From contig JAJFKA010000124.1 of assembly GCA_021773555.1 (NCBI GenBank), forward strand, positions 62,001 through 126,000: a stretch of 64,000 nt of DNA, in the 5' to 3' direction. The position numbers were made by a program, and so were the translations under genes. The notes below the pieces were generated by a model that was not told the DNA's origin, ran no database searches, and worked only from the letters and a program-made list of their open reading frames with translations. The stretch's first letter is position 1, and the number at the start of each line of letters is the position of its first letter. Positions 1-64,000 of this stretch are shown here, in pieces. The DNA comes from Gammaproteobacteria bacterium. Its GTDB lineage: Bacteria; Pseudomonadota; Gammaproteobacteria; Pseudomonadales; Azotimanducaceae.

Positions 1-1
1 C

Positions 2-169
2 TTAAATCGCAAAATCCGTGATTCACGTCTGTTTTTTGAGGCGAGTCCGGGCGCAGACCGCGGGGCATTCGAACTCAAATCGACGCAACTAAAATCGGAA
101 TTGTCCGTGCTCGTATCGAAACGCAGCAAAATTGTTGAAGGCACTGTTTCGCTACTGACGATGCACTAG
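2..169 (+). CDS. C-terminal end of an unidentified protein (partial)
   Basis: An open frame enters from the left edge and stops at TAG 167-169. It gives 55 residues ending in VSLLTMH, rich in Lys, Arg and Ser with no cysteine. No family motif is recognisable in the fragment. Its stop lies about 70 bases before the CinA-like gene on the same strand, so it could be co-transcribed. The frame being open from the edge is the only support, and at this length that could occur by chance. Confidence 0.4.
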   Translation, partial: LNRKIRDSRLFFEASPGADRGAFELKSTQLKSELSVLVSKRSKIVEGTVSLLTMH

Positions 170-239
170 CACCCCCCCTACCCCACAAACCCTGTTTCTG
201 CCAGTATTACCACTCCGTACCTATTCTGGAGTGACCATC

Positions 240-725
240 TTGAGCTTTGCAAATTCTGCACTGGCAGTGGGCGAGCTGTTAAAGCACCGCCGCGAAACTG
301 TCGCGGTGGCCGAATCATCCACCGGTGGGCTGATCTCAGCCAGTCTGCTATCGATCCCCGGGGCTTCTGCCTATTATGCGGGTGGTACCGTTGTCTATAC
401 CCGCGCTTCCCGCAAAATTTTTCTGGATCTGCCGGTTGAGGAACTTAAAAAACTCAAACCGATGACCGAGGAAATGGCTATGGTTTTTGCAGAGTCCATT
501 CGCCGAACGCTGGACAGTACCTGGGGGATATCCGAGTTAGGCGCAGCTGGACCAACCGGCACACCTTACGGCTATGATGCAGGCACCAGTGTTATCGCTG
601 TATCCGGTCCAAACCCCCTGAGCGAGACCGTGGTGACGGGTGACAGTGATCGTGGCCGAAACATGTTGGCCTTTTCCGAGGCTGCAATTGCCTTGTTGCA
701 GCGTGCCATTGAGGAAGCGCAATGA
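240..725 (+). CDS. CinA-like nicotinamide-nucleotide amidohydrolase (PncC type)
   Basis: This is a stand-alone CinA C-terminal domain of about 161 residues, the usual length of PncC/YgaD proteins, which deamidate NMN to nicotinic acid mononucleotide in pyridine nucleotide salvage. The signature VAVAESSTGGLISASLL near the N-terminus matches the family's AESCTGG block with Ser in place of Cys. The GGVxY-like stretch and the later GAAGPTG loop are also present. I place the start at TTG 240 because GGAG at 228-231 sits eight bases upstream; the in-frame GTG at 231 overlaps that ribosome site. The stop overlaps the next start by four bases (ATGA), so the two genes are translationally coupled. The family is fairly sure, the exact substrate less so. 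Confidence 0.8.
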   Translation: MSFANSALAVGELLKHRRETVAVAESSTGGLISASLLSIPGASAYYAGGTVVYTRASRKIFLDLPVEELKKLKPMTEEMAMVFAESIRRTLDSTWGISELGAAGPTGTPYGYDAGTSVIAVSGPNPLSETVVTGDSDRGRNMLAFSEAAIALLQRAIEEAQ

Positions 726-1519
726 AGACTGCAACAACACTGTTTGAAGTCGAGGACCACGTCGCCTGGATCACCCTGAACCGACCCGAGGCCATGAATT
801 CGTTGAATCCCGAGCTTCGCTGGCAAATTTCCCAACACATGGATGAAGTGGAACACAATGATGATATCTGGGTGGCGGTGATCACCGGTGCGGGTGATCG
901 AGCTTTTTGTGCCGGCGCTGACCTGAAACACCGTGCACGTGAGCGCGATGCTACCCCAGCCGAAAGACTACACTGGAATAAGCTTGGTCTTGAGACGACG
1001 CACATCATTGAACGCTGGTATTTCCCCAAACCGGTCATTGCTATGGTCAACGGTTATGCCCTGGGAGGCGGTCTCGAAATCGCCATGGCCTGCGACATTA
1101 TTGTTGCCGCGGAACATGCAGAGTTTGGTTTGCCGGAACCGCGCCGTGGGCTTATTGCAGGGTCAGCCGGTGTACACCGCCTGCCCCGGCTGATTGGATT
1201 AAAGCCAGCGATGGGTTACATGCTAACGGGTCGGCACATGTCTGCTGACCGGGCTTTTCAACTCGGTCTTGTCAACGAGGTTGTTCCGTCAACTGAACTT
1301 AAAGAGACTGTCGATGGATATGTACGCGATATCCTTCGTTGCGCACCATTGGCCGTGCGCTCGACCAAAGAGGTTGCGATGCGTGGGCTGGATCATCCAC
1401 TCCCACAAGCCTACTACACACGTTATGAGGCAGAGGTAAAACGCGTACAAAGTGATGACGCCGTCGAAGGACCGAGGGCATTCGCAGAAAAACGAACACC
1501 GAACTGGAAAGCGAGGTAG
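722..1519 (+). CDS. Enoyl-CoA hydratase/isomerase family protein
   Basis: A 265-residue crotonase-fold protein of standard length. The oxyanion-hole and CoA-binding segments are clear: GAGDRAFCAGADLK near residue 60 and NGYALGGGLEIAMACD near residue 105. Both glutamates used by classical enoyl-CoA hydratases are in place, one in GGGLE and one in FGLPEPRRGL, so real hydration of an enoyl-CoA is likely. It acts in the cytoplasm, in fatty-acid or amino-acid beta-oxidation. The ATG overlaps the stop of the CinA-like gene by four bases. The substrate chain length cannot be told from the sequence. Confidence 0.85.
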   Translation: MKTATTLFEVEDHVAWITLNRPEAMNSLNPELRWQISQHMDEVEHNDDIWVAVITGAGDRAFCAGADLKHRARERDATPAERLHWNKLGLETTHIIERWYFPKPVIAMVNGYALGGGLEIAMACDIIVAAEHAEFGLPEPRRGLIAGSAGVHRLPRLIGLKPAMGYMLTGRHMSADRAFQLGLVNEVVPSTELKETVDGYVRDILRCAPLAVRSTKEVAMRGLDHPLPQAYYTRYEAEVKRVQSDDAVEGPRAFAEKRTPNWKAR

Positions 1520-1530
1520 CGAACAACAGA

Positions 1531-2598
1531 TCAGTGGTTCAAGCGGTAGGGTGTCATGTCCATGCCAAACATACCATATCGCGCTTCGACCCCCGCAATC
1601 GTCTCGGCGCACCAGTAATCTGAACCCGGCTGCGGAAACCCAAGTACTGCGCGTTGGTCCAGACTTGACGCGGCAATCAGCTTCTCCAGGTGCTTGTTGT
1701 CGCGGTAAGCTTTCCAGGCCCAGCCCACATGCAGGGTACTGATCCACTCACAGTGAGCGCGCCGGTAGGTAATGTTCTGGACCAATCGACGGGTGCCTGC
1801 ATTCATCGGGGTACCACGGTGCCAGGTATCGTGTCGATAAAACAGGATGTCCCCAGGCGCAAACCGGGTGTAGCGCTCCCGTTCATAGAGCGAGGCTCGC
1901 CACTCAGCAAGGTGGGGGCGTTCGTCAGCAAAGTAGGCTTCTGCGCTCACCCGATCATTCACATATCGAAGGTCACCAATTCCGGGTGAATCGACAATAG
2001 GCCACCGATACGCCGGATCATCTTCACCCAGCCTTGGTACTACGGCGCTCGCCCCGCCCGTCTGTTCAACATTATCCAGATACAGAATCATCTCGACCGC
2101 CTCGGGTCTGTGCCACGGGGCAGGATGGGCAAGCGTATGGTTTGGATAGTCAACATGAATGCGCTGGTCGAGATTATCCTGCTCTCCTGATTTTCCTTCC
2201 CGGCCATACTTAGGCCAGAGATCAGACTGCGTCAGCCGCAGATTCGGAACTTCCTCACCTAACAATTGCGCTGTGGCTGACAGTATATTTTCGTGGAGGG
2301 TAACCCGGTTAAGCGCCTGAACCTGAGAAGGAAATGTCAGTTGACCGCCGCTACCGAAATCCGTGATCGCGGCTGCATCCGGAGAACCAGGAGGTGGGCT
2401 GATCCTGCCTGCATGATCCTTGAGTTCTGCCAGCAGGTCAGCAGGCAGAATGCCACTGACGAACGTAAAGCCCTGGTTACGCCAACTTGCCACCTGAATA
2501 TCCCTGAGCACTGAATCCTTGCCTTCGGCTCCCGGGATCTGACCGGGGGTTGCCACTAGCCATTTTTCTTCAATCGGGTTCGTTTGCTTACCAGTCAT
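1531..2598 (-). CDS. Phytanoyl-CoA dioxygenase (PhyH) family protein
   Basis: An Fe(II)/2-oxoglutarate oxygenase of about 355 residues. The iron facial triad is visible: RIHVDYPNH gives the HxD pair and HDTWHRGTPMNAGTRR gives the distal His plus the 2-oxoglutarate-binding Arg. WKAYRDNKHLEKLI follows in the C-terminal part. The start is ATG 2598 (MTGKQ), preceded by AAGAGA; a longer frame up to 2733 would run into the upstream pabB-like gene. It lies 52 bases after that gene on the same strand and may be the last member of the run. The substrate is unknown: the family ranges from phytanoyl-CoA to free small molecules. Confidence 0.8.
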   Translation of the reverse strand: MTGKQTNPIEEKWLVATPGQIPGAEGKDSVLRDIQVASWRNQGFTFVSGILPADLLAELKDHAGRISPPPGSPDAAAITDFGSGGQLTFPSQVQALNRVTLHENILSATAQLLGEEVPNLRLTQSDLWPKYGREGKSGEQDNLDQRIHVDYPNHTLAHPAPWHRPEAVEMILYLDNVEQTGGASAVVPRLGEDDPAYRWPIVDSPGIGDLRYVNDRVSAEAYFADERPHLAEWRASLYERERYTRFAPGDILFYRHDTWHRGTPMNAGTRRLVQNITYRRAHCEWISTLHVGWAWKAYRDNKHLEKLIAASSLDQRAVLGFPQPGSDYWCAETIAGVEARYGMFGMDMTPYRLNH

Positions 2599-2650
2599 CG
2601 TTAATCTCTTGTCGTTCAAAAAAAGCGTGTGCGTATCACCAGCGTTCAGG

Positions 2651-4360
2651 TTATCGCTCGTAAACACCCTCACGCAATCCACGCAAGCTGTTTGATACAA
2701 AAATTCGCTCGGCTCGCGCGATGTCTGCCACATGCAGGACCCGTTCTTCCACCCTCCCCTGATCCAGCATCAGCTGACGATAGGTTCCGGCTAACAAACC
2801 AGAGGTTTGTACAGGTGTATACAGGCGACCTTCCAACTGCAGGTAAAGGTTGTAAATGGACGTTTCGGTCAGTTCCTCCTGCTCATTCCAGAAAATGACA
2901 TCATCCACGTCGCGCCCGGCAAGTGCCACATCGTAGTGCTGACGCCGGCTTGTTTTGTGGAAGAGAAACAGGTTGTCGCGGTGCACCGGTGACGCAGCCA
3001 GCTTCAGCGATACAGCACCCGAAGTTTCTGGCAGCTCAGCGGTCTCAATACGAATCTCGCCAGGTCTTGAAACGCTTAATCTGACCCGCTGGACTGTTTC
3101 CGCCGAGTACGTCTCAAGGCATTGTCTGATCTGGGCTTCACTGACCATAAAATTGAAGTATCCGACTGATCCCAGCAGTCTGGCCAGGTGATAGTCCACT
3201 CTTGCGAATCCCTGCGCAGGATCAAAGCGCATGGTTTCAAAAAGTTCGAAGTCTGCCGACACCGATGTCAGCACCCGTGCTTTCACCTGGCATTCGAGCC
3301 ACTCATCGTCCGGCCTGGAATCCCAGACAATACCGCCACCGATCCCATAACTCGCCTGATCACGTTTCTTGTCCAGGGTCAGTGTGCGAATCGCAACGTT
3401 AAACGTCGCGCAACGGCCTGGCCGGACGATCCCGACTGCACCGGTATAGATCCCACGGGGAGCGTTTTCCAGTTGTTTAATAATTTCCATGGCTCTGACC
3501 TTCGGAGCTCCGATCACGGAGGCACAGGGAAACAGCGCGGTAAAAATATCCACAAGATTCGAATCGGTGCGCGCAGTGATCTTTGAAGATTGCTGCCAGA
3601 CCGTTGGAAATCGAGTGACGTCAAATAGTGATTCGACCTGAACCGAACCGGTAACTGCTACCTTCGCGAGATCGTTGCGCAACATGTCCACGATCATCAG
3701 ATTTTCGGCACGCTCCTTTACCGATTCAAGCAGTTGATTTTTTAGCTGTTCATCCTCAGCCGGAAATCGCCCCCGAGGACGTGTCCCTTTCATGGGTTCC
3801 GTGGTGATGACCTTGTCCTGTAACGCAAAGAACAACTCCGGAGATACACTGCAAATCGCCAGATCACGAGTTTCGATGAACGTGGCATATGGGGATGGTT
3901 GTGCGCGAACCAGTATGTTGAAAACCTGTTCAGGATCGACCAGTAAATCAAGTGTTAGCTGATGGGTGTAATTTACCTGGTAAACATCGCCACTGGACAA
4001 CCAGCTTTTAATTCGATTGAAGCCCGCCTCATAGCCAATCCGGTCGAGATTACGAGATGTAATCTTCAGATTTTCCCCGCTTGAATCGAACTCCGGCGAT
4101 GACTCGATTGCAGGGTTCTCAAAGATTCCGAACTGACACAGGGGCAGATATCCAGGCGCGTGTGTCTCAAGAGCTGGATCAAATGCGACAGCAGCCTCAT
4201 AACCGACAAATCCAACCGCCCAATAACCCCTGGATGTCAGGTCATCAACCGCGCGCAAGGTCGGGATAACTTCATCCATATTCGCGGCTGTGATCAATTT
4301 TACGGGATGACGAAAGCGCAACCAGCTTGATGAATCCACATCAAAGGCGAGTGCCGTCAT
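2651..4360 (-). CDS. Fused aminodeoxychorismate synthase component I / aminodeoxychorismate lyase
   Basis: A 569-residue fusion for p-aminobenzoate synthesis in folate metabolism. Residues about 1-365 are a chorismate-binding PabB domain: GDVYQVNYTHQL at 124, SPELFFAL, TTEPMKGTRPRG with the reactive Lys at 191, LMIVDMLRNDLAK at 221, and FPCASVIGAPKVRAMEII at 277. Residues about 370-569 are a class IV aminotransferase (PabC) domain with PLP Lys 469 in FHKTSRR and the downstream WNEQEELTETSIYN. No pabA glutaminase lies nearby, so ammonia delivery depends on a PabA elsewhere. The start is ATG 4360, 22 bases after the permease gene; a longer frame would overlap that gene by over 200 bases. Confidence 0.9.
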   Translation of the reverse strand: MTALAFDVDSSSWLRFRHPVKLITAANMDEVIPTLRAVDDLTSRGYWAVGFVGYEAAVAFDPALETHAPGYLPLCQFGIFENPAIESSPEFDSSGENLKITSRNLDRIGYEAGFNRIKSWLSSGDVYQVNYTHQLTLDLLVDPEQVFNILVRAQPSPYATFIETRDLAICSVSPELFFALQDKVITTEPMKGTRPRGRFPAEDEQLKNQLLESVKERAENLMIVDMLRNDLAKVAVTGSVQVESLFDVTRFPTVWQQSSKITARTDSNLVDIFTALFPCASVIGAPKVRAMEIIKQLENAPRGIYTGAVGIVRPGRCATFNVAIRTLTLDKKRDQASYGIGGGIVWDSRPDDEWLECQVKARVLTSVSADFELFETMRFDPAQGFARVDYHLARLLGSVGYFNFMVSEAQIRQCLETYSAETVQRVRLSVSRPGEIRIETAELPETSGAVSLKLAASPVHRDNLFLFHKTSRRQHYDVALAGRDVDDVIFWNEQEELTETSIYNLYLQLEGRLYTPVQTSGLLAGTYRQLMLDQGRVEERVLHVADIARAERIFVSNSLRGLREGVYER

Positions 4361-4382
4361 GTTGGTGTCTGAAACCACCCGC

Positions 4383-5207
4383 TCAGTTGCCTGTTGAGGT
4401 GTAATGACGAACGCCCCTACTAAATGCGAGGATCGCTGCAGCGAGAAAAAGGTAACCCGCAACCGGCGCCAGCAGTTGAAAAAGCCGGCTGGAGCCGAGC
4501 GGATCGGTTTTGTCGAGCAGCAGCAGGATCGGAAAATAGGCGACACAGGCAAGTGGCACGACATAGGTAAAAAACTTTCGAAACCAGTCGTCATAGATGG
4601 ACAGCGGGTACTGACTCGATTCAACCCCGCCGTAAGTTAGTGTATTCATCACCTCAAGGGATTCCACTGTCCAGAAACTCAAAGCCGCCTGGAACACAAA
4701 CAAGCCGAGAAAAAGGCAGGTACCTCCGATAATGGTGTAAATCAGAAATACAATCATCGGCCATTCCAGATCAATACCCAGATCAGTCAACGCCCAGACC
4801 ATGACGATCAATCCCTGGACCAGCCTGCCCAAGCGCCTGATAGCAAGTTCGTGGGCGAGCAACTGGAGAATCAAGCCACGCGGGCGGACCAGCAACCGAT
4901 CAAAATTACCCGTTCGTACATAATCCACGCCGAAGTGGTCGAATCCCGTGGCCATTCCATCGGCAACGGCGAATCCGACGTTGACCACGCCATAAAACAG
5001 GCAGACCTCGGAGAGACTCCAGTGCGGCAGCGAACCAAACCGCGTGAACAAGGCCCAGATGCCAAGAATTTCGATGGCCGTGCCAGCCAGCTGACCTGCT
5101 GCACTCAAGCCAAACGATAACTTGTACTGCATTTGTGCCTTAATGGAGGACAAGGCCAGACGCCAGTACATTAGCCAGGGTCCCGGACCCCGATAGGCGT
5201 TATCCAC
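4383..5207 (-). CDS. ABC-2 type transporter permease (second permease)
   Basis: An inner-membrane protein of 274 residues with about six hydrophobic segments, belonging to the ABC-2 permease group typified by COG3694. Recognisable are the FGxxxxxWSLxEVCLFYGVVN region, the RPRGLILQLLAHE loop and a hydrophobic C-terminus. The GTG start at 5207 overlaps the stop of the upstream permease by eight bases (GTGGATAA), so the two are translationally coupled. With its neighbours it forms a complete exporter of one ATPase and two different permeases. The cargo is unknown. Confidence 0.8.
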   Translation of the reverse strand: MDNAYRGPGPWLMYWRLALSSIKAQMQYKLSFGLSAAGQLAGTAIEILGIWALFTRFGSLPHWSLSEVCLFYGVVNVGFAVADGMATGFDHFGVDYVRTGNFDRLLVRPRGLILQLLAHELAIRRLGRLVQGLIVMVWALTDLGIDLEWPMIVFLIYTIIGGTCLFLGLFVFQAALSFWTVESLEVMNTLTYGGVESSQYPLSIYDDWFRKFFTYVVPLACVAYFPILLLLDKTDPLGSSRLFQLLAPVAGYLFLAAAILAFSRGVRHYTSTGN

Positions 5208-6018
5208 CCTGCACCACCACCCGATGCATGCTGCTCGCCAGTAACCGTCGACCCAGAAAAATAAACACTGCCGACCAGATTAACTGATGCAGAATATCCG
5301 GCCCGGCTTCAAGCGCAGGAATGTTGCCCGTGTATATCCTGAACGGAACATCAACGAGACCACGAAATGGCTGCAGTGACAGGAATCCCTGTGTCCAATC
5401 AGGGAACAGTGGCAGCGGCACAACCATGCCGGAAAAAATCATCGTGAAGGAAGGCAGTATCCTATTCAGGCCATCGCCCGAAATCGTCCAAACCAGAATC
5501 ACATGCATGATCATGGTAAAGCTGCAGGCCAGCAGTAGCGCACAGACCAGTGAAAGTAAAAATACGCAGGTCACAACAAGGCCGCCTGGCGCTGCCAGCG
5601 CCCACTCATCAAAACCCGCCAGTGGCAGCAGTAGTAGCGCAAAGATGAGCATGGGAATTGACCGCAAAGTCGTCGTTGCAGTGCGTAGCGCAATTGTTCG
5701 ACAAAACCAGAAACTGTAAAGGTCCAGCGGCCTGACCAGTTCATAGGAGATGCCGCCGTTTGTGATCATGGCTTCCAGTTCCTTGTCCACCGACCAGGGC
5801 AACATGCCAAGCAACGCCTGCCCGAGCCAGATGTAAGACACCACTTCAACCAGTTTCATGGGCTGTGGTTCGGTACTGACCGCGAAAAACGCGGACATTA
5901 CCATGATCTTGATTGCTCCCCAGAACAGCTGTGTGACAAATCCGGCTATCGCCGCCGCGCGATACTGTAAAAGCGTGCGGTATCGCGCGCTGATGACTGA
6001 CCAATAGGCATTAAACAT
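5200..6018 (-). CDS. ABC-2 type transporter permease (first permease)
   Basis: A 272-residue inner-membrane protein with about six hydrophobic stretches, resembling COG4587-type permeases. SYIWLGQALLGMLPW and MITNGGISYELVRPLDLY are characteristic of that group. The start is ATG 6018, whose sequence ATGTTTAA contains the stop of the ATPase gene, so translation is coupled. A longer frame to 6090 would overlap the ATPase more deeply and has no support. It probably pairs with the following permease to form the membrane channel. Known relatives are reported to export dyes or toxic compounds, but this cargo is unknown. Confidence 0.8.
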   Translation of the reverse strand: MFNAYWSVISARYRTLLQYRAAAIAGFVTQLFWGAIKIMVMSAFFAVSTEPQPMKLVEVVSYIWLGQALLGMLPWSVDKELEAMITNGGISYELVRPLDLYSFWFCRTIALRTATTTLRSIPMLIFALLLLPLAGFDEWALAAPGGLVVTCVFLLSLVCALLLACSFTMIMHVILVWTISGDGLNRILPSFTMIFSGMVVPLPLFPDWTQGFLSLQPFRGLVDVPFRIYTGNIPALEAGPDILHQLIWSAVFIFLGRRLLASSMHRVVVQGG

Positions 6019-7039
6019 CGCTGACCTTATCGACTCTGGTGTCGCCATACAGTTGTGCGATGAGTTCCTCAATCGGTGGATTCTCAACAAACAGATCCTT
6101 GACCGCGAACCGAGAACTGATGTGATGAATCAAATCAGTGGTGGTAATTTTCCCAGGATCGAAAGCCAGGTGAAGGGTGTTCCCCTCGTGACCGACCACC
6201 CTCACTGTTTTTTCAGTCAGCACTTGTCCAGAATCCAGCATTGATATCGACACGGGATTGTCTGCAAATTCAACCTTTAATCGCCGCTCCGGATTGATTT
6301 TCCTGCGCAGACCGGCAAGATCACCATCATTCAGGATTGTACCGGCGCCGATAACAACAATTCGCCGGCAAAGGGCTTCGATGTCATCCATATCATGGGT
6401 GGTCAGGATGACTGTCACACCGTGCTGTTGATTCAGCTGCCTGACGAATTCTCGAACCGCAAGTTTCGACACTGCATCGAGTCCAATGGTAGGTTCATCA
6501 AGAAACAGGATCGAGGGTCGATGCAACAACGAGGCAACGAGGTCGCAGCGCATTCGTTGGCCAAGACTGAGCATGCGTACCGGAGTGTCGAGCACTGACT
6601 CAATATCCATCATGTGAATGAGTTCAGCGCTGCTCTCCCTGTAAACCTGCGGCGGTACACGATAGATATCCCGCAACAGTTCAAACGATTCGATCACCGG
6701 CAAATCCCACCAGAGCTGACTGCGCTGACCGAACACCACGCCAATATCGGCTACATGGTCGCGTCTTTGGCGCCAGGGTGTCCTGCCGTTTATCAGACAC
6801 TCACCGCTGGTGGGAACAAGGATGCCGGCCAGAATTTTAATCGTGGTCGACTTGCCCGCTCCATTGGGGCCAATGTAACCGACGAGTTCACCCGGATCGA
6901 TCGTAAAGCTCACGTTGTTCAGTGCATGAACTTCTGAATAGACCCGACTGAAAAGCCCACGTATCGCGCCTACCAGTCCCGGTTGGCGTTGCGCCACCGA
7001 GAACGTCTTGGATAGATCTTTAACAAGGATTTGCGACAT
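6011..7039 (-). CDS. ABC transporter ATP-binding protein (DrrA/COG4586-like exporter)
   Basis: A 342-residue cytoplasmic ATPase. Walker A is GYIGPNGAGKSTTIK, the Q-loop region is FGQRSQLWWDLP, the signature is LSLGQRMRCDLVASLL, Walker B is SILFLDEPTIGLD, and the switch His is in LTTHDMDDIEAL. The FGQRSQLWWDLP block and a C-terminal regulatory extension of roughly 90 residues match the COG4586 subfamily that works with two ABC-2 permeases. The start is ATG 7039 (MSQIL); a TTG at 7063 would add eight residues without better support. It heads the run ATPase, permease, permease, PabB-PabC, PhyH. Linkage of an exporter to aminobenzoate synthesis may be incidental. Confidence 0.85.
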   Translation of the reverse strand: MSQILVKDLSKTFSVAQRQPGLVGAIRGLFSRVYSEVHALNNVSFTIDPGELVGYIGPNGAGKSTTIKILAGILVPTSGECLINGRTPWRQRRDHVADIGVVFGQRSQLWWDLPVIESFELLRDIYRVPPQVYRESSAELIHMMDIESVLDTPVRMLSLGQRMRCDLVASLLHRPSILFLDEPTIGLDAVSKLAVREFVRQLNQQHGVTVILTTHDMDDIEALCRRIVVIGAGTILNDGDLAGLRRKINPERRLKVEFADNPVSISMLDSGQVLTEKTVRVVGHEGNTLHLAFDPGKITTTDLIHHISSRFAVKDLFVENPPIEELIAQLYGDTRVDKVSDV

Positions 7040-7143
7040 GAACCAGCCCGTATACTTCACCAAGGGATCGGCTTCCCTAACGGACGCGAATTCTACATTT
7101 TTGCTACCATGGAAGGAACATCAGATCAGGGCGGCGGCAGCAG

Positions 7144-7812
7144 ATGGTGCAACTTAATACGGACTTTAGTCAACGCGTTGTGATCAATACAACGGAAATT
7201 CCCTGGCAGGATTCACCAATGCAGGGTGTGCAAAGACGCATGCTCGACCGGGACGGGAATGAGTCGGGTCGAGCGACCAGCATCGTGCGATATGCACCCG
7301 GGAGTCATTTTCCGGCGCATCAGCATCCGGGCGGTGAAGAGTTCCTGGTTCTGGACGGTATTTTTCAGGATGAACATGCTGACTATCCTGCTGGCTGTTA
7401 TGTGCGCAATCCACCGGAATCATCGCACACCCCGGGGTCTGCGATGGGCTGCACAATATTTGTGAAGCTCTGGCAGTTTGATCCTGCTGACCGAACGCAA
7501 GTGTGCGTTCAAACGCAACTTGGCACACCGGCTGGACAGATTACGGACGTGACACCTGGCACTCTGCCGCTCTATGAAGACGCCGCTGAAAACGTTCGAA
7601 TCGAATGTTGGTCTGCGGGATCATCCGCTGTCCTGCGCCCGGAAGGTGGTCTGGAAATACTGGTGCTCAGCGGTGAATTCCGGGCATTTGGCCAACAGTG
7701 CGGCGAGTTAACCTGGTTGCGACTGCCTGACGGTGAACAGCTGTCAATATCCGTCAGCGAATCCGGTGCTGCAGTGTGGATAAAGGAAGGCCACCTGCGC
7801 CTTAAAACTTAA
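7144..7812 (+). CDS. ChrR-like cupin domain protein
   Basis: A 222-residue protein with two cupin-type halves. The N-terminal half carries FPAHQHPGGEEFLVLDGIFQDE at about residues 56-77, with the His, His, Glu metal ligands, then PPESSHTPGS, as in the C-terminal cupin of ChrR anti-sigma factors. There is no zinc-finger anti-sigma domain and no sigma factor next to it, so it is a free-standing cupin. It begins at ATG 7144, divergent from the exporter operon. A metal-binding or sensing role is likely; the ligand is unknown. Confidence 0.75.
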   Translation: MVQLNTDFSQRVVINTTEIPWQDSPMQGVQRRMLDRDGNESGRATSIVRYAPGSHFPAHQHPGGEEFLVLDGIFQDEHADYPAGCYVRNPPESSHTPGSAMGCTIFVKLWQFDPADRTQVCVQTQLGTPAGQITDVTPGTLPLYEDAAENVRIECWSAGSSAVLRPEGGLEILVLSGEFRAFGQQCGELTWLRLPDGEQLSISVSESGAAVWIKEGHLRLKT

Positions 7813-7819
7813 GGGCAAA

Positions 7820-9127
7820 TTAACGCTTATGCAGCCGTACCGGTAAAGCGGTGTATCCTTTGACGAAGGTTGAATAGGTTCGTTCCGGCTCCCCCACCAC
7901 CTCAACAAAATCAAAGCGCTTCATAATTTCTTCCCAGAGCACCCTGAGTTGCATTTCCGCGAGGCGGTTTCCCATGCAACGATGAATGCCAAATCCGAAT
8001 GACAAATGCTGACGGGCCTTCGGGCGATCAATCAGAAAGCGCCCTGCATCAGGTATGGCCGTTTCATCGCGGTTACCGGAGACATACCACATCACCAGTT
8101 TGTCCCCTGCCTTGATGTGCTTTCCGCCGACCACCGTATCCCTGACCGCAGTCCGGCGCATGTGTGCCAGCGGCGTTTGCCAGCGAATAATCTCGGACAC
8201 CATGTTGGGTATCAGTGAGACGTCGTTGCGAAGCTTCTCATACTCGGACGGATGCTGGTTGAGCGCAAGGACACCACCGGAAATTGAATTTCGAGTCGTA
8301 TCGTTGCCGCCAACGATCAGCAACAGCAGGTTACCCAGAAACTCAAACGGTGCCATATCCCGCGTGTCCTTGCCATGGGCGAGCATTGAAATCAGATCGT
8401 TGCCAGGCGGTCGCTTCACGCGATCGTTCCAGAGACGCGTGAAATATTCCAGGCACTCCAGTAGTTCTGCGCGACGTTCTTCTGGACTATTGACCACGAT
8501 CCCCGGTGCCGATGTCGCCACATCAGACCAGCGCGTCAGCTTGCGTCGATCCTCCAATGGGAAGTCAAACAGGATCGCCAGCATCTGCGTAGTGAGTTCG
8601 ATTGAAACCCGGTCTACCCAGTTAAATGTCTCACCCACGGGCAGGGAATCCAGTATTTTGCAGGCGCGTTCGCGGATCGTGCCTTCCATGGCGGCAAGAT
8701 TAGGTGGAGCGACGACACCGGTTACGGTGGCCCGCTGCAGATCGTGTTTCGGTGGGTCCATCGCAATGAACATGGAAAAACCACCAAATTGAGACTGCTG
8801 ACCCGCTGGTTGTTGTTCCTGCGGCGGCTGATCTGTGACCGGTTTCGGCACGGGATTGCCACCCAGTCCGCCAACGGTGATACCAGCAGCCGAGGAAAAC
8901 AGTTCGTGGTTGGTATCAACTTCAAAGATTTCTTTATATCGGGTCAGCGACCAGTACGGACCAAATGCACTGTCCGCGCAATAGTGCACGGGGTCCTCAG
9001 CACGCAAACGTTCAAAATAGCGCCAGTGTGCATCGCTCTGGAACAATGCTGGCTGAGCGACATTGATCGATTCAAGAGGTATATCGTAAGGATCAGGAAA
9101 TTCCTGTGTCAGCGGTTGTTCGCTCAT
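7820..9127 (-). CDS. Cytochrome P450, CYP153-like
   Basis: A complete 435-residue P450. The I-helix is LLIVGGNDTTRNSISGG, the ExxR is in VSEIIRWQTPLAHMRR, and the haem loop is FGFGIHRCMGNRLAEMQ with Cys 384. The stretches FIAMDPPKHDLQRATV, VVAPPNLAAMEG and SEIIRWQTPL resemble the CYP153 alkane and fatty-acid omega-hydroxylases as I remember them. Residues about 86-116 form a Pro/Gln-rich insertion (NPVPKPVTDQPPQEQQPAGQ) in the B-C region that CYP153A proteins lack. It needs a ferredoxin and reductase, neither of which is in the window. It probably starts a terminal oxidation that feeds beta-oxidation. Confidence 0.85.
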   Translation of the reverse strand: MSEQPLTQEFPDPYDIPLESINVAQPALFQSDAHWRYFERLRAEDPVHYCADSAFGPYWSLTRYKEIFEVDTNHELFSSAAGITVGGLGGNPVPKPVTDQPPQEQQPAGQQSQFGGFSMFIAMDPPKHDLQRATVTGVVAPPNLAAMEGTIRERACKILDSLPVGETFNWVDRVSIELTTQMLAILFDFPLEDRRKLTRWSDVATSAPGIVVNSPEERRAELLECLEYFTRLWNDRVKRPPGNDLISMLAHGKDTRDMAPFEFLGNLLLLIVGGNDTTRNSISGGVLALNQHPSEYEKLRNDVSLIPNMVSEIIRWQTPLAHMRRTAVRDTVVGGKHIKAGDKLVMWYVSGNRDETAIPDAGRFLIDRPKARQHLSFGFGIHRCMGNRLAEMQLRVLWEEIMKRFDFVEVVGEPERTYSTFVKGYTALPVRLHKR

Positions 9128-9213
9128 GTGCTTGCCCTGAGATTAACATTTGACGCCCAGCATAATAGCGCATTGCTGCGCCCTGGGGACAACAATGCCG
9201 CATCCGGTGCAGG

Positions 9214-9999
9214 TCAGGTGCCTGAAAACTGTGGGCTTCTCTTCTCCATAAATGCCAGTCGACCTTCAGCGTAGTCATCTGACAATCGAACCAGGGTGCG
9301 GCGCTCATTACCCAGTTGCCTGGCGGTGTCCTCGTCTCTGTGAACCGCATGCCAGAGGGTCGCTTTCTGCGCACGCAGTGCCAGCGGAGCACATCGGCTG
9401 ACCAGCCCTCGTGCGAATTCCAGGGCATCAGAGGTCACCATACCGGGTGCACTGACTTCTTCAATCAACCCGGCCTGTTGCATCCATGCCGCACTTTTTG
9501 CATCACCGGGTGACAGAAATGAAAACGCCTTGGCGTATCCAACCAATTTGGCGAGCTTGAGTGGGATGTCGACAGGATTCACGCCGATTTTCACTTCTGA
9601 AATCATAAACTTCGCGGTTTCATCGGCGAACACTGTATCGCAACCCAGAATCAAATTAACACCCTCGCCAATACAATACCCGTGAACCGCGGCAATAATC
9701 GGTTTGTCCGTGACCATTTCACTATCGATCAACAATCCGCCCAGTCCCGTGGTAATACCTTTACTGGCATTATCATTCAATGCATTCACATCGGCCCCCA
9801 CGGTGAAAGCGCGTTCACCGTGTGCCTGAATGACCGCTGCCCACGCACCCTCATCATCGCGAAATCGCGTCAGCGCGGCATTCACACCTTCATACATGGC
9901 GGCATCGAATGCATTCATCCGGTCCGCGCGATCGAGCGTTATCAAGGCAACCCTGTCTGCTACTTCATAGGTGACCCGGTCGGCAAATATTTCCTTCAT
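9214..9999 (-). CDS. Enoyl-CoA hydratase/isomerase family protein with altered active site
   Basis: A 261-residue crotonase-fold protein. The segments HGERAFTVGADVNAL and HGYCIGEGVNLILGCDTVFAD are the two oxyanion-hole regions, and the C-terminal FMEKRSPQF is typical. The usual GGGxE is replaced by IGEGVN, so the first catalytic Glu is Asn, while MISEVKIG may keep the second acid. It could be an isomerase, hydrolase or other crotonase rather than a standard hydratase. It sits 86 bases upstream of the P450 on the same strand and may share its transcript. Confidence 0.8.
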   Translation of the reverse strand: MKEIFADRVTYEVADRVALITLDRADRMNAFDAAMYEGVNAALTRFRDDEGAWAAVIQAHGERAFTVGADVNALNDNASKGITTGLGGLLIDSEMVTDKPIIAAVHGYCIGEGVNLILGCDTVFADETAKFMISEVKIGVNPVDIPLKLAKLVGYAKAFSFLSPGDAKSAAWMQQAGLIEEVSAPGMVTSDALEFARGLVSRCAPLALRAQKATLWHAVHRDEDTARQLGNERRTLVRLSDDYAEGRLAFMEKRSPQFSGT

Positions 10000-10109
10000 C
10001 CCCAGCTCCTGATTAACAATTCACGCACCATAACAGCACCCGGTGCTGAATTGCATTCCGGTTGAAATTCCGGCATTTTGATCTGCATCTCAACACTATG
10101 GTGTTTTTC

Positions 10110-12356
10110 ATGTCGCTTAACCCTCGTATATTGGCAGGATTCCTCTTTGTTTCTCTGGTAACCGTCATCGAAGCGGAACCGCTCGTTGGTTTCGATGACG
10201 AGACCAGCAAAACCCAGCGACGGTTGGAGGAGCAGTTCGATCAAAATCTGAGCCCTGTTTCACAGGACGAATGGCTGGCTGAGTTTTCAGCCAGGCCGCA
10301 CCACGCTGGTTCAAGCGCGAACCGGCAGGTTGCCGCCCGGATTGAGGCATTGTTCTCGGCCTGGGGTTTTGATACGTCGATTGTGGAATACGACATACTG
10401 CTGCCCACGCCGAAAACACGCGCCCTTGAATTGGTGGCACCGGTGCACTATACCGCTTCCTTAAGTGAAGACTCCCTCCCTGAGGACCCAAGTACCGCGG
10501 TTCGCAAAGACTTGCTCGCCCCCTATAACGCGTTCTCAAAAGACGGCGACGTAGAGGGCGAACTGGTGTTCATCAACTATGGCCGTCCTGAAGATCACCG
10601 CCTGCTAAAACGCTACGGGATCAGCCTCAAAGGTAAAATCGCCATCGCTAAATACGGTAAATCATGGCGGGGAATCAAACCGAAACTGGCAGCTGAAAAT
10701 GGTGCAATCGGCACGATAATCTATTCTGATCCTGCGGATGACGGCTATGGTGCCGGTGATGTTTATCCTGTCGGCCCGTTTAAGCATGCCAGCGGTGTTC
10801 AACGCGGCTCGGTCATGGACATGCCAACTTATCCCGGCGATGTATTGACGCCTGGTCGCGGTGCAACGCCTGGCGCCCGACGGCTGAAAATCAGCGATGC
10901 CCCTACCATCACCCAAATTCCGGTACTGCCCATTTCCTACCGCGATGCGCTGCCCTTGTTGCAGGCCATGGGGGGGGCGACCGTGCCCGATGAGTGGGTC
11001 GGAGGATTACCGATCACCTACCATCTCGGACCCGGACCGGCACGGGTGCATCTGAAGCTTGAGTTTAACTGGGACAGAATCACTATTTATAACGTGGTCG
11101 CGCGCCTCGAAGGTGAAAAATACCCGGATGAATGGGTTATTCGTGGTAATCACTATGATGGCTGGAACCATGGGGCAGCAGATCCTCTGAGCGGCATGGT
11201 GGCCTTGTTGGATGAAGCGAGGTCTGTCGCGCGACTGGCGAGCAACGGGAGTCGTCCCGCACGTACCATTGTCTACGCTGCCTGGGACGCGGAAGAACCC
11301 GGGCTGATCGGCTCCACGGAATGGGCTGAAGACAATGCCAAAATTCTCAAAGAGCGAGCCGTTGCTTATTTGAACACCGATGGAAATTCTCGTGGTTTCC
11401 TCAACATTGGTGGCAGTCACACGCTGGAGAAATTCTTCAATCAAGTCTCCGCTGACGTCGATGACCCTCAAACCGGCGCGACCTTAAAGGCTCGCGCTCG
11501 TGCCGCGATCACACTATTCGGCTCGCCTGAGGCCAGGAAAAACATCGAAAATCGCACCGACCTGCGGCTGAGTCCTCTGGGGTCCGGTTCAGATTACACC
11601 CCGTTCCTGCAACATCTTGGCATTGCCTCGGCTAACCTCAGTTTTAGTGGTGAAGGAACCGGAGGCAGTTACCATACTTTGTACGATACTTACGAGCACT
11701 ACACCCGTTTCCGGGATCCCAAATTAGCCTACGGAGTCGCGCTGGCTCGAGTCGCTGGTAGAGCGACTCTGAGGTTGGCGAACGCGCCGATACTGCCATT
11801 CGAATTCGCGAGCTTCGTGGACAATGTGGCGCTCTACATCGACGAGATAGTAAAACTGGCAGATACCATGCGTACACAAACCAGTCTCGCCAACCAGCAG
11901 ATCAATGAGGGTCTCTACAAACTGGCCCTCGATCCCACTAAAACCCTGAATGCTCCTGACATTGAAAAAGAAGTCCCGCACTTCAATTTTGCACCGCTAC
12001 AAAACTCGCTGCTTGCCCTGCAAAAGGCCATCGCTGCAGCAGCCCCGCAACCACTTAAGGAACTCAATTCCGATGCCCGGCGCGAACTGAATAGACTGCT
12101 TTATACGAGCGAACGCAGGTTAACGCTTGAAGCAGGGCTCACCGGTCGCAGCTGGTATAAACATCACATTTATGCGCCAGGTTTCTACACGGGATACGGG
12201 GTCAAGACAATACCGGGTGTTCGAGAGGCGATCGAGACCCGGGATTTTGATGCCGTGGACAAACAGATTGTGATCGCGGCAAAGGTGCTGGAGGCAATGA
12301 CAATTCAGGTTGGCAAAATAGCATCAATCACCGGCAGCCCGGGACGCGTCGATTAA
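10110..12356 (+). CDS. Exported M28 metallopeptidase, glutamate carboxypeptidase II-like
   Basis: About 748 residues laid out like human PSMA/NAALADase. It has a signal peptide (LAGFLFVSLVTVIEA), then a PA domain around residues 100-280, an M28 peptidase core around 310-560, and a C-terminal dimerisation-like domain. Zinc ligands are visible: GNHYDGW (His), GAADPLSGM (Asp), WDAEEPGLIGS (Glu-Glu), LNTDGNSRG (Asp) and GGSYHTLYDTYEHY (His). It should cut C-terminal acidic residues from peptides in the periplasm or outside. ATG 10110 has a weak GGTG upstream; ATG 10098 and TTG 10062 are possible longer starts. Its stop overlaps the stop of the convergent VOC gene by three bases. Confidence 0.88.
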   Translation: MSLNPRILAGFLFVSLVTVIEAEPLVGFDDETSKTQRRLEEQFDQNLSPVSQDEWLAEFSARPHHAGSSANRQVAARIEALFSAWGFDTSIVEYDILLPTPKTRALELVAPVHYTASLSEDSLPEDPSTAVRKDLLAPYNAFSKDGDVEGELVFINYGRPEDHRLLKRYGISLKGKIAIAKYGKSWRGIKPKLAAENGAIGTIIYSDPADDGYGAGDVYPVGPFKHASGVQRGSVMDMPTYPGDVLTPGRGATPGARRLKISDAPTITQIPVLPISYRDALPLLQAMGGATVPDEWVGGLPITYHLGPGPARVHLKLEFNWDRITIYNVVARLEGEKYPDEWVIRGNHYDGWNHGAADPLSGMVALLDEARSVARLASNGSRPARTIVYAAWDAEEPGLIGSTEWAEDNAKILKERAVAYLNTDGNSRGFLNIGGSHTLEKFFNQVSADVDDPQTGATLKARARAAITLFGSPEARKNIENRTDLRLSPLGSGSDYTPFLQHLGIASANLSFSGEGTGGSYHTLYDTYEHYTRFRDPKLAYGVALARVAGRATLRLANAPILPFEFASFVDNVALYIDEIVKLADTMRTQTSLANQQINEGLYKLALDPTKTLNAPDIEKEVPHFNFAPLQNSLLALQKAIAAAAPQPLKELNSDARRELNRLLYTSERRLTLEAGLTGRSWYKHHIYAPGFYTGYGVKTIPGVREAIETRDFDAVDKQIVIAAKVLEAMTIQVGKIASITGSPGRVD

Positions 12357-12766
12357 TGACTCTCTTGCCTGGACCTTAGCTCGACGGTGTTACCCTGCGG
12401 GTCCTTTATGTAAATTGATTTACCGGGCCCCTGCGCGCCATAACGTTCGTCGAATGGCGGAACATCAATGCCGTGCGCGGTCAGGTGCCGGGCGATCTCC
12501 TCTGTCGAGACTGGCTCAAGCTGCAGGCAATAATGATCCATATTGTTATCCTGGATCGTTGGCGGACCACCGCCCGCCCGGCCGAGATCGCTTTCGACCG
12601 ACACAAGATCAATAAGCGCGTTACCGGCGCGCAACTGTACCAGGCCCAGTTCTGCCGATGTCCTGCGTTCAACCTGACAACCCAGAACACCTTCATAAAA
12701 CATCAGCATCTGTTCTAGTCGCGTCGTGCGCAACACAATATGATCAACACCCGCAACTTTTATCAT
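12353..12766 (-). CDS. VOC family protein (glyoxalase/dioxygenase superfamily)
   Basis: A 137-residue protein with the paired beta-alpha-beta-beta-beta modules of the vicinal oxygen chelate fold. It opens KVAGVDHIVLRTTRLEQMLMFY and closes IYIKDPQGNTVELR, both typical, with metal-ligand candidates His 8 in VDHI, DHYCLQL in the middle and the Glu of VELR. The gene is convergent with the M28 peptidase. The family covers glyoxalase I, extradiol dioxygenases and resistance proteins, so the substrate cannot be assigned. Confidence 0.8.
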   Translation of the reverse strand: MIKVAGVDHIVLRTTRLEQMLMFYEGVLGCQVERRTSAELGLVQLRAGNALIDLVSVESDLGRAGGGPPTIQDNNMDHYCLQLEPVSTEEIARHLTAHGIDVPPFDERYGAQGPGKSIYIKDPQGNTVELRSRQESH

Positions 12767-12826
12767 AGCGTTTCCTGCCTGACTCGATAGCGTTATCCTA
12801 TCGCTTTTAAAGTTCTCAGTACGTTA

Positions 12827-14098
12827 TTAACGAGTGTCGATAGTATTACTGTTCGACAGTCGCAACGCAGCCTCTTCTAGTTCATCGCGAAAATCGGGAT
12901 GCGCGATGGCGATCAGTCTTCGCATTCGCTCCGCTACGGGCATGTTCCTGATGTCCGCGACACCAAACTCGGTAACCACGAGATCGACATCGCTGCGCAG
13001 GGCTGTCGCGACTTCCACTTTCGCGACGATGCGAGATAGCCGGCCGCCTTTGGCGGTTGCCGACATCGCGACAACACTTCTCCCGCCCTTTGCGGCGCGA
13101 GCAGCACGCATAAAATCTACTGACCCGCCAGTTCCCGATATTTGCCGACCGCCTGTCATTTCTGCATTTACCTGACCGAACAGATCTACTTCCATGGCAG
13201 AATTAATCGAAATAAACTGCGCAAGATCCCGGATGACGCTGAACTCATGGGTGTAATTGGCACTTCTGAAGCTCACGCTCGCAGTCTCGGCCAGCCAGTT
13301 GAGCAGCGCCTTTGAGCCAAGCGCCATGCCGGTAATATGTTGCCCGCGATCCAGTGATTTCCTGCTGCCGTTAATGTTCCCGTTTTGAACCAGGGCCATA
13401 ACGCTATCATCGATTAAACCACCGTGAAAACCGAGATCATTCTTTTCACGAAGCGCTTCAAGCATTGCCGAGGGAACGCTGCCGATTCCCGTTTGCAGGC
13501 AATCACCGTCTGCGATCAGGGACGCAATATGCCGGCCAATGCTGACCGCTGTTTCGTCAGGTCTGGCAAGAGGGTATTCGAGTGCAGGTGTGCTTGTGCT
13601 GACAAGAAAGTCGATCTGCTGCTCATCCACCCGAGGAGCCCCGAGAGGTGCCAGGTAAGCATCACTGACCTCAACGACTTTGCAGCGGGCGGCTGTCAGC
13701 GCCGCTTCCAGGTAATCTACATTGGGTCCATAGCGGATGTTGCCCTCGGCATCCCTGGCAGCACCGAGCAATGCCACGTCCATCCTTGTGTCCCTCAGAT
13801 AATCGAATATCGTACGCATCTGCATGGGAATAAAGTGCACTCCGCCATGCTGATATCCCGCCATCAGAGCCGGGGTCATAAAGAACGTTTCCTGCAGAGC
13901 CGTGCGATGAATCCCTGACAGGTCTCGACGATTAACCGCAAGCGGTTGCTGAACGAAGGTCACCTCATGCGCACAGGCTGGCGCTTCCTCGATCGCGTCC
14001 AGCAATGATTGCGGTTCATTGCTGGAGCCACCAACGTACACTCTTTGTCCGGGAGCCAGCAGGTTCAGGACTTGCTCTGCATCAATCCATGCGGCCAT
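12827..14098 (-). CDS. Acetyl-CoA hydrolase/transferase family protein
   Basis: A 423-residue cytoplasmic family I CoA-transferase, similar in length to 4-hydroxybutyrate CoA-transferases. Diagnostic stretches are GIGSVPSAMLEAL, GLIDDSVMALVQNG, ISGTGGSVDFMRAARAAKGG and VVTEFGVADIRNMPVAERMRRLIAIAHPDFR. It moves CoA between acetyl-CoA and another carboxylate. The start is ATG 14098, preceded by GAGGGA five to ten bases upstream (TTGAGGGAAACCAAA); the TTG at 14113 lies before that site. It is followed after 60 bases by the VOC gene on the same strand. The donor and acceptor are unknown. Confidence 0.85.
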   Translation of the reverse strand: MAAWIDAEQVLNLLAPGQRVYVGGSSNEPQSLLDAIEEAPACAHEVTFVQQPLAVNRRDLSGIHRTALQETFFMTPALMAGYQHGGVHFIPMQMRTIFDYLRDTRMDVALLGAARDAEGNIRYGPNVDYLEAALTAARCKVVEVSDAYLAPLGAPRVDEQQIDFLVSTSTPALEYPLARPDETAVSIGRHIASLIADGDCLQTGIGSVPSAMLEALREKNDLGFHGGLIDDSVMALVQNGNINGSRKSLDRGQHITGMALGSKALLNWLAETASVSFRSANYTHEFSVIRDLAQFISINSAMEVDLFGQVNAEMTGGRQISGTGGSVDFMRAARAAKGGRSVVAMSATAKGGRLSRIVAKVEVATALRSDVDLVVTEFGVADIRNMPVAERMRRLIAIAHPDFRDELEEAALRLSNSNTIDTR

Positions 14099-14140
14099 TT
14101 TGGTTTCCCTCAAATTCTGGCCACGGATTGTAGCGCGTTG

Positions 14141-14533
14141 TTAACGGCCGAGATAATCAACCAGTCCCGCCATATAGCTGTCCCAGCCACTGGCGTGATT
14201 TACAATACTTTCCTGCTTCTCAAACCCTGTGTGCAGGATGATCACTTTTGTGCCCGCTGGCACAGATGCGAAGGTAACATCAATTTCCGTCACCTCACCG
14301 TCACCATTCCATTCCCAGGTATAGCGCAGATGCTCATTTTCTTTGAGTGACAGGAATGCTCCCTCGTTCCTGCCACTGAATTCCGGCGTTTCCATGATCA
14401 GCCGATAATGGCCACCAGTTTCGGGAAGGATGTCCATCGCGGTTGCGGGGGAAATTACTGTATCAGAGGAGATCCAGGCTGCATAAACCACTTCCAGTGG
14501 AAAGGGTAATTCATAGGTTTTTTCGATACTCAT
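14141..14533 (-). CDS. SRPBCC (AHSA1-like) domain protein
   Basis: A 130-residue START-like domain. Family features are EKTYELPFPLEVVYAAWISSD at the N-terminus, GGHYRLIMETP, the repeated aromatic LRYTWEW, and the closing ASGWDSYMAGLVDYLG. Such AHSA1-type proteins bind hydrophobic ligands or assist protein folding. It is divergent from the TetR regulator across a 135-base gap, and the pairing suggests that the regulator controls it. The ligand is unknown. Confidence 0.8.
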   Translation of the reverse strand: MSIEKTYELPFPLEVVYAAWISSDTVISPATAMDILPETGGHYRLIMETPEFSGRNEGAFLSLKENEHLRYTWEWNGDGEVTEIDVTFASVPAGTKVIILHTGFEKQESIVNHASGWDSYMAGLVDYLGR

Positions 14534-14591
14534 AAGGGTTTCCTTACATTTTTTTAACGGATGCGTTAGGTCCGCGATTACCGCTTTTGGA

Positions 14592-14620
14592 TTGTCTTTA
14601 GACCGTTGTTGTCGTATAAA
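14592..14620 (+). promoter_or_regulatory. Putative sigma-70 promoter of the TetR gene
   Basis: TTGTCT at 14592-14597 and TATAAA at 14615-14620 are separated by 17 bases. The expected start of transcription near 14627 lies just before the palindromic operator, so a bound repressor would block the transcript. Confidence 0.5.
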
Positions 14621-14637
14621 TCAGGAATCAAAATTTA

Positions 14638-14661
14638 AACATACATTCCAAAGGTATGTAA
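14638..14661 (+). promoter_or_regulatory. AcrR-like operator upstream of the TetR gene
   Basis: An inverted repeat, ACATACATT facing GGTATGTA, lies between the predicted promoter and the TetR start codon at 14669. The half-sites are close to those of the E. coli acrAB operator bound by AcrR (TACATACATT facing AATGTATGTA). That supports autorepression by the adjacent TetR protein and possible control of the divergent SRPBCC gene. Confidence 0.6.
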
Positions 14662-14668
14662 ACTAATC

Positions 14669-15286
14669 ATGGCAACCTCAAAGCAACAAAACCATAAGCG
14701 GGTCAGTAAGAAAATACTCCAGGGCATGGAGACCGCGGAGATGCTCCTGTCGATTGCCCGGGAGCTGTTTGCACAACGAGGCTACGCGGCTACCACAACC
14801 TGCGATGTCCTCGCCCGGGCAGAAGTGACCAAAGGAGCGCTTTATCATCACTTTGGATCAAAATTGAACCTGTTCGAGGCGGTCTATCAAAGCGTCGAGT
14901 CTGAAGTGAGCGAGTTGATCGATGCTGCGTCAGCCATCCCGACAACTCCCTTCGATAAGTTACTGGCCGGTTGTTATGCCTATCTGGATGCCTGCCGTCA
15001 TCCGGGACGACAGAGAATTCTGCGCCTGGACGGTCCTGCGGTACTAGGCCAGAACAAGTGGGCAAACATAGATCGACAATACGGTTACGAGCGCTTATTG
15101 CCTTTCCTTACCCACCTCAACGAAATCGGTATTATTGCTGTGCCTTCGGTTGCTGCATTGACTCATCAGATTACCGGGGCCATGAACGCATCCAGCTTCT
15201 GGATCGCGCAGCATCCTGAGCCCGAGCGGGCACTCCAGGAGAGCAAGCAGATGCTGTCTGTCCTGCTGAATGCGGTAAGGCAATAG
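14669..15286 (+). CDS. TetR/AcrR family transcriptional regulator
   Basis: A 205-residue one-component regulator. Residues about 20-65 form the DNA-binding helix-turn-helix: LLSIARELFAQRGYAATTTC, then RAEVTKGALYHHFGSKLNLFEAVY. The C-terminal ligand domain is helical and contains CRHPGRQRILRLDGPAVLG, typical of AcrR-type members. It starts eight bases after an AcrR-like operator, so autorepression is likely. The inducing ligand is unknown; the divergent SRPBCC gene is the nearest candidate target. Confidence 0.88.
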   Translation: MATSKQQNHKRVSKKILQGMETAEMLLSIARELFAQRGYAATTTCDVLARAEVTKGALYHHFGSKLNLFEAVYQSVESEVSELIDAASAIPTTPFDKLLAGCYAYLDACRHPGRQRILRLDGPAVLGQNKWANIDRQYGYERLLPFLTHLNEIGIIAVPSVAALTHQITGAMNASSFWIAQHPEPERALQESKQMLSVLLNAVRQ

Positions 15287-15359
15287 CGGATGATAGCGGG
15301 ATGCCTGAAAGTAGTGGCATAATCGCCTCATCAAACGCAGGTATAACCGGAGTATCAGC

Positions 15360-16001
15360 ATGTCAGAAGCCTCACCAGAAACTGTCTCAGGAAATGACGA
15401 GCGTGACACCGGCAAAGCCCGGAAGTTGTCCGACTGGCAACGATTCAGACAGGCCGGCACTTACCATGGAATTGCCGCGCTGGCGTTGCTAAGTCTGTTT
15501 GCTGCCGCTGACACCTGGTATGTGACCACGGGTCTGATGGTCGCGAATATCATTTCGATCCTGAACGCCCTGGTCGCCGGTGCCTTTTTAGCGTCATTAT
15601 TCCACGAGTGGGGGCATTTCTCCGGCGCAAGACTGGCAAAGTCCTATTCTCCCATTGTCCGTGAAGTCAAGGGTATCTTCATGTTCGGCTTCAGCTACGA
15701 AAAAAATACCAGCAATCAATTCCTGTCCATGAGCATGGGCGGACCCGCCGGAAACTGGTTACTGGTGGCGCTGGTCTTTATCTTCCTGCCCATGGACACA
15801 CCCGGCCGGGTCACGTTGCTTGCGATGGTCGTCGCCAAAGCCGTGAGCGTCTGTGTCTTTGAGATCCCGATTATTCTTAATACCAGAAATGGTGGCGACC
15901 CGGAGTCGGAAGTTAATCGACAACTTTCCAACGGTGCTGGTGACCGTGGTTCAGTGATGGGCTATCTCACCGGCGCTGTCCTCTGGCTGATCGCGATTTA
16001 A
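15360..16001 (+). CDS. Small M50-type (site-2 protease-like) membrane protein
   Basis: A 213-residue protein with about four to five hydrophobic segments after a polar N-terminus of about 30 residues. The zinc motif LFHEWGHFSGARLAKS (HExxH with a preceding hydrophobic helix) falls near residue 82, and MGGPAGNWLLV near residue 125 resembles the second conserved segment of intramembrane metalloproteases. It is much shorter than RseP and lacks a PDZ domain. It may cut a membrane-bound substrate, or be a degenerate relative. It stands between a TetR gene and dnaE2 with no evident partner. Confidence 0.65.
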   Translation: MSEASPETVSGNDERDTGKARKLSDWQRFRQAGTYHGIAALALLSLFAAADTWYVTTGLMVANIISILNALVAGAFLASLFHEWGHFSGARLAKSYSPIVREVKGIFMFGFSYEKNTSNQFLSMSMGGPAGNWLLVALVFIFLPMDTPGRVTLLAMVVAKAVSVCVFEIPIILNTRNGGDPESEVNRQLSNGAGDRGSVMGYLTGAVLWLIAI

Positions 16002-16090
16002 AATACGCTATCCGATAAGGGTCCTTGCCCCCTTCGTCGACTATTTCAGGCAATGCATCGATCCGGCTTATCGGGAATTTCGTTTGAGCA

Positions 16091-16119
16091 TTGACCAGTA
16101 ATTTTATACTGTATATATT
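16091..16119 (+). promoter_or_regulatory. Sigma-70 promoter of dnaE2
   Basis: TTGACC at 16091-16096 and TATATT at 16114-16119 are spaced by 17 bases. The -10 element lies inside the first LexA box, so LexA binding would exclude RNA polymerase. Transcription is expected to begin near 16126, leaving a leader of only about 20 bases before the GTG start. Confidence 0.7.
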
Positions 16120-16144
16120 AACAGTACTGTATATAGAGCCAGTA
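16107..16144 (+). promoter_or_regulatory. Tandem LexA (SOS) boxes upstream of dnaE2
   Basis: The first box at 16107-16126 is TACTGT, eight bases ATATATTA, then ACAGTA. It meets the CTGT-N8-ACAG rule exactly and is nearly identical to the E. coli consensus. The second at 16125-16144 is TACTGT-N8-CCAGTA with one departure from the core. The boxes share two bases, and a third TACTGT half-site begins at 16143, overlapping the start codon. This marks dnaE2 as DNA-damage inducible through LexA. Confidence 0.88.
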
Positions 16145-16146
16145 CT

Positions 16147-19100
16147 GTGGGTAAGCCTCCTGATTTTTCATCCTTTTCCAATCGAGCTTCCAATCGAGCT
16201 TCCAATCGAGCATCAAACCGGGCAACAACCCCCTTAAGTCAGGAGGGACCTGGCTCTCCTGCCCTGAACTGTTACGCTGAATTACATTGCATCAGCAACT
16301 ACTCATTCCTGCGCGGCGCATCCCACCCGGAAGAACTGGTGCTGCAGGCAGCCAATCTTGGATATTCTGCCATCGCAATCACAGATGAATGTTCAATGGC
16401 TGGTGTGGTTAAGGCGCATGTAGCAGCGAAGAACTCTGGCATGAAGCTCATTGTTGGCAGCGAGTTTCGTCTGGATGAGGGTATTCACCTTGTACTGCTT
16501 GCCAGGAATCGCGTTGCCTACGGGCAGATTTGCAATCTCATCACCATCGGGCGACGAAGGGCTGATAAAGGAGAATACCAGCTTTCCCTGAAAGATCTGG
16601 AAATCGCCATGGATCAGGTGCTGGTGATATGGATTCCTGGCGAGCAAGAGAAGTCTCATCAGCATAATGGCGAAAAATTGCTGCAGCTGTTTAAAAATCG
16701 GCTATGGCTGGGTATTGAAATTTTCCCTGATGGCCTTGAAATTGAAATTTATGAACAGGCACAGATCTTATCTGCAGCGCTCAGGCTGCCAATGGTTTCC
16801 TGTGGTGATGTGCATATGCACCACCCTGACAGGAAAGCATTGCAGGATGTCATCTCAGCAGTGCGCATGCGCCAGTCAGTACGGTTGGCAGGACGATTGT
16901 TGTTTACCAACCGTGAAAAATACCTGCGCCCGATCAGCGTCATCCAGAAACTTTATCCGCAGGAATTGCTCGACAATACATTGCGTATTGCGGCGCTTTG
17001 CCACTTTTCCCTGGACGAACTTCGCTATGAATACCCGGTTGAACTCGTGCCGGCAAACCTTACCCCATCAGAATACTTAAGAACGCTGGTCGAAGAAGGT
17101 GCACATCGTCGCTGGCCTCACGGTGAGAGCACGGAGGTAAGGGAACTCATCGAGAAAGAACTGAACCTGATAGAAGAATTACGCTACGAATATTACTTCC
17201 TGACAGTCTTCGACATCGTTCACTTTGCCAGAAGCCAGCAGATCTTATGTCAGGGCCGGGGTTCTGCAGCGAATAGTGCAGTATGTTATTGCCTTGGTAT
17301 CACCGAGGTAGACCCGGCCAGGGTAAGTCTCTTGTTCGAACGGTTCATATCAAAAGAACGTGATGAACCCCCGGATATTGACGTTGATTTCGAACATTCC
17401 AGGCGGGAAGAAGTCATTCAGTATATCTACAAAAAATATGGTCGACATCGCGCAGCCATTGCTGCGACGGTTGTCACTTACCGTCCCAAAAGTGCCATCA
17501 GGGATGTTGGCAAAGCGTTAGGTATGGACCTGCAACTGGTTGATCATCTTGCCAAATCGCTATCCTGGTGGGACAAACGAGAAGTCCTGCTGACACGATT
17601 CGAGGAGGCCGGTGTCAATCCACGTAGTGTGATTATCAATCAGTTCCTGGAACTGGTGAATCAGTTACTCGGCTTTCCCCGACATCTGTCCCAGCATGTC
17701 GGTGGCTTCATTATTTCCAGCGGTCCACTTTCCCACCTTGTGCCTGTCGAAAACGCAGCCATGGACGATAGAACAATTATTCAATGGGACAAGGATGATC
17801 TTGAATCCCTGGGTTTACTCAAGGTTGATGTGCTTGCCCTTGGCATGCTGACCTCTATTCGCAAGAGCCTGCAGTTGATCAATATCTATCGCTGTAGTCA
17901 GTTGTCGCTGGCATCCATTCCTGCTGAGGACCCACTCACTTATCGCATGTTGCAAAAAGGAGACAGCATTGGCGTATTTCAGGTTGAGTCCCGTGCACAA
18001 ATATCGATGCTGCCAAGGCTTAAACCGAAAAGCTTCTATGACCTTGTAATAGAAGTTGCGATAGTCAGGCCAGGCCCCATCCAGGGCAATATGGTGCACC
18101 CATACCTGAAACGCCGTAATGGCGAAGAGCAGGTCACCTATGCTAACGATGCAGTTAAATCTGTTCTTGAGCGCACCCTTGGCGTTCCTATTTTTCAGGA
18201 ACAGGTCATTAAGCTTGCGGTAGTTGCTGCGGGCTTTACGCCAGGTGAAGCTGACCAGTTACGACGTGCAATGGCCGCATGGAAGCGTAAAGGAGGACTC
18301 GAGAAGTTCCAGAAAAAACTCATTGATGGCATGTTGGAGCGAGGTCACGAACAGGAATTTGCGGAGCGGATTTTCGAGCAAATAAAGGGCTTCGGAGATT
18401 ATGGTTTTCCCGAATCCCATGCGGCCAGCTTCGCATTACTGGTGTACACCTCTGCCTGGCTTAAATGTCATGAACCCGCTGCATTTTACTGTGGATTACT
18501 CAACAGCCAGCCCATGGGTTTTTATACACCGTCACAACTGGTTCAGGATGCTATAAGGCATGATATTGAAGTCAGGCCAGTGGATGTCCTCCATAGTGAT
18601 TGGGAGTCAACGCTTGCGCAACCGAAACCCTGCGCTGCAACTACACTTCCCAACTATATTCCCCAACCGGCAATCAGGCTTGGCTTCCAGAGAATAAAAG
18701 GATTCAGGGAAGATACCGCTTTACGGATTATCAATGCACGAAACCAGACGCCCATCACCGATATTGATGATATCGCTACCAGGGCCAGGCTTGATCGAGG
18801 AGATCTCTCTCGCCTGACCGAAGGTGGCGCCTTTAAGAATTTGTCAGGTAATCGTTACCAGACTCACTGGGATGCCCGGGGAATTCTTCCGGGTACGCCC
18901 TTGCTTAACAAAGTTGCTGAGGAACCCATCCCATACAAGCAGTTACCTGTTCCACTGGAAACCGACGATCTTCGTGCCGACTATGTCAGCCTGGGCTTAA
19001 CTCTTGGACGGCACCCGATGGCGCTGTTGCGTGAAGCTGGAGAACCTTTTAGTCGCTGTAAAACTGCCAGGGATCTTGAAGCACTCAAGCATGGTCGATT

Positions 19101-19377
19101 CGTCCAGATTGCCGGTATTGTCACCGGGCGGCAGCGACCCTCTTCTGCCTCCGGCGTCCTGTTCCTGACGCTCGAAGACGAAACCAATAATATCAATGTT
19201 GTCATCTGGACCCGCGTTCTCGAACAATACCGGGCGGCAGTTGTGCAGGGCCGTTTATTGAAAATCAAAGGTGTGATGGAAAGACAGGAATCAGTAATCC
19301 ATGTTATCGCCGGGCACGTTGAAGACCTGAGTCAATACCTTGAACATTTTTCCCTGAAATCCAGAGACTTCCGTTGA
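16147..19377 (+). CDS. dnaE2: Error-prone DNA polymerase DnaE2
   Basis: A 1076-residue C-family polymerase alpha subunit of DnaE2 length. A PHP domain begins at ELHCISNYSFLRGASHPEEL near residue 45. The catalytic aspartates are in PPDIDVDFEHSR near residue 410 and LLKVDVLALGMLT near residue 560, with GRGSAANSAVCYCLG between. The HhH and OB parts follow, ending in VVIWTRVLEQYRAAVVQGRLLKIKG. DnaE2 performs mutagenic translesion synthesis, usually with ImuA and ImuB, which are not adjacent here. GTG 16147 is the only start in frame after TAG 16131-16133 that keeps the PHP domain; its ribosome site is weak (AGAG). The N-terminus carries four SNRA repeats. Confidence 0.93.
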   Translation: MGKPPDFSSFSNRASNRASNRASNRATTPLSQEGPGSPALNCYAELHCISNYSFLRGASHPEELVLQAANLGYSAIAITDECSMAGVVKAHVAAKNSGMKLIVGSEFRLDEGIHLVLLARNRVAYGQICNLITIGRRRADKGEYQLSLKDLEIAMDQVLVIWIPGEQEKSHQHNGEKLLQLFKNRLWLGIEIFPDGLEIEIYEQAQILSAALRLPMVSCGDVHMHHPDRKALQDVISAVRMRQSVRLAGRLLFTNREKYLRPISVIQKLYPQELLDNTLRIAALCHFSLDELRYEYPVELVPANLTPSEYLRTLVEEGAHRRWPHGESTEVRELIEKELNLIEELRYEYYFLTVFDIVHFARSQQILCQGRGSAANSAVCYCLGITEVDPARVSLLFERFISKERDEPPDIDVDFEHSRREEVIQYIYKKYGRHRAAIAATVVTYRPKSAIRDVGKALGMDLQLVDHLAKSLSWWDKREVLLTRFEEAGVNPRSVIINQFLELVNQLLGFPRHLSQHVGGFIISSGPLSHLVPVENAAMDDRTIIQWDKDDLESLGLLKVDVLALGMLTSIRKSLQLINIYRCSQLSLASIPAEDPLTYRMLQKGDSIGVFQVESRAQISMLPRLKPKSFYDLVIEVAIVRPGPIQGNMVHPYLKRRNGEEQVTYANDAVKSVLERTLGVPIFQEQVIKLAVVAAGFTPGEADQLRRAMAAWKRKGGLEKFQKKLIDGMLERGHEQEFAERIFEQIKGFGDYGFPESHAASFALLVYTSAWLKCHEPAAFYCGLLNSQPMGFYTPSQLVQDAIRHDIEVRPVDVLHSDWESTLAQPKPCAATTLPNYIPQPAIRLGFQRIKGFREDTALRIINARNQTPITDIDDIATRARLDRGDLSRLTEGGAFKNLSGNRYQTHWDARGILPGTPLLNKVAEEPIPYKQLPVPLETDDLRADYVSLGLTLGRHPMALLREAGEPFSRCKTARDLEALKHGRFVQIAGIVTGRQRPSSASGVLFLTLEDETNNINVVIWTRVLEQYRAAVVQGRLLKIKGVMERQESVIHVIAGHVEDLSQYLEHFSLKSRDFR
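16177..16224 (+). repeat. Four tandem 12-bp repeats in the dnaE2 N-terminus
   Basis: The unit TCCAATCGAGCT occurs at 16177 and 16189, with near copies at 16201 and 16213. It is in frame and encodes four Ser-Asn-Arg-Ala units ahead of the PHP domain. Copy-number change would alter protein length by multiples of four residues without a frameshift. Confidence 0.85.
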
Positions 19378-19440
19378 CGGGAAGCGTACCCGACAGGGAA
19401 TATGCTAATGTCGGAAGAAACGATGTGGAGACCTTGAACG

Positions 19441-20391
19441 ATGAATGCTGCCATCAAACGCCTGAGCCTGATACTTTTCAGCCTGCTGCTCTCTGCTTGC
19501 CAGCAACCGGCAAAGCAGGATTCAGGTAAGGACACAATTAAGGGCAATTCAACTAAGGGCAATTCAATTAAGGACAATGCGCTCATTATCCAGGCAGATT
19601 TCTCAGGGCTGGTGATGACCGGAGTTGCACACAGTGTCAGCAACAAGCTTCAGGTTTATAACCTGATGCCGCTCATCCCGCTCTATGACATCAATGCTGC
19701 CAGCATGAGCCTCGCCTACAATGCCCAGACCTGGCCCGCGGGCACAGTATTTGTTTCTGTCGTCGACCCTGGAGTTGGTACAGACCGGAAATCTGTAGTG
19801 CTTGAGACAAACAACGATTTATATTTTGTCAGCCCTGACAATGGTTCACTGTCAGGACCGGCCGAGCGGTATGGTATCAAAGCGGTACGGGAGATTGATG
19901 AAACCATCAATCGCCGGCCCGGGACCGAATGGTCCCACACCTTCCATGGCCGCGATGTCTATTCTTATACCGGCGCTCGTCTGGCAGCCGGTGTCATCAC
20001 ATTCGAAGCGGTTGGTCCGCTGCTGCCAGCAGAAGTGATCCGCCTTGCAGCCCTGACGGCTTCCTCTCAGGATGATGTCCTGTACGGGTATGTCAGCGGT
20101 GGGTCGGGTCGATTGGGAAATGTCGCCTTCAGTATTACCAGACACCTGTTCGACGAATTGAAGCCAGTGATGGGCGAACCGCTTAATGTTGTCATCCGCA
20201 ACCAGGAATCCATTGCCTGGCAGGGCCAGGTGCCTTACGTCCGAAGTTTCGGCGATGTTGCGATTGGAGAGAATTTGCTGTTCATCAATTCCAGCGGCAA
20301 CCTGAGCCTCGCGATTAATCAGGGAAACTTTGCCGAAACGTTCAGCATTGGCTCTGGCGGCGACTGGTCTGTTGAAATAAAGAAGCTCTGA
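19441..20391 (+). CDS. Lipoprotein of the SAM hydroxide adenosyltransferase (DUF62) family
   Basis: A 316-residue protein of the chlorinase/fluorinase-like family whose common members hydrolyse S-adenosylmethionine to adenosine and methionine. Family blocks are IIQADFSG near residue 50, VVDPGVGTDRKSVVL near 103, SPDNGSLSG near 130, and THTFHGRD-like SHTFHGRDVYS near 163. The N-terminus is a lipoprotein signal, ILFSLLLSAC, with the lipobox Cys at residue 20, so it should be membrane anchored outside the cytoplasm. A short repeat-encoded linker (KGNSTKGNSIKDN) follows. An exported location is odd for a SAM-using enzyme. It lies 63 bases after dnaE2 and convergent with a lipoprotein phosphoesterase. 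Confidence 0.82.
   Translation: MNAAIKRLSLILFSLLLSACQQPAKQDSGKDTIKGNSTKGNSIKDNALIIQADFSGLVMTGVAHSVSNKLQVYNLMPLIPLYDINAASMSLAYNAQTWPAGTVFVSVVDPGVGTDRKSVVLETNNDLYFVSPDNGSLSGPAERYGIKAVREIDETINRRPGTEWSHTFHGRDVYSYTGARLAAGVITFEAVGPLLPAEVIRLAALTASSQDDVLYGYVSGGSGRLGNVAFSITRHLFDELKPVMGEPLNVVIRNQESIAWQGQVPYVRSFGDVAIGENLLFINSSGNLSLAINQGNFAETFSIGSGGDWSVEIKKL
19540..19578 (+). repeat. Tandem 15-bp repeats in the lipoprotein linker
   Basis: The units AAGGGCAATTCAACT (19540), AAGGGCAATTCAATT (19555) and a partial copy AAGGACAAT (19570) follow each other in frame and encode the hydrophilic spacer after the lipobox. Expansion or contraction would only change linker length. Confidence 0.75.
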
Positions 20392-20421
20392 CTCAAGCGG
20401 AAGCCTGAAGTCGAAGCCATT

Positions 20422-21387
20422 TCAGAATGTCTCACCCAGCTTGCTGAAAATACCAGACATTTTGATGTTGGCAATGTCAACGCCAACATCGGACACAGAT
20501 ACCAGTGTGACGTGATCAATTGAACCCGGCAACGCCTCAAACTGCACACCACCGGTAGTCCCGAGTTGGATGTAGTCCCGTCCCAGTCGCTGTTCATAGC
20601 GATACGCGTGCTCATGTCCCGCAAAAACTGTATAGGGTCTGTCCGCCAGGGCGGCTTCTATCTTAGAAAATTGCTTATCAGTTTTGCTTCTCCAGACAGG
20701 TTTATGCGCAAACAGGAAGGTCCAGCGTACGTTGGGATTGGCGTCAAGCACTGAGCGCACGTAGTCCGCCTGTGCGGGTCCTACTTCACCAGTCTTCTCC
20801 TCGGCAAGATTCGCATATTGTGTCTCCGGGAATGCTCCCCATCCCCCCACCTCAACCACTTTCATTGCCTCAATGAGAAGCCCGTTAATTTCCTCCAGGC
20901 GATCTGGTGGATAGTCTTCCGTATCGAGCACAACAAACAGCACATTGGAGTAAATAAAGTGATAGTAGCGTGCCCCATACCGGGTCTCCCACACCTCGCG
21001 CATCAAGAGGTTTGTCAGATCGTGATTACCACCTACATAATAGACGGGTGCAATGGCCTGGTTGGCCCGCTTATCGAAACTATCCCATTGCTGCTTTATT
21101 TCCACTGCATCCTCAACGCCACCTTCGATCAGGTCACCAACGTTCATGATCAGGGTCGGGCGTAACACATTGAGCTGCCGCACCGCCTTTGCAAACACGT
21201 CAGTTCGTTCCCCGCCGGTCAGATCTGAAAACAGCGCAAACGTAAACTTCGAATCATCGGCGTCAAACTCGTGATCAGTTCGCGGCAGGTTATTGTCGCC
21301 TGAACCAAAATCCAGGTCAAAGTGATAACTGGTCTGGCAACCCGCACAGGTAGTCAGTATCACGAGCAACAGTGAAAAGATTTTCAA
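20422..21387 (-). CDS. Lipoprotein calcineurin-like metallophosphoesterase
   Basis: A 321-residue phosphoesterase with the dimetal motifs FALFSDLTGG, MNVGDLIEGG, YYVGGNHD, FLFAHKPVW and VFAGHEHAYRYE in the standard order. The DxH of the first motif is altered to SDLTG, so one metal ligand may be missing. The N-terminus is a lipoprotein signal, LLLVILTTCAGC. I choose TTG 21387 because GGAGG lies nine bases upstream; the longer frame begins at TTG 21405, before that site. It is probably anchored in the envelope and cleaves a phosphate ester of unknown identity. Confidence 0.8.
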   Translation of the reverse strand: MKIFSLLLVILTTCAGCQTSYHFDLDFGSGDNNLPRTDHEFDADDSKFTFALFSDLTGGERTDVFAKAVRQLNVLRPTLIMNVGDLIEGGVEDAVEIKQQWDSFDKRANQAIAPVYYVGGNHDLTNLLMREVWETRYGARYYHFIYSNVLFVVLDTEDYPPDRLEEINGLLIEAMKVVEVGGWGAFPETQYANLAEEKTGEVGPAQADYVRSVLDANPNVRWTFLFAHKPVWRSKTDKQFSKIEAALADRPYTVFAGHEHAYRYEQRLGRDYIQLGTTGGVQFEALPGSIDHVTLVSVSDVGVDIANIKMSGIFSKLGETF

Positions 21388-21424
21388 GTGGTTTAGCCTC
21401 CACAAATAAATAGTTGTACAAAGC

Positions 21425-22579
21425 TCAAAAAGAGCGTGGCATCTTCAGAACATGTTCGCCAATAAAACTCAGAATCAGATTCGTTGAGATCGGCGCGATC
21501 TGGTAGAGGCGCGTCTCCCTGAACTTTCGTTCGATATGATATTCCTTTGCAAAGGCGAATCCACCATGGGTCTGCATGCACACATCACCCGCCCGCCAGG
21601 ACGCTTCAGAGGCCAGCATTTTCGCCATGTTTGCTTCTGCACCACAGGCCTGCCCCGCGTCAAACATGTCTGCGGCCTTCTCGACCATCAGTGACGCTGC
21701 TTCAATTTCTGCATAACACCGTGCTATGGGAAACTGAACCCCCTGGTTCTGGCCGATGGGACGATCGAACACGATCCTGTCGCACGCGTAGCGACTTGCT
21801 TTATCGACAAAATACTTACCGTCACCAACACACTCCGCGGCGATCAGTATGCGCTCAGCATTCATACCGTCGAGAATAACCTTGAATCCTTGTCCTTCAG
21901 CGCCTAACAGATTATCTGCTGGAATTCGCAGATCATCAAAGAACAGCTCGCAGGCATGGTGATTGATCATGGCGTCAATTGGCTGAATTGTAAGCCCATG
22001 CTCCCGTGCATGAGCGACATCGATCAAAAATGCTGACAATCCCTCGGTCTTTTTACCTACTTCCGATTTCGGTGTCGTTCTTGCCAACAGCACCATCAGG
22101 TCAGAATGCTCGATCCGGCTGATCCAGACCTTCTGTCCATTAATTACGTACTCATCACCCTCTCGTCTCGCGACCGTTTTCAAGCTGGTGGTATCAGTTC
22201 CCGTCGTGGGTTCGGTCACTCCAAAGCTCTGCAAACGCAGTTCGCCCGCGGCGATCTTCGGCAGATAGTATTGCTTCTGCGCCTCACTGCCATGGCGAAG
22301 TACCGAACCCATGACATACATCTGTGCATGGCAGGCGCCCGCATGGGCACCGGAACGGCAGACTTCCTCCATCACCACCGCCGCCTCACGAACCCCCATA
22401 CCGGCGCCACCATATGTTTCCGGAATCAATACTGTGAGAAAGCCGGAAGTGGTCAATTCCCTGACGAACTCAGTGGGATAACCCCGATTGCGATCGAGCT
22501 CCAGCCAATAGTCTTCACCGTACCCGTCACATAGTTGTCGGATCGATTGCCTGATTTCGTGAAGATCCTGATCTTCCAC
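21425..22579 (-). CDS. Acyl-CoA dehydrogenase family protein
   Basis: A 384-residue flavoenzyme with the FAD and substrate segments LQSFGVTEPTTGTDTTSLKT and GQKVWISRIEHSDLMVLLART. The C-terminal helix FAKEYHIERKFRETRL is followed by YQIAPISTNLIL where most relatives have IYEGTSEIQ. The usual catalytic Glu is therefore not at that place; a Glu elsewhere, as in isovaleryl-CoA dehydrogenase, may serve. Electrons should pass to ETF, encoded at 41-43 kb. It is divergent from the Atm1-like exporter. The acyl substrate is unknown. Confidence 0.85.
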   Translation of the reverse strand: MEDQDLHEIRQSIRQLCDGYGEDYWLELDRNRGYPTEFVRELTTSGFLTVLIPETYGGAGMGVREAAVVMEEVCRSGAHAGACHAQMYVMGSVLRHGSEAQKQYYLPKIAAGELRLQSFGVTEPTTGTDTTSLKTVARREGDEYVINGQKVWISRIEHSDLMVLLARTTPKSEVGKKTEGLSAFLIDVAHAREHGLTIQPIDAMINHHACELFFDDLRIPADNLLGAEGQGFKVILDGMNAERILIAAECVGDGKYFVDKASRYACDRIVFDRPIGQNQGVQFPIARCYAEIEAASLMVEKAADMFDAGQACGAEANMAKMLASEASWRAGDVCMQTHGGFAFAKEYHIERKFRETRLYQIAPISTNLILSFIGEHVLKMPRSF

Positions 22580-22701
22580 GGCGCACCTCTTGAACTGAAA
22601 AGAAGCGATACTAACTAAAAAGACTCACCCGTGCTCGTCGCAACAATTCCGCTATAGCCCCCGCCCTGTTCTATCGCAACTGTTCATAGTAGATTGGCCG
22701 C

Positions 22702-24618
22702 ATGGAACACAATCCACACACCATGGCTTTTTCGGATCCCCTTGAAATCACGGGTGTCAAAAAACGTTCGGCTATGGAAACCATCTTCTCGGTACTTCCC
22801 TTTCTCTGGCCCGCAGATCATGCGGGCATGCGCGTCCGGGTTGTCATCGCGCTGGCGTGCCTGCTCCTGGGCCGGACGGCAAATGTGTACGGTCCCATCG
22901 TTCTGAAGAATCTGATCGACGGGCTTGAAGCGCTTCGTCGGGATCCAACTGTCGGGCTCACCATGCTCGGGTCCCTGGCCATGCTTTATGCGTTGATGAT
23001 CCTGTTGCCCGGATTACTGACCGAAATCCGTTCCGCGATTTTTGTACCTGTTTCCGAATATGCACAGCGCGTTTTTGGACTCAAGACGTTCAGCCACCTG
23101 CACGAACTCGGTATGCGTTTTCACCTGGATCGCCACACTGGCGGATTGTCCCGGGCCATTGAACGTGGCACCAGAGCGCTACAGCAGATCACCGGTTTAT
23201 TCGCCTTCAACATCGCACCGACGCTGTTTGAAATTGCCATCGTCAGCACCTACTTGGCGGTCGCTTACCATCCAAAGTACGTACTGGTCATCATGTTGGC
23301 TGTTGCTGTCTATATTGGTTTTACCCTCCTGTTCACTGAATGGCGGACTCAATTTCGTCGTGAGATGGTCAAACAGGAATCACGTTCAACCACAATCGGT
23401 GTGGATTCCCTGCTTAACTTTGAAACAGTCAAGTATTTCAACAATGAGCAATACGAGGCAGATCGTTACAACGACGCCCTGGTGAAGTACATGGGTGCCG
23501 CTGTCAGAAGCCAAAACACCCTGGGTTTTCTCAATACCGGTCAGCTGATCGTGCGCGTGTTGTGTCAACTGGCGATTCTGGTGCTGGCGCTGCAGGACTA
23601 CGCCGCCGGAACCCTGACAACCGGGGAAGTAGTCATGTTAAACACGTTCATGCTGCAGTTGTTTATCCCCCTGGGTTTTCTTGGATCGTCCTATCGGATG
23701 ATCCGGCAGGCACTCATTGATATGGAATACATGTTTGCGCTGTTGGATTTACCTCCGGAAGTAGAAGACGAGCCGGACGCGAGTAACCTTGATGTCACCA
23801 GTGCGACGGTTTGCTTCACTGACGTGAAGTTTGGCTACGATACGAACCGTGAAATTCTTCACGGACTCAGCTTCGAGATACCTGGCGGACGCACGACAGC
23901 AGTGGTTGGACCAAGCGGTGCGGGTAAATCAACACTCGCAAGATTACTTTATCGGTTTTATGACATTCGTTCGGGCGCCATCACGATTGACGACCAGTCA
24001 ATCAGCTCCGTACGTCAGTCCAGTCTGCGCGCTGCAGTAGGAATCGTTCCCCAGGAAACTGTGCTGTTCAACGACACCATTTTCTACAACATTGCGTACG
24101 GGCGACCCGATGCCACGGCCGACGAGGTCATTGCAGCCGCGAAGACAGCCAGCATTCATGAATTTATTATTTCGCTGCCGAACGGGTACCAGACCAGCGT
24201 CGGTGAACGTGGTCTGAAACTCTCCGGTGGCGAAAAGCAGCGCGTCGCTATCGCCCGAACAGTACTGAAGAATCCACCTGTACTGGTTCTTGATGAAGCT
24301 ACATCGGCGCTTGATGTTAAAACCGAACGTGAGATTCAGGCGGCACTTAATGAAGTGTCAAGAGACCGAACCACCCTGGTCATTGCCCACCGGCTGTCAA
24401 CGATCGTACACGCCGATGAAATCCTGGTTCTGGATAACGGCGCTATAATCGAACGAGGATCGCACACGGACCTCATCACGGCCGACGGCAGTTATGCTGA
24501 CATGTGGCGGCGCCAGAAAGAGGCGGCTGATGAACTGCAGAAATTGCGCAAGACTCTGGACCCAACCGAGTTTCGTAACCTGAATCTGCCGACGGCAGAA
24601 CTGCCCATTGATTATTGA
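22702..24618 (+). CDS. Atm1/HMT1-type ABC exporter
   Basis: A 638-residue half-transporter. Residues about 30-330 are six membrane helices, including LARGxxR-like FHLDRHTGGLSRAIERGTR typical of the Atm1 group. The ATPase follows, with Walker A VVGPSGAGKSTLARLL, signature LSGGEKQRVAIARTVL, Walker B VLVLDEATSALD and the switch His in IAHRLSTI. Bacterial Atm1-like proteins export glutathione-linked metals or sulphur species; the glutathione-site residues were not checked individually. It works as a homodimer in the inner membrane. ATG 22702 has no strong ribosome site. Confidence 0.87.
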   Translation: MEHNPHTMAFSDPLEITGVKKRSAMETIFSVLPFLWPADHAGMRVRVVIALACLLLGRTANVYGPIVLKNLIDGLEALRRDPTVGLTMLGSLAMLYALMILLPGLLTEIRSAIFVPVSEYAQRVFGLKTFSHLHELGMRFHLDRHTGGLSRAIERGTRALQQITGLFAFNIAPTLFEIAIVSTYLAVAYHPKYVLVIMLAVAVYIGFTLLFTEWRTQFRREMVKQESRSTTIGVDSLLNFETVKYFNNEQYEADRYNDALVKYMGAAVRSQNTLGFLNTGQLIVRVLCQLAILVLALQDYAAGTLTTGEVVMLNTFMLQLFIPLGFLGSSYRMIRQALIDMEYMFALLDLPPEVEDEPDASNLDVTSATVCFTDVKFGYDTNREILHGLSFEIPGGRTTAVVGPSGAGKSTLARLLYRFYDIRSGAITIDDQSISSVRQSSLRAAVGIVPQETVLFNDTIFYNIAYGRPDATADEVIAAAKTASIHEFIISLPNGYQTSVGERGLKLSGGEKQRVAIARTVLKNPPVLVLDEATSALDVKTEREIQAALNEVSRDRTTLVIAHRLSTIVHADEILVLDNGAIIERGSHTDLITADGSYADMWRRQKEAADELQKLRKTLDPTEFRNLNLPTAELPIDY

Positions 24619-24667
24619 CGACTTCCGGTTGTCCGATCCAACACCACAAACAGCGCAAGGAAAATAG

Positions 24668-24952
24668 ATGGAAGAGCCACCCTACAAATTTATCACGCAC
24701 CCGGTTGAGGGTGCCGAAGGCCTTGTACGAGGTATGTTTTCGAATCGTAACTTACAGGGTTCGGTGGCGAGCCGGTTGTTTCCCGGTGTTAACAATGTCG
24801 CCATTCTGCCCAGGGGTTTTGACAGCCCACAACTGGCAGCCGATTACCTCAGCGGAATATTAGAAAAAGGGGGAAATGCCGCAGCCGTCAAGGTGGTCGA
24901 TTCAGGCTGGCTGATCGGCGCCTGGGTTAGCGACGCTAAACTTCAAGCTTAG
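24668..24952 (+). CDS. Small conserved-looking protein of unknown function
   Basis: A 94-residue protein starting at ATG 24668 with AAGGAAA in front, 49 bases after the ABC exporter. It is soluble, has no cysteine and no membrane segment. It contains FSNRNLQGSVASRLFPGVNNVA and ends in WLIGAWVSDAKLQA. I do not recognise the family. Good ribosome site, codon use like its neighbours and position behind the exporter argue that it is a real gene in the same operon. Confidence 0.65.
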   Translation: MEEPPYKFITHPVEGAEGLVRGMFSNRNLQGSVASRLFPGVNNVAILPRGFDSPQLAADYLSGILEKGGNAAAVKVVDSGWLIGAWVSDAKLQA

Positions 24953-24964
24953 GCATACCTGATC

Positions 24965-26143
24965 CTAATCGGGTAATCCAAGGACTCGTTTGGCGATAAT
25001 ATTGCGTTGGATTTCATTGCTACCGCTGTAGATTGATGCAGCCCGGGAAAAGAAAAACTGGCGCATGGTGTCTAATTCCAGGTCACTGAAAGCGTGCGGA
25101 TCGATTCCGAATCCGTGGGATCCCTCAACCCTTGTTTTAAGGTCCAGATGTTTCTGTTGTAGTTCTGTGCTCACCACCTTGAAAATGGAGGTCGCTGGAC
25201 CGGGGGTTGCACCATCCTGTGATTCTGCTACCACCCTCCTCTGGGTCAGATGCAAAGCCTCCATGTCCATCTGATAGCAAAGAATTTCATCGCGGGTGCT
25301 GGCTTCAGCCAGCTTTCCATTTTCTTCGCCGAGATGCTCGCGCGCCAGATCAATCAGTCCGCTATCCTCGCCACTGGTACTGCCTGAAACAAGCGATTCC
25401 ATGCCGGAGCGCTCATGCTGAAGTAACCGTTTGCCGACCGTCCAGCCCTTATTCAGTTCACCGACCAGGTCGTCTCGTGCGGCCAGTGCATTGTCAAAAA
25501 ATGTCTCGTTAAAAGGTGATTCGCCACTGAGCAGCTTAATCGGTTTTACGGTAACACCAGGTTGATCCATGGATAGCAGCATAAAACTGATGCCATCGTG
25601 TTTTGGTGCATCCCTGTCAGTCCGCACCAGGATAAACATCCAGTCTGCATTGTGCGCCCCCGAGGTCCAGATCTTCGATCCGTTAATGACATAGTGATCA
25701 CCGTCGAGTTCAGCACGGGTTTGCAGGCTGGCGAGATCGCTGCCTGAACCAGGTTCGCTGTAACCCTGACACCATTCAACTTCAGCGCGCGCAATTCTTG
25801 GCAGGTGGCGTAATTTTTGCTCTTCTGTACCGTACTCAAGCAACGTCGGACCGATCATGCTGGTACCAAAACTGGACAACGCCGGTCGCGCGCCGATCGC
25901 TTTCATTTCCTGCAACAACACCACATATTCCGCGGTACTCAATCCGCCACCGCCATATGTTGTCGGCCAGTTTGGGACAGTCCAGCCTTTCTCGATCATG
26001 CGTTCAAGCCACAACCGCGTATCCGGGTCGGTAATTTTTATTTTAGTACTGCCATTGGAAACCTGACCTGGTCCTCTCGCCCCCGGCGGGCAATTATCCG
26101 CAAGCCAGGCACGTGTATCGGCACGAAATTCTTCCAGCTTCAT
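24965..26143 (-). CDS. Acyl-CoA dehydrogenase family protein
   Basis: A 392-residue flavoenzyme. The FAD region is WCQGYSEPGSGSDLASLQT and NGSKIWTSGAHNADWMFILVRT. The C-terminus reads IYSGSNEIQRNIIAKRVLGLP, where the common catalytic Glu is Ser, as in the subgroup with Gly or Ala at that position. The chain length suits long or branched acyl-CoA or steroid side chains, but this cannot be fixed from sequence. It is convergent with the 94-residue gene and lies downstream of the TauD-like gene on the same strand. Confidence 0.87.
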   Translation of the reverse strand: MKLEEFRADTRAWLADNCPPGARGPGQVSNGSTKIKITDPDTRLWLERMIEKGWTVPNWPTTYGGGGLSTAEYVVLLQEMKAIGARPALSSFGTSMIGPTLLEYGTEEQKLRHLPRIARAEVEWCQGYSEPGSGSDLASLQTRAELDGDHYVINGSKIWTSGAHNADWMFILVRTDRDAPKHDGISFMLLSMDQPGVTVKPIKLLSGESPFNETFFDNALAARDDLVGELNKGWTVGKRLLQHERSGMESLVSGSTSGEDSGLIDLAREHLGEENGKLAEASTRDEILCYQMDMEALHLTQRRVVAESQDGATPGPATSIFKVVSTELQQKHLDLKTRVEGSHGFGIDPHAFSDLELDTMRQFFFSRAASIYSGSNEIQRNIIAKRVLGLPD

Positions 26144-26248
26144 CTTTCCCTCAATCCCGGAAACTAATCCATAATTTTAAGTCGTGGCTACGCTAACAAA
26201 ATCCAACTCGAACTACCAGATTGACAATTATTCATCCTCATCTCATCT

Positions 26249-27034
26249 TCATCCTGGTACCGGCCCTTCTACCTGTAAACGATGGATTCGTCTCGGTTCA
26301 TCAGCATGATCGTGCACGGCGAAGTGCAGGACTGAGCGGTTGTCCCACATGACCAGGTCATTGTTGCTCCACTGATGACGACCCTGGTACTCCGGTCTGA
26401 TCGAGTGCGCATAGAGATAATCGAGCAGTCCAAGACTCTCCTGACGGGACCAATCCCTGAAACGCTGGGTAAACGCTTTACAAACGTACAATGCGCGTTT
26501 GCCGGTTTCATCGTGCACCCGTACCACCGGATGTTCCGCACTGGGTGCCTCCGCTGGTGACTCGCGATACATCGCAGCCAGTCCCGCGGCCGAATGAATG
26601 GCAGCGAGGTCATCACAGGTATGTTGCAGACCCGCAGACAGGTCATCATAAGCCAGAACCTGATTCGCAAATGCGGTATCACCGCCAATCGTTGGTGTTT
26701 CGAGTGCGTACAACATGGTCAGTTTTGGAGGTCGGGTGTTGTAGGTCATGTCCGAGTGCCAGTGCTGGTTGATATCTTTGCGCTTGCCAGGATTTTTAAG
26801 TTCAATAATGTCCGGATAGGATTTCAATCCCGCGTAAGGATGGCGAACAAGAGTGCCCCATTTTTGCGCGAACGCCATCTGGTCCTCAGGCTTGAGCTCC
26901 TGGTCGGGAAACACCAGTACTTTGTGTTCACAAAACAGCGAGTTGATTTCCTTCCAGACTGAATCATTTATCGCGCGGACGTCCACACCCTCAATCCGCG
27001 CACCCAGAGGCGCTGAAAATCGTTTCACCTGCAT
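26249..27034 (-). CDS. TauD/TfdA family Fe(II)/2-oxoglutarate dioxygenase
   Basis: A 261-residue oxygenase. The facial triad is present: NQHWHSDMTY supplies His and Asp, NRSVLHFAVHD the distal His, and DEPRRIHRLQVEG the 2-oxoglutarate-binding arginines. GGDTAFANQVLAYDDLS is typical of the taurine/2,4-D dioxygenase group. It begins MQVKRFSAPLGARIEGVDVR, the standard N-terminus. No sulphonate transporter lies nearby, so taurine is only one of many possible substrates. It may share a transcript with the acyl-CoA dehydrogenase 105 bases downstream. Confidence 0.85.
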   Translation of the reverse strand: MQVKRFSAPLGARIEGVDVRAINDSVWKEINSLFCEHKVLVFPDQELKPEDQMAFAQKWGTLVRHPYAGLKSYPDIIELKNPGKRKDINQHWHSDMTYNTRPPKLTMLYALETPTIGGDTAFANQVLAYDDLSAGLQHTCDDLAAIHSAAGLAAMYRESPAEAPSAEHPVVRVHDETGKRALYVCKAFTQRFRDWSRQESLGLLDYLYAHSIRPEYQGRHQWSNNDLVMWDNRSVLHFAVHDHADEPRRIHRLQVEGPVPG

Positions 27035-27182
27035 ATCGTTCGCTCCCGAAGCTAGTCAAAAATGTCATAGCTACTACCTCCATCGTCGTCTTTTAGGAAG
27101 GATTAGCAACCTTGCATACAAAGATGGATGTACAGCCTTGAATAACGTTACTCTACCCGCTTACTCCTGAGCAACTTCTTCG

Positions 27183-28097
27183 ATGACCTCTCCATTCTCA
27201 CGTTATTGTCTGGTGGCTGCACTGCTCGTGCTCGCCAGCCCTTCTACTGGCGCCGTGGAACCAGTTCGCCATACCGTGTTTTCCGCAGGACACCGACTGG
27301 CTGTCTGGGAGAAGTCACCGGCCAGACCTAAAGCGCAAATATTGCTGCTGCACGGCAGAACCTGGAGCGCACTGCCGAATTTCGACCTGCAGGTGCCCGG
27401 AGAGAGCCTGTCCTTCATGGATGGGCTCGACGAACTGGGATATGCAGTGTTCGCTCTGGATGCGCGCGGTTACGGGGGCACCCCCAGGGATCAATCCGGA
27501 TGGCTGACACCCGATCAGGCTGCCAGAGACGTTGCCGAAGTGTTGCGCTGGATGCGTCGGCGCCAGGATAGTCCGGAAACACATCTGTTTGGCTGGTCCT
27601 ACGGTTCTATGATCGCGCAACTGGTCGTCCAGCGTGATTCAGACCTGGTCAGCTCGGTAATCTTCTTTGGCTACCCCTTCGACCCGGTTCGCCATGTTCC
27701 TGAAGCTGACTACCCGTATCCAGCCACTGCCCCTTCGCAACCCAATACTGCAAAGAATGCAGCCAGTGACTTCATCACACCTGGCGCCATCAGCCAGGCG
27801 GCGATCGATGCCTATATACTCGCGGCACTCAAAACAGACCCGGTCAGGGTCGACTTCAAAGACCTGCATCAGTGGGCCGAGCTGAGTGGCTCGAAGGTAT
27901 TCATTCCGAGCCTCTTGTTACAGGGTGAATTCGATCCCCTGGCACCAACTGAGGCGCAGGCGAGTTTTTTCTCCTCAATCAAGCATGCAAACAAATGGTG
28001 GGTTGTCTTACCCGGAGGCGATCATGCAGCATTGTTGGAAACACCGCGACCGCGTATGTTGCGCGTGATCGATGCGTTTATTTCCGGCCTGAACTAG
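27183..28097 (+). CDS. Exported alpha/beta hydrolase
   Basis: A 304-residue hydrolase with a signal peptide (LVAALLVLASPSTGA). The nucleophile elbow is HLFGWSYGSM, the oxyanion strand is ILLLHGRTWSA, the acid is likely in GEFDPLAPTEAQ, and the His in LPGGDHAALLE. Cleavage of an ester or amide in the periplasm is likely. Its last 20 bases overlap the 3' end of the convergent phosphatase-like gene. The substrate is unknown. Confidence 0.8.
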   Translation: MTSPFSRYCLVAALLVLASPSTGAVEPVRHTVFSAGHRLAVWEKSPARPKAQILLLHGRTWSALPNFDLQVPGESLSFMDGLDELGYAVFALDARGYGGTPRDQSGWLTPDQAARDVAEVLRWMRRRQDSPETHLFGWSYGSMIAQLVVQRDSDLVSSVIFFGYPFDPVRHVPEADYPYPATAPSQPNTAKNAASDFITPGAISQAAIDAYILAALKTDPVRVDFKDLHQWAELSGSKVFIPSLLLQGEFDPLAPTEAQASFFSSIKHANKWWVVLPGGDHAALLETPRPRMLRVIDAFISGLN

Positions 28098-28701
28098 CCG
28101 CCGACATTACTGCCCAGACAGGCGCCCTATGGGCGTTCCCTGTGTGGCCCTGATGAAACTCATTCACACCCCAGTCACAACCATCACATTCCAGGCTCAT
28201 CCCATGGTCATGCAGCACGACCTTGATAAACTCAAACCACACGGGGGTAGGTTCCCAGACGCTGTCCAGTGCGACTTTTGCTTCTGCCATCGGCACCTTC
28301 AGATATATCACCCGGTATAGGAAGCTGAAGGTTGCTGCTCGAAAATTCACCTGACAGTGCACCAACGTATTCTCGATAGGTTGCTGTTGCATGAGACGGG
28401 TAAATAAATTGAAATCCCCCACTGTGGGATTTTCGAAGTCGATAGGGACATGCACGTACCGCATGCCTAATCCTGTAACGATCCTGTCTTCGGCGGGAAT
28501 TGCTGATTCATTGTCCGTATAGGCAAGATAGATGACTCGCTCAATACCCTGCCTGGCAATCCACTCCAACTGTTCAGCGCTTGGTTGTCCGGAACTGGCA
28601 AAAAAAGGCGTGTATCGTCGGTAGTTGACGATCCCTGATTCTCCCGCAAGTGCAAACACCTGAAGGTTTAGGAATCCAATCACCAGCGCTAGTCTCAACA
28701 C
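28078..28701 (-). CDS. Protein tyrosine phosphatase-like exported protein
   Basis: A 207-residue protein with a signal peptide (LRLALVIGFLNLQVFALAG) and a dual-specificity phosphatase-like core: SGQPSAEQLEWIARQGIERVIYL, VPIDFENPTVGDF and the P-loop-like LVHCQVNFRAATFSFLYR. The Cys and Arg are separated by four residues, not the five of CX5R phosphatases, so activity is uncertain. GTG 28701 has GGAGGGG five bases upstream, whereas the longer frame starts with TTG inside gspM. It is the last gene of the secretion operon; a link to secretion is only positional. Confidence 0.68.
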   Translation of the reverse strand: MLRLALVIGFLNLQVFALAGESGIVNYRRYTPFFASSGQPSAEQLEWIARQGIERVIYLAYTDNESAIPAEDRIVTGLGMRYVHVPIDFENPTVGDFNLFTRLMQQQPIENTLVHCQVNFRAATFSFLYRVIYLKVPMAEAKVALDSVWEPTPVWFEFIKVVLHDHGMSLECDGCDWGVNEFHQGHTGNAHRAPVWAVMSAASSGRK

Positions 28702-28740
28702 ACGATCCCCTCCACAAACGATCCTCTCCACAAACGATCC
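28702..28740. repeat. 16-bp tandem repeats at the gspM / phosphatase-like junction
   Basis: ACGATCCCCTCCACAA (28702) and ACGATCCTCTCCACAA (28718) are followed by a partial copy at 28734. On the coding strand each full unit contains a GGAGGGG or GGAGAGG sequence, so the duplication copies a ribosome binding site. Confidence 0.75.
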
Positions 28741-28751
28741 TGCCCACCTGC

Positions 28752-29243
28752 TCAACTGCGCAGTACAATTCTGGCCCGGACAACACCGGGTAATTCATCC
28801 CTGTCGATGGAAATTTGCTGGACAACGATGCCCCGCTCGGACTGTAACCGCTCGAGCATGCGCACCAGTTCGTTGAAAGCGACACCATCGAACCAGACAC
28901 TTACTGCATCGGTTCCTTCGGGTTGCAACCGATTTGGCTTCATTCCCAGTTGCTGTGCAATGCGAGATACATCTGTTAGCAATGACTGGCCGGTGCCTGC
29001 CTGATCTGAGCCTGTGCTCGCTGCGCGACGTGCCTCGGCCTCACTGGATTTCATGTATCCATATAACTCTATTTGCCGCTCATGCGCAGCACTGCTGCTT
29101 GTCCGAAACTCATCTATCGGTTTGACCAGGACAAAATAAAAGGCCAGCGATGCAAAGAAAATTCCCATGACTACCAGTGCCAATTGTTCCCGTTTCTGCA
29201 GTTGTGCAAATCGTTCCTGCGCAAGGCTGACCAGCTGCATCAT
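28752..29243 (-). CDS. gspM: Type II secretion system protein M
   Basis: A 163-residue bitopic inner-membrane protein. A cytoplasmic N-terminus with QKREQLALVVMGIFF leads into one membrane helix, then a coiled, Ala/Arg/Glu-rich segment and a small ferredoxin-like periplasmic domain (VSVWFDGVAFNELVRMLERL). This is the layout and length of GspM, which partners GspL in the assembly platform. Its start overlaps the gspL stop by four bases. The identification rests on this topology and on gene order. Confidence 0.85.
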   Translation of the reverse strand: MMQLVSLAQERFAQLQKREQLALVVMGIFFASLAFYFVLVKPIDEFRTSSSAAHERQIELYGYMKSSEAEARRAASTGSDQAGTGQSLLTDVSRIAQQLGMKPNRLQPEGTDAVSVWFDGVAFNELVRMLERLQSERGIVVQQISIDRDELPGVVRARIVLRS

Positions 29244-30493
29244 TCGCGGTGCTCCCTGGCTTTAATCTTAATGCTTCCGCGAACGGCATCATCACTCTGG
29301 GAAATCGTGCCAATCTCGGCCACTATTCCGTCCTCTGCAAGGCTTTGTGTATAGGTTACAAACTGCTCACTACGAGGTCCGATAAGCTGCAAAATCAGGT
29401 CTCCACGGCTCTCGTTGAAATTGACATTCTGAAGCACCAGTTTGGAACCGTTGAGTCTGGATGCAACTTGTCCGAACAAGGATAAGAAGCGGCTCCCCTC
29501 GGCAGAATTGTCACCACCAAGGTGTGCAATCCATCGCCTGCGCAGGTCCTGAACATTTCTGTCATTTGGAAAGATAGTTGTGTACATTGCCTCCGCTTCA
29601 CGCCGAAAGCCATCCGCGCGCTGGCTGAGAAACAATCCCTCGCCCAGACTTAGCATCAGGTGAATCAGGATTGCGCCTCCGGTGAGAATGGCTGCAACTT
29701 TCCAGCCTTCTGATGACGTTCTTTTTTTTTGAACTCGAAACTCACCTTGCAACAGATTCATAGTGCCGCGATACCCTCGGCACATTGTTTCAAGGGGCGG
29801 TGCATCCAAAACCGATAGTGTCACTGGCGAGGAGGATCCTGCCTCAATTTCTGCCACGAACCGTTCCGAAACCGAGCGGTCATGTTCATGCAGCGTCACG
29901 CTGACCGGTCCATTTTCCTGGTCATCTATCAACTCGAAGCAAAAACCCAGGTGCTGTAGTTCTGTAGAAGCCCCGCGAAGTTCGGCGGTTAACAGATGCG
30001 CTCTCTGGCCATCAATCATAATATTGATTCCGGCTGGAGGTCGGACCAGCTGGAGCAAATCAACGCCGACATACTCGGGGGACAACCCAATGGAGCCAAA
30101 CCTGTCCAGCACGTCTCGCAAATACTGCCTTGATATCACGAGGACCGGCAGCATTCCCTCGGGCTTGCGTTCACCCTGAACGAAATGGCAGCTTTCCACG
30201 TCTACGGCCAGTTGCTCTTCAACAGCGAACGGCAGTGCCTGTTGGATCTGTCGTTGTTGCTGACTGGGGATGTTGGCTTCTGTCAGCAGCACTTTTTCAC
30301 CGGCGATCAGAATCCTGGTCTCTCCCTGCCACTCGAATTCACGGATCAGGTCCTCGAACACTCCCCAGTCGCCCTGGCCACGCAGGCGCACGATACCGGA
30401 GACATCATCCAGTAGTAGCCATTCCAGGTCGGTATCGACAATTCTAACGGTAAGGTTTTCAGCCACTACGGGCATTCCCGGAATCGCTGTCAT
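29240..30493 (-). CDS. gspL: Type II secretion system protein L
   Basis: A 417-residue protein with the GspL arrangement: a cytoplasmic actin-like domain (to about residue 260, with LLTEANIPSQQQRQIQQALPFAVEEQL), one membrane helix (VAAILTGGAILIHLMLSLGEG near residue 270), and a periplasmic ferredoxin-like domain (GSKLVLQNVNFNESRGDLILQL). GspL connects the ATPase GspE to GspM. The ATG at 30493 overlaps gspK by 35 bases; ATG 30475 would overlap less, so the start is uncertain by six residues. Confidence 0.88.
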   Translation of the reverse strand: MTAIPGMPVVAENLTVRIVDTDLEWLLLDDVSGIVRLRGQGDWGVFEDLIREFEWQGETRILIAGEKVLLTEANIPSQQQRQIQQALPFAVEEQLAVDVESCHFVQGERKPEGMLPVLVISRQYLRDVLDRFGSIGLSPEYVGVDLLQLVRPPAGINIMIDGQRAHLLTAELRGASTELQHLGFCFELIDDQENGPVSVTLHEHDRSVSERFVAEIEAGSSSPVTLSVLDAPPLETMCRGYRGTMNLLQGEFRVQKKRTSSEGWKVAAILTGGAILIHLMLSLGEGLFLSQRADGFRREAEAMYTTIFPNDRNVQDLRRRWIAHLGGDNSAEGSRFLSLFGQVASRLNGSKLVLQNVNFNESRGDLILQLIGPRSEQFVTYTQSLAEDGIVAEIGTISQSDDAVRGSIKIKAREHRE

Positions 30494-31463
30494 CGCTTCG
30501 TATGACGGGAAGGATCTTTTTGCTCGAATTACGGTAAATCACTATTATCTCACCATTGACCGGGTCCCGTTGAATGACACTCGTCAGGTACGCGAATCGG
30601 TCTTCGTACCGTGCGATGGTACGCACCTCAAAAAACATGGATTGTACACCAAGACCTGCCTCGATAATTCCCATTCCGGCAACATCGGGAAGTTGCAGAA
30701 ATTCCGTTGTTGAATCGAACCCATCCTCGTCAACCCTGGACTGCGCGAGACGTTCCGCACCATCCAGACTCAATTCAGATGACAAGGCCTGTAACACCAC
30801 TGGTGATGCAGTGTTGATATTGAGTTTCGATTCCATATCCGGAAGCGCTGCTACGTAAGGGGCAAGCGCATTGAAAATTTCGGTGTCCATATCCAGCAAC
30901 AACCGAAGCTCACTAGCATCCACCATCAGTTGATTACCGGATCGATAGGGCCGTTCCAGGCCGAGATAGGCATAGTCTTCCGCCCCTAGCTGCCGTGCGG
31001 TCGCGTCCGCATCCACCCAATCGGCTATTCGATCGACATACACCAGATCAATTCCCAATTGAGCGAGCAGATTAGCAAAGCGCACCCGGGCAAGTTCTCC
31101 GGAACTCCCGGGGCTGGCGAGATTATTGATATTCAGGCGACCACTCAGATCCTCTATTTCGATATTCACGACGCCATTTTCAAACTCGAATTGCAGATCC
31201 GAGGCGCCCCACAACTCTGCCTGGTGGTCTTTTACGGCGCCGCTATTGAAATCCTCCCACAGTATCTGTCGGGCCAGTTCCTCACCACCCACGGCATACT
31301 GGGCGGCCTGGCTTCGCGTAAAATAGTGGCGCGCTTTTTGAATCGCCTGATTCTGATCGCGTGCCATTTCCACGCCGAGTGCCGCAGCAATAAACACGAT
31401 GAGTAGAATAGTGATCAAAGCAACGCCACTTTGCCCTCGACCGGGTGTCATTATTCTGGTCAC
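30459..31463 (-). CDS. gspK: Type II secretion minor pseudopilin GspK
   Basis: A 334-residue minor pseudopilin. The N-terminal leader ends at RGQSG, followed by VALITILLIVFIAAALGVEMA, which lacks Glu at position 5 as is usual for GspK. The large globular part contains VNIEIEDLSGRLNINNLA and ESKLNINTASPVVLQAL, the SAM-like repeats typical of this protein. It caps the pseudopilus tip with GspI and GspJ. GTG 31463 shares one base with the gspJ stop; an ATG at 31451 is an alternative. Confidence 0.9.
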   Translation of the reverse strand: MTRIMTPGRGQSGVALITILLIVFIAAALGVEMARDQNQAIQKARHYFTRSQAAQYAVGGEELARQILWEDFNSGAVKDHQAELWGASDLQFEFENGVVNIEIEDLSGRLNINNLASPGSSGELARVRFANLLAQLGIDLVYVDRIADWVDADATARQLGAEDYAYLGLERPYRSGNQLMVDASELRLLLDMDTEIFNALAPYVAALPDMESKLNINTASPVVLQALSSELSLDGAERLAQSRVDEDGFDSTTEFLQLPDVAGMGIIEAGLGVQSMFFEVRTIARYEDRFAYLTSVIQRDPVNGEIIVIYRNSSKKILPVIRSDDSDSGNARSG

Positions 31464-32149
31464 TATCGTTCGTTCCCGCGCGTTTGCCCGTCGAGTTCAG
31501 GATCTGCTGTTTCGCTCAGATCGCCACCGGCGTCGACCGGTACGTGGGTTATTGCTTTTGGCATTGCGGTTAGCGTGAACACCTTCCGAATCGTGCCTAA
31601 ATAAGTTGTTTCAATCGTGACCTCAACCGCACCTGGGAGTCCGGGTTGATCCTCTCGCACCGGCCACACATCGACCGTATCACCTTCATCGTCCAGCAGA
31701 TTCACTGTAAAACCGCTGACTTCGTCAAGCAGAACCTGGCTGATGGGTTCCGAATCCTCCGCCCGGTCGAGTACCAGCCAGAAATGCCGGGACAGCTTTT
31801 CGTCCTCGACCGAATAGGCAACCCGTTGCAGAGAACTTCTTGATAATTGTGCCGGATTATTCCAGCCGGTACGGGTGAATTCGACATCGTATTGTCCCCC
31901 TCCTACCTGCAGCGCCTGGAGGGTCTCCCCATACTCATCCCTTACCGGTCGTTGAACAAGCTGGGAGAAATCCCGATCCAGCAGTGTGAAAGTACGGACA
32001 AGTCCGCCGTAAGCGGCACTACTGCTGCGTGTCGCCTGGTGAGTATCAATCATCGTGCGAAGCATCTGATGCGCACTGACGCCCAGAACGGCGAAAATCG
32101 CCATTGCCACCAGCACTTCAATCAATGTGAATCCGGTCACCGCTTTCAT
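31463..32149 (-). CDS. gspJ: Type II secretion minor pseudopilin GspJ
   Basis: A 228-residue pseudopilin beginning MKAVTG, then FTLIEVLVAMAIFAVLGVSA with Glu at position 5 after the cleavage site. The body has RTFTLLDRDFSQLVQRPVRD and RVAYSVEDEKLSRHFW, which are characteristic of GspJ. It is coupled to gspI by an ATGA overlap. It forms the pseudopilus tip complex with GspI and GspK, after processing by a prepilin peptidase encoded elsewhere. Confidence 0.9.
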   Translation of the reverse strand: MKAVTGFTLIEVLVAMAIFAVLGVSAHQMLRTMIDTHQATRSSSAAYGGLVRTFTLLDRDFSQLVQRPVRDEYGETLQALQVGGGQYDVEFTRTGWNNPAQLSRSSLQRVAYSVEDEKLSRHFWLVLDRAEDSEPISQVLLDEVSGFTVNLLDDEGDTVDVWPVREDQPGLPGAVEVTIETTYLGTIRKVFTLTAMPKAITHVPVDAGGDLSETADPELDGQTRGNER

Positions 32150-32541
32150 CAGTGTTTTCCGAAGAATCCGTCCAACGCAACGACCGGAACCGTCGAGTCG
32201 TCCGCTTTGTAGACAGTCACAACTATTCGCCGCATATCTTCATTTTCCGTCGCTCGAACCGTAGAAACCAGTTCCCATTCACGGTCACTCATGGTGACGC
32301 TTGAACGTTGTGTGCCGATTGCCGGATAGTTTCCTGCCACACGTGGGGAGGCGCGTAATTCGTTAAGATGGTTTTCTGCAACCCACCAGGCCAGTGTTCG
32401 CTCGTTAACAATCGCTGTCTGCCGGACCGCCAGTGATGTATTTCGAACCAGCGCGCTCGCAACCACGGAGAAAATTGCCAGGGAAATCATTATCTCCAGC
32501 AGCGTAAAACCCCGACTGTGAGATCGACTAACGATCCTCAT
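32149..32541 (-). CDS. gspI: Type II secretion minor pseudopilin GspI
   Basis: A 130-residue pseudopilin. The leader MRIVSRSHSRG precedes FTLLEIMISLAIFSVVASAL. The body carries AWWVAENHLNELR, the family's conserved segment. I choose ATG 32541 because it gives a basic leader of normal length; ATG 32571 would add ten residues. Either start lies inside the 3' end of gspH, so expression is coupled. Confidence 0.88.
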   Translation of the reverse strand: MRIVSRSHSRGFTLLEIMISLAIFSVVASALVRNTSLAVRQTAIVNERTLAWWVAENHLNELRASPRVAGNYPAIGTQRSSVTMSDREWELVSTVRATENEDMRRIVVTVYKADDSTVPVVALDGFFGKH

Positions 32542-33064
32542 CAGACTGCCAGTCGAGTCCACCGTAGCCATCAGCGCGCAAGGTACGGATTACAGCGGGA
32601 GTCTGACCGGAGGAAATCGAAAGCTCGAACGCTGTCATTTCACCACTGGAGAGTATCAGCAAAGGTGGTGCCCCTTCATTACCCAGTTGTAGCTCATCAC
32701 CTTCAACTCGCAGTGTGAGTGTGAACCCTTGCGGAAGCGCTCGCTGCTTGAAAGGTGCCTCATCCACAAGTGTCCAGGACTGGTTAATCTCATCATAGAT
32801 AAAGAACTCATAGCCCGTGCGCGAAGGTCGCATGCCAAATTCCTCCGCAGTGACCAGCGCTTCATCCCGTGCCATTTCAATCACCGCGCGCATCCTGTCG
32901 CTCTCATCATCAATGTCACCATCGCTCGCAAACGACGGCAGGTTAATTACTACCAGTCCACTCATGATAGTGACGATCAGTAAAACCAGCAGTATTTCGA
33001 TCAGCGTGAAGCCGGTCTGGTTGCGGCACAAGGTGCAGCCGATTCTATTTACGAGCGCCCGCAC
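32528..33064 (-). CDS. gspH: Type II secretion minor pseudopilin GspH
   Basis: A 178-residue pseudopilin. The leader ends CRNQTG before FTLIEILLVLLIVTIMSGLVV. Downstream are RMRAVIEMARDEALVTAEEFGMRPS and the small beta domain typical of GspH. GTG 33064 is preferred: it lies one base after the gspG stop with GGAG seven bases upstream, whereas the longer frame to 33112 overlaps gspG. The mature domain ends with an acidic, basic-tipped tail. Confidence 0.88.
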   Translation of the reverse strand: MRALVNRIGCTLCRNQTGFTLIEILLVLLIVTIMSGLVVINLPSFASDGDIDDESDRMRAVIEMARDEALVTAEEFGMRPSRTGYEFFIYDEINQSWTLVDEAPFKQRALPQGFTLTLRVEGDELQLGNEGAPPLLILSSGEMTAFELSISSGQTPAVIRTLRADGYGGLDWQSDEDR

Positions 33065-33065
33065 G

Positions 33066-33488
33066 TCACAACTCCGACAGATGCAGATCTTTGTCAAACC
33101 CTTCGCCGCCATCCTTCAGGTCAGCGCCAAACGAGTACACTTCGATGGTCCGATCTTCGCTGAAATAAAGATAAGGCTCTCCCCACGGGTCCACCGGGAG
33201 CTTCTTCAGGTAACCATCGGGATTCCAGTTGCGCGGTTCCGGAAATCCGCTGGGTTCTTCGACGAGTGCGTCCAGGCCCTGATCACTGCTTGGGTAGACG
33301 CCGTTATCCAGACGATAGAGCTCCAGCGCACTGCCAATCTGCTGAATATCGCTCTTTGCCGCGGTTACCCGCGCTTCATCCGGACGACCAATGATATTTG
33401 GCACAATTAACGCACCAAGGACCCCGAGGATAACGACCACCACCATTATTTCAATTAGTGTAAAACCTCTCATATGTGGCGCGCGCAT
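33066..33488 (-). CDS. gspG: Type II secretion major pseudopilin GspG
   Basis: A 140-residue major pseudopilin. A short leader, MRAPHMRG, precedes FTLIEIMVVVVILGVLGALI. The body has AAKSDIQQIGSALELYRLDNG, YPSSDQGLDALVEEP and KLPVDPWGEPYLY, with the C-terminal acidic calcium-binding loop (DGGEGFDKDLHLSE region). ATG 33488 is chosen because GGAG stands at the right distance; an upstream start at 33548 gives an atypically long leader. It forms the pseudopilus shaft that pushes substrates through the secretin. Confidence 0.93.
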   Translation of the reverse strand: MRAPHMRGFTLIEIMVVVVILGVLGALIVPNIIGRPDEARVTAAKSDIQQIGSALELYRLDNGVYPSSDQGLDALVEEPSGFPEPRNWNPDGYLKKLPVDPWGEPYLYFSEDRTIEVYSFGADLKDGGEGFDKDLHLSEL

Positions 33489-33550
33489 GGTTTCTCCGGA
33501 AACTTCATATCCAACCGCTATCTTAGCGATATTGAAATTGATACGCATGA

Positions 33551-34774
33551 CTAGGCGACCAATTGATTGAGGTTGATGATCGGCAGCAGGATGGCCATGA
33601 CAATGGTGAACACCGCACCCCCCATCACAATTAACATCAGTGGACCAAACAGACTCAGCAATATATTCATCAGAACTTCCACATCCTGTTGTAAATGATC
33701 TGCGACCCGGCCGAGCATATCGTCGAGTTCGCCACTAGCCTCACCACTGGCAATCATATAAAGCATCATCGGGGGGAAATAACCGCTCTGCTCCAGCGCA
33801 GACTGCAGGCTGGAACCCTCGCTGACTTTGACCGTGGCCTCCCTGACTTTGTCTTTTAGCCAGGAATTAGAGACAACTTCCCCGGCAATACGCAGTGCCT
33901 CTACCAGGGGCACACCACTTCTGGAAAGGATGCTGAGCGTGCTGGCGAATTGCGCAGCGTTAAAACCGCGACTCATTTTCGCGATCAACGGCAGGTGCAG
34001 CAGCTGACGATCATACGCCATCCGAATTGACGGAATCCGGAGCAGTCGAGTCACGCCGAATACTCCAAGACAGATCAGCAGGGCCGCAAACAAGCCCCAG
34101 GAAGCAACCCAGTCACTAGTCGCAATTACCATCACCGTCAGTAGTGGTAATTTTTGGCCAGTATCTGCGAACACTTCCACAATATCCGGCACCACATACC
34201 CCAATAACCCACCGAGAATCGCTACCGTCAAAACAAACAGAATCACGGGGTAGACCATCGCCTGCTGGATCCTGGTCCGGGACTGCTGCTGGCTTTCAGT
34301 AAAATCGGCAAGTCTGCGCAATACCAGATCCAGGTGTCCTGCGGACTCGCCCGCAGCGACAGTCGCCCGATACAGGTTAGGAAACGCTGCGGGGTACTCT
34401 GCCAGTGCGTTTGCCAGAGAGAACCCCTCTAAAACCTTGGAACGCACTGTCAGCAGCAGACCGCGGGTTTTCTGCCGTTCCGACTGTTTCGATACCGCAA
34501 GCAGGGCCTCCTCGATCGGTAGTCCCGCCGCAATCAAGGTCGCCAGTTGTCTCGTCAACAGCGCCCGTTCACTCACCGAGAGCGAAGGTTTGAACCAGGT
34601 GGCGAAGACGTCGGTTGCACTGCCGGCCCGATTATCACTCGTGACGACGACATCCAGTGGGGACAAACCCCGGTCCCTCAATATCTGCCGAACCTGTCGA
34701 GAACTGTCTGCTTCAAGAACCCCTTTCTCTTCGCGTCCCTGAACTGTCAGCGCCTTGTATTCGTATGCGGCCAC
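33551..34774 (-). CDS. gspF: Type II secretion inner-membrane platform protein GspF
   Basis: A 407-residue polytopic protein with two repeated GspF domains. The first contains ALLTRQLATLIAAGLPIEEAL and LRRLADFTESQQQSRTRIQQAMVYP. The second contains FASTLSILSRSGVPLVEALRIAGEVVSN and MLGRVADHLQQDVEVLMNILLSLFGPLMLI. Three membrane helices are apparent. It couples the ATPase GspE to pseudopilus assembly. GTG 34774 shares one base with the gspE stop (TAGTG), so translation is coupled. Confidence 0.93.
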   Translation of the reverse strand: MAAYEYKALTVQGREEKGVLEADSSRQVRQILRDRGLSPLDVVVTSDNRAGSATDVFATWFKPSLSVSERALLTRQLATLIAAGLPIEEALLAVSKQSERQKTRGLLLTVRSKVLEGFSLANALAEYPAAFPNLYRATVAAGESAGHLDLVLRRLADFTESQQQSRTRIQQAMVYPVILFVLTVAILGGLLGYVVPDIVEVFADTGQKLPLLTVMVIATSDWVASWGLFAALLICLGVFGVTRLLRIPSIRMAYDRQLLHLPLIAKMSRGFNAAQFASTLSILSRSGVPLVEALRIAGEVVSNSWLKDKVREATVKVSEGSSLQSALEQSGYFPPMMLYMIASGEASGELDDMLGRVADHLQQDVEVLMNILLSLFGPLMLIVMGGAVFTIVMAILLPIINLNQLVA

Positions 34775-36258
34775 TAGTCTTCCATCGTTACCCTGATGAC
34801 CTCGTCTATCGTCGTCATGCCCGCCAGAATTTTTGATCTGCCATCTTCACGAATTCCCGTCGTGCGGGTTCTGGCGCGCTCCTCCAGATCAAGTTCGGAA
34901 GCGCCGCTATGAATCATACGGCGCATTTCATCATCCACCAGCACAACCTCGTAGATTCCGACACGGCCCTTATAACCCTCATGCGCACATTGATCACAAC
35001 CAATCGCCCGGTGCAGGGTTGGAGGACCCGACGGATCGACCTTCAAAAACTCACATTCATAATCATCAGCTTCGTAAGATTCGCTGCAGGCTTTACACAA
35101 CGTCCTCACCAGACGCTGAGCCACCAGACCAATCACACTGTTACTCAGTAAATAGGGCTGGACACCCATGTTTTCGAGTCGGGTCAGCGCACCTACCGCG
35201 GTATTGGTGTGAATCGTCGATAACACCAGGTGACCGGTCAGACTTGCCTGTACTGATGTATCGGCGGTTTCATAGTCACGAATCTCACCCACCATAACCA
35301 CATCCGGGTCCTGACGAAGAATTGCCCGCAAACCCTTGGCAAATGTCATATCTGCCTTGGTATTAACCTGTGTCTGGCCAACACCTTCAACGTCATATTC
35401 GATCGGATCTTCTACTGTCAGTATGTTTCGGCTTCGGTCGTTGAGTTTGTCGAGGCAAGCGTACAGGGTTGTCGATTTACCCGAACCGGTGGGTCCGGTT
35501 ACCAGAATAATACCGTGCGGCTTGGCGACCAGGGCTGCCATATTCTTAAGATCCTGCTCGCTCATACCCAGATGGCCAAGATCGCGTCGACCTTCCTGCT
35601 TATCGAGCAGACGCATCACGACGCGTTCACCGTTACTTGCCGGGATCGTCGACACCCGGACGTCTACCTCCTTGCCACCAACCTTTACCGAAATTCTGCC
35701 ATCTTGTGGCAGCCGCTTTTCAGCAATATCCAGTCGTGCCATGACCTTAATCCTGGACACCAGCAAGGGCGCGAGCTTGCGGCGGGGACTGACGACTTCG
35801 CGCAACATCCCGTCAACCCTGAAGCGAATAACCAGTCTGGACTCGTAGGTTTCAACATGGATGTCCGATGCACCTACCTTAACGGCCTCGGTCAGCAGAC
35901 TGTTGATCAGTTTGATAATGGGTGCGTCATCTTCCTGTTCCAGCAAATCCCCGGTTTCAGGAATAAGATCCGCAATACTGCCCAGATCCATACCCTCCCC
36001 AAGGTCTTCGATCATCTGCATGGCTTCGCCGGAATCATTCTCGTAGGCCAGCGACAGATTGCGGTCAAAGGTTGGCCCATCGACCTGCCGAAAGCTCAGC
36101 GCTTCCGGCACGAATCGTGAGACCTCAGCGAAAACCTGCAGGCTTAACCTGTTTTTATGCAACACCGCCAGTCCGGAGTTCTCATCTGGCACCAGAATTA
36201 CCTCATGGCGTTTAGCGAACCCGAATGGCAGGCGTGGAATGTTAGCGAGCTCAGACAT
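34774..36258 (-). CDS. gspE: Type II secretion ATPase GspE
   Basis: A 494-residue secretion ATPase. Walker A is GPTGSGKST at 255-263, followed by the Asp box around 283-290, Walker B DVVMVGEIRD around 319-328 and a His box HLVLSTIHTN. The zinc-binding tetrad characteristic of GspE is formed by Cys 388, Cys 391, Cys 421 and Cys 424. It is the first gene of this secretion run (E-F-G-H-I-J-K-L-M), preceded by an AT-rich gap shared with the LysR gene. The secretin gene gspD and gspC are not upstream as they are in the classical operon. Confidence 0.94.
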   Translation of the reverse strand: MSELANIPRLPFGFAKRHEVILVPDENSGLAVLHKNRLSLQVFAEVSRFVPEALSFRQVDGPTFDRNLSLAYENDSGEAMQMIEDLGEGMDLGSIADLIPETGDLLEQEDDAPIIKLINSLLTEAVKVGASDIHVETYESRLVIRFRVDGMLREVVSPRRKLAPLLVSRIKVMARLDIAEKRLPQDGRISVKVGGKEVDVRVSTIPASNGERVVMRLLDKQEGRRDLGHLGMSEQDLKNMAALVAKPHGIILVTGPTGSGKSTTLYACLDKLNDRSRNILTVEDPIEYDVEGVGQTQVNTKADMTFAKGLRAILRQDPDVVMVGEIRDYETADTSVQASLTGHLVLSTIHTNTAVGALTRLENMGVQPYLLSNSVIGLVAQRLVRTLCKACSESYEADDYECEFLKVDPSGPPTLHRAIGCDQCAHEGYKGRVGIYEVVLVDDEMRRMIHSGASELDLEERARTRTTGIREDGRSKILAGMTTIDEVIRVTMED

Positions 36259-36500
36259 CTTCTTTCATCATGGTTTGGATTAATAATATGTTTTATGTTG
36301 TTGTTTAATATACACTAATGAAAACATTTTTAGTTCTTCAAAAAAATTTCGAGCAATCCAAAACGAATAATACAGGGCGCTTTTGGAATTATTAACGTAA
36401 TGGATTCCATCATTAACAAATTCGTTTTACCATAACTATCGTTTATGAAAATCTAAAACACTGATTCAGAAGGATGATACAGCTTGCACCCGGACCGAAT

Positions 36501-36514
36501 TTGATGATCATCAA
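36501..36514 (+). promoter_or_regulatory. Perfect 14-bp palindrome before the LysR gene
   Basis: TTGATGATCATCAA reads the same on both strands and lies 18 bases before the LysR start at 36533, in the AT-rich gap 36259-36532 that separates gspE from the LysR gene. It could be an operator for LysR autoregulation or for another regulator. It is not a classical T-N11-A site, so assignment to LysR is a guess. Confidence 0.4.
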
Positions 36515-36532
36515 TATTAGCAGGATAGCGAC

Positions 36533-37459
36533 ATGAAATTGAGTGATGTAGACCTCAATCTGTTTGTCGTCTTCGATGCAATCTATACAGAGGGGAACCT
36601 GACCCGGGCAGGCGAGATAATCGGGATTACCCAACCAGCAGTGTCAAATTCTCTCTCCCGGTTGCGCAACCTGTTCGATGACCCCTTGTTTGTTCGAACT
36701 GCCGAAGGCATGGTGCCGACGCCGGTCGCACAAAACATCATCGGTTCAGTCAGACAGGCGCTTGGACTGATTCGTTCCAGTGTCCAGGAAAGCGAAACCT
36801 TCGATCCAATGGTTTCGGATAAACGTTTTCGCGTCTCGATGACGGACCTGTCTCAGGCAATCATCTTACCCTGGCTGTTTAGCCGCATTAAAAACGAGGC
36901 CCCGCTTATCTCGATCGATTGTTACCATGTTCACCGTCGGGATATGAATATTGAACTCGCATCGGGAAACCTGGACCTCGCAATCGACATTCCCATGATT
37001 CCTGATCCCCAGATAAGGCAGGCACCGCTGTTTTCTCATCCGCATGTTTGCGTGGTCCACAAGAGCCACCCTCTGGTCAACGAAAACATGGACCTAAACA
37101 CCTATCTGGCACTCAAACATATTCACATTTCGTCACGCCGAGGTGGACTCGGTCAGGTAGACCTCACCCTTGGCAAGATGGGCCAAAAGCGCAATATTGC
37201 TTTACGCACACAACATTACTTTGCGACGCCGGAACTCGTAACCCGGACAGAACTCGCACTGACGGTACCGAGAATATTTGCAGACTTTATTGTCAACAAC
37301 GCTCCCGCCAGATATCTGTCACTGCCCTTCGAAGTACCCAATCTCGAATCCTATCTTTACTGGCATGAAAGCACTGATAAGGACCAGGCCAATCAATGGA
37401 TGCGTAATCTGCTCCTGACATTACCTACCAAGCTCCACGCCCAGGTATCCGCTAGTTAA
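36533..37459 (+). CDS. LysR family transcriptional regulator
   Basis: A 308-residue LysR protein. The N-terminal helix-turn-helix is LNLFVVFDAIYTEGNLTRAGEI, followed by ITQPAVSNSLSRLRNLFDDPLFVRT. The effector domain covers residues about 90-300, with FRVSMTDLSQAIILPWLF and ELVTRTELALTVPRIFADF, most like the NodD/PcpR/LeuO-type group. AGGAT precedes the ATG. Neighbours are gspE (divergent) and pyrB (downstream, same strand, 20 bases away). The target genes are not evident. Confidence 0.88.
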   Translation: MKLSDVDLNLFVVFDAIYTEGNLTRAGEIIGITQPAVSNSLSRLRNLFDDPLFVRTAEGMVPTPVAQNIIGSVRQALGLIRSSVQESETFDPMVSDKRFRVSMTDLSQAIILPWLFSRIKNEAPLISIDCYHVHRRDMNIELASGNLDLAIDIPMIPDPQIRQAPLFSHPHVCVVHKSHPLVNENMDLNTYLALKHIHISSRRGGLGQVDLTLGKMGQKRNIALRTQHYFATPELVTRTELALTVPRIFADFIVNNAPARYLSLPFEVPNLESYLYWHESTDKDQANQWMRNLLLTLPTKLHAQVSAS

Positions 37460-37479
37460 ACTTATGACATAATCCGCAT

Positions 37480-38493
37480 ATGAATTTTGTCGGCAGCCAC
37501 ATCCTTTCCGTTTCCCAGTTTGACCGTTCGGCAATCGAGCAGGTGTTCGATGTGGCTGACGATATGGCGCCGTACGCGCACCGACAACGGGTAACACGGG
37601 TGCTTGAAGGTGCCATTCTCGGCAACATGTTTTTCGAGCCCAGCACCCGCACCAGAGTGAGCTTCGGATGTGCGTGGAACCTGCTCGGCGGTGAGGTTCG
37701 CGAAACAACCGAAGTGAAGACTTCCGCCATTGCCAAAGGAGAATCCTTTTACGACACCGCGCGCGTATTAAGTGGTTACAGCGATATGATTGTCATGCGT
37801 CATCAACAGGAGGGTTCGGTAGAGGAATTCGCCTCGGCAAGCCGGGTCCCGGTGATCAACGGAGGTGACGGAGCCAATGAACATCCCAGTCAGGCTCTGC
37901 TAGACCTTTATACCATCAGAAAAGAAATGGCGGCACGGGGCAAAGGCATCGACCAGCTTCGAATTGCCCTGGTAGGTGACTTGCGCTACGGCCGCGCGGT
38001 ACATTCCCTGTGCAAACTCCTGTCCCTTTACAGTGACATCCAGTTCATGCTGGTATCCCCACCTGAACTGCGGCTCTCAGATGAATATCTTGACGGCATT
38101 CGAACCGCGGGCCACCAGGTCATCGAATCTGGAGATCTGCAGGCGGGTATCCGGGGCGCCGATATCCTTTATGTGACCCGTACCCAGGAAGAGCGTTTTC
38201 CCAGCCAGCAGGACGCCGACAAGTATCGGGGCCTGTTCCGTCTGAACCAGTCAATCTATACAGAAAACTGCGAACCCAATACCGTCATCATGCACCCCCT
38301 GCCACGAGATTCTCGCGAAGAGGCAAATGAGCTGGATAACGATCTCAATGAAAACCCTAATCTTGCGATTTTTCGCCAGACTGACAATGGTGTACTCATC
38401 AGAATGGCGTTGTTCACGCTCATTCTGGACGTTGTGCACCAGGTCGAGCAGACGGCCAAGGACGTTAACTGGTATACCGCCAAACGCTTTTAG
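37480..38493 (+). CDS. pyrB: Aspartate carbamoyltransferase
   Basis: A 337-residue transcarbamoylase. Carbamoyl-phosphate binding is shown by FFEPSTRTRVSF near residue 52, and the later loop by GGDGANEHPSQALLDLYTI and MHPLPRDSREEANELD. Aspartate-type rather than ornithine-type activity fits the HPLPR block and the overall pattern. It makes N-carbamoyl-L-aspartate for pyrimidine synthesis. No pyrI regulatory subunit and no pyrC-like dihydroorotase are adjacent. ATG 37480 has no clear ribosome site, and a TATGACATAAT sequence lies just ahead, so a very short leader is possible. Confidence 0.85.
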   Translation: MNFVGSHILSVSQFDRSAIEQVFDVADDMAPYAHRQRVTRVLEGAILGNMFFEPSTRTRVSFGCAWNLLGGEVRETTEVKTSAIAKGESFYDTARVLSGYSDMIVMRHQQEGSVEEFASASRVPVINGGDGANEHPSQALLDLYTIRKEMAARGKGIDQLRIALVGDLRYGRAVHSLCKLLSLYSDIQFMLVSPPELRLSDEYLDGIRTAGHQVIESGDLQAGIRGADILYVTRTQEERFPSQQDADKYRGLFRLNQSIYTENCEPNTVIMHPLPRDSREEANELDNDLNENPNLAIFRQTDNGVLIRMALFTLILDVVHQVEQTAKDVNWYTAKRF

Positions 38494-38601
38494 GTCACGA
38501 GCACATTGATAAGCGTGGGGCAGTTAAGGCCACGTACCGTCTCGACACCGCCTGCGTTTTTCCATAAGCTGCCAACACGTTAATTCACAGGAAGCACAAC
38601 C

Positions 38602-39558
38602 ATGCGCTATAACAATATCCTGGAAACCATCGGCAATACGCCGATTGTAAAAATCAACCATCTGGGACCTGCCAACCAGAACATCTATGCAAAACTCGAG
38701 GCATTTAACCCGCTGGCCTCAGTTAAAGATCGCCTCGCCATCGCCATCATCGAGGACGCAGAGAAAAGCGGCCAGCTCAGTCCCGGGCAGACTGTCATCG
38801 AAGCGACCTCCGGAAATACCGGGATTGCGCTTGCTATGGTGTGTGCGGCAAAGGGCTACCCTTTTGTTGCTACCATGGTCGAAACCTTTTCGGTGGAACG
38901 CAGAAAAATCATGAAAGCACTGGGTGCCAGAGTTATCCTGACACCGGCGGCTGAGCGAGGCAGTGGAATGGTAAAACGTGCAGAAGCTCTGGCCAGGCAA
39001 CACGGCTGGTTTCTGGCGAGACAATTCGACAATCCCGCCAACCCGGCTTATCACCGGAATACCACCGCACCGGAAATATTGAGAGATTTTGCCGGTGAAC
39101 AACTCGACTATTTTGTCAGCGGCTGGGGTACCGGGGGTACGATTACGGGTGTCGGGCAGGTGCTGAAGGTCGCTCGACCCGAAATCAAAATTATCGGTGC
39201 TGAACCCGAGAGTGCCGCAATGTTGTCCGGCAACGACTGGGCGCCGCACAAGATTCAGGGCTGGACGCCTGATTTTGTACCCAGCGTCCTGGACGCCAGC
39301 GTAATAGATCAACTTGTCCCGGTGAATGATGACGCGGCCATGGCGACCGCCCGGAAACTGGCGGCTGAAGAAGGCATATTCTGTGGAATTTCCAGTGGTG
39401 CAACCATGACCGCAGCACTCTCGATTGCCGCAGAAGCGGCGCCGGGATCCACTTTCTGCGTCATGCTACCCGATACCGGCGAGCGATATCTCTCGACCCC
39501 ATTGTTCGCGGATATTTCTGAGGACAGCGACGATGAGTGGCTGGCACAGGAGAAGTAA
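38602..39558 (+). CDS. cysK: Cysteine synthase (CysK type)
   Basis: A 318-residue PLP enzyme. PLP Lys 42 is in LASVKDRLA. The substrate loop is EATSGNTGIALAMV, the phosphate-binding Gly-rich loop is GWGTGGTITGVG, and the C-terminus is LPDTGERYLSTPLFAD. It converts O-acetylserine and sulphide to cysteine. It resembles CysK more than CysM, chiefly in the C-terminal block, but the two are hard to tell apart by eye. A 108-base gap separates it from pyrB. Confidence 0.85.
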   Translation: MRYNNILETIGNTPIVKINHLGPANQNIYAKLEAFNPLASVKDRLAIAIIEDAEKSGQLSPGQTVIEATSGNTGIALAMVCAAKGYPFVATMVETFSVERRKIMKALGARVILTPAAERGSGMVKRAEALARQHGWFLARQFDNPANPAYHRNTTAPEILRDFAGEQLDYFVSGWGTGGTITGVGQVLKVARPEIKIIGAEPESAAMLSGNDWAPHKIQGWTPDFVPSVLDASVIDQLVPVNDDAAMATARKLAAEEGIFCGISSGATMTAALSIAAEAAPGSTFCVMLPDTGERYLSTPLFADISEDSDDEWLAQEK

Positions 39559-39578
39559 AACTGGGAACACCCTGAACA

Positions 39579-40193
39579 ATGGCCATCCGGACTGTCCTGC
39601 TTGATGCGGACGGCGTTGTGCAATCAACGCCACCCGGCTGGCTGTCCAGAGTGGAATCGCTCATCAGCGATTCCGATAAGCCGGAAGCCTTCCTCGCGGA
39701 CATTTTTGCCGCGGAGTCCCCTTGCCTCACTGGCTGCGATGACTTTCAACCGGCCCTGAAAGCTGTGCTCGCACGGTGGGGGTCTGAGGTGAGCTTTACT
39801 ACGGCGCTGGATTTATGGACAAAAATAGAAGTCTGCCGGCCTGTGCTGGATGTAGTTCGCCACCTGCGTGATACCGGGTACCAGGTAGCGCTGGCTACCA
39901 ACCAACAGCAATATCGCGCCGATTACATGCGCAACGAGCTTGGTTATCAACACCAGTTTGACCGGTTATTTTATTCCTGTGAAATCGGCCACGCGAAGCC
40001 AGCGGCTGCTTATTTTGACCATGTTCTTGAACAACTGGATGAGCTTCCGACACAGGTATTGTTTGTTGATGATCAGCTGAAAAATGTTGCGGCAGCACGG
40101 CAGGCCGGTATGCAAGCGGAACAATTTGATCTTCAGGCTGGCACCACGCAATTTCTCCAGTTGTTGGCCAGGCACGAAGTTGTGATCCATTAG
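39579..40193 (+). CDS. HAD superfamily hydrolase
   Basis: A 204-residue phosphatase-type protein. Motif I is VLLDADGVVQS with DxD, motif II is YQVALATNQQ, and motifs III/IV are in CEIGHAKPAAAYFD and VLFVDDQLKNVAAAR. The cap is a small helical C1 type. It starts 20 bases after cysK and 12 bases before a methyltransferase gene on the same strand, so the three are probably co-transcribed. The substrate is unknown. Confidence 0.85.
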   Translation: MAIRTVLLDADGVVQSTPPGWLSRVESLISDSDKPEAFLADIFAAESPCLTGCDDFQPALKAVLARWGSEVSFTTALDLWTKIEVCRPVLDVVRHLRDTGYQVALATNQQQYRADYMRNELGYQHQFDRLFYSCEIGHAKPAAAYFDHVLEQLDELPTQVLFVDDQLKNVAAARQAGMQAEQFDLQAGTTQFLQLLARHEVVIH

Positions 40194-40205
40194 GCTGGGA
40201 GTTCC

Positions 40206-41042
40206 ATGGAAGAGCGTATTGCTGCCGAGGCTGGGAGGAGATTGTTTGCCGGGGATATTGCGGCCTATGACCGCGTCCGTCCGCCCTATCCGGACGCATT
40301 ATTCGAATTTCTTGTTCATCACACGGGACTGGCCCCGGAAACCTGCACCGCCGAGATCGGATCCGGCAACGGACTAGCAACGAGGCGCCTCATCGGGTTA
40401 GGCGCAAATCCACTGACAATGATCGAGCCGGACAAACGATTCGCAGCTGTGCTCGAGCCGCTGGCGCGCGGTTTTCCCCGTGTAGACATAAAAATATGCT
40501 ACGAGTCATTCGAACAATTTTCTAATCGGACGAGCGCTGTTTTTGACCTGCTGACAGCAGCGACCAGTTATCACTGGCTCACGTCGCGCAATCGGGTCAA
40601 CAATCTGGGTCGCTGCCTGAGTCCCGGCGGTTGGTCTGCAATCTGGTGGAACTGTTTTCAGGATCTCGAGCAACACGATGACTTCCATGAAGCAACCCAA
40701 ACCATCCTTGGTCATCTCGCCCAGTCACCTTCGGAAGGTTCCAGTGAAGTGCCATTCGCGCTCGATACTGAAGCTCGTTGTGCGGAGTTACAACGTGGCA
40801 ATATTTTTAAAGCGCCGGTGTACGAGATGTTCAAGTGGTATCTTGACCTCAGCAGCGCCGACATGCGCGGCCTTTACAGCACCTTTTCTCCCATCAGCCG
40901 ATTGCCTCCAGACGAAAAAGCATCGACCCTCGATGCGCTCACCAGGGTTGCCGACGAGCAATTCGGCGGCGTCGTTCGACGCAACATGACCTCCATTATC
41001 TATGTGTCACAAAAAAAGCCGGTGAATCACCAGGCCATTTAA
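40206..41042 (+). CDS. Class I SAM-dependent methyltransferase
   Basis: A 278-residue protein opening with a substrate region (DIAAYDRVRPPYPDALFEFL) and the SAM motif CTAEIGSGNGLATRRLIGLG at about residues 57-76. IEPDKRF supplies the acidic ribose-binding residue, and DLLTAATSYHWL the post-motif region. The layout is that of UbiE/YcgJ-like small-molecule methyltransferases. It overlaps no neighbour and is convergent with etfA. The methyl acceptor is unknown. Confidence 0.83.
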   Translation: MEERIAAEAGRRLFAGDIAAYDRVRPPYPDALFEFLVHHTGLAPETCTAEIGSGNGLATRRLIGLGANPLTMIEPDKRFAAVLEPLARGFPRVDIKICYESFEQFSNRTSAVFDLLTAATSYHWLTSRNRVNNLGRCLSPGGWSAIWWNCFQDLEQHDDFHEATQTILGHLAQSPSEGSSEVPFALDTEARCAELQRGNIFKAPVYEMFKWYLDLSSADMRGLYSTFSPISRLPPDEKASTLDALTRVADEQFGGVVRRNMTSIIYVSQKKPVNHQAI

Positions 41043-41112
41043 GTAAACCCAGCCACAAAAAAAAGCGGATTTCTCCCCTTTCCGATTTGTCTTAACCTGG
41101 CAGTTGGACCGA

Positions 41113-42042
41113 CTACAACATCGAATCCAACTCGGGTACGGCCTTAAACAGGTCCGCAACCAGTCCATAGTCAGCAACCTGGAAAATTGGCGCATCCTCG
41201 TCCTTGTTAATGGCCACAATTACCTTACTGTCCTTCATGCCCGCCAGATGTTGAATGGCGCCGCTAATTCCCACTGCAATGTAGAGGTCAGGGGCAACAA
41301 TTTTACCCGTCTGCCCAACCTGCATATCGTTCGGGACAAATCCTGCATCAACCGCTGCACGCGATGCACCAATAGCCGCGCCAAGTTTGTCGGCAACCGA
41401 TTCCAGCAGGGCAAAATTTTCGCCGTTCTGCATACCCCGGCCACCGGAAATGATGATGCTCGCCGCAGTCAGTTCCGGGCGTTCAAGCTTGACAATTTCC
41501 TCTTTGACAAAACTCGACAACCCTGGGTCTTTAACGATATCCACGTTTTCAATCGTCGCACTTCCACCCTCGGCAGCTACTGGATCAAATGCTGTACCCC
41601 GGACAGTCAGGACCTTGATTGCATCACTCGACTGAACCGTGGCAATAGCATTGCCTGCATAAATGGGTCGCTCGAACGTGTCGGCGCTAACAACACCGCT
41701 AATGTCTGAAATCTGGGCAACATCCAGTAACGCTGCAACCCTGGGCAGAAAATTTTTCCCGGAAGTTGTGGTCGCTGTCATTATGTGGGAATAGTCCGGG
41801 CCCAGGGCCACAACCAATTCTGCAATATTTTCAGCAAGGTCATGTGCATAGGCAGCATTGTCTGCGAGTAAAACCCGGGTGACACCGGCTATCTTTGCGG
41901 CGGCAGCGGCAGCATCAGCGGCCCCGGACCCGGCGATCAGGACGTCGATATCACCACCAATTGCCTCAGCAGCTGCGATTGTTACCAGCGTGGATGGCTT
42001 AACTGATGCATTGTCATGGTCTGCTATAACCAGGATACTCAT
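41113..42042 (-). CDS. etfA: Electron transfer flavoprotein alpha subunit
   Basis: A 309-residue FAD-binding subunit. The C-terminal FAD domain contains [28 protein letters not shown] and [19 protein letters not shown], ending in [12 protein letters not shown]. It forms a heterodimer with EtfB and carries electrons from acyl-CoA dehydrogenases to ETF-QO. The ATG overlaps the etfB stop by four bases. Two or more acyl-CoA dehydrogenases in the window are natural partners. Confidence 0.95.
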
Positions 42043-42791
42043 GAGATCACCTTCGCTTCATTTCTTAGTTTGTCGACCAGTTCTTCTACCGACTCAACGA
42101 TAATGCCCGCCTTACGTGATGCGGGTGGTTCAACCTTAAGGGTTTTAACTCGCGGCGTGACATCCACACCCAGATCTTCGGGGGTATAAACATCAATGGG
42201 CTTTTTCTTGGCCTTCATGATGTTGGGTAATGATGCATAGCGGGGTTCGTTCAATCGGAGGTCAGTGGTAAGGATTGCCGGCAGCTTGACGGTGATTGTT
42301 TCCGCACCACCGTCTACTTCCCGTGTTACCGTTGCTTCGCCATCGCCCATAACCAGTTGCGAGGCGAAAGTCGCCTGCCCCAGGCCGGCCAAAGCTGCCA
42401 GCATCTGACCTGTCTGAGAGTTATCACCATCAATCGCCTGTTTACCTGCTATGACCAGCGATGGCTGTTCCTTATCGACAATTGCCTTCAATACCTTGGC
42501 GATTGCCAGCGGCTGCATGTCCTCGTCAGTTTCTACCAGAATGCCACGATCTGCGCCTAGTGCGAGCGCTGTCCTGATTTGTTCCTGGCAGGCACTCGTA
42601 CCAACGGAGACCACAATCACCTCCTCTGCGGTACCAGCTTCGCGAAGCCTGACTGCTTCTTCGATGGCTATTTCATCGAATGGGTTAAGCGACATCTTGA
42701 CATTATTTAAATCTACGCCGGTGTTGTCACTAAGCACGCGAATATTCACGTTATAGTCAACGACACGTTTGGCAGCTACGAGAACTTTCAT
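42039..42791 (-). CDS. etfB: Electron transfer flavoprotein beta subunit
   Basis: A 250-residue AMP-binding subunit. It starts [19 protein letters not shown] and carries the ETF-beta block [32 protein letters not shown] and [24 protein letters not shown] 42791 is preceded by AGAGGAA, so the 27-residue extension of the longer open frame is not translated. It is the first gene of etfBA and is divergent from the ETF-QO gene. Confidence 0.95.
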
Positions 42792-43104
42792 GCAATTCCT
42801 CTGCTCGTGATTAGAAATGGTCAGGGATTTCGCACCCATCTTTGCGTTACCAGACAAATTGCCGGACAACAAATATTCGTGTGCGGGGCTGTTGCGAAAA
42901 GCGCGTATTCTGCCGGTTTACCTGCGAGTAATCAAGCGTCCCGGATTGTTCCCGAAATCGCGCCGGAGTCTTGTTTTTCGGGTGTTCCGACGAAAATTCG
43001 TGAAATTGATTATCCGCCACCATAGATTTGAGTGATTTCCTTTAGGCAGTGAGTTTTCATACAATACGCACAGTTTTTTCACCTGGATCAGGGAGTGTAG
43101 ACAC
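42792..43104. other. Intergenic region between etfB and ETF-QO (313 bp)
   Basis: A divergent control region with no convincing open frame. For ETF-QO a possible -10 (TACAAT, 43060-43065) is seen, with no good -35. An imperfect palindrome, ACGAAAATTCGT, lies at 42990-43001. I see no match to a FadR or PsrA operator that I would defend. Confidence 0.5.
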
Positions 43105-44766
43105 GTGGAGAGAGAATCCATGGAATTTGACCTGGTAGTTGTCGGCGGTGGCCCGTCAGGCCTCGCGAGTGCTATCCGGTTTTCGCAGCTAGCGCTTGAG
43201 AAAGGTGAAGAACTGAGTGTCTGCCTGGTCGAGAAGGGCTCAGAGATTGGTGCCCACATTCTGTCAGGTGCGGTGGTCGAACCACGAGCGCTCAACGAGT
43301 TATTCCCCGACTGGCGTGCCATGGGCGCACCCCTCAATAATCCGGTCACCGAGGATGACGTTTACTATCTTGTCGATGATCGTCAAGGCATGCGAATGCC
43401 ATCTCTGTTTGTACCGCCCGCCCTGCATAATGAGGGCAATCACGCGGTCAGTCTTGGCAATCTTTGCCGCTGGCTCGGCGAGCAGGCTGAAGAACTGGGG
43501 GTAAATCTCTTCCCTGGATTCGCTGCCAGTGAAGTCCTGTACAACGAGGATGGCTCTATCAAAGGTATTGCGACCGGGGATATGGGCGTCGGCGCCGATG
43601 GTAACCACAAATCGACCTATGCTGCCGGTTACGAGCTTCACGCAAAATACACGATTTTCGCCGAGGGCTGCCGCGGTCATCTTGGCAAACAGATGATGGA
43701 AAAATTCAATCTCTGTGAGCACGCGGATACCCAGCACTACGGCATCGGGTTCAAGGAAGTGTGGGACGTTGAACCCGGGAAGCATATCCCGGGTAAGGTT
43801 GTCCATACGGTAGGCTGGCCGCTGGGACATTTCCCGGGCCAGACTCTGGGTGGATCCTATCTCTATCACCTGGAAAACAACCAGGTCACGGTGGGGCTGA
43901 TCATTGATCTTGGCTACCGTAATCCGCACTTAAGCCCTTACGATGAATTCCAGCGCTACAAGCAACATCCGCTGATCAAAAATACGCTTGAAGGTGGCAC
44001 TCGCGTCGCCTACGGCGCTCGTGCAGTTGTTAAAGGCGGCCTGCAGGCACTGCCAAAACTGGTTATGCCCGGTGGATTGCTGGTTGGAGATGATGCGGGA
44101 TTCCTGAACAACCTGAAGCAAAAAGGTACTCACACCGCCATGAAGTCCGGCATGCTCGCTGCCGAAGCTGTCTTCACAGCCTTAAGCAACGGCGGAGCCG
44201 GCGGGGAAATACTGGATGGCTACACGACGTCCTTTGAGAACTCCTGGTTGTTTGATGAATTGTATCGCGCCCGTAATACCATGCCGGCACAACACAAACT
44301 CGGCCTGTTCATGGGAGCAGCCTTCGCGTGGGTCGATCAGTATATTTTCCGGGGGCACTTGCCGTTCACGCTGAAAGATTCAAAGCCGGATCACGCAAAA
44401 CTGATGCTCGCCAGCAAAGCTGAGAAACCGATTTATCCCAAATACGATGGCAAAATCACCTTCGACAAACTTTCATCAGTGTTTATCACCAACACGTCCC
44501 ACGAGGAAGACCAGCCCTGCCATCTACAACTGGTCGATCCCAATGTTCCGATTCATTCAAATCTCCCCCTCTATGATGAACCCGCACAACGTTATTGCCC
44601 TGCCGGTGTCTATGAGGTGATCGAGGAGGCCGATGGGGGCAAGAAGTTTCAGATCAATGCGCAAAACTGCATCCATTGTAAAACCTGCGACATCAAGGAT
44701 CCGGCGCAGAATATCAACTGGGTTGTGCCCGAGGGCACGGGCGGACCCAATTACGGCAATATGTAA
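43105..44766 (+). CDS. Electron transfer flavoprotein-ubiquinone oxidoreductase
   Basis: A 553-residue membrane-associated flavoprotein. The FAD dinucleotide fold opens at FDLVVVGGGPSGLASAIRF. The ubiquinone and membrane-contact region lies near GWPLGHFPGQTLGGSYLYHL. The 4Fe-4S cluster cysteines are in YCPAGVYEV and NCIHCKTCDIKDP near the C-terminus. It passes electrons from ETF to the quinone pool. GTG 43105 gives the N-terminus MERESMEFD common to this family and has GGGAG upstream; ATG 43120 is an alternative. It is divergent from etfBA, so the electron chain is encoded together. Confidence 0.95.
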   Translation: MERESMEFDLVVVGGGPSGLASAIRFSQLALEKGEELSVCLVEKGSEIGAHILSGAVVEPRALNELFPDWRAMGAPLNNPVTEDDVYYLVDDRQGMRMPSLFVPPALHNEGNHAVSLGNLCRWLGEQAEELGVNLFPGFAASEVLYNEDGSIKGIATGDMGVGADGNHKSTYAAGYELHAKYTIFAEGCRGHLGKQMMEKFNLCEHADTQHYGIGFKEVWDVEPGKHIPGKVVHTVGWPLGHFPGQTLGGSYLYHLENNQVTVGLIIDLGYRNPHLSPYDEFQRYKQHPLIKNTLEGGTRVAYGARAVVKGGLQALPKLVMPGGLLVGDDAGFLNNLKQKGTHTAMKSGMLAAEAVFTALSNGGAGGEILDGYTTSFENSWLFDELYRARNTMPAQHKLGLFMGAAFAWVDQYIFRGHLPFTLKDSKPDHAKLMLASKAEKPIYPKYDGKITFDKLSSVFITNTSHEEDQPCHLQLVDPNVPIHSNLPLYDEPAQRYCPAGVYEVIEEADGGKKFQINAQNCIHCKTCDIKDPAQNINWVVPEGTGGPNYGNM

Positions 44767-44774
44767 AATTGCCC

Positions 44775-45101
44775 ATGGTGATCGAGACCATTACCGAGAA
44801 TCCCGATCTTGTCGTCCGGAAGATGACCTTGCTTCCCGGGGAAAAAACAATCTGGCATAGCGACAGTTGCCGACGCCTTTCGGTGGTTGTCAGCGGCTCG
44901 CGGCTTGGCATTGAATACAGAGCCTCGGGCCAGATCACTGAATTCGAGCTGACAACCGGTTCAGTGGACTGGGACGATCCCCAGCCAGAAGTGCACCGCG
45001 CAATCAACCTCGGTGATCACTCCTATATCGAAGTGGTCACCTTCTTTCGCGACAATGAGACCGTCGACCCGCAGCCCGAGCCAACCGACGCTGTTCCTTA
45101 A
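44775..45101 (+). CDS. Small cupin-like protein
   Basis: About 108 residues with a single cupin-like beta barrel: LVVRKMTLLPGEKTIWHSDSCRRLSVVVSGSRLGI, then DWDDPQPEVHRAINLGDHSYIEVVTFF. The first motif keeps His but the usual metal-ligand pattern is degenerate. It starts eight bases after the ETF-QO stop (ATG 44775; a TTG at 44769 is possible), so it is probably co-transcribed. The ligand and function are unknown. Confidence 0.65.
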   Translation: MVIETITENPDLVVRKMTLLPGEKTIWHSDSCRRLSVVVSGSRLGIEYRASGQITEFELTTGSVDWDDPQPEVHRAINLGDHSYIEVVTFFRDNETVDPQPEPTDAVP

Positions 45102-45679
45102 AACTCAATGGCGGCGATAAATTTCGCCAGTTTCTGCTCATCCCTGTCCGTGCCGAGAATCATCGCCTCTTCACCATACTCACGATATTCGCGAACGATA
45201 AGGTAGGTAACGTCCATAAATTCCAGGTGAGTATGTTCTACGAGTGCATCACCTTGTTCAAAAATTCCCCGGACAGTTGGTAATGCACCTGTCTCGTTCG
45301 TGCAGCGCGATCCCTGATTTGCGCTGATCACCTTCAGCGGCCAGCGTATTGCCTCGCGATCAAGCTCATGGGCGCGTAAGTGTCGCAGCCCAGGACGTTC
45401 AAAGTCACCGGCCACAAGGTCTATATCAAGCAGATATTCCTGAATATCGGCATTGCGGATGAAAAACCCGGGTTCATCAAAAATGCCGGGTACCAGCAGG
45501 TAGGCAAGCGAATAGAAATACCAGAATCCCTGTTCGACCGACAGCGGAACCCGCCAGCCACATTCGGATACTACGGCTTCCTGCCAGGAAACCACTTCCT
45601 CCCGGGTGTAGCTATCAGTTTGCAGACCCTGTAAAAGTTCAACGAAAAATTGGGGATCAGGCGGCTTGACCAGCAGCAA
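45098..45679 (-). CDS. Protein of unknown function
   Basis: A 193-residue soluble protein. It is rich in Glu, Asp and aromatic residues, with GFWYFYSLAYLLVPGIFDEPGFFIRN and YLIVREYREYGEEAMILG. I do not recognise its family. The start is TTG 45679, two bases after the stop of the DUF1285 gene, so it should be translated by coupling. It may alternatively start further in, since no ribosome site is evident. Its 3' end overlaps the end of the convergent cupin gene by four bases. Confidence 0.6.
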   Translation of the reverse strand: MLLVKPPDPQFFVELLQGLQTDSYTREEVVSWQEAVVSECGWRVPLSVEQGFWYFYSLAYLLVPGIFDEPGFFIRNADIQEYLLDIDLVAGDFERPGLRHLRAHELDREAIRWPLKVISANQGSRCTNETGALPTVRGIFEQGDALVEHTHLEFMDVTYLIVREYREYGEEAMILGTDRDEQKLAKFIAAIEF

Positions 45680-45681
45680 TA

Positions 45682-46257
45682 CTAGGATTCATTAGGTTGA
45701 ATTGGAAAAAAGATCGCACTGCTCCAGACACCCAGCCACTTACTTTTTGACTCGAAGGAAGGGATATCACTGACAACCAGCTCTGCCAGATGATAGTAGA
45801 CGCTCCGATTTAGCCTGGCTTCAAGTGAGTCACGAACCAGGACATAAGGTGAAGGTTCGCCGGTTGCTGAGTCAATTTCAAAGCGCAGCGGATGGTCAGC
45901 ATCGACAATGACTTCTTCAGCCATATTGGTTGTGAACTTCAATTGCTGGGATTTCCCCTGCCCCATCACTTCCAGCAGAACCGCCTGAAAAGGTGCGTCT
46001 TCAACCTCAATCAGACATTTTTCTACGGGCGTGACGAGAAAATACTGCTCACCCTCGCGACGGAGCACTGTTGAAAACAACCGTACGAGACGCCTGCGTT
46101 CTATGGGGGAACCCATGTAATACCACGTCCCGTCGGCGTGCACCCTCATGTCTATTTTTGTGACGACGTCTGGATGCCACAAATGAACCGGGGGCAATCC
46201 TTTCCCTTTGACTCTCTCGAGTTCCGCCATTAACGAATAAGGTGTTGGTTCTGTCAT
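45682..46257 (-). CDS. DUF1285 family protein
   Basis: About 191 residues with the DUF1285 pattern: LPPVHLWHPDVVTKIDMRVHADGTWYYMGSPIERRRLVRLF, LRREGEQYFLVTPVEK and FTTNMAEEVIVDADHPLRFE. The family is widespread in proteobacteria and has no established function. ATG 46257 (MTEPTPY) is preferred because the longer frame overlaps the phosphodiesterase gene. It sits in a minus-strand run between a YfcE-like gene and an unknown gene. Confidence 0.8.
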   Translation of the reverse strand: MTEPTPYSLMAELERVKGKGLPPVHLWHPDVVTKIDMRVHADGTWYYMGSPIERRRLVRLFSTVLRREGEQYFLVTPVEKCLIEVEDAPFQAVLLEVMGQGKSQQLKFTTNMAEEVIVDADHPLRFEIDSATGEPSPYVLVRDSLEARLNRSVYYHLAELVVSDIPSFESKSKWLGVWSSAIFFPIQPNES

Positions 46258-46261
46258 GAGT

Positions 46262-46747
46262 TTAGAAGTTAATAATCTCCGCACTGAGGTCACGCAAATC
46301 GACCAGGCCAACCGCGTTCATTCCAGGCATCATACCCGCGCACTCCCCTGGATTGAAAGTCAGTTGATTTAATGTGCGTTCAAGAGTTTTTCGGTGGGTG
46401 TGTCCATGCAGGATCAAATCGTAGTCGTCACTACTGACCTGATCAAGCTCCAGTGGATCATGGACGATAACAACCCTGCGCCCAGCCCATGAGAGGGTCA
46501 ACGGAGGGTCGACGAATTCAAATTGAAATTGTGCCGCGGCTGCGACGAGATCTTCTCGTTCCAGATCATTATTGCCGTAGACACCTACCATTGGCGTCGC
46601 CAGCCTTGAAAAAACCTCCATGGTCTTGGCCTGGGTTATGTCTCCGGTATGCACAATCCGATCGAGGTCAATACTATTGAAAATTTCAACGATCCTGTGG
46701 CAGTTTTTGAGATTATTGTGAGTATCACTGACGACGCCGATACGCAT
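46262..46747 (-). CDS. YfcE/MJ0936-like metallophosphoesterase
   Basis: A 161-residue phosphodiesterase of the short YfcE type. Metal-binding motifs are VVSDTHNN, VHTGDIT, VYGNNDLE, VHDP and LHGHTHRK in canonical order. It should cleave phosphodiesters or nucleotide monoesters in the cytoplasm. It lies about 108 bases downstream of the thiolase gene, behind its terminator, and heads the short run with the DUF1285 gene, whose start is four bases from its stop. Confidence 0.87.
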   Translation of the reverse strand: MRIGVVSDTHNNLKNCHRIVEIFNSIDLDRIVHTGDITQAKTMEVFSRLATPMVGVYGNNDLEREDLVAAAAQFQFEFVDPPLTLSWAGRRVVIVHDPLELDQVSSDDYDLILHGHTHRKTLERTLNQLTFNPGECAGMMPGMNAVGLVDLRDLSAEIINF

Positions 46748-46800
46748 GAGTTATTCAGAATTCCGAGGATAAAAGTATTTGCAAAAATCAGCCGTGTCGC

Positions 46801-46828
46801 CAAAAAAAGGGCCGATTTCCGGCCCTTT
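46801..46828 (-). terminator. Rho-independent terminator after the thiolase gene
   Basis: The stem AAAGGGCC pairs with GGCCCTTT across a seven-base loop at 46806-46828. Reading on the minus strand, it is followed by T residues (46802-46808, partly within the stem). It lies about 28 bases past the thiolase stop at 46856, so it ends that transcript before the YfcE-like gene. Confidence 0.85.
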
Positions 46829-46855
46829 GTTCCTGAGTCTTCAGATGCGCGGGAA

Positions 46856-47998
46856 TTATGCTACCTTTTCAAGAATGTGGATAGCACAGGCTGAACCCAG
46901 ACCGATCACATGGGTCATGCCTAATCTAGCCCCGTCGACCTGCCGCTTGTCCGCCTCGCCTCGCAGATGTGTGCTTACCTCATAAATATTGGCAATACCT
47001 GTCGCCCCCAGAGGATGCCCTTTTGATAATAGTCCGCCAGAAACATTAACCGGCACGCGACCACCCAGGGCAACTTCACCTGAATCAATCATCCGCCCCG
47101 CTTCCCCGTCTTTACACAGGCCGAGATTTTCATAGTGAAGAATCTCCGCGGTCGCAAAGCAATCATGAAGTTCAACCAGGTTGACGTCTTCTGGTCCGAT
47201 ACCGGCCATTTCGTAAGCCTGTTTAGCCGCAATCCGGGTGACTGCGTTCACATCCGGCATGGTGAGATCTCGATCGGAAAACGGGTCACTGGTAAGTACG
47301 GACGCCCGAACTTTTACGGCACGATGCATTCCCAGTTCCCTTGCTTTTTTCTCCGAAACCAACACCGCTGCCGCGGCGCCATCAACATTCACAGAACACA
47401 TGAGCTTGGTATTTGGATAGGAAATCATTTCCGCATTCATCACAGTCTCAAGCGGCGTTTCAATCTGGTACATGGCTTTTGGGTTCAGCGTGGAGTGGTG
47501 GTGATTTTTTACTGAAACCTTGGCGAACTGCTCGAAGGTGGTGCCGTGATTTCTGGCGTGCTCCATTCCAGCTTCAGCGAAAACTGCCGGCATCGTTCCG
47601 GACCCCAACAATCCTTCTTTGGGGATACCAGGACCGCCCCCGCCGCCACCGAGCAGACCTCGACCCATCTGTTCAACACCAACGGCAAGAACGCAATCGA
47701 AGACACCAGCCTTGATGGCCATCCAGCCTTCCCGAAACGCAGTCGCCCCGGTTGCACAGGCATTCGCGCAGTTCACCACACCGATACCGGTCTGGCCAAT
47801 TTCCTGCAGGATTCGCTGACCGACCATGGCGTTAGCCTGGCCGAGATTCCCACAATAAAGTGCCTGCATATCCTGAATCGTCAGCCCTGCGTCATCGAGT
47901 GCCATGTGGGCTGCCTGTGCGCCTAACTGAGGAACTGTTTTTTCAGGGAATCGACCAAACTTGATCATATCAACGCCCATTATGTATACGTCACCCAT
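46856..47998 (-). CDS. Thiolase family protein (acetyl-CoA acetyltransferase/SCP-x-like)
   Basis: A 380-residue thiolase-fold enzyme. The nucleophile Cys is in VVNCANACATGATAFREGW, and the later active-site residues are in ELHDCFATAEILHYENLGL and GGLLSKGHPLGATGIANIYE. A Gly-rich loop (GRGLLGGGGGGPG) follows residue 120. This subgroup, with the DUF35 partner encoded 17 bases upstream, resembles the thiolases acting with an OB-fold protein in steroid side-chain or branched acyl-CoA metabolism. The substrate is inferred only loosely. Confidence 0.87.
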   Translation of the reverse strand: MGDVYIMGVDMIKFGRFPEKTVPQLGAQAAHMALDDAGLTIQDMQALYCGNLGQANAMVGQRILQEIGQTGIGVVNCANACATGATAFREGWMAIKAGVFDCVLAVGVEQMGRGLLGGGGGGPGIPKEGLLGSGTMPAVFAEAGMEHARNHGTTFEQFAKVSVKNHHHSTLNPKAMYQIETPLETVMNAEMISYPNTKLMCSVNVDGAAAAVLVSEKKARELGMHRAVKVRASVLTSDPFSDRDLTMPDVNAVTRIAAKQAYEMAGIGPEDVNLVELHDCFATAEILHYENLGLCKDGEAGRMIDSGEVALGGRVPVNVSGGLLSKGHPLGATGIANIYEVSTHLRGEADKRQVDGARLGMTHVIGLGSACAIHILEKVA

Positions 47999-48015
47999 GA
48001 ATCTCTCCTGGTTTC

Positions 48016-48447
48016 TTATGCTGCTGGTTGGAAAAAATAACTGATATAACTGTTGCCGTCCCGGTCTTTTCGGCCGAGTGCATCGGCAAACACGACATCG
48101 ACCGGCATATCGAATTCGATGTTGGCAGGGTCCGGTTCCACATTGATCAGATTGCCTTTAATCGTACCGCCACCGTCAAGGTCGACGATCGCTGATATGT
48201 AAGGCACCTCAATGCCTGGAAAACTCCGGTACACAATACTGAATGAATATAATTTACCTGTACTGCCCAGGCGAACCGTATCAAGTTTGTCGCGTGCGCC
48301 GCATTTGGCGCAGGTGCTCCGTTCTCCAATAAACACTGCGCTGCACGCTGCACACTTCAACCCTTCCAGGTAAGGATCATCACTTCCTGCCCCTTTTAAC
48401 CAATCGACAACCGGCAATGGACCGACGACCTCCGCGTTTTCAGACAT
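48016..48447 (-). CDS. Zn-ribbon/OB-fold (DUF35) thiolase partner
   Basis: A 143-residue protein. The rubredoxin-like zinc knuckle is in LKCAACSAVFIGERSTCAKCGA (CxxC and CxxC), followed by an OB fold: GKLYSFSIVYRSFPGIEVPYISAIVDLDGG. DUF35 proteins bind CoA and pair with thiolases of the SCP-x or Ltp2 type. It is directly upstream of the thiolase gene, 17 bases apart on the same strand, so the two very probably form one complex. Confidence 0.88.
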   Translation of the reverse strand: MSENAEVVGPLPVVDWLKGAGSDDPYLEGLKCAACSAVFIGERSTCAKCGARDKLDTVRLGSTGKLYSFSIVYRSFPGIEVPYISAIVDLDGGGTIKGNLINVEPDPANIEFDMPVDVVFADALGRKDRDGNSYISYFFQPAA

Positions 48448-48582
48448 TTCTACCTCTGGTTTGCTTCGTAGTAATTTAAGAGACCTAGGTTAAACCCCTT
48501 GAGTATCCGCAATCAACCGGCAATCACACTAAGTTCCTGACAGCCACCTGGTCCGGTTATCGGCTTGATTCCTAATCACCAG

Positions 48583-49791
48583 TCATCTTTCTCGTCGACG
48601 CGCGGACAAGGGCGGCTTGCCTAGCACAAAGATGCCACCGGCCAGAAACGCTGACGCTGCAGCGACCAGAAAGGCAGGCTTGTAACCCTCAGGACCGGCA
48701 GCAAGGTAACCCATCAACACCGGGCCTGCAGCGATACCCACCATGGAAACCAGATTGGACCAGGCGTAAATACGGCTGTAGCTCACCAGTCCATACACAG
48801 AAGCGATAATCAACGGTTGTAACATCAGCAGGTTACCGACACTCAGTCCAAACAGAGCAAGCCCCACAATGAGGGTCTGAGGGCCGGGCGCAATCGCCAT
48901 CATTGCCAGTGCCGTCATTTCAAGGAAAATCATGGACACGGTGAACTTAACGAGTGACACCCTGTCGATGATCAGTCCCCCGGCGAGACGTCCAATGATG
49001 CTGGCAAGTGGCAACACCGCAACCGCGTAAGCGGCCTGGGCCGCATCAAGATGTTCGCTGATCAGGCCAAATTGGTGAGCGATACCCCCCACCTGCGCCA
49101 GCATGACGAACAGGAACGACAGGCTTAACGTCCAGAAGTACCTTCCCCGGATAGCCACGGAGAAGTGAATTCCCTCGATACCTGAAGTGTTGTAAGTTAC
49201 CTCGCCATCCGAACTCAGCGACATGTCACCCGGTGTAGAACGCAGCACCAACAGGCAGAGTGGCAGGATGCCAAGGAGGTACATCCCGCCGAGCCACAAA
49301 CTCGCCTGCGCAAGCCCACTGGAGGCAATCAGTGCGGCACAAACCGGCGTTATCAGAACGCCACCGACGGATAACCCCGTTGATGCCAGTGACAATGCTC
49401 TGGCTCGATTCACGGTAAACCAGCGGGCTATGAGCGTCGTCGCAGGTAGTAATCCGGACGAAGTGAAACCAATTCCGAACAGAGCGTAGAGTACATACAA
49501 CTCCCAGATTTCAGAGACACTGCCTAGCGCGGCGAGGGACATGGCGGCAAGACATGCACCAGCGCCAACCACCGCTCTGACATCATACTTCTCAAGCAAA
49601 GCACCAACGCCGAGGCCGGAGACACCACTGACGAAAAAGAAAACTGAAACGGCACCCGACGCACTGACTAACGGAAATCCCGCCTCCTGGGCCAGGGCGG
49701 AAATGATTATCGAATGACTGTAAAATCCAAGACCCGAACTGAAAGCCAGGATCACGAATAATGCCGCTACAATTTTCCATCCGTAAAACAT
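48583..49791 (-). CDS. Major facilitator superfamily transporter
   Basis: About 402 residues with twelve hydrophobic segments. The N-terminal half opens MFYGWKIVAALFVILAFSSG and contains FFFVSGVSGLGVGALLEKYDVRAV, an MFS loop 2-3 pattern. The second half has PLASIIGRLAGGLIIDRVS in the matching loop. It resembles the oxalate/formate- or monocarboxylate-type group. ATG 49791 gives the usual MFYGW start; a longer frame to 49851 is less likely. It may take up the acid metabolised by the neighbouring thiolase. Confidence 0.85.
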   Translation of the reverse strand: MFYGWKIVAALFVILAFSSGLGFYSHSIIISALAQEAGFPLVSASGAVSVFFFVSGVSGLGVGALLEKYDVRAVVGAGACLAAMSLAALGSVSEIWELYVLYALFGIGFTSSGLLPATTLIARWFTVNRARALSLASTGLSVGGVLITPVCAALIASSGLAQASLWLGGMYLLGILPLCLLVLRSTPGDMSLSSDGEVTYNTSGIEGIHFSVAIRGRYFWTLSLSFLFVMLAQVGGIAHQFGLISEHLDAAQAAYAVAVLPLASIIGRLAGGLIIDRVSLVKFTVSMIFLEMTALAMMAIAPGPQTLIVGLALFGLSVGNLLMLQPLIIASVYGLVSYSRIYAWSNLVSMVGIAAGPVLMGYLAAGPEGYKPAFLVAAASAFLAGGIFVLGKPPLSARRRER

Positions 49792-49998
49792 GTCTGTAGA
49801 AATCAATTCAATCTGGTCCAAAGCAATTGGCAACAGAATATACCATGACAAGAAAACAGGAGCGGCGCCCCCTATATGCCTGTTTCAGTCCGCACCTGCG
49901 AATATCTGTTAGTTTGAAGCGCATCTCCGCGAAACTTACTTGTCTGCCTGGCGGCAATATGAGACATTTCAGGCATCACTCATTTTCGATCAACCCCA

Positions 49999-50592
49999 AT
50001 GACCTCGTATCTCTGTTTTAGCGGTAGCACCCGAAAGGGTTCGTATAATCAGCTCGTCTTGAACAATCTGTCGTCGGCGCTACGCGAATTAGGCGGCGAC
50101 GTTACCGACGTCAGCCTGAACGATTTCAGTCAACCTATTTACCACGGTGATGAGGAAGACTCATCCGGATTGCCGGAGGCGACCGTTCGTTTTCAACAGT
50201 TATTGCACAATCACGATGCACTAGTGATTGCATGCCCTGAATACAACGGCTTCATGACTCCGCTGTTACTCAATGCGCTGGACTGGGCTACACGGTCGTC
50301 TGAAGCGAACCCGGATCTCTCAGGATTTCGCGATAAACCTGTACTTATTACCAGTTGCTCACCCGGTGCGCTTGCAGGAATGAGAGCAGCCGCCCACCTG
50401 CGTACCCTGTTGTCCGGGATCGGTGCGCTGGTGAGCCCTGATTCATTCGCGGTACCTGCAGGTTACAGCGCATTTGATGAAGCCGGACATTTCAAAGACA
50501 CAAAAATGCAGGAGCGAAGCGCCGTGGTCGCCCGCCGATTTCACAACCTTACCACCAGGCTTGTCACGACAGGGGCATCTGTTGTGCCCTGA
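49999..50592 (+). CDS. NAD(P)H-dependent FMN reductase
   Basis: A 197-residue flavodoxin-fold reductase. The FMN phosphate loop is CFSGSTRKGSYNQL at the N-terminus, and the flavin contact is CPEYNGFMTPLLLNALDW near residue 75, both typical of the SsuE/ChrR/YieF group. It probably reduces quinones or flavin. It starts at ATG 49999, divergent from the MFS gene across 207 bases in which I see nothing definite. It overlaps the following gene by 11 bases. Confidence 0.87.
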   Translation: MTSYLCFSGSTRKGSYNQLVLNNLSSALRELGGDVTDVSLNDFSQPIYHGDEEDSSGLPEATVRFQQLLHNHDALVIACPEYNGFMTPLLLNALDWATRSSEANPDLSGFRDKPVLITSCSPGALAGMRAAAHLRTLLSGIGALVSPDSFAVPAGYSAFDEAGHFKDTKMQERSAVVARRFHNLTTRLVTTGASVVP

Positions 50593-51052
50593 CGACCCAC
50601 CTGACAATCCGCAGATCTGTCCGCACAGCTGGACCCGCCCCGGAGTCCGGTTTGACTGTGAATTCGTCCTCGAGGAATGGCAGGGACCAACTCTTGCCCT
50701 GATCAAGTGTCAGTGTTGCCCACAAAATGCACTGATCACACTTCAGGGGTGGCATAAACCCCGCCTTCAGCGACGCGTATTCTCGGTGAGGGAAGTAGGC
50801 TCCGCCACAGTTGAGACATTTCTGCACGATATGCAGACAGACTACTGTGATCTGGACAGACACGCAGCCGAGTTACAGGCACTTCAGTCGTCAGCATGTC
50901 CAGTCACTGAATTTATCTATGTGGATATCGAATCGTCACAGATCGTGGCATCTAAAAAGGCAGTGCGGGGAGATCCGGTTTACCACGGGTCGTGGCGGGA
51001 CGGTTTACCCGGAAACGATACCTGCCTGGGATATTTCGCCTGCAGCCAATAG
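50582..51052 (+). CDS. Unknown small protein coupled to the FMN reductase
   Basis: About 156 residues starting at TTG 50582, where AGGGG stands six bases upstream and the frame overlaps the end of the reductase gene. It is Cys-rich: LCPDD, ICPHSW, FDCEF and LIKCQCCPQNA, then YCDLD, SACP and NDTCLGYFAC. It has no membrane segment. I do not recognise the family. The overlap and the coding start suggest translational coupling. Metal or disulphide chemistry is possible but not shown. Confidence 0.55.
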   Translation: MCPDDPPDNPQICPHSWTRPGVRFDCEFVLEEWQGPTLALIKCQCCPQNALITLQGWHKPRLQRRVFSVREVGSATVETFLHDMQTDYCDLDRHAAELQALQSSACPVTEFIYVDIESSQIVASKKAVRGDPVYHGSWRDGLPGNDTCLGYFACSQ

Positions 51053-51074
51053 ATTTAGACTGAAAATATTAAGA

Positions 51075-51137
51075 CTGCCGGGTCCCGATACACCCACGGG
51101 AAATCTGTAACCAGCCTCATCGATTTGCACCCGGCAG
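51075..51137. repeat. Nested inverted repeats in a convergent gap
   Basis: The arms CTGCCGGGT (51075-51083) and ACCCGGCAG (51129-51137) are perfect complements 45 bases apart. Inside, TCCCG (51083-51087) pairs with CGGGA (51097-51101). It lies between the unknown gene and the CDF gene, which converge. It may be a transcript-ending or stabilising structure; no T run follows closely. Confidence 0.5.
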
Positions 51138-51157
51138 GTCCGAACGCTGCTTTTTCG

Positions 51158-52069
51158 CTAATCCTTGTTATCCGGTTCGATGAAACACCATTTGATTTCT
51201 GGATGCGCGGCTTTCAAACCCCGTTCGAGACCGTTGATGACCTCAATCGCCTCACCAATGGTGATTGAATCCTGCATCGAGATCTTCGCTGCAAGCATGA
51301 CATTAGGGCCCATTTGCAAAGTGATCGTGTTGAGGACCGAATCGATCTGATCATAATCTGCAATCAGTCTGTCAATGGACGCCACGACATCCGGTTCCGC
51401 AGATTTTCCTACCAGCAGACCCTGCAATCGAACCACCAGAAAAACAGCCACCACGATCAGCACGACACCTATACAAATAGACCCGATCGCATCATAGATG
51501 ACATTACCGGTCAGGTACGAAAGCCCCAGGAATGCGAACGCGATGATCAATCCAACAATCGCAGCGAGATCTTCGCCGATCACCACTACAACTTCCGCGT
51601 TTCGTGTTTGCTTCAACCATAACATCAATGGTTTCGTGCCCCGCATTAAACTGGCCTCGTGCAACGCACCGGCAAGGCTGAAGCTCTCTATCACGATGGC
51701 GATCCCCAGCACGATCAACCCGATCCAGGCCTCATTGATCACCGTCCCTGAGGATAGTTTGTGAATGCCTTCATAAATCGAAAACAGACCTCCGATGCTG
51801 AATAACATCAACGCGACGATAAAGCTCCAGAAATAACTTAGCTTGCCGTATCCCATGGGATGATCCTCATCCGCAGGACGTTCCGAGCCTTTCAAACCCA
51901 CGAACAGCAATACCTGGTTTCCGGTATCGGCAAATGAGTGAATGGATTCCGCCAGCATACTGCCGGATCCTGTGTACACCGCAGTAGCAAGTTTCGCCAG
52001 TGCAATCCCGAGATTCGCCAGAAATGCATAGAGAATCGCTTTCGCTGGAGAACCTCCTCCTGCCGACAT
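51158..52069 (-). CDS. Cation diffusion facilitator transporter
   Basis: A 303-residue inner-membrane transporter with about six helices: ALAKLATAVYTGSGSMLAESIHSFADTGNQ, with the metal-binding HSFxD pattern in helix 2. The second site is diverged: helix 5 reads LTGNVIYDAIGSI, with Asp where YiiP-type proteins have HxxxD. The C-terminal cytoplasmic domain has VMLAAKISMQDSITIGEAIEVINGLERGLK. The DEDHPMGYGKLSYFWSF loop matches the FieF/ZNT9-like group. It should export Zn(II), Mn(II) or Fe(II). It is divergent from the ECF sigma gene. Confidence 0.88.
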   Translation of the reverse strand: MSAGGGSPAKAILYAFLANLGIALAKLATAVYTGSGSMLAESIHSFADTGNQVLLFVGLKGSERPADEDHPMGYGKLSYFWSFIVALMLFSIGGLFSIYEGIHKLSSGTVINEAWIGLIVLGIAIVIESFSLAGALHEASLMRGTKPLMLWLKQTRNAEVVVVIGEDLAAIVGLIIAFAFLGLSYLTGNVIYDAIGSICIGVVLIVVAVFLVVRLQGLLVGKSAEPDVVASIDRLIADYDQIDSVLNTITLQMGPNVMLAAKISMQDSITIGEAIEVINGLERGLKAAHPEIKWCFIEPDNKD

Positions 52070-52115
52070 AATCGATCACCTTTCCAAACCATTGGCCAGA
52101 GATAATAACCCGCTG

Positions 52116-52141
52116 TGTAACGTCTCGAGTAGCACCGCGTC
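52116..52141 (+). promoter_or_regulatory. Candidate ECF-sigma autoregulated promoter
   Basis: TGTAAC at 52116-52121 and CGTC at 52138-52141 are separated by 16 bases. This is the AAC and CGTC pattern with spacing typical of many ECF sigma promoters. It lies about 60 bases before the ECF start at 52200. The match is to short motifs, so it needs a test. Confidence 0.5.
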
Positions 52142-52199
52142 TATTCTTTTTATTTCCAGGTCAGGGAATATTCCATTGCCAACCGGGGTCTACCAGTCT

Positions 52200-52709
52200 A
52201 TGAGGGATAAACAGGCCAGATTTGAACATCTGGTCAAAGCATACAGCCCCTGGCTTTACCGTTATGCTTATTGGATAAGCGGAGACAAGGCCAGCGCTGA
52301 AGATCTTGTGCAGGAAACATTTCTGCGCGCTTGGCGATTCCTGGATTCGCTTAAGGAAGAGGCATCAGCGAAAAGCTGGTTAACAACAATCTTACGTCGC
52401 GAAAATGCCAGAAAGTATGAACGTAAACAGCTTGACTACACCGACATAGAAATGGATTCAATTCCCGCAGAAGTGATCCCATTTGATCCCAGACCGGAGG
52501 TCGTTGCCCTTCGGGTAGCCTTAAAAGGGCTCCCGCCTAAGTATCGCGAACCACTGGTGTTACAGGTACTGGAAGGCTATACCCTGGATGAAATCGCTCA
52601 TATTTTTGAACTACCCCGCAACACGGTTGCTACCCGCCTGCATAGAGCAAGACAAAAACTGCGCCGGGTGTTGCAGCCAGAGCAGGTCGATAAGGGGAAC
52701 CAATCATGA
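52200..52709 (+). CDS. ECF-family RNA polymerase sigma factor
   Basis: A 169-residue sigma factor of the two-domain ECF type. Region 2 is FEHLVKAYSPWLYRYAYWISGD then AEDLVQETFLRAWRFLDSL. Region 4 is LPPKYREPLVLQVLEGYTLDEIAHIFELPRNTVATRLHRARQKLRR. ATG 52200 (MRDKQ) matches the normal ECF length; the longer frame to 52092 would run over the candidate promoter. It overlaps the DUF3379 gene by four bases, the usual arrangement of a sigma factor with its anti-sigma partner. Confidence 0.9.
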   Translation: MRDKQARFEHLVKAYSPWLYRYAYWISGDKASAEDLVQETFLRAWRFLDSLKEEASAKSWLTTILRRENARKYERKQLDYTDIEMDSIPAEVIPFDPRPEVVALRVALKGLPPKYREPLVLQVLEGYTLDEIAHIFELPRNTVATRLHRARQKLRRVLQPEQVDKGNQS

Positions 52710-53431
52710 ACTGTCTGCAATTCAGACGATTGAAACTCACTGATCCCTGCCAGCCAAATCAGGAAGCAGACGCACACAGGGACAGCTGCCCGGTGTGCAG
52801 CGCTTTCGAGAAGGAAATACTCATCCTGGAAGAAAATGTGCGTTCGGCACTCACCGTTGCTCCACCTGAGGGTTTTGCGGCCAGAATTTTGCTCAACCAG
52901 TCCTTAAAACACCCGCGACGGCCCACGCGCTGGTACTGGATCAGCACGGCCGCATCCTTTTTTATAGCAACCCTCGCATTCCTTTTTGTGACGGGTGAGT
53001 CGCTGGATGCACAAGTCATCGGCCATATGGAACATGAGGCAAATTGGATTCACGCTCAATCGGATGAAATCTCGACTGATGAAGTTCGTTCGGTATTGCG
53101 CTCGGTCGGAGGAGATACCAACGTTCCATTTGATTCAGTCACCTTTGCCTCAAAGTGTCCCATGGGAGAACGATGGATCGCGCATTTTGTCATCGTTGAG
53201 GATGATGTTCCCTACACCGTCATACTGGTTCCCGACGAAATCCATGCCCGCATCCCGGTGACGCAAGTATTCAGGAGCGATCTCTGGCAGGGAATTATCA
53301 AGCCCCATGCGCTTGGAAATCTGGTAGTTGTCATGGCAGCCAGGCAGTCAACAAGTTACTCGCGTACAACAAATACAATTGCACATCTGGCGAACCGTTA
53401 CGCAAAGTCTATCGAACCCATGGTGATCTGA
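52706..53431 (+). CDS. DUF3379-like membrane protein, probable anti-sigma factor
   Basis: A 241-residue protein. The N-terminus has His 24 and Cys 28, Cys 31 (AHRDSCPVC), the HxxxCxxC of zinc anti-sigma domains. A single membrane helix follows near residue 85-95 (WISTAASFFIATLAFLFVTG), and then a periplasmic domain of about 140 residues ending VVVMAARQS. DUF3379 proteins are commonly encoded next to ECF factors. The ATGA overlap with the sigma gene supports a sigma/anti-sigma pair. The signal is unknown. Confidence 0.78.
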   Translation: MNCLQFRRLKLTDPCQPNQEADAHRDSCPVCSAFEKEILILEENVRSALTVAPPEGFAARILLNQSLKHPRRPTRWYWISTAASFFIATLAFLFVTGESLDAQVIGHMEHEANWIHAQSDEISTDEVRSVLRSVGGDTNVPFDSVTFASKCPMGERWIAHFVIVEDDVPYTVILVPDEIHARIPVTQVFRSDLWQGIIKPHALGNLVVVMAARQSTSYSRTTNTIAHLANRYAKSIEPMVI

Positions 53432-53570
53432 CCCGAAAATGGACCTGCCCGGATTGGGCCGCAGCGCAATTCCAGTCAGAAGAGTGTCTCAACCTGCCTC
53501 GCGAGTTCGACTGCACACGGGCGTGAATTCATTTATGATCGAGATTGATAATCTCAGAAAAAATCGATCA

Positions 53571-54257
53571 ATGTCCCGTGAGCAACAATTGACCATCGAG
53601 ACCCGTTCGGGTCTGTCGCTGGCAGCACTCTACAACAATCCTGCCGACAGCCAGTCGCTTGTCCTGTTGGCCCACGGCGCTGGTGCCGCGATCCAACACC
53701 CGCATATGTGCGCAATCGCTACTGCCCTGGCTGGAAAAGGAATCGCAAGCCTGCGATTTAATTTCCCCTACATGCAGGCTGGTCGACGGCGCACAGACAA
53801 TGTGCAGATTTGTACTGCGACATTCACCGACGCACATGCATTCGTCAATGGACTGTCCGGTAGTCGACCCGTTTTCATCGCAGGACATTCCTTTGGTGGA
53901 AGGATGGCTTCCCACTACCTGGCAGAAAACCAAAGCAGCAATTGCCGGGGCCTGATCTGTTTCTCCTTTCCCTTGCATCCATCCAGCAAGCCAGGCATTA
54001 CTCGTGCATCACACCTTTCAGACGTTTCTGTGCCGATGCTATTTTTAAGCGGCAGTCGCGACTCGCTCGCCGAGCCGGGTTTGCTTGAGAGTGTCGTTTC
54101 GAAATTGGACCTGGCACAGTTACACTGGCTTGATACGGCAGATCACAGCTTTAAACCGTTGAAAAGAACGCGTAAAAGCGAAGAAAATGTCTATGACGAA
54201 AGCGCCAGAATTGCTTCAAATTTTTCACGCGAGATCGTTCTCCAGAATTCCAAATAA
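53571..54257 (+). CDS. Dienelactone hydrolase-like alpha/beta hydrolase (Tex30/KAT8-like)
   Basis: About 228 residues with LVLLAHGAGAAIQHPHM, SLRFNFPYMQAGRRRTD, and the nucleophile elbow FIAGHSFGGRM. The acid is likely in LSGSRDSLAE and the His in TADHSFKPLK. This layout is the Tex30/KANL3 type of the family. ATG 53571 gives a normal length; ATG 53535 or 53439 would add unconserved residues. It is 10 bases upstream of the alcohol dehydrogenase gene and probably co-transcribed. Confidence 0.78.
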   Translation: MSREQQLTIETRSGLSLAALYNNPADSQSLVLLAHGAGAAIQHPHMCAIATALAGKGIASLRFNFPYMQAGRRRTDNVQICTATFTDAHAFVNGLSGSRPVFIAGHSFGGRMASHYLAENQSSNCRGLICFSFPLHPSSKPGITRASHLSDVSVPMLFLSGSRDSLAEPGLLESVVSKLDLAQLHWLDTADHSFKPLKRTRKSEENVYDESARIASNFSREIVLQNSK

Positions 54258-54267
54258 GGTTAACACC

Positions 54268-55362
54268 ATGCCGACTCCAGCACGCGTTGTCGTACTTCCC
54301 CAACAACCAGGACCACTTGAAGTCAGGGATCTCCTGCTACCGGATCCTGCCGATTACCAGGTTGTCGTAAAACAGTTCGCCAGTGGTGTCTGTCACAGCC
54401 AACTGCACACCATGCACCGGGAACGTAGTAATGCGATCATCCTGGGTCACGAATCGACAGGAGTCGTATTAAAAGCTGGCGCCAAAGTGGATCACGTTCA
54501 GGAAGGAGATACCGTGCTTGTCACCTGGGTTCCCAGAAATGCAGGCAGTGGCATGCGCCAACCCGCCGGTGTCAGTCTCGATCTCGGCGGCGGTGTGGAG
54601 GCACGGACCAACAATGTCTTTACCTGGTGTGATCATACTCTGGCCGATGAACAGTACGTGGTTAAGGTCGATCCCGACATAGACAAGGAAGTCACTGCCA
54701 TTATCGGTTGCGCCGTGATGACCGGGGCGGGTGCAGTCGAGAATACCGCGGGAGTTAAAAAGGGTGAGAGTGTTGCTATCTTTGGTGTTGGAGGTGTCGG
54801 TTTATCCGCAGTTGCTGCTGCCAAAACGCTCGGCGCCTATCCCATCATTGCCGTTGACCTGGATGAAACCAAGCTTAAGTTCGCGAAGCAGTTCGGTGCT
54901 ACCCACACTGTTAATGCTGCAAACACCAATCCGATCTCGGCGATAAAGGAACTAACAACTCAACAAGGTCGCTTTTCAATGAACGGTAATCCCGTCTCAG
55001 GTGCCGACTATGTCTTCGACTGTATCGGGCTGAAATCAACCATGGAACAAATCGTACCCTCCGTCAGAACCGGATTTTTCGGTGCAGAGCCAGGCGGCAC
55101 CGCGGTACTCGTCGGTGTACCAATGACCAGTGTGGAACTAAATGCAGTAGATCTGCTCATCAACGAGAAAAAGTTTATCGGCTCCATCGGAGGCTCATGT
55201 TCACCAGACAGGGATTTCCCAAAATACCTGGACTGGCATTCCAAGGGCATTTTGGACCTCAATACCCTGGTAACGGAGCGCTATACTATCGATGAGATTA
55301 ACGACGCAACGACCGCCCTTGAAAACGGGGAGATCGCCGGTCGCGCCTTGCTTACCTTTTAA
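54268..55362 (+). CDS. Zinc-dependent medium-chain alcohol dehydrogenase
   Basis: A 364-residue oxidoreductase of the MDR family. Catalytic zinc ligands are Cys in SGVCHSQLH, His in GHESTG and Cys in IIGCAVMTG. The NAD(P)-binding fold is FGVGGVGLSAVAAAKTLGA. The four-Cys structural zinc site found in class I enzymes is missing. ATG 54268 has AAGG eight bases upstream; the longer frame begins at 54187 inside the hydrolase gene. It may oxidise an alcohol to an aldehyde in the P450-linked or fatty alcohol pathway, which is only inference. Confidence 0.87.
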   Translation: MPTPARVVVLPQQPGPLEVRDLLLPDPADYQVVVKQFASGVCHSQLHTMHRERSNAIILGHESTGVVLKAGAKVDHVQEGDTVLVTWVPRNAGSGMRQPAGVSLDLGGGVEARTNNVFTWCDHTLADEQYVVKVDPDIDKEVTAIIGCAVMTGAGAVENTAGVKKGESVAIFGVGGVGLSAVAAAKTLGAYPIIAVDLDETKLKFAKQFGATHTVNAANTNPISAIKELTTQQGRFSMNGNPVSGADYVFDCIGLKSTMEQIVPSVRTGFFGAEPGGTAVLVGVPMTSVELNAVDLLINEKKFIGSIGGSCSPDRDFPKYLDWHSKGILDLNTLVTERYTIDEINDATTALENGEIAGRALLTF

Positions 55363-55388
55363 CGAAAGCAGATCTTGTCGGTCCCAGC

Positions 55389-56003
55389 TCAGCTCTGGAT
55401 GTTTGCGTCCATCCAGGCTCGCATTTCAGTTACCTGGCCTGCGACAACGGAGTCGGGTGGTTTTGCCACCCATGCATCCATGGCGAGAGCGAGCATCGCG
55501 GCTTTCTCAGGATCCATAGTCACCAGCTTTCGGTATGCTTCCTTGACCAGTTCCAACTCCCCGAGCATCAGGTGTGCTTCAGCCTGATATTCGATTGCAG
55601 GAGTATAACTCGGACGTAATTTCAGGCACTGATTGTAGGCCGCCAGTGCACCGGAGAAATCACCGGTTTGTTTGAGCGCATATCCCAGCGAGCCGTGGGC
55701 CTGGTACAATCTGGGCTCATAGCCTATAGCACGCTCAAAGTTATTCGCGGCGCGCACGAACTGCTTGTTCGCCTTCCGCTTCAGCTTCGCAACCTTTTTC
55801 TCACTTGATTGCGTGGCCGCTTCTTCGAGATATTTTAAAGCCTTGTCACGATTCTTCAGACCGGCATTATAGCTATCAACCGCTTTTTCCCCCGGTGTTT
55901 TTTGCGGAACCGAAGGTTGCGGTGAAGATGGCATCGCGCCACCACCTGCCGCAAACAAGGACCCCGACAGACACAATATCAAGACACAGATCATTATTCT
56001 CAT
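55389..56003 (-). CDS. Exported TPR-repeat protein
   Basis: A 204-residue protein with a signal peptide (MRIMICVLILCLSGSLFA) and tetratricopeptide repeats: AANNFERAIGYEPRLYQAHGSLGYALKQ, and FSGALAAYNQCLKLRPSYTPAIEYQAE, then LVKEAYRKLVTMDPE. It should bind other proteins in the periplasm. It is convergent with the alcohol dehydrogenase gene. A Pro/Ser-rich linker follows the signal. The partner is unknown. Confidence 0.78.
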   Translation of the reverse strand: MRIMICVLILCLSGSLFAAGGGAMPSSPQPSVPQKTPGEKAVDSYNAGLKNRDKALKYLEEAATQSSEKKVAKLKRKANKQFVRAANNFERAIGYEPRLYQAHGSLGYALKQTGDFSGALAAYNQCLKLRPSYTPAIEYQAEAHLMLGELELVKEAYRKLVTMDPEKAAMLALAMDAWVAKPPDSVVAGQVTEMRAWMDANIQS

Positions 56004-56172
56004 GGATGCAAATCTCCTGCTGGTTCCCTTATTTTAAGAGAAGGTCAGTCCAATATTAACATTAAGTGCGCATATGACCCGGGCCATACAGCAAGCACCT
56101 TACTGAAACAGACCGGCAAGAAGCCATCCCAGGACTCATTTTGACCCTGGCCATATCACTATCAAGTCACAT

Positions 56173-56850
56173 TTATAGCAGTCGCGGCAGGTCCAGGACG
56201 CTGGGGATAGATTTCTCCCGGGGAACCCTGGCGTGCTGACCCACCAGATAACATGAGATGCCAGCCTTAGTTGCACCCAAATAATCCATCAGGTAGTTGT
56301 CACCGACAAACACCGCCTCATTTGGGCAAACCCCGGCCCTGGCCAGGGCATGCTCAAACAGCGAAGGATCTGGCTTTGGAATGCCCCATTCCAGTGAGGT
56401 CACAACCCAGCTAAATTTATCCGCAATACCCATCCGGTCCAGTTCACGATGGATCAAGTCCGGCGCGTGGGTGTTAGACACAATCCCCAACTGGTAACGT
56501 TTTGCCAGTCCGCTGATCAGATTATCTATGCCTTTGATATGAGTTATTCCAGCTGACCACTCTTCAAGGTAGCTATCTGCGAGTTCTTTTGCCATGTCTG
56601 CATTTTCGATTCCTAACTGGCGGACAAATTCGCTACCCACGTCGACCATGGGATATTCCCGATTATGCTGAGTCGACCAGTCATCCATGCGGGACGCTGC
56701 GCAAATCCACAATTCCAGGAATTCCTCATAGCTTAATTCGATACCGAGGTCATTCAGTCTCTGGTGAGTCCGGTGATAGCCCTGTTCGGTTCGGGACGCG
56801 GAATAGTTTACGAGGGTTCCAAAAAAATCGAAAAACAGGCAGCGAACCAC
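56173..56850 (-). CDS. HAD family hydrolase
   Basis: A 225-residue hydrolase. Motif I is LFFDFFGTLVNYS, with Asp nucleophile and FDFFGTL pattern. Motif II is LGIVSNTHA, motif III is EWGIPKPDPSLFEHAL and motif IV is AVFVGDNYLMDYLGATKAG. The cap is a helical C1 type, as in YjjG/phosphoglycolate-like proteins. GTG 56850, four bases past the glyA stop, is the likely start; the longer frame to 56901 overlaps glyA. It is probably translated with glyA. The substrate is unknown. Confidence 0.83.
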   Translation of the reverse strand: MVRCLFFDFFGTLVNYSASRTEQGYHRTHQRLNDLGIELSYEEFLELWICAASRMDDWSTQHNREYPMVDVGSEFVRQLGIENADMAKELADSYLEEWSAGITHIKGIDNLISGLAKRYQLGIVSNTHAPDLIHRELDRMGIADKFSWVVTSLEWGIPKPDPSLFEHALARAGVCPNEAVFVGDNYLMDYLGATKAGISCYLVGQHARVPREKSIPSVLDLPRLL

Positions 56851-56854
56851 CAGA

Positions 56855-58111
56855 CTAGATCCCGGGCACAGGGAACCTCGTACAAAACGCTTCAACCTCA
56901 CACCTGATGCGTTCCAGATTCGCCTCGTCTTCGGGTGCTTTCAGACTGTCTATAATCCAGCCTGCCAACTGTTCCATATCCGAGCCAACCATGCCGCGGG
57001 TTGTCGCTGCCGGAGTTCCAATCCTGATACCACTGGGCCGTAGTGGCGGAAGTGGGTCATCGGGAATAATTTGCTTGTTAGTCGTGATCTGGACCTTGTC
57101 CAGCACTTCCTCCGCCCTCCTGCCATCAAGGCCGAAACTGGCAACCGTGTCCACTACCATCATATGGTTGTCGGTGCCGCCGGTAATCAATGTTGCCTGA
57201 TTCGACATCAACGCGTTCGCCAGGGTTTTGGAATTGATAAGCACCTGCTGCGCATACTGTTTGAATTCTTCCGTCTGGGCTTTTTTCAATGTGACCGCGA
57301 TAGCAGCCACAGCGTTCATGTGTGGACCGCCTTGCAATCCGGGGAACACCGATTTATCAATTTTTTTTGCAAAGGGTTTCCGGCAGAGCACCATGCCACC
57401 GCGGGGACCCCGTAATGATTTATGCGTCGTCGTCGTCACTATATCAAAGCCAAAATCGAAGGGATTGTTCATGGCCTCTCCCGCCACTAATCCGCCGAAA
57501 TGGGAAGCATCCGTCATGGTGATAGCGCCGACCTCATCCGCGATGGCCTTGAACTTCGCGTAGTCAATATCACGTGGGTAGGAAGTATAGCCGCATAGCA
57601 CGAGCTTCGGTTTATGGGTGAGTGCATCTTTGCGCACCTGGTCGTAGTCAACCGATCCGTCACTTGGATCTGTCACATATCGGATAAAGTTGAATAACTT
57701 ACCCATGTGTGAGACTGGCGCCCCATGGGTCAGGTGTCCCCCGTGGGACAGATCCATGGCCATAATCGTATCACCCGGTTCAAGCAGACCAAGATACACC
57801 GCCTGGTTCATGGCTGACCCGGAAAGCGGCTGGACGTTTGCGTGCTCACAGCGAAAAACTGCTTTTGCACGGTCCCGTGCCAGATTTTCGATCTGGTCAG
57901 TAAACTCCTGGCCACCGTAGTAGCGTCTGCCCGGGTACCCTTCCGAATATTTGTTTGTGAACACACTACCAAGCGTCGCGAGAACTTCTGGAAATGTGTA
58001 GTTCTCCGAGGGAATCAATTCGATACCTGACCGCTGTCTGGATTCCTCCCCACGCAGGGCGGCATAAACAGCAGGATCGTTTTGTTCTAACAGTTCAATA
58101 TTTGAATTCAC
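56855..58111 (-). CDS. glyA: Serine hydroxymethyltransferase
   Basis: A 418-residue PLP enzyme that interconverts serine and glycine with tetrahydrofolate, the main one-carbon source. The PLP Lys is 231 in TTTTHKSLRGPRGGM. Other family blocks are ELIPSENYTFPEVLATLGS, NVQPLSGSAMNQAVY and MTDASHFGGLVAG. The start is GTG 58111 with GGAG seven bases ahead. A ZTP riboswitch lies in its leader, so expression likely rises when 10-formyl-THF is short. The HAD gene follows four bases after its stop. Confidence 0.95.
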   Translation of the reverse strand: MNSNIELLEQNDPAVYAALRGEESRQRSGIELIPSENYTFPEVLATLGSVFTNKYSEGYPGRRYYGGQEFTDQIENLARDRAKAVFRCEHANVQPLSGSAMNQAVYLGLLEPGDTIMAMDLSHGGHLTHGAPVSHMGKLFNFIRYVTDPSDGSVDYDQVRKDALTHKPKLVLCGYTSYPRDIDYAKFKAIADEVGAITMTDASHFGGLVAGEAMNNPFDFGFDIVTTTTHKSLRGPRGGMVLCRKPFAKKIDKSVFPGLQGGPHMNAVAAIAVTLKKAQTEEFKQYAQQVLINSKTLANALMSNQATLITGGTDNHMMVVDTVASFGLDGRRAEEVLDKVQITTNKQIIPDDPLPPLRPSGIRIGTPAATTRGMVGSDMEQLAGWIIDSLKAPEDEANLERIRCEVEAFCTRFPVPGI

Positions 58112-58138
58112 GGGCAGACTCCAGTAAGGATGAGTTTT

Positions 58139-58217
58139 GGGCGCCCAGGCGAACGGCTTTAGAATGCACTCTCACTTCCCGGTGGTTTTCCACCCGTAAT
58201 CGCCAGTCATGAGAGTG
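58139..58217 (-). promoter_or_regulatory. ZTP riboswitch (pfl motif) upstream of glyA
   Basis: Reading on the minus strand, CACTCTC (58217-58211) pairs with GAGAGTG (58173-58167) as P1. Inside are TGACTGGCG (58209-58201), the hairpin GGTGG-AAAA-CCACC (58194-58181) and GGGAAG. The 3' part holds CGCCTGGGC (58151-58143), and GGCG at 58204-58201 can pair with CGCC at 58151-58148 as the pseudoknot. These match the conserved pfl/ZTP aptamer, which senses ZMP/ZTP and is known upstream of glyA. About 28 bases separate it from the GTG, so control of translation is likely. Confidence 0.88.
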
Positions 58218-58221
58218 GTGA

Positions 58222-58229
58222 ATTCTATA
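58222..58229 (-). promoter_or_regulatory. Putative -10 element of the glyA promoter
   Basis: TATAGAAT on the minus strand lies five bases before the first paired base of the riboswitch, which would place the transcript start at the P1 stem. No convincing -35 is seen at the expected distance. Confidence 0.45.
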
Positions 58230-58279
58230 CGCCACTGGTCCTGATTTGAACGGATTTTTTTTCGTGCTGTGACAGGCAG

Positions 58280-58648
58280 TCAAAAAGTGTGACCGTCCAG
58301 TGCCAGACACTGACAGGCTGCGACCACGACCTCCTGCTTCACAAAGAAATAGTCAGTTTTGAAGCCACTCATAACCAGAACGCTGATTTTTTCCCTGGCG
58401 AGGCAACCGGTAATGGCCGAGGCAATTCCGATAGCATCAAATTCGAGTTGCTCATCAATGACAATGCATCGCCAGCCCTGCTCCACACTGGCCGAGCCGC
58501 TGCAATCACTTCCTGCAATGGCCATCAGCGAATAGTCACCCGGTACAACCATCTGAATGAAGATTTTCGATCGCGGTACCGCCTGTAAAGCATCGTTTGA
58601 GTCAAAGGCGTAATAGTCAAACACCTGGGGTAAAATTTTCATTTTCAT
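58280..58648 (-). CDS. ACT domain protein
   Basis: A 122-residue protein with two tandem ACT-like halves. The second, GIASAITGCLAREKISVLVMSGFKTDYFFV, is the conserved block of the CASTOR/ACT_7 group, which binds amino acids. ATG 58648 (MKMKILP) is chosen because the longer frame overlaps the monooxygenase gene by about 95 bases. It lies 16 bases downstream of that gene on the same strand. It may sense an amino acid; the ligand and partner are unknown. Confidence 0.78.
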   Translation of the reverse strand: MKMKILPQVFDYYAFDSNDALQAVPRSKIFIQMVVPGDYSLMAIAGSDCSGSASVEQGWRCIVIDEQLEFDAIGIASAITGCLAREKISVLVMSGFKTDYFFVKQEVVVAACQCLALDGHTF

Positions 58649-58664
58649 AGCATGAACTACTGGC

Positions 58665-59903
58665 CTACCCACTTGTTTTTTCATTGACATCAGAACGCGC
58701 AAAACCCGCCAGCTTTTTGTAAGCCCGGGCGATGTCTTCGAGTTCACCAGCGGGCACACAAGTGTGCTCGCTCCCGCAAGTTCCCGGGCAACGATCTTTG
58801 ATCAACTGCAGTACGCGTTCAGGTCCCGTATTCCGATTATCGAGAATCAACCGGGTTGTGGCCGGACGACGAATCTCCTCAAAGGCCTTAAACGCGGGAA
58901 CAACCTCACGTTGACTGCTTAATTGCTCGGCAATACAAACGGCATCGAGAATACCCTGGGAAGCCCCGTTGGAACCGTTGGGAAACATCGCGTGGGCTGC
59001 GTCACCGGCCAGTGTTACCCTGCCAAACGACCATCGATCAAGCGGGTCTCGATCGATCATCGGGAATTTGTAAATCCTGCTGGCCTGGCGGAACAATACC
59101 GGCACATTCAACCAGGAAAATTGCCAGCTATCGAATCGAGCAGCGAATTCCTCCAGTTGGCCTTCTCCCTTCCAGTCATCCACATGCGCCGTTTCCAGGG
59201 GCACGCGAAATTCGGCAACCCAGTTAATAAGCTGTTGTCCCTCGGAATCCGGACTGCTGATCGGATAGACCACAACTTTCTGATCTGCATGTCCTGCCAT
59301 AATCATCGTTTTAGCCGTCAGGAAGGAGTGGCTGAACGTCGCGCCGCGCCACAGGATCAATCCGGCAAAGTGAGGAGAGCCCTGATCCGGGTGTAGCTGC
59401 TGCCTTACCACTGAATTAATTCCATCCGCGCCGATGAGATAGTCACCGGAAACCTTGTGCACTACACCACTGTGATCGGAAAATTCCGCGTTGACGGAGT
59501 CGCCTTGTTCAGTGAAACCAAGCAATCGACGGTCAGTGACGAGTGACTGTGCCCCCATACGTTCAACCACCGCCTGTTTCAGCAGGGCCTGCAACTTCCC
59601 GCGGTGTATGGAGTATTGGGGCACGTCGTATCCCGCATCGAGCCCACGTGGCTCCTGCCAGATTGCCTTGCCATCTTCACTAAAAAAACGCAGTTCACCG
59701 GTTCTCACTGCAACACTATCCAGCGCCGGGCCAAGCCCCAGGTCAATCAGGTGTTTGACCGAGTGCGGCAGCAGATTGAGCCCGACTCCCAATTCCTTTA
59801 TTTCAAGCGCTTCTTCAAGAATACGGACCTTTAATCCTGCCTTGTGTAACGTCAATGCGGTGGTCAAACCGACGATTCCTGCTCCTGCTATCAAACCCTG
59901 CAT
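58665..59903 (-). CDS. FAD-dependent monooxygenase (PHBH-like)
   Basis: A 412-residue class A flavin monooxygenase. The dinucleotide motif is LIAGAGIVGLTTALTLHKAGL, DG-motif DYLIGADGINSVVR near residue 155, and GD motif VTLAGDAAHAMFPNGSNGASQGI near residue 300. It has the salicylate/3-hydroxybenzoate hydroxylase pattern and uses NAD(P)H and oxygen to hydroxylate an aromatic or similar substrate. Chain length is typical. It is divergent from the crotonase gene at 59989. Confidence 0.87.
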   Translation of the reverse strand: MQGLIAGAGIVGLTTALTLHKAGLKVRILEEALEIKELGVGLNLLPHSVKHLIDLGLGPALDSVAVRTGELRFFSEDGKAIWQEPRGLDAGYDVPQYSIHRGKLQALLKQAVVERMGAQSLVTDRRLLGFTEQGDSVNAEFSDHSGVVHKVSGDYLIGADGINSVVRQQLHPDQGSPHFAGLILWRGATFSHSFLTAKTMIMAGHADQKVVVYPISSPDSEGQQLINWVAEFRVPLETAHVDDWKGEGQLEEFAARFDSWQFSWLNVPVLFRQASRIYKFPMIDRDPLDRWSFGRVTLAGDAAHAMFPNGSNGASQGILDAVCIAEQLSSQREVVPAFKAFEEIRRPATTRLILDNRNTGPERVLQLIKDRCPGTCGSEHTCVPAGELEDIARAYKKLAGFARSDVNEKTSG

Positions 59904-59988
59904 AATCTACCTCATCCAAATGATCCCAAATTGACAGTGAACTCAAAATTCCCAATGATGCATCGTACAATCTTCAGGAGATGATGAC

Positions 59989-60846
59989 ATGGATACCGGA
60001 AATTTTACCGGATTTCAGGTGACACTAGAGGAACCCGGAATTGCCTGGATTGAGTTCAACGAACCGGAAAAACTCAATGGCATGAATACGCGCAAGAAAC
60101 GAGACCTGATCGAAACGCTGGTGCAGGCGCAAATGGATAATGCCGTTAGAGTCATTGTATTCACTGGACAAGGGCGTGCTTTTTGTGCAGGAGATGATCT
60201 CAAGGCCTACTCGCGTGGTGATGCCGCTGAGAACGCATTGATGGCTCCGATACCACCTGGCCACGACAATCCCATTGGCACCTATAACGGTCTGAGACAT
60301 ATTTCTCAGGCGTTGAATCTCACCATTCGCAGTCTGGACAAACTTACCATTGCCGCCGTCAATGGTATTGCGATCCAGACCGGCCTATCACTGGCGCTTT
60401 CCTGCGACTTCAAAATTGCCGCCAGCGAGGCAAAGCTTGGCAGCGCAACCCTCAGGTTTGGCTTGCTGCCTGATGAGGGAGGACAGTATCTGCTGGTCCA
60501 GCATATGGGCCTCGCCAAAACGCTGGACTTTGTCATGCGTAAAAAAATCGTTAGTGCAGATGAGGCAATGTCGCTGGGCCTGGTCAATGAAGTCGTGCCG
60601 TTGGATCAACTGCGGGCAGAAACGCTGAAGTTAGCCTCGGAACTAAGCCTCGGTCCGCAGGTTGCTATGCGACTGCTTAAACGCTCTGTTTACCAGGCGG
60701 CAGAACTGAGTTTCGAACAAGCCTGTGACGAAATAGCGTCCAAAACAGCCATTTCTGATCATCACCCGGACACCCGTGAAGGTGTATCGGCGTTCCGGGA
60801 AAAACGCACTCCGAAGTTTAACGCGTGGCTGGAGAATCAGGCATGA
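59989..60846 (+). CDS. Enoyl-CoA hydratase/isomerase family protein
   Basis: A 285-residue crotonase-fold protein. CoA-binding segments are FTGQGRAFCAGDDLKAYS and NGIAIQTGLSLALSCDFKIAA. Neither standard hydratase Glu is kept: GGGxE reads IQTGLS and the FGxPE region reads LGSATLRFG. A nearby LLPDEGG could supply an acid. It may therefore be an isomerase or thioesterase-like crotonase. It is translationally coupled to the methyltransferase by a four-base overlap. Confidence 0.8.
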   Translation: MDTGNFTGFQVTLEEPGIAWIEFNEPEKLNGMNTRKKRDLIETLVQAQMDNAVRVIVFTGQGRAFCAGDDLKAYSRGDAAENALMAPIPPGHDNPIGTYNGLRHISQALNLTIRSLDKLTIAAVNGIAIQTGLSLALSCDFKIAASEAKLGSATLRFGLLPDEGGQYLLVQHMGLAKTLDFVMRKKIVSADEAMSLGLVNEVVPLDQLRAETLKLASELSLGPQVAMRLLKRSVYQAAELSFEQACDEIASKTAISDHHPDTREGVSAFREKRTPKFNAWLENQA

Positions 60847-61469
60847 CCGGGAGTGATCTGCCGACTGACTTTTTTCGTCGAGAAGATGAATCACCGGATG
60901 AAAACTTTTATCAGACTGCAAGGTTGACGACACATATTGATGACGCCACAATCGCCAATATCACAGAATTTTATCGGCAAATGCTTGTTCCCGCCGACCG
61001 ATTGCTGGATTTGATGTCCTCCTGGATTTCTCATCTGCCACCTGAAACCGACTACGCAAGGGTTAGCGGTCTGGGCATGAATCAGGAGGAACTTGAAAAG
61101 AACCCGCGATTACACGACTTCCATGTGCACAACCTCAATGATCAACCCGTACTTCCCTTTCCGGATTCAAGTTTTGACGCCGCTATGATCATCGTGTCCA
61201 TTCAATACCTGACCCGGCCGTTCGAAGTGTTTGGCGAAATCTCCCGAATTCTCGCACCGGCTGGCAAATGTATTGTCGCCATGTCGCATCGCCTATTTCC
61301 GACGAAGGCCGTTTACGCTTTTAAGGCCCTGCCGCCGGAGGACCGGTGCAAACTGGTTGCAAGCTACATGCACCAGACAGGTGTTTTTGAGCAAGTATCA
61401 TTTTTCGATCGGTCACCCATGAACGCGGATCCTTTGTGGCTGGTAATGGGAACGAAACTAAAAAGCTGA
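60843..61469 (+). CDS. Methyltransferase-like protein with degenerate SAM motif
   Basis: A 208-residue protein. The second half has a Rossmann methyltransferase pattern: PVLPFPDSSFDAAMIIVSIQYLTRPFEVFGEISRILAPAGKCIVAMS, as in class I enzymes. The glycine-rich motif I is replaced by DRLLDLMSSWISHLP, so SAM binding may differ or be lost. It begins at ATG 60843, overlapping the crotonase stop. Similar crotonase-coupled proteins are not familiar to me. Function is unclear. Confidence 0.65.
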   Translation: MTGSDLPTDFFRREDESPDENFYQTARLTTHIDDATIANITEFYRQMLVPADRLLDLMSSWISHLPPETDYARVSGLGMNQEELEKNPRLHDFHVHNLNDQPVLPFPDSSFDAAMIIVSIQYLTRPFEVFGEISRILAPAGKCIVAMSHRLFPTKAVYAFKALPPEDRCKLVASYMHQTGVFEQVSFFDRSPMNADPLWLVMGTKLKS

Positions 61470-61477
61470 TACGGTTT

Positions 61478-61483
61478 TATAAT
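61478..61483 (+). promoter_or_regulatory. Consensus -10 hexamer before the selenoprotein gene
   Basis: TATAAT lies 42 bases before the ATG at 61526. No good -35 is seen at 16-18 bases, so an activator may be needed or the gene may also be read from the upstream operon. Confidence 0.4.
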
Positions 61484-61525
61484 TGTGGGAACCTTAGGTC
61501 TATTAACCATAAAGGGGTAGAACAA

Positions 61526-61750
61526 ATGAGAACGATAGCAATCCACTATTGCGCGCAATGAGACTATAAACCTGAGGCGGTCAGTTTGGCTGCTGAATTA
61601 AAGTCAGCATTCGGTATCGAGGCGACTTTGTTTGCAGAAGGAAAAGGAATCTTCGATGTGCTTATCGATGGGGAGAAGATCTACTCAAAGTACGATACTC
61701 ATCGTTTTCCAGACCCAGGAGAAGTTACTCGCCTGGTTAACCGCGACTAA
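61526..61750 (+). CDS. SelW-like (Rdx family) selenoprotein with in-frame TGA as selenocysteine
   Basis: A 74-residue frame starting at ATG 61526 (GGGG eight bases upstream) and ending at TAA 61748-61750, interrupted only by TGA at 61559-61561. Reading TGA as selenocysteine gives MRTIAIHYCAQU, then DYKPEAVSLAAELKSAFG, GKGIFDVLIDGEKIYSK and RFPDPGEVTRLV. These are the SelW/SelT/SelH thioredoxin-like blocks, with the redox motif CxxU where homologues have CxxC. A SECIS-like hairpin follows the TGA. The family is thought to act as a thiol redox protein. It is missed by ordinary gene calling. SelA, SelB, SelC and SelD must be elsewhere. Confidence 0.88.
61568..61587 (+). promoter_or_regulatory. 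SECIS-like hairpin after the selenocysteine TGA
   Basis: AAA (61568-61570) and CTGA (61572-61575) pair with TCAG (61581-61584) and TTT (61585-61587), with one bulged C at 61571. The apical loop is GGCGG, whose first two G residues fit the GG usually needed in bacterial SECIS loops. It begins six bases after the TGA, within the coding sequence, as bacterial SECIS elements do. Confidence 0.65.
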
Positions 61751-61770
61751 ACGATTCGCTTTGACAACAT

Positions 61771-62727
61771 TCAGCCCGATTGTCTTGAGTTCGAAAGCTG
61801 CCCTGCCATAAGCGCAGGATCAACGTTGCCGCCAGTTAAAATCAAACCAATCCGCTTCCCCCGGAACAGGCGATCTTCACGCAGCACAGCCGCCAGGGTG
61901 ACTGCCGAAGAGGGTTCTACAAGCTGTTTCATTCGAGTCCAGAGCAACAACATGGCTTCCACAACTTCGGATTCCGAAACCAGCAGAATATCAGTCACCT
62001 TGGCCCTGATTATTTCAAAGTTCTTTTTTCCCAGCGTCGTCAGTAGTCCATCGCATATCGTCCGCGGTTCATGACTTTCAACTAATGTTCCGGTTGTGAA
62101 TGACCTGAAGGCATCATCAGCCTGCTCGGGCTCGGCTCCATAGATTTTTATATTCGGAAACACCGCGGTCGCACAACCGGAGAGCAGTCCACCACCTCCT
62201 ACCGGTACGATCAGAGCGTCGAGCCCAGGCACCTGCTCAATTAATTCCAGGGCCGCAGTGCCCTGACCACTGATAATAGTTTCACTATCATAGGGATGAA
62301 TGAAACAGGCACCCGTTTCCCGAACAACTTCGCTAAGGGTTTTCTCACGCGACGTAAGTGTTGACTCACTTTCAACAATCTTTCCGCCATAATGAAGTAT
62401 GGCGGCTTTTTTCACGGCATTGGCGCTTTCTGGTACGACGATGTAGGCAGGCACACCTTTGATTCGCGCTGCCCGGGCCAGTGCGGCCCCGTGATTCCCG
62501 GAGGAGTGTGTAGCAACTCCATGCCGTAGTTTCTCCGCAGGCAGCGACAGCAATGCGTTGACGGCCCCCCGGCTCTTGAAGGCCCCGGCTTTCTGTAAAT
62601 GCTCACATTTAAAATGCAGCTCTGCACCCGTCAACTCATCGAGTATTTGGCTACGCATCACCGGTGTCTTATGGACATGGGCCTGGATTCTTTCCCGGGC
62701 AGCCTTGACGTCAGCGAGTGAAAGCAC
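61771..62727 (-). CDS. Threonine/serine dehydratase-like PLP enzyme
   Basis: A 318-residue fold-type II PLP enzyme. PLP Lys 51 is in QKAGAFKSRGAVNALL, the substrate loop is THSSGNHGAALARAA, and the phosphate loop is PVGGGGLLSGCATAV. There is no C-terminal regulatory ACT domain, so it is the catabolic/serine racemase-like type. It deaminates threonine or serine, or racemises serine. GTG 62727 is one base after the stop of the LLM gene (TGACGTG), so it is co-translated. It is convergent with the selenoprotein gene. Confidence 0.85.
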   Translation of the reverse strand: MLSLADVKAARERIQAHVHKTPVMRSQILDELTGAELHFKCEHLQKAGAFKSRGAVNALLSLPAEKLRHGVATHSSGNHGAALARAARIKGVPAYIVVPESANAVKKAAILHYGGKIVESESTLTSREKTLSEVVRETGACFIHPYDSETIISGQGTAALELIEQVPGLDALIVPVGGGGLLSGCATAVFPNIKIYGAEPEQADDAFRSFTTGTLVESHEPRTICDGLLTTLGKKNFEIIRAKVTDILLVSESEVVEAMLLLWTRMKQLVEPSSAVTLAAVLREDRLFRGKRIGLILTGGNVDPALMAGQLSNSRQSG

Positions 62728-62728
62728 G

Positions 62729-63580
62729 TCAGGAAATTACGCTGGCTGCAAGAGACCTGATTCCCTCTACAGGGTCAGGCCCAAATGCTTGTACAGGCAC
62801 CACAAGCCTGTGTACACCCGCCTCTTCCAGGCCCCTGACAGCATCCGGTCCACCCTTGCCTGTCCACATGGAGGTAATTTCGATTTCAGAAAAGTCCCTG
62901 CCAATTTTGTCGCACTCGTTTTGAATGCCGGCCAGATGAATACTCAGTTCCTTCAAATCAGTGGTTGGTGCGTACCAGCCATTGCCGTATCGTGCAATGC
63001 GTTCATGAACGCGACCTTTAATACCGCCGATGATAACTGGCAATGGATTTTGTACGGGCACGGGATAGCTCTTGAAATTCTGCCAGTCAAGAAACTCGCT
63101 GTGGTGATCGACGATATCTCCGGACCAGACTTTTCGCATGGCCTGTATGTAATCATCAAAGCGGGCGCCTCGTTTTTCGAATGGTACGCCGAGGGCATCG
63201 AATTCCTCTTTCAGCCAGCCGATTCCCAGACCTAACAGCAGCCTTCCGTTAGAGAGCATGTCCAGGCTTGCACTTTGCTTGGCCACATATAAGGGACTTG
63301 CCTGCGACAGAATGTTTACGCCGGTACCGAGACGTAACTTGGTCGTATTTGCTGCGATGTAGCTAAGCGCTACCAGTGGATCTATGAAATTTGATTCTGG
63401 GTCCGCCCCCATTTTTCCAGATTCGGCGTAGGGGTATTTTGACTGATATTCGATTGGCACAATAACGTGCTCAAAGGTCCAGACTGACTCAATGCCGACT
63501 GATTCTGCCAGCTGCGCCAGATTGACCATTTGTTGTGCGCTCTGAACGCCTATATTCACAGGGATAATACCGAACTTCAT
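62729..63580 (-). CDS. LLM-class (luciferase-like) F420/flavin oxidoreductase
   Basis: A 283-residue TIM-barrel oxidoreductase. Family blocks are AESVGIESVWTFEHVIVP, TTKLRLGTGVNILSQASPLYVAKQ and LLLGLGIGWLKEEFDALGVPFEKRG, as in the TIGR03619 group. The cofactor in gammaproteobacteria is more likely FMN than F420. It is followed directly by the threonine dehydratase-like gene. The substrate is unknown. Confidence 0.82.
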   Translation of the reverse strand: MKFGIIPVNIGVQSAQQMVNLAQLAESVGIESVWTFEHVIVPIEYQSKYPYAESGKMGADPESNFIDPLVALSYIAANTTKLRLGTGVNILSQASPLYVAKQSASLDMLSNGRLLLGLGIGWLKEEFDALGVPFEKRGARFDDYIQAMRKVWSGDIVDHHSEFLDWQNFKSYPVPVQNPLPVIIGGIKGRVHERIARYGNGWYAPTTDLKELSIHLAGIQNECDKIGRDFSEIEITSMWTGKGGPDAVRGLEEAGVHRLVVPVQAFGPDPVEGIRSLAASVIS

Positions 63581-63647
63581 CGCGATCTCCTTTGGTTTCG
63601 TGGCCCAGTGAGCGGACGACGTTGTTTATCAACCGATTGCTAAACGC

Positions 63648-63664
63648 AGCGCCCGTTCGGCGCT
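63648..63664 (-). terminator. Hairpin between glnS and the LLM gene, possible terminator
   Basis: AGCGCC (63648-63653) and GGCGCT (63659-63664) form a six-base-pair stem with a CGTTC loop, about 20 bases past the glnS stop. Only a short T run follows on the minus strand, so termination is uncertain. Confidence 0.4.
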
Positions 63665-63683
63665 TATTCAGCAAGCCTGTTTT

Positions 63684-64000
63684 CTAACGCTGTGCTTCCT
63701 CGCGGCCCTCAATTTTCGACCAGGTATCCCGCAATTCCACAGACCGGTTAAATACCAATTGATCACCACCATCGTGTTTGTTATCTATACAAAAATACCC
63801 TTCACGCTCAAACTGATATTGTACGTCTGATTGCGCATTTCCGAGGCTTGCTTCAACAAAACCTTCCGCAACAACCCGTGAATTAGGATTTAACAGTTCT
63901 CTGTAGTCCTGAACACTCATATCTGGGAAATCTACCGTGAACAACGGTTCATAGAGATTAAACAGTGCCGGAAGTGCGTGCTCCGCAGAAACCCAATGGA
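63684..64000 (-). CDS. glnS: Glutaminyl-tRNA synthetase, C-terminal part (partial)
   Basis: The frame is open to the right edge and stops at 63684. The visible end reads HWVSAEHALPALFNLYEPLF, then SVQDYRELLNPNSR, VAEGFVEASLGNA, YQFEREGYFCID and LVFNRSVELRDTWSKIE. This is the anticodon-binding beta-barrel end of GlnS. It charges tRNA-Gln. About 105 residues are present; the catalytic domain and start are beyond the window. An internal TTG at 63944 is not a real start. Confidence 0.93.
   Translation of the reverse strand, partial: HWVSAEHALPALFNLYEPLFTVDFPDMSVQDYRELLNPNSRVVAEGFVEASLGNAQSDVQYQFEREGYFCIDNKHDGGDQLVFNRSVELRDTWSKIEGREEAQR

Follow-up and report, generated by a model that had tools for sequence, protein, structure and literature searches.

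SelW-like selenoproteins with a CxxU motif have long been known. In the Sargasso Sea data they were the largest family, with 48 genes carrying CxxU and a bacterial SECIS element and 7 cysteine forms (PMC1088965), and the GOS data yielded 427 SelW-like selenoproteins against 56 cysteine homologues (PMC2398784). Per the sections of these two papers drawn on here, SelW-like CxxU proteins are among the most abundant selenoproteins of ocean metagenomes (PMC1088965, PMC2398784). For epsilonproteobacterial SelW, the portion of PMC4607533 drawn on here describes genes missed in annotation and an apical hairpin of 5/6 bp after the TGA.

The gene described here is a well-supported new one of these, located in a 64,000-nucleotide stretch of DNA (the whole stretch analysed, hereafter the window), and it fits the findings of PMC1088965, PMC2398784, and PMC4607533 as far as the sections used here report them. 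Like the ocean-metagenome proteins in those sections, its product is small and carries CxxU, and its gene has a bacterial hairpin whose small loop contains G. The selenocysteine (Sec) form is commoner than the cysteine form there, as it is here, a likeness drawn from the published descriptions (PMC1088965, PMC2398784). Searches of open-licence literature on SelW in gammaproteobacterial metagenome-assembled genomes and on bacterial Rdx retrieved nothing specific to this lineage, which does not imply absence from print. The gene leaves knowledge of the SelW family and of Sec insertion unchanged; it illustrates cleanly how a finder that stops at TGA would miss a gene, and the most interesting aspect is the strictness of Sec retention in this lineage.

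A SelW-like frame containing an in-frame TGA

The frame translates as MRTIAIHYCAQ-TGA-DYKPEAVSLAAELK...RFPDPGEVTRLVNRD-TAA, and its start and end agree with those of the relatives in the aligned loci (Table 1). When the TGA was read as cysteine, the product matched Pfam Rdx (PF10262; E 5.7e-17, 62.1 bits against a cut-off of 22.6) and TIGR02174 (49.7 bits against a cut-off of 34.2). Its best NCBIfam E-value, 8.2e-22, was to SelTWH_Campy (NF041051), yet the score of 77.2 bits lies below the equivalog cut-off of 88. The Rdx/SelW-type protein of 74 residues that had been proposed from the letters alone is thus found in the frame and in both family matches over their cut-offs, and the TGA does lie at the second redox position as claimed, three codons after the cysteine, where homologues (the paralogues read in the alignment) have cysteine.

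Table 1. Coordinates, within the window, of the selW-like gene and its associated features
Feature	Position	Strand	Remarks
selW-like coding sequence	61526..61750	+	74 residues; TGA as putative Sec at codon 12; TAA stop 61748-61750
Cys codon of CxxU (residue 9)	61550..61552	+	alignment column invariant
TGA codon, putative selenocysteine (residue 12)	61559..61561	+	second position of the CxxC motif (CAQU, residues 9-12)
Bacterial SECIS apical hairpin	61577..61593	+	stem 61577-61582 with 61588-61593; loop AGUUU 61583-61587; covariation
AAGGGG, ribosome-site-like	61512..61517	+	8 nt before ATG; read from sequence

The predicted product has a thioredoxin-like fold and belongs with the Rdx/SelW-like proteins. 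An AlphaFold model built from an input of 33 aligned sequences has a mean pLDDT of 89.8 and a pTM of 0.74, and the CAQU motif (residues 9-12) follows the first strand (residues 4-9 in the model). In a Foldseek search with this model, rows 1-21 were SelW-related chains of 2fa8, 2obk, 3dex, 2oka, 2p0g, and 2ojl (query TM 0.89-0.94), with thioredoxins following from rank 24 at weaker E-values, and a profile search of PDB sequences returned the same six entries as its first matches. The Pseudomonadota Cys Rdx proteins of PDB entries 2fa8, 2obk, 2oka, and 2p0g share the predicted fold (query TM 0.90-0.94); the Pseudomonadota Cys Rdx relatives read have cysteine in place of Sec, lack the gene's hairpin at the SECIS place, and fall on the other side of the tree described below.

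The aligned Sec proteins are 36-73% identical to the window's. When the sequence after the TGA was compared with that of 26 Sec relatives (L062, whose contig ends inside the gene, is omitted), the third codon position was the most divergent in 25, the exception being L035. The dN values were 0.25-0.73; dS was computable for 13 of the 26 comparisons, with values of 1.25-3.54. In a tree, 30 Sec rows and 59 Cys rows lie on opposite sides of one branch with 100/100 support; the program warned that the columns were few, that many forks stayed open, and that the bootstrap had not settled. The Sec rows were the 28 aligned loci together with those of genomes G148 and G545, and the Cys rows were the best-scoring loci from the 58-genome, class, and phylum sets described below, with identical proteins dropped. 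It is possible that a Cys member of the Sec side exists outside the tree sample.

A TATAAT in front of the gene, reported in the earlier note, is indeed present at 61478-61483. It is absent from the list of a sigma-70 scan, whose single promoter-like match, against 0.7 expected from shuffles, lies at 61374-61401, and a promoter role for it is therefore unsupported.

A covarying hairpin after the TGA

Following the descriptions in the sections of PMC1088965 and PMC4607533 drawn on here, we took a bacterial SECIS element to be a hairpin that comes soon after the UGA and has a G in its small loop, and such a hairpin is found at 61577-61593. It has a 6-bp stem, GCGGUC-AGUUU-GGCUGC, in which the second loop base is G; counted from the UGA, the first stem base is the 16th and the first loop base the 22nd. 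Across the 28 aligned sequences, pairing holds in 97.6% of 168 cells, and both sides have changed in 6 of them. None of 500 shuffles equalled the alignment in pairing, in double-change cells, or in covariation score; 18 of 500 equalled it in the count of doubly changed pairs and 9 of 500 in pair types. Pairing drops to 56.5% or less when the partners are slid, and RNAalifold recovered five of the six pairs in this register, together with one extra loop-closing pair. The SECIS of this gene is readable from covariation alone. For the window sequence taken singly, folding was only mildly better than that of shuffles (z -1.83; 10 of 200 shuffles as good). An Rfam scan here returned no SECIS and one chance match (E 4.9), far below the gathering score.

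A larger set of 106 distinct sequences gave the same rate of pairing (621 of 636 cells, 97.6%), with all six pairs in 92 sequences, one missing in 13, and two missing in 1. Their loops are AGTTT in 66, AGTCT in 34, GGTCT in 4, and CGTGT in one, with one further loop containing an N. The Ser codon of the loop is AGT in 100 of 100 cases and the Val codon before it GTC in 85 of 87, whereas AGT makes up 17 of 169 in the Ser pool of neighbouring codons. Synonymous resampling of the Sec sequences gave 77.2% pairing, with a maximum of 80.5% in 300; the codon pool for this extended as far as 36 bases in front of the TGA, and a few of its bases may therefore precede the start codon. Among 59 Cys relatives, chosen by a motif filter, 46.6% of cells are paired at the SECIS place and the hairpin is complete in none. 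A loose test accepting any hairpin of at least 5 bp was passed by 105 of the 106 Sec sequences but also by 41 of the 59 Cys sequences.

The earlier note had placed a GG-loop hairpin after the TGA, without coordinates, which we take to be CTGA-GGCGG-TCAG at 61572-61584. That a hairpin follows the TGA holds, as the covarying stem shows. The presumed GG-loop version is poorly kept, with 67.0% of 112 cells paired and with 49 of 500 shuffles attaining its covariation score, and the hairpin in Table 1 is preferred.

Selenocysteine machinery and distribution among relatives

The source assembly comprises 5.2 Mb in 194 contigs and is 99.34% complete and 1.85% contaminated. The selA (569 bits) and selB (423 bits) genes are adjacent on contig C93, where their ORFs overlap by 4 bases. 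A tRNA-Sec (selC) with anticodon TCA scored 67.6 bits against a cut-off of 47 and lies on contig C50, as does selD (287 bits). The latter is fused to a Pyr_redox_2 oxidoreductase in an ORF of 722 residues, with the oxidoreductase in the N-terminal and SelD in the C-terminal part. This arrangement resembles the Ndh-SelD fusions mentioned in PMC2398784, in the section used here. Lower rows under the cut-offs were also listed and are presumably other GTPases, related enzymes, and ordinary tRNAs. All four genes that the earlier note had asked to be searched for were therefore found over cut-off, which rules out an absence of the machinery.

In a set of 58 related genomes that includes the window's own, 28 match, with 29 rows, of which 23 contain one TGA and 6 contain no stop (one of the latter being a second copy in G020). 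Among the 23 genomes with the TGA form, selB is over its cut-off in 21 (not in G003 or G019) and tRNA-Sec is found in 22 (not in G002), and none is without both. Since selB is over cut-off in 36 of the 58 genomes, 15 have selB without the selW-like gene.

Within the window's taxonomic family, 112 of 206 genomes match, with 115 rows, and 94 have no match. Of these rows we read 112: 110 have CxxTGA without an early stop, including the window's own and one in G929 that runs into its contig end, one is decayed, and one (L251, in G900) is cut by the contig start before the TGA site. The decayed copy (L250, G830:C12:25580-25906) contains several stops and is the sole broken one among the family copies read. 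The three further rows, in G020, G007, and G804, are stop-free second copies, each beside a Sec copy; the only one of the three read, that of G020 (L041), is a Cys form on the Cys side of the tree. TGA occupies the site in 128 of 128 CxxTGA rows read, rows which were chosen by that motif, with L250 and L251 as the two failing rows.

Beyond the family, the sampled genomes rarely have the TGA form: it is found in 2 of the 51 that match among 369 sampled from the class, and in 2 of the 83 that match among 398 sampled from the phylum, one in each case being the window's own. The cases outside the family are those of G148 and G545 (L145 and L146), Sec-form SelW genes with a different short hairpin in which a loop G can be seen by eye. 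Their loops, also read by eye, are CGUGC and CGUGU, so the AGUYU loop looks lineage-specific.

Interpretation of the TGA, genomic context, and other candidates

Taken together, the machinery genes, the residues kept after the TGA, and the covarying SECIS support the selenoprotein interpretation. We consider it very probable that 61526-61750 encodes a bacterial selenoprotein of the SelW-like (Rdx) family. Computation shows the conserved frame, the hairpin, the genes of the machinery, and the predicted fold; the insertion of Sec itself we infer. Translation would begin with the ATG at 61526; at the UGA, hairpin-bound SelB would deliver selenocysteyl-tRNA-Sec, and with Sec inserted there translation would continue to the TAA. 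The product would have a thioredoxin-like fold with the Cys-x-x-Sec pair after the first strand, and would probably act as a small thiol/selenol oxidoreductase.

Two other readings of the TGA were weighed. A pseudogene, in which mutation turned a Cys codon into TGA and left the remaining frame to decay, has a precedent in the decayed copy of G830, and yet 110 family genes have TGA at the same codon with no early stop, third-position differences dominate in nearly all comparisons, and the hairpin covaries. Random substitutions and frameshifts after the TGA would mark such decay in related strains; those 110 genes instead preserve the residues there and have no early stop, and the earlier statement that the sequence after the TGA is kept, and that the gene is not a pseudogene, agrees with this; we regard decay as highly improbable for the window's gene. 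It is just as hard to credit that the TGA is read as some other amino acid or by leaky read-through, given the complete Sec machinery in the genome, a covarying hairpin at the SECIS position, cysteine at this site in the paralogues read, and the use of TGA as an ordinary gene end in several relatives.

For the selenoprotein gene itself, a further proposal is that this gammaproteobacterial family has an obligate-Sec SelW subfamily, in which the gene is either kept with Sec or not found. Sec occurs in 110 of the 112 matching genomes (one more being decayed and one cut before the site), and no family copy read was a Cys version of the Sec subfamily. The SECIS has hardly changed, with a loop of AGUUU or AGUCU in 100 of the 106 distinct sequences, against protein identities of 36-73% to the window's protein. 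We put this forward tentatively and rate its chances at somewhat below even. If true, it would point to a reaction impossible for Cys and to tight co-evolution with the local SelB, and the subfamily could help in asking why some proteins keep Sec without Cys replacement.

Gene neighbourhoods gave no strong functional lead, the most shared neighbour clusters occurring in 8 of 34 loci (28 Sec and 6 Cys). In the window, an enoyl-CoA hydratase-like gene (ECH_1) lies at 59989-60846, upstream of selW on the same strand. Because such a gene often precedes selW, the protein might work with fatty-acid metabolism: 8 of the 34 loci have a related ORF upstream in the same orientation, and in three of them (L058, L059, and L062) it is about 10-31 nt away. 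However, the other 26 loci showed no such ORF in the sequence covered (1.5 kb upstream or less in many of them), and the window has a methyltransferase between the two genes. We think such a link unlikely, and it would add to the selenoprotein explanation rather than replace it.

Other families in the same genome were also inspected for in-frame TGA codons. None of 5 molybdopterin-oxidoreductase rows has one. Among AhpC-TSA (peroxiredoxin-family) rows, 6 of 16 contain one in-frame TGA (L121, L123, L124, L127, L129, and G000:C17:109130-109468). In the five of these that were read, the TGA is at the presumed active-site position (TGGU, UPYC in three, and UGC) and a hairpin is predicted after it, which makes several more selenoproteins in this genome probable. 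A single TGA row out of 11 with a CMD domain (AhpD-like), at G000:C186:11252-11377, is a weak match (E 1.9e-5) and possibly represents another selenoprotein.
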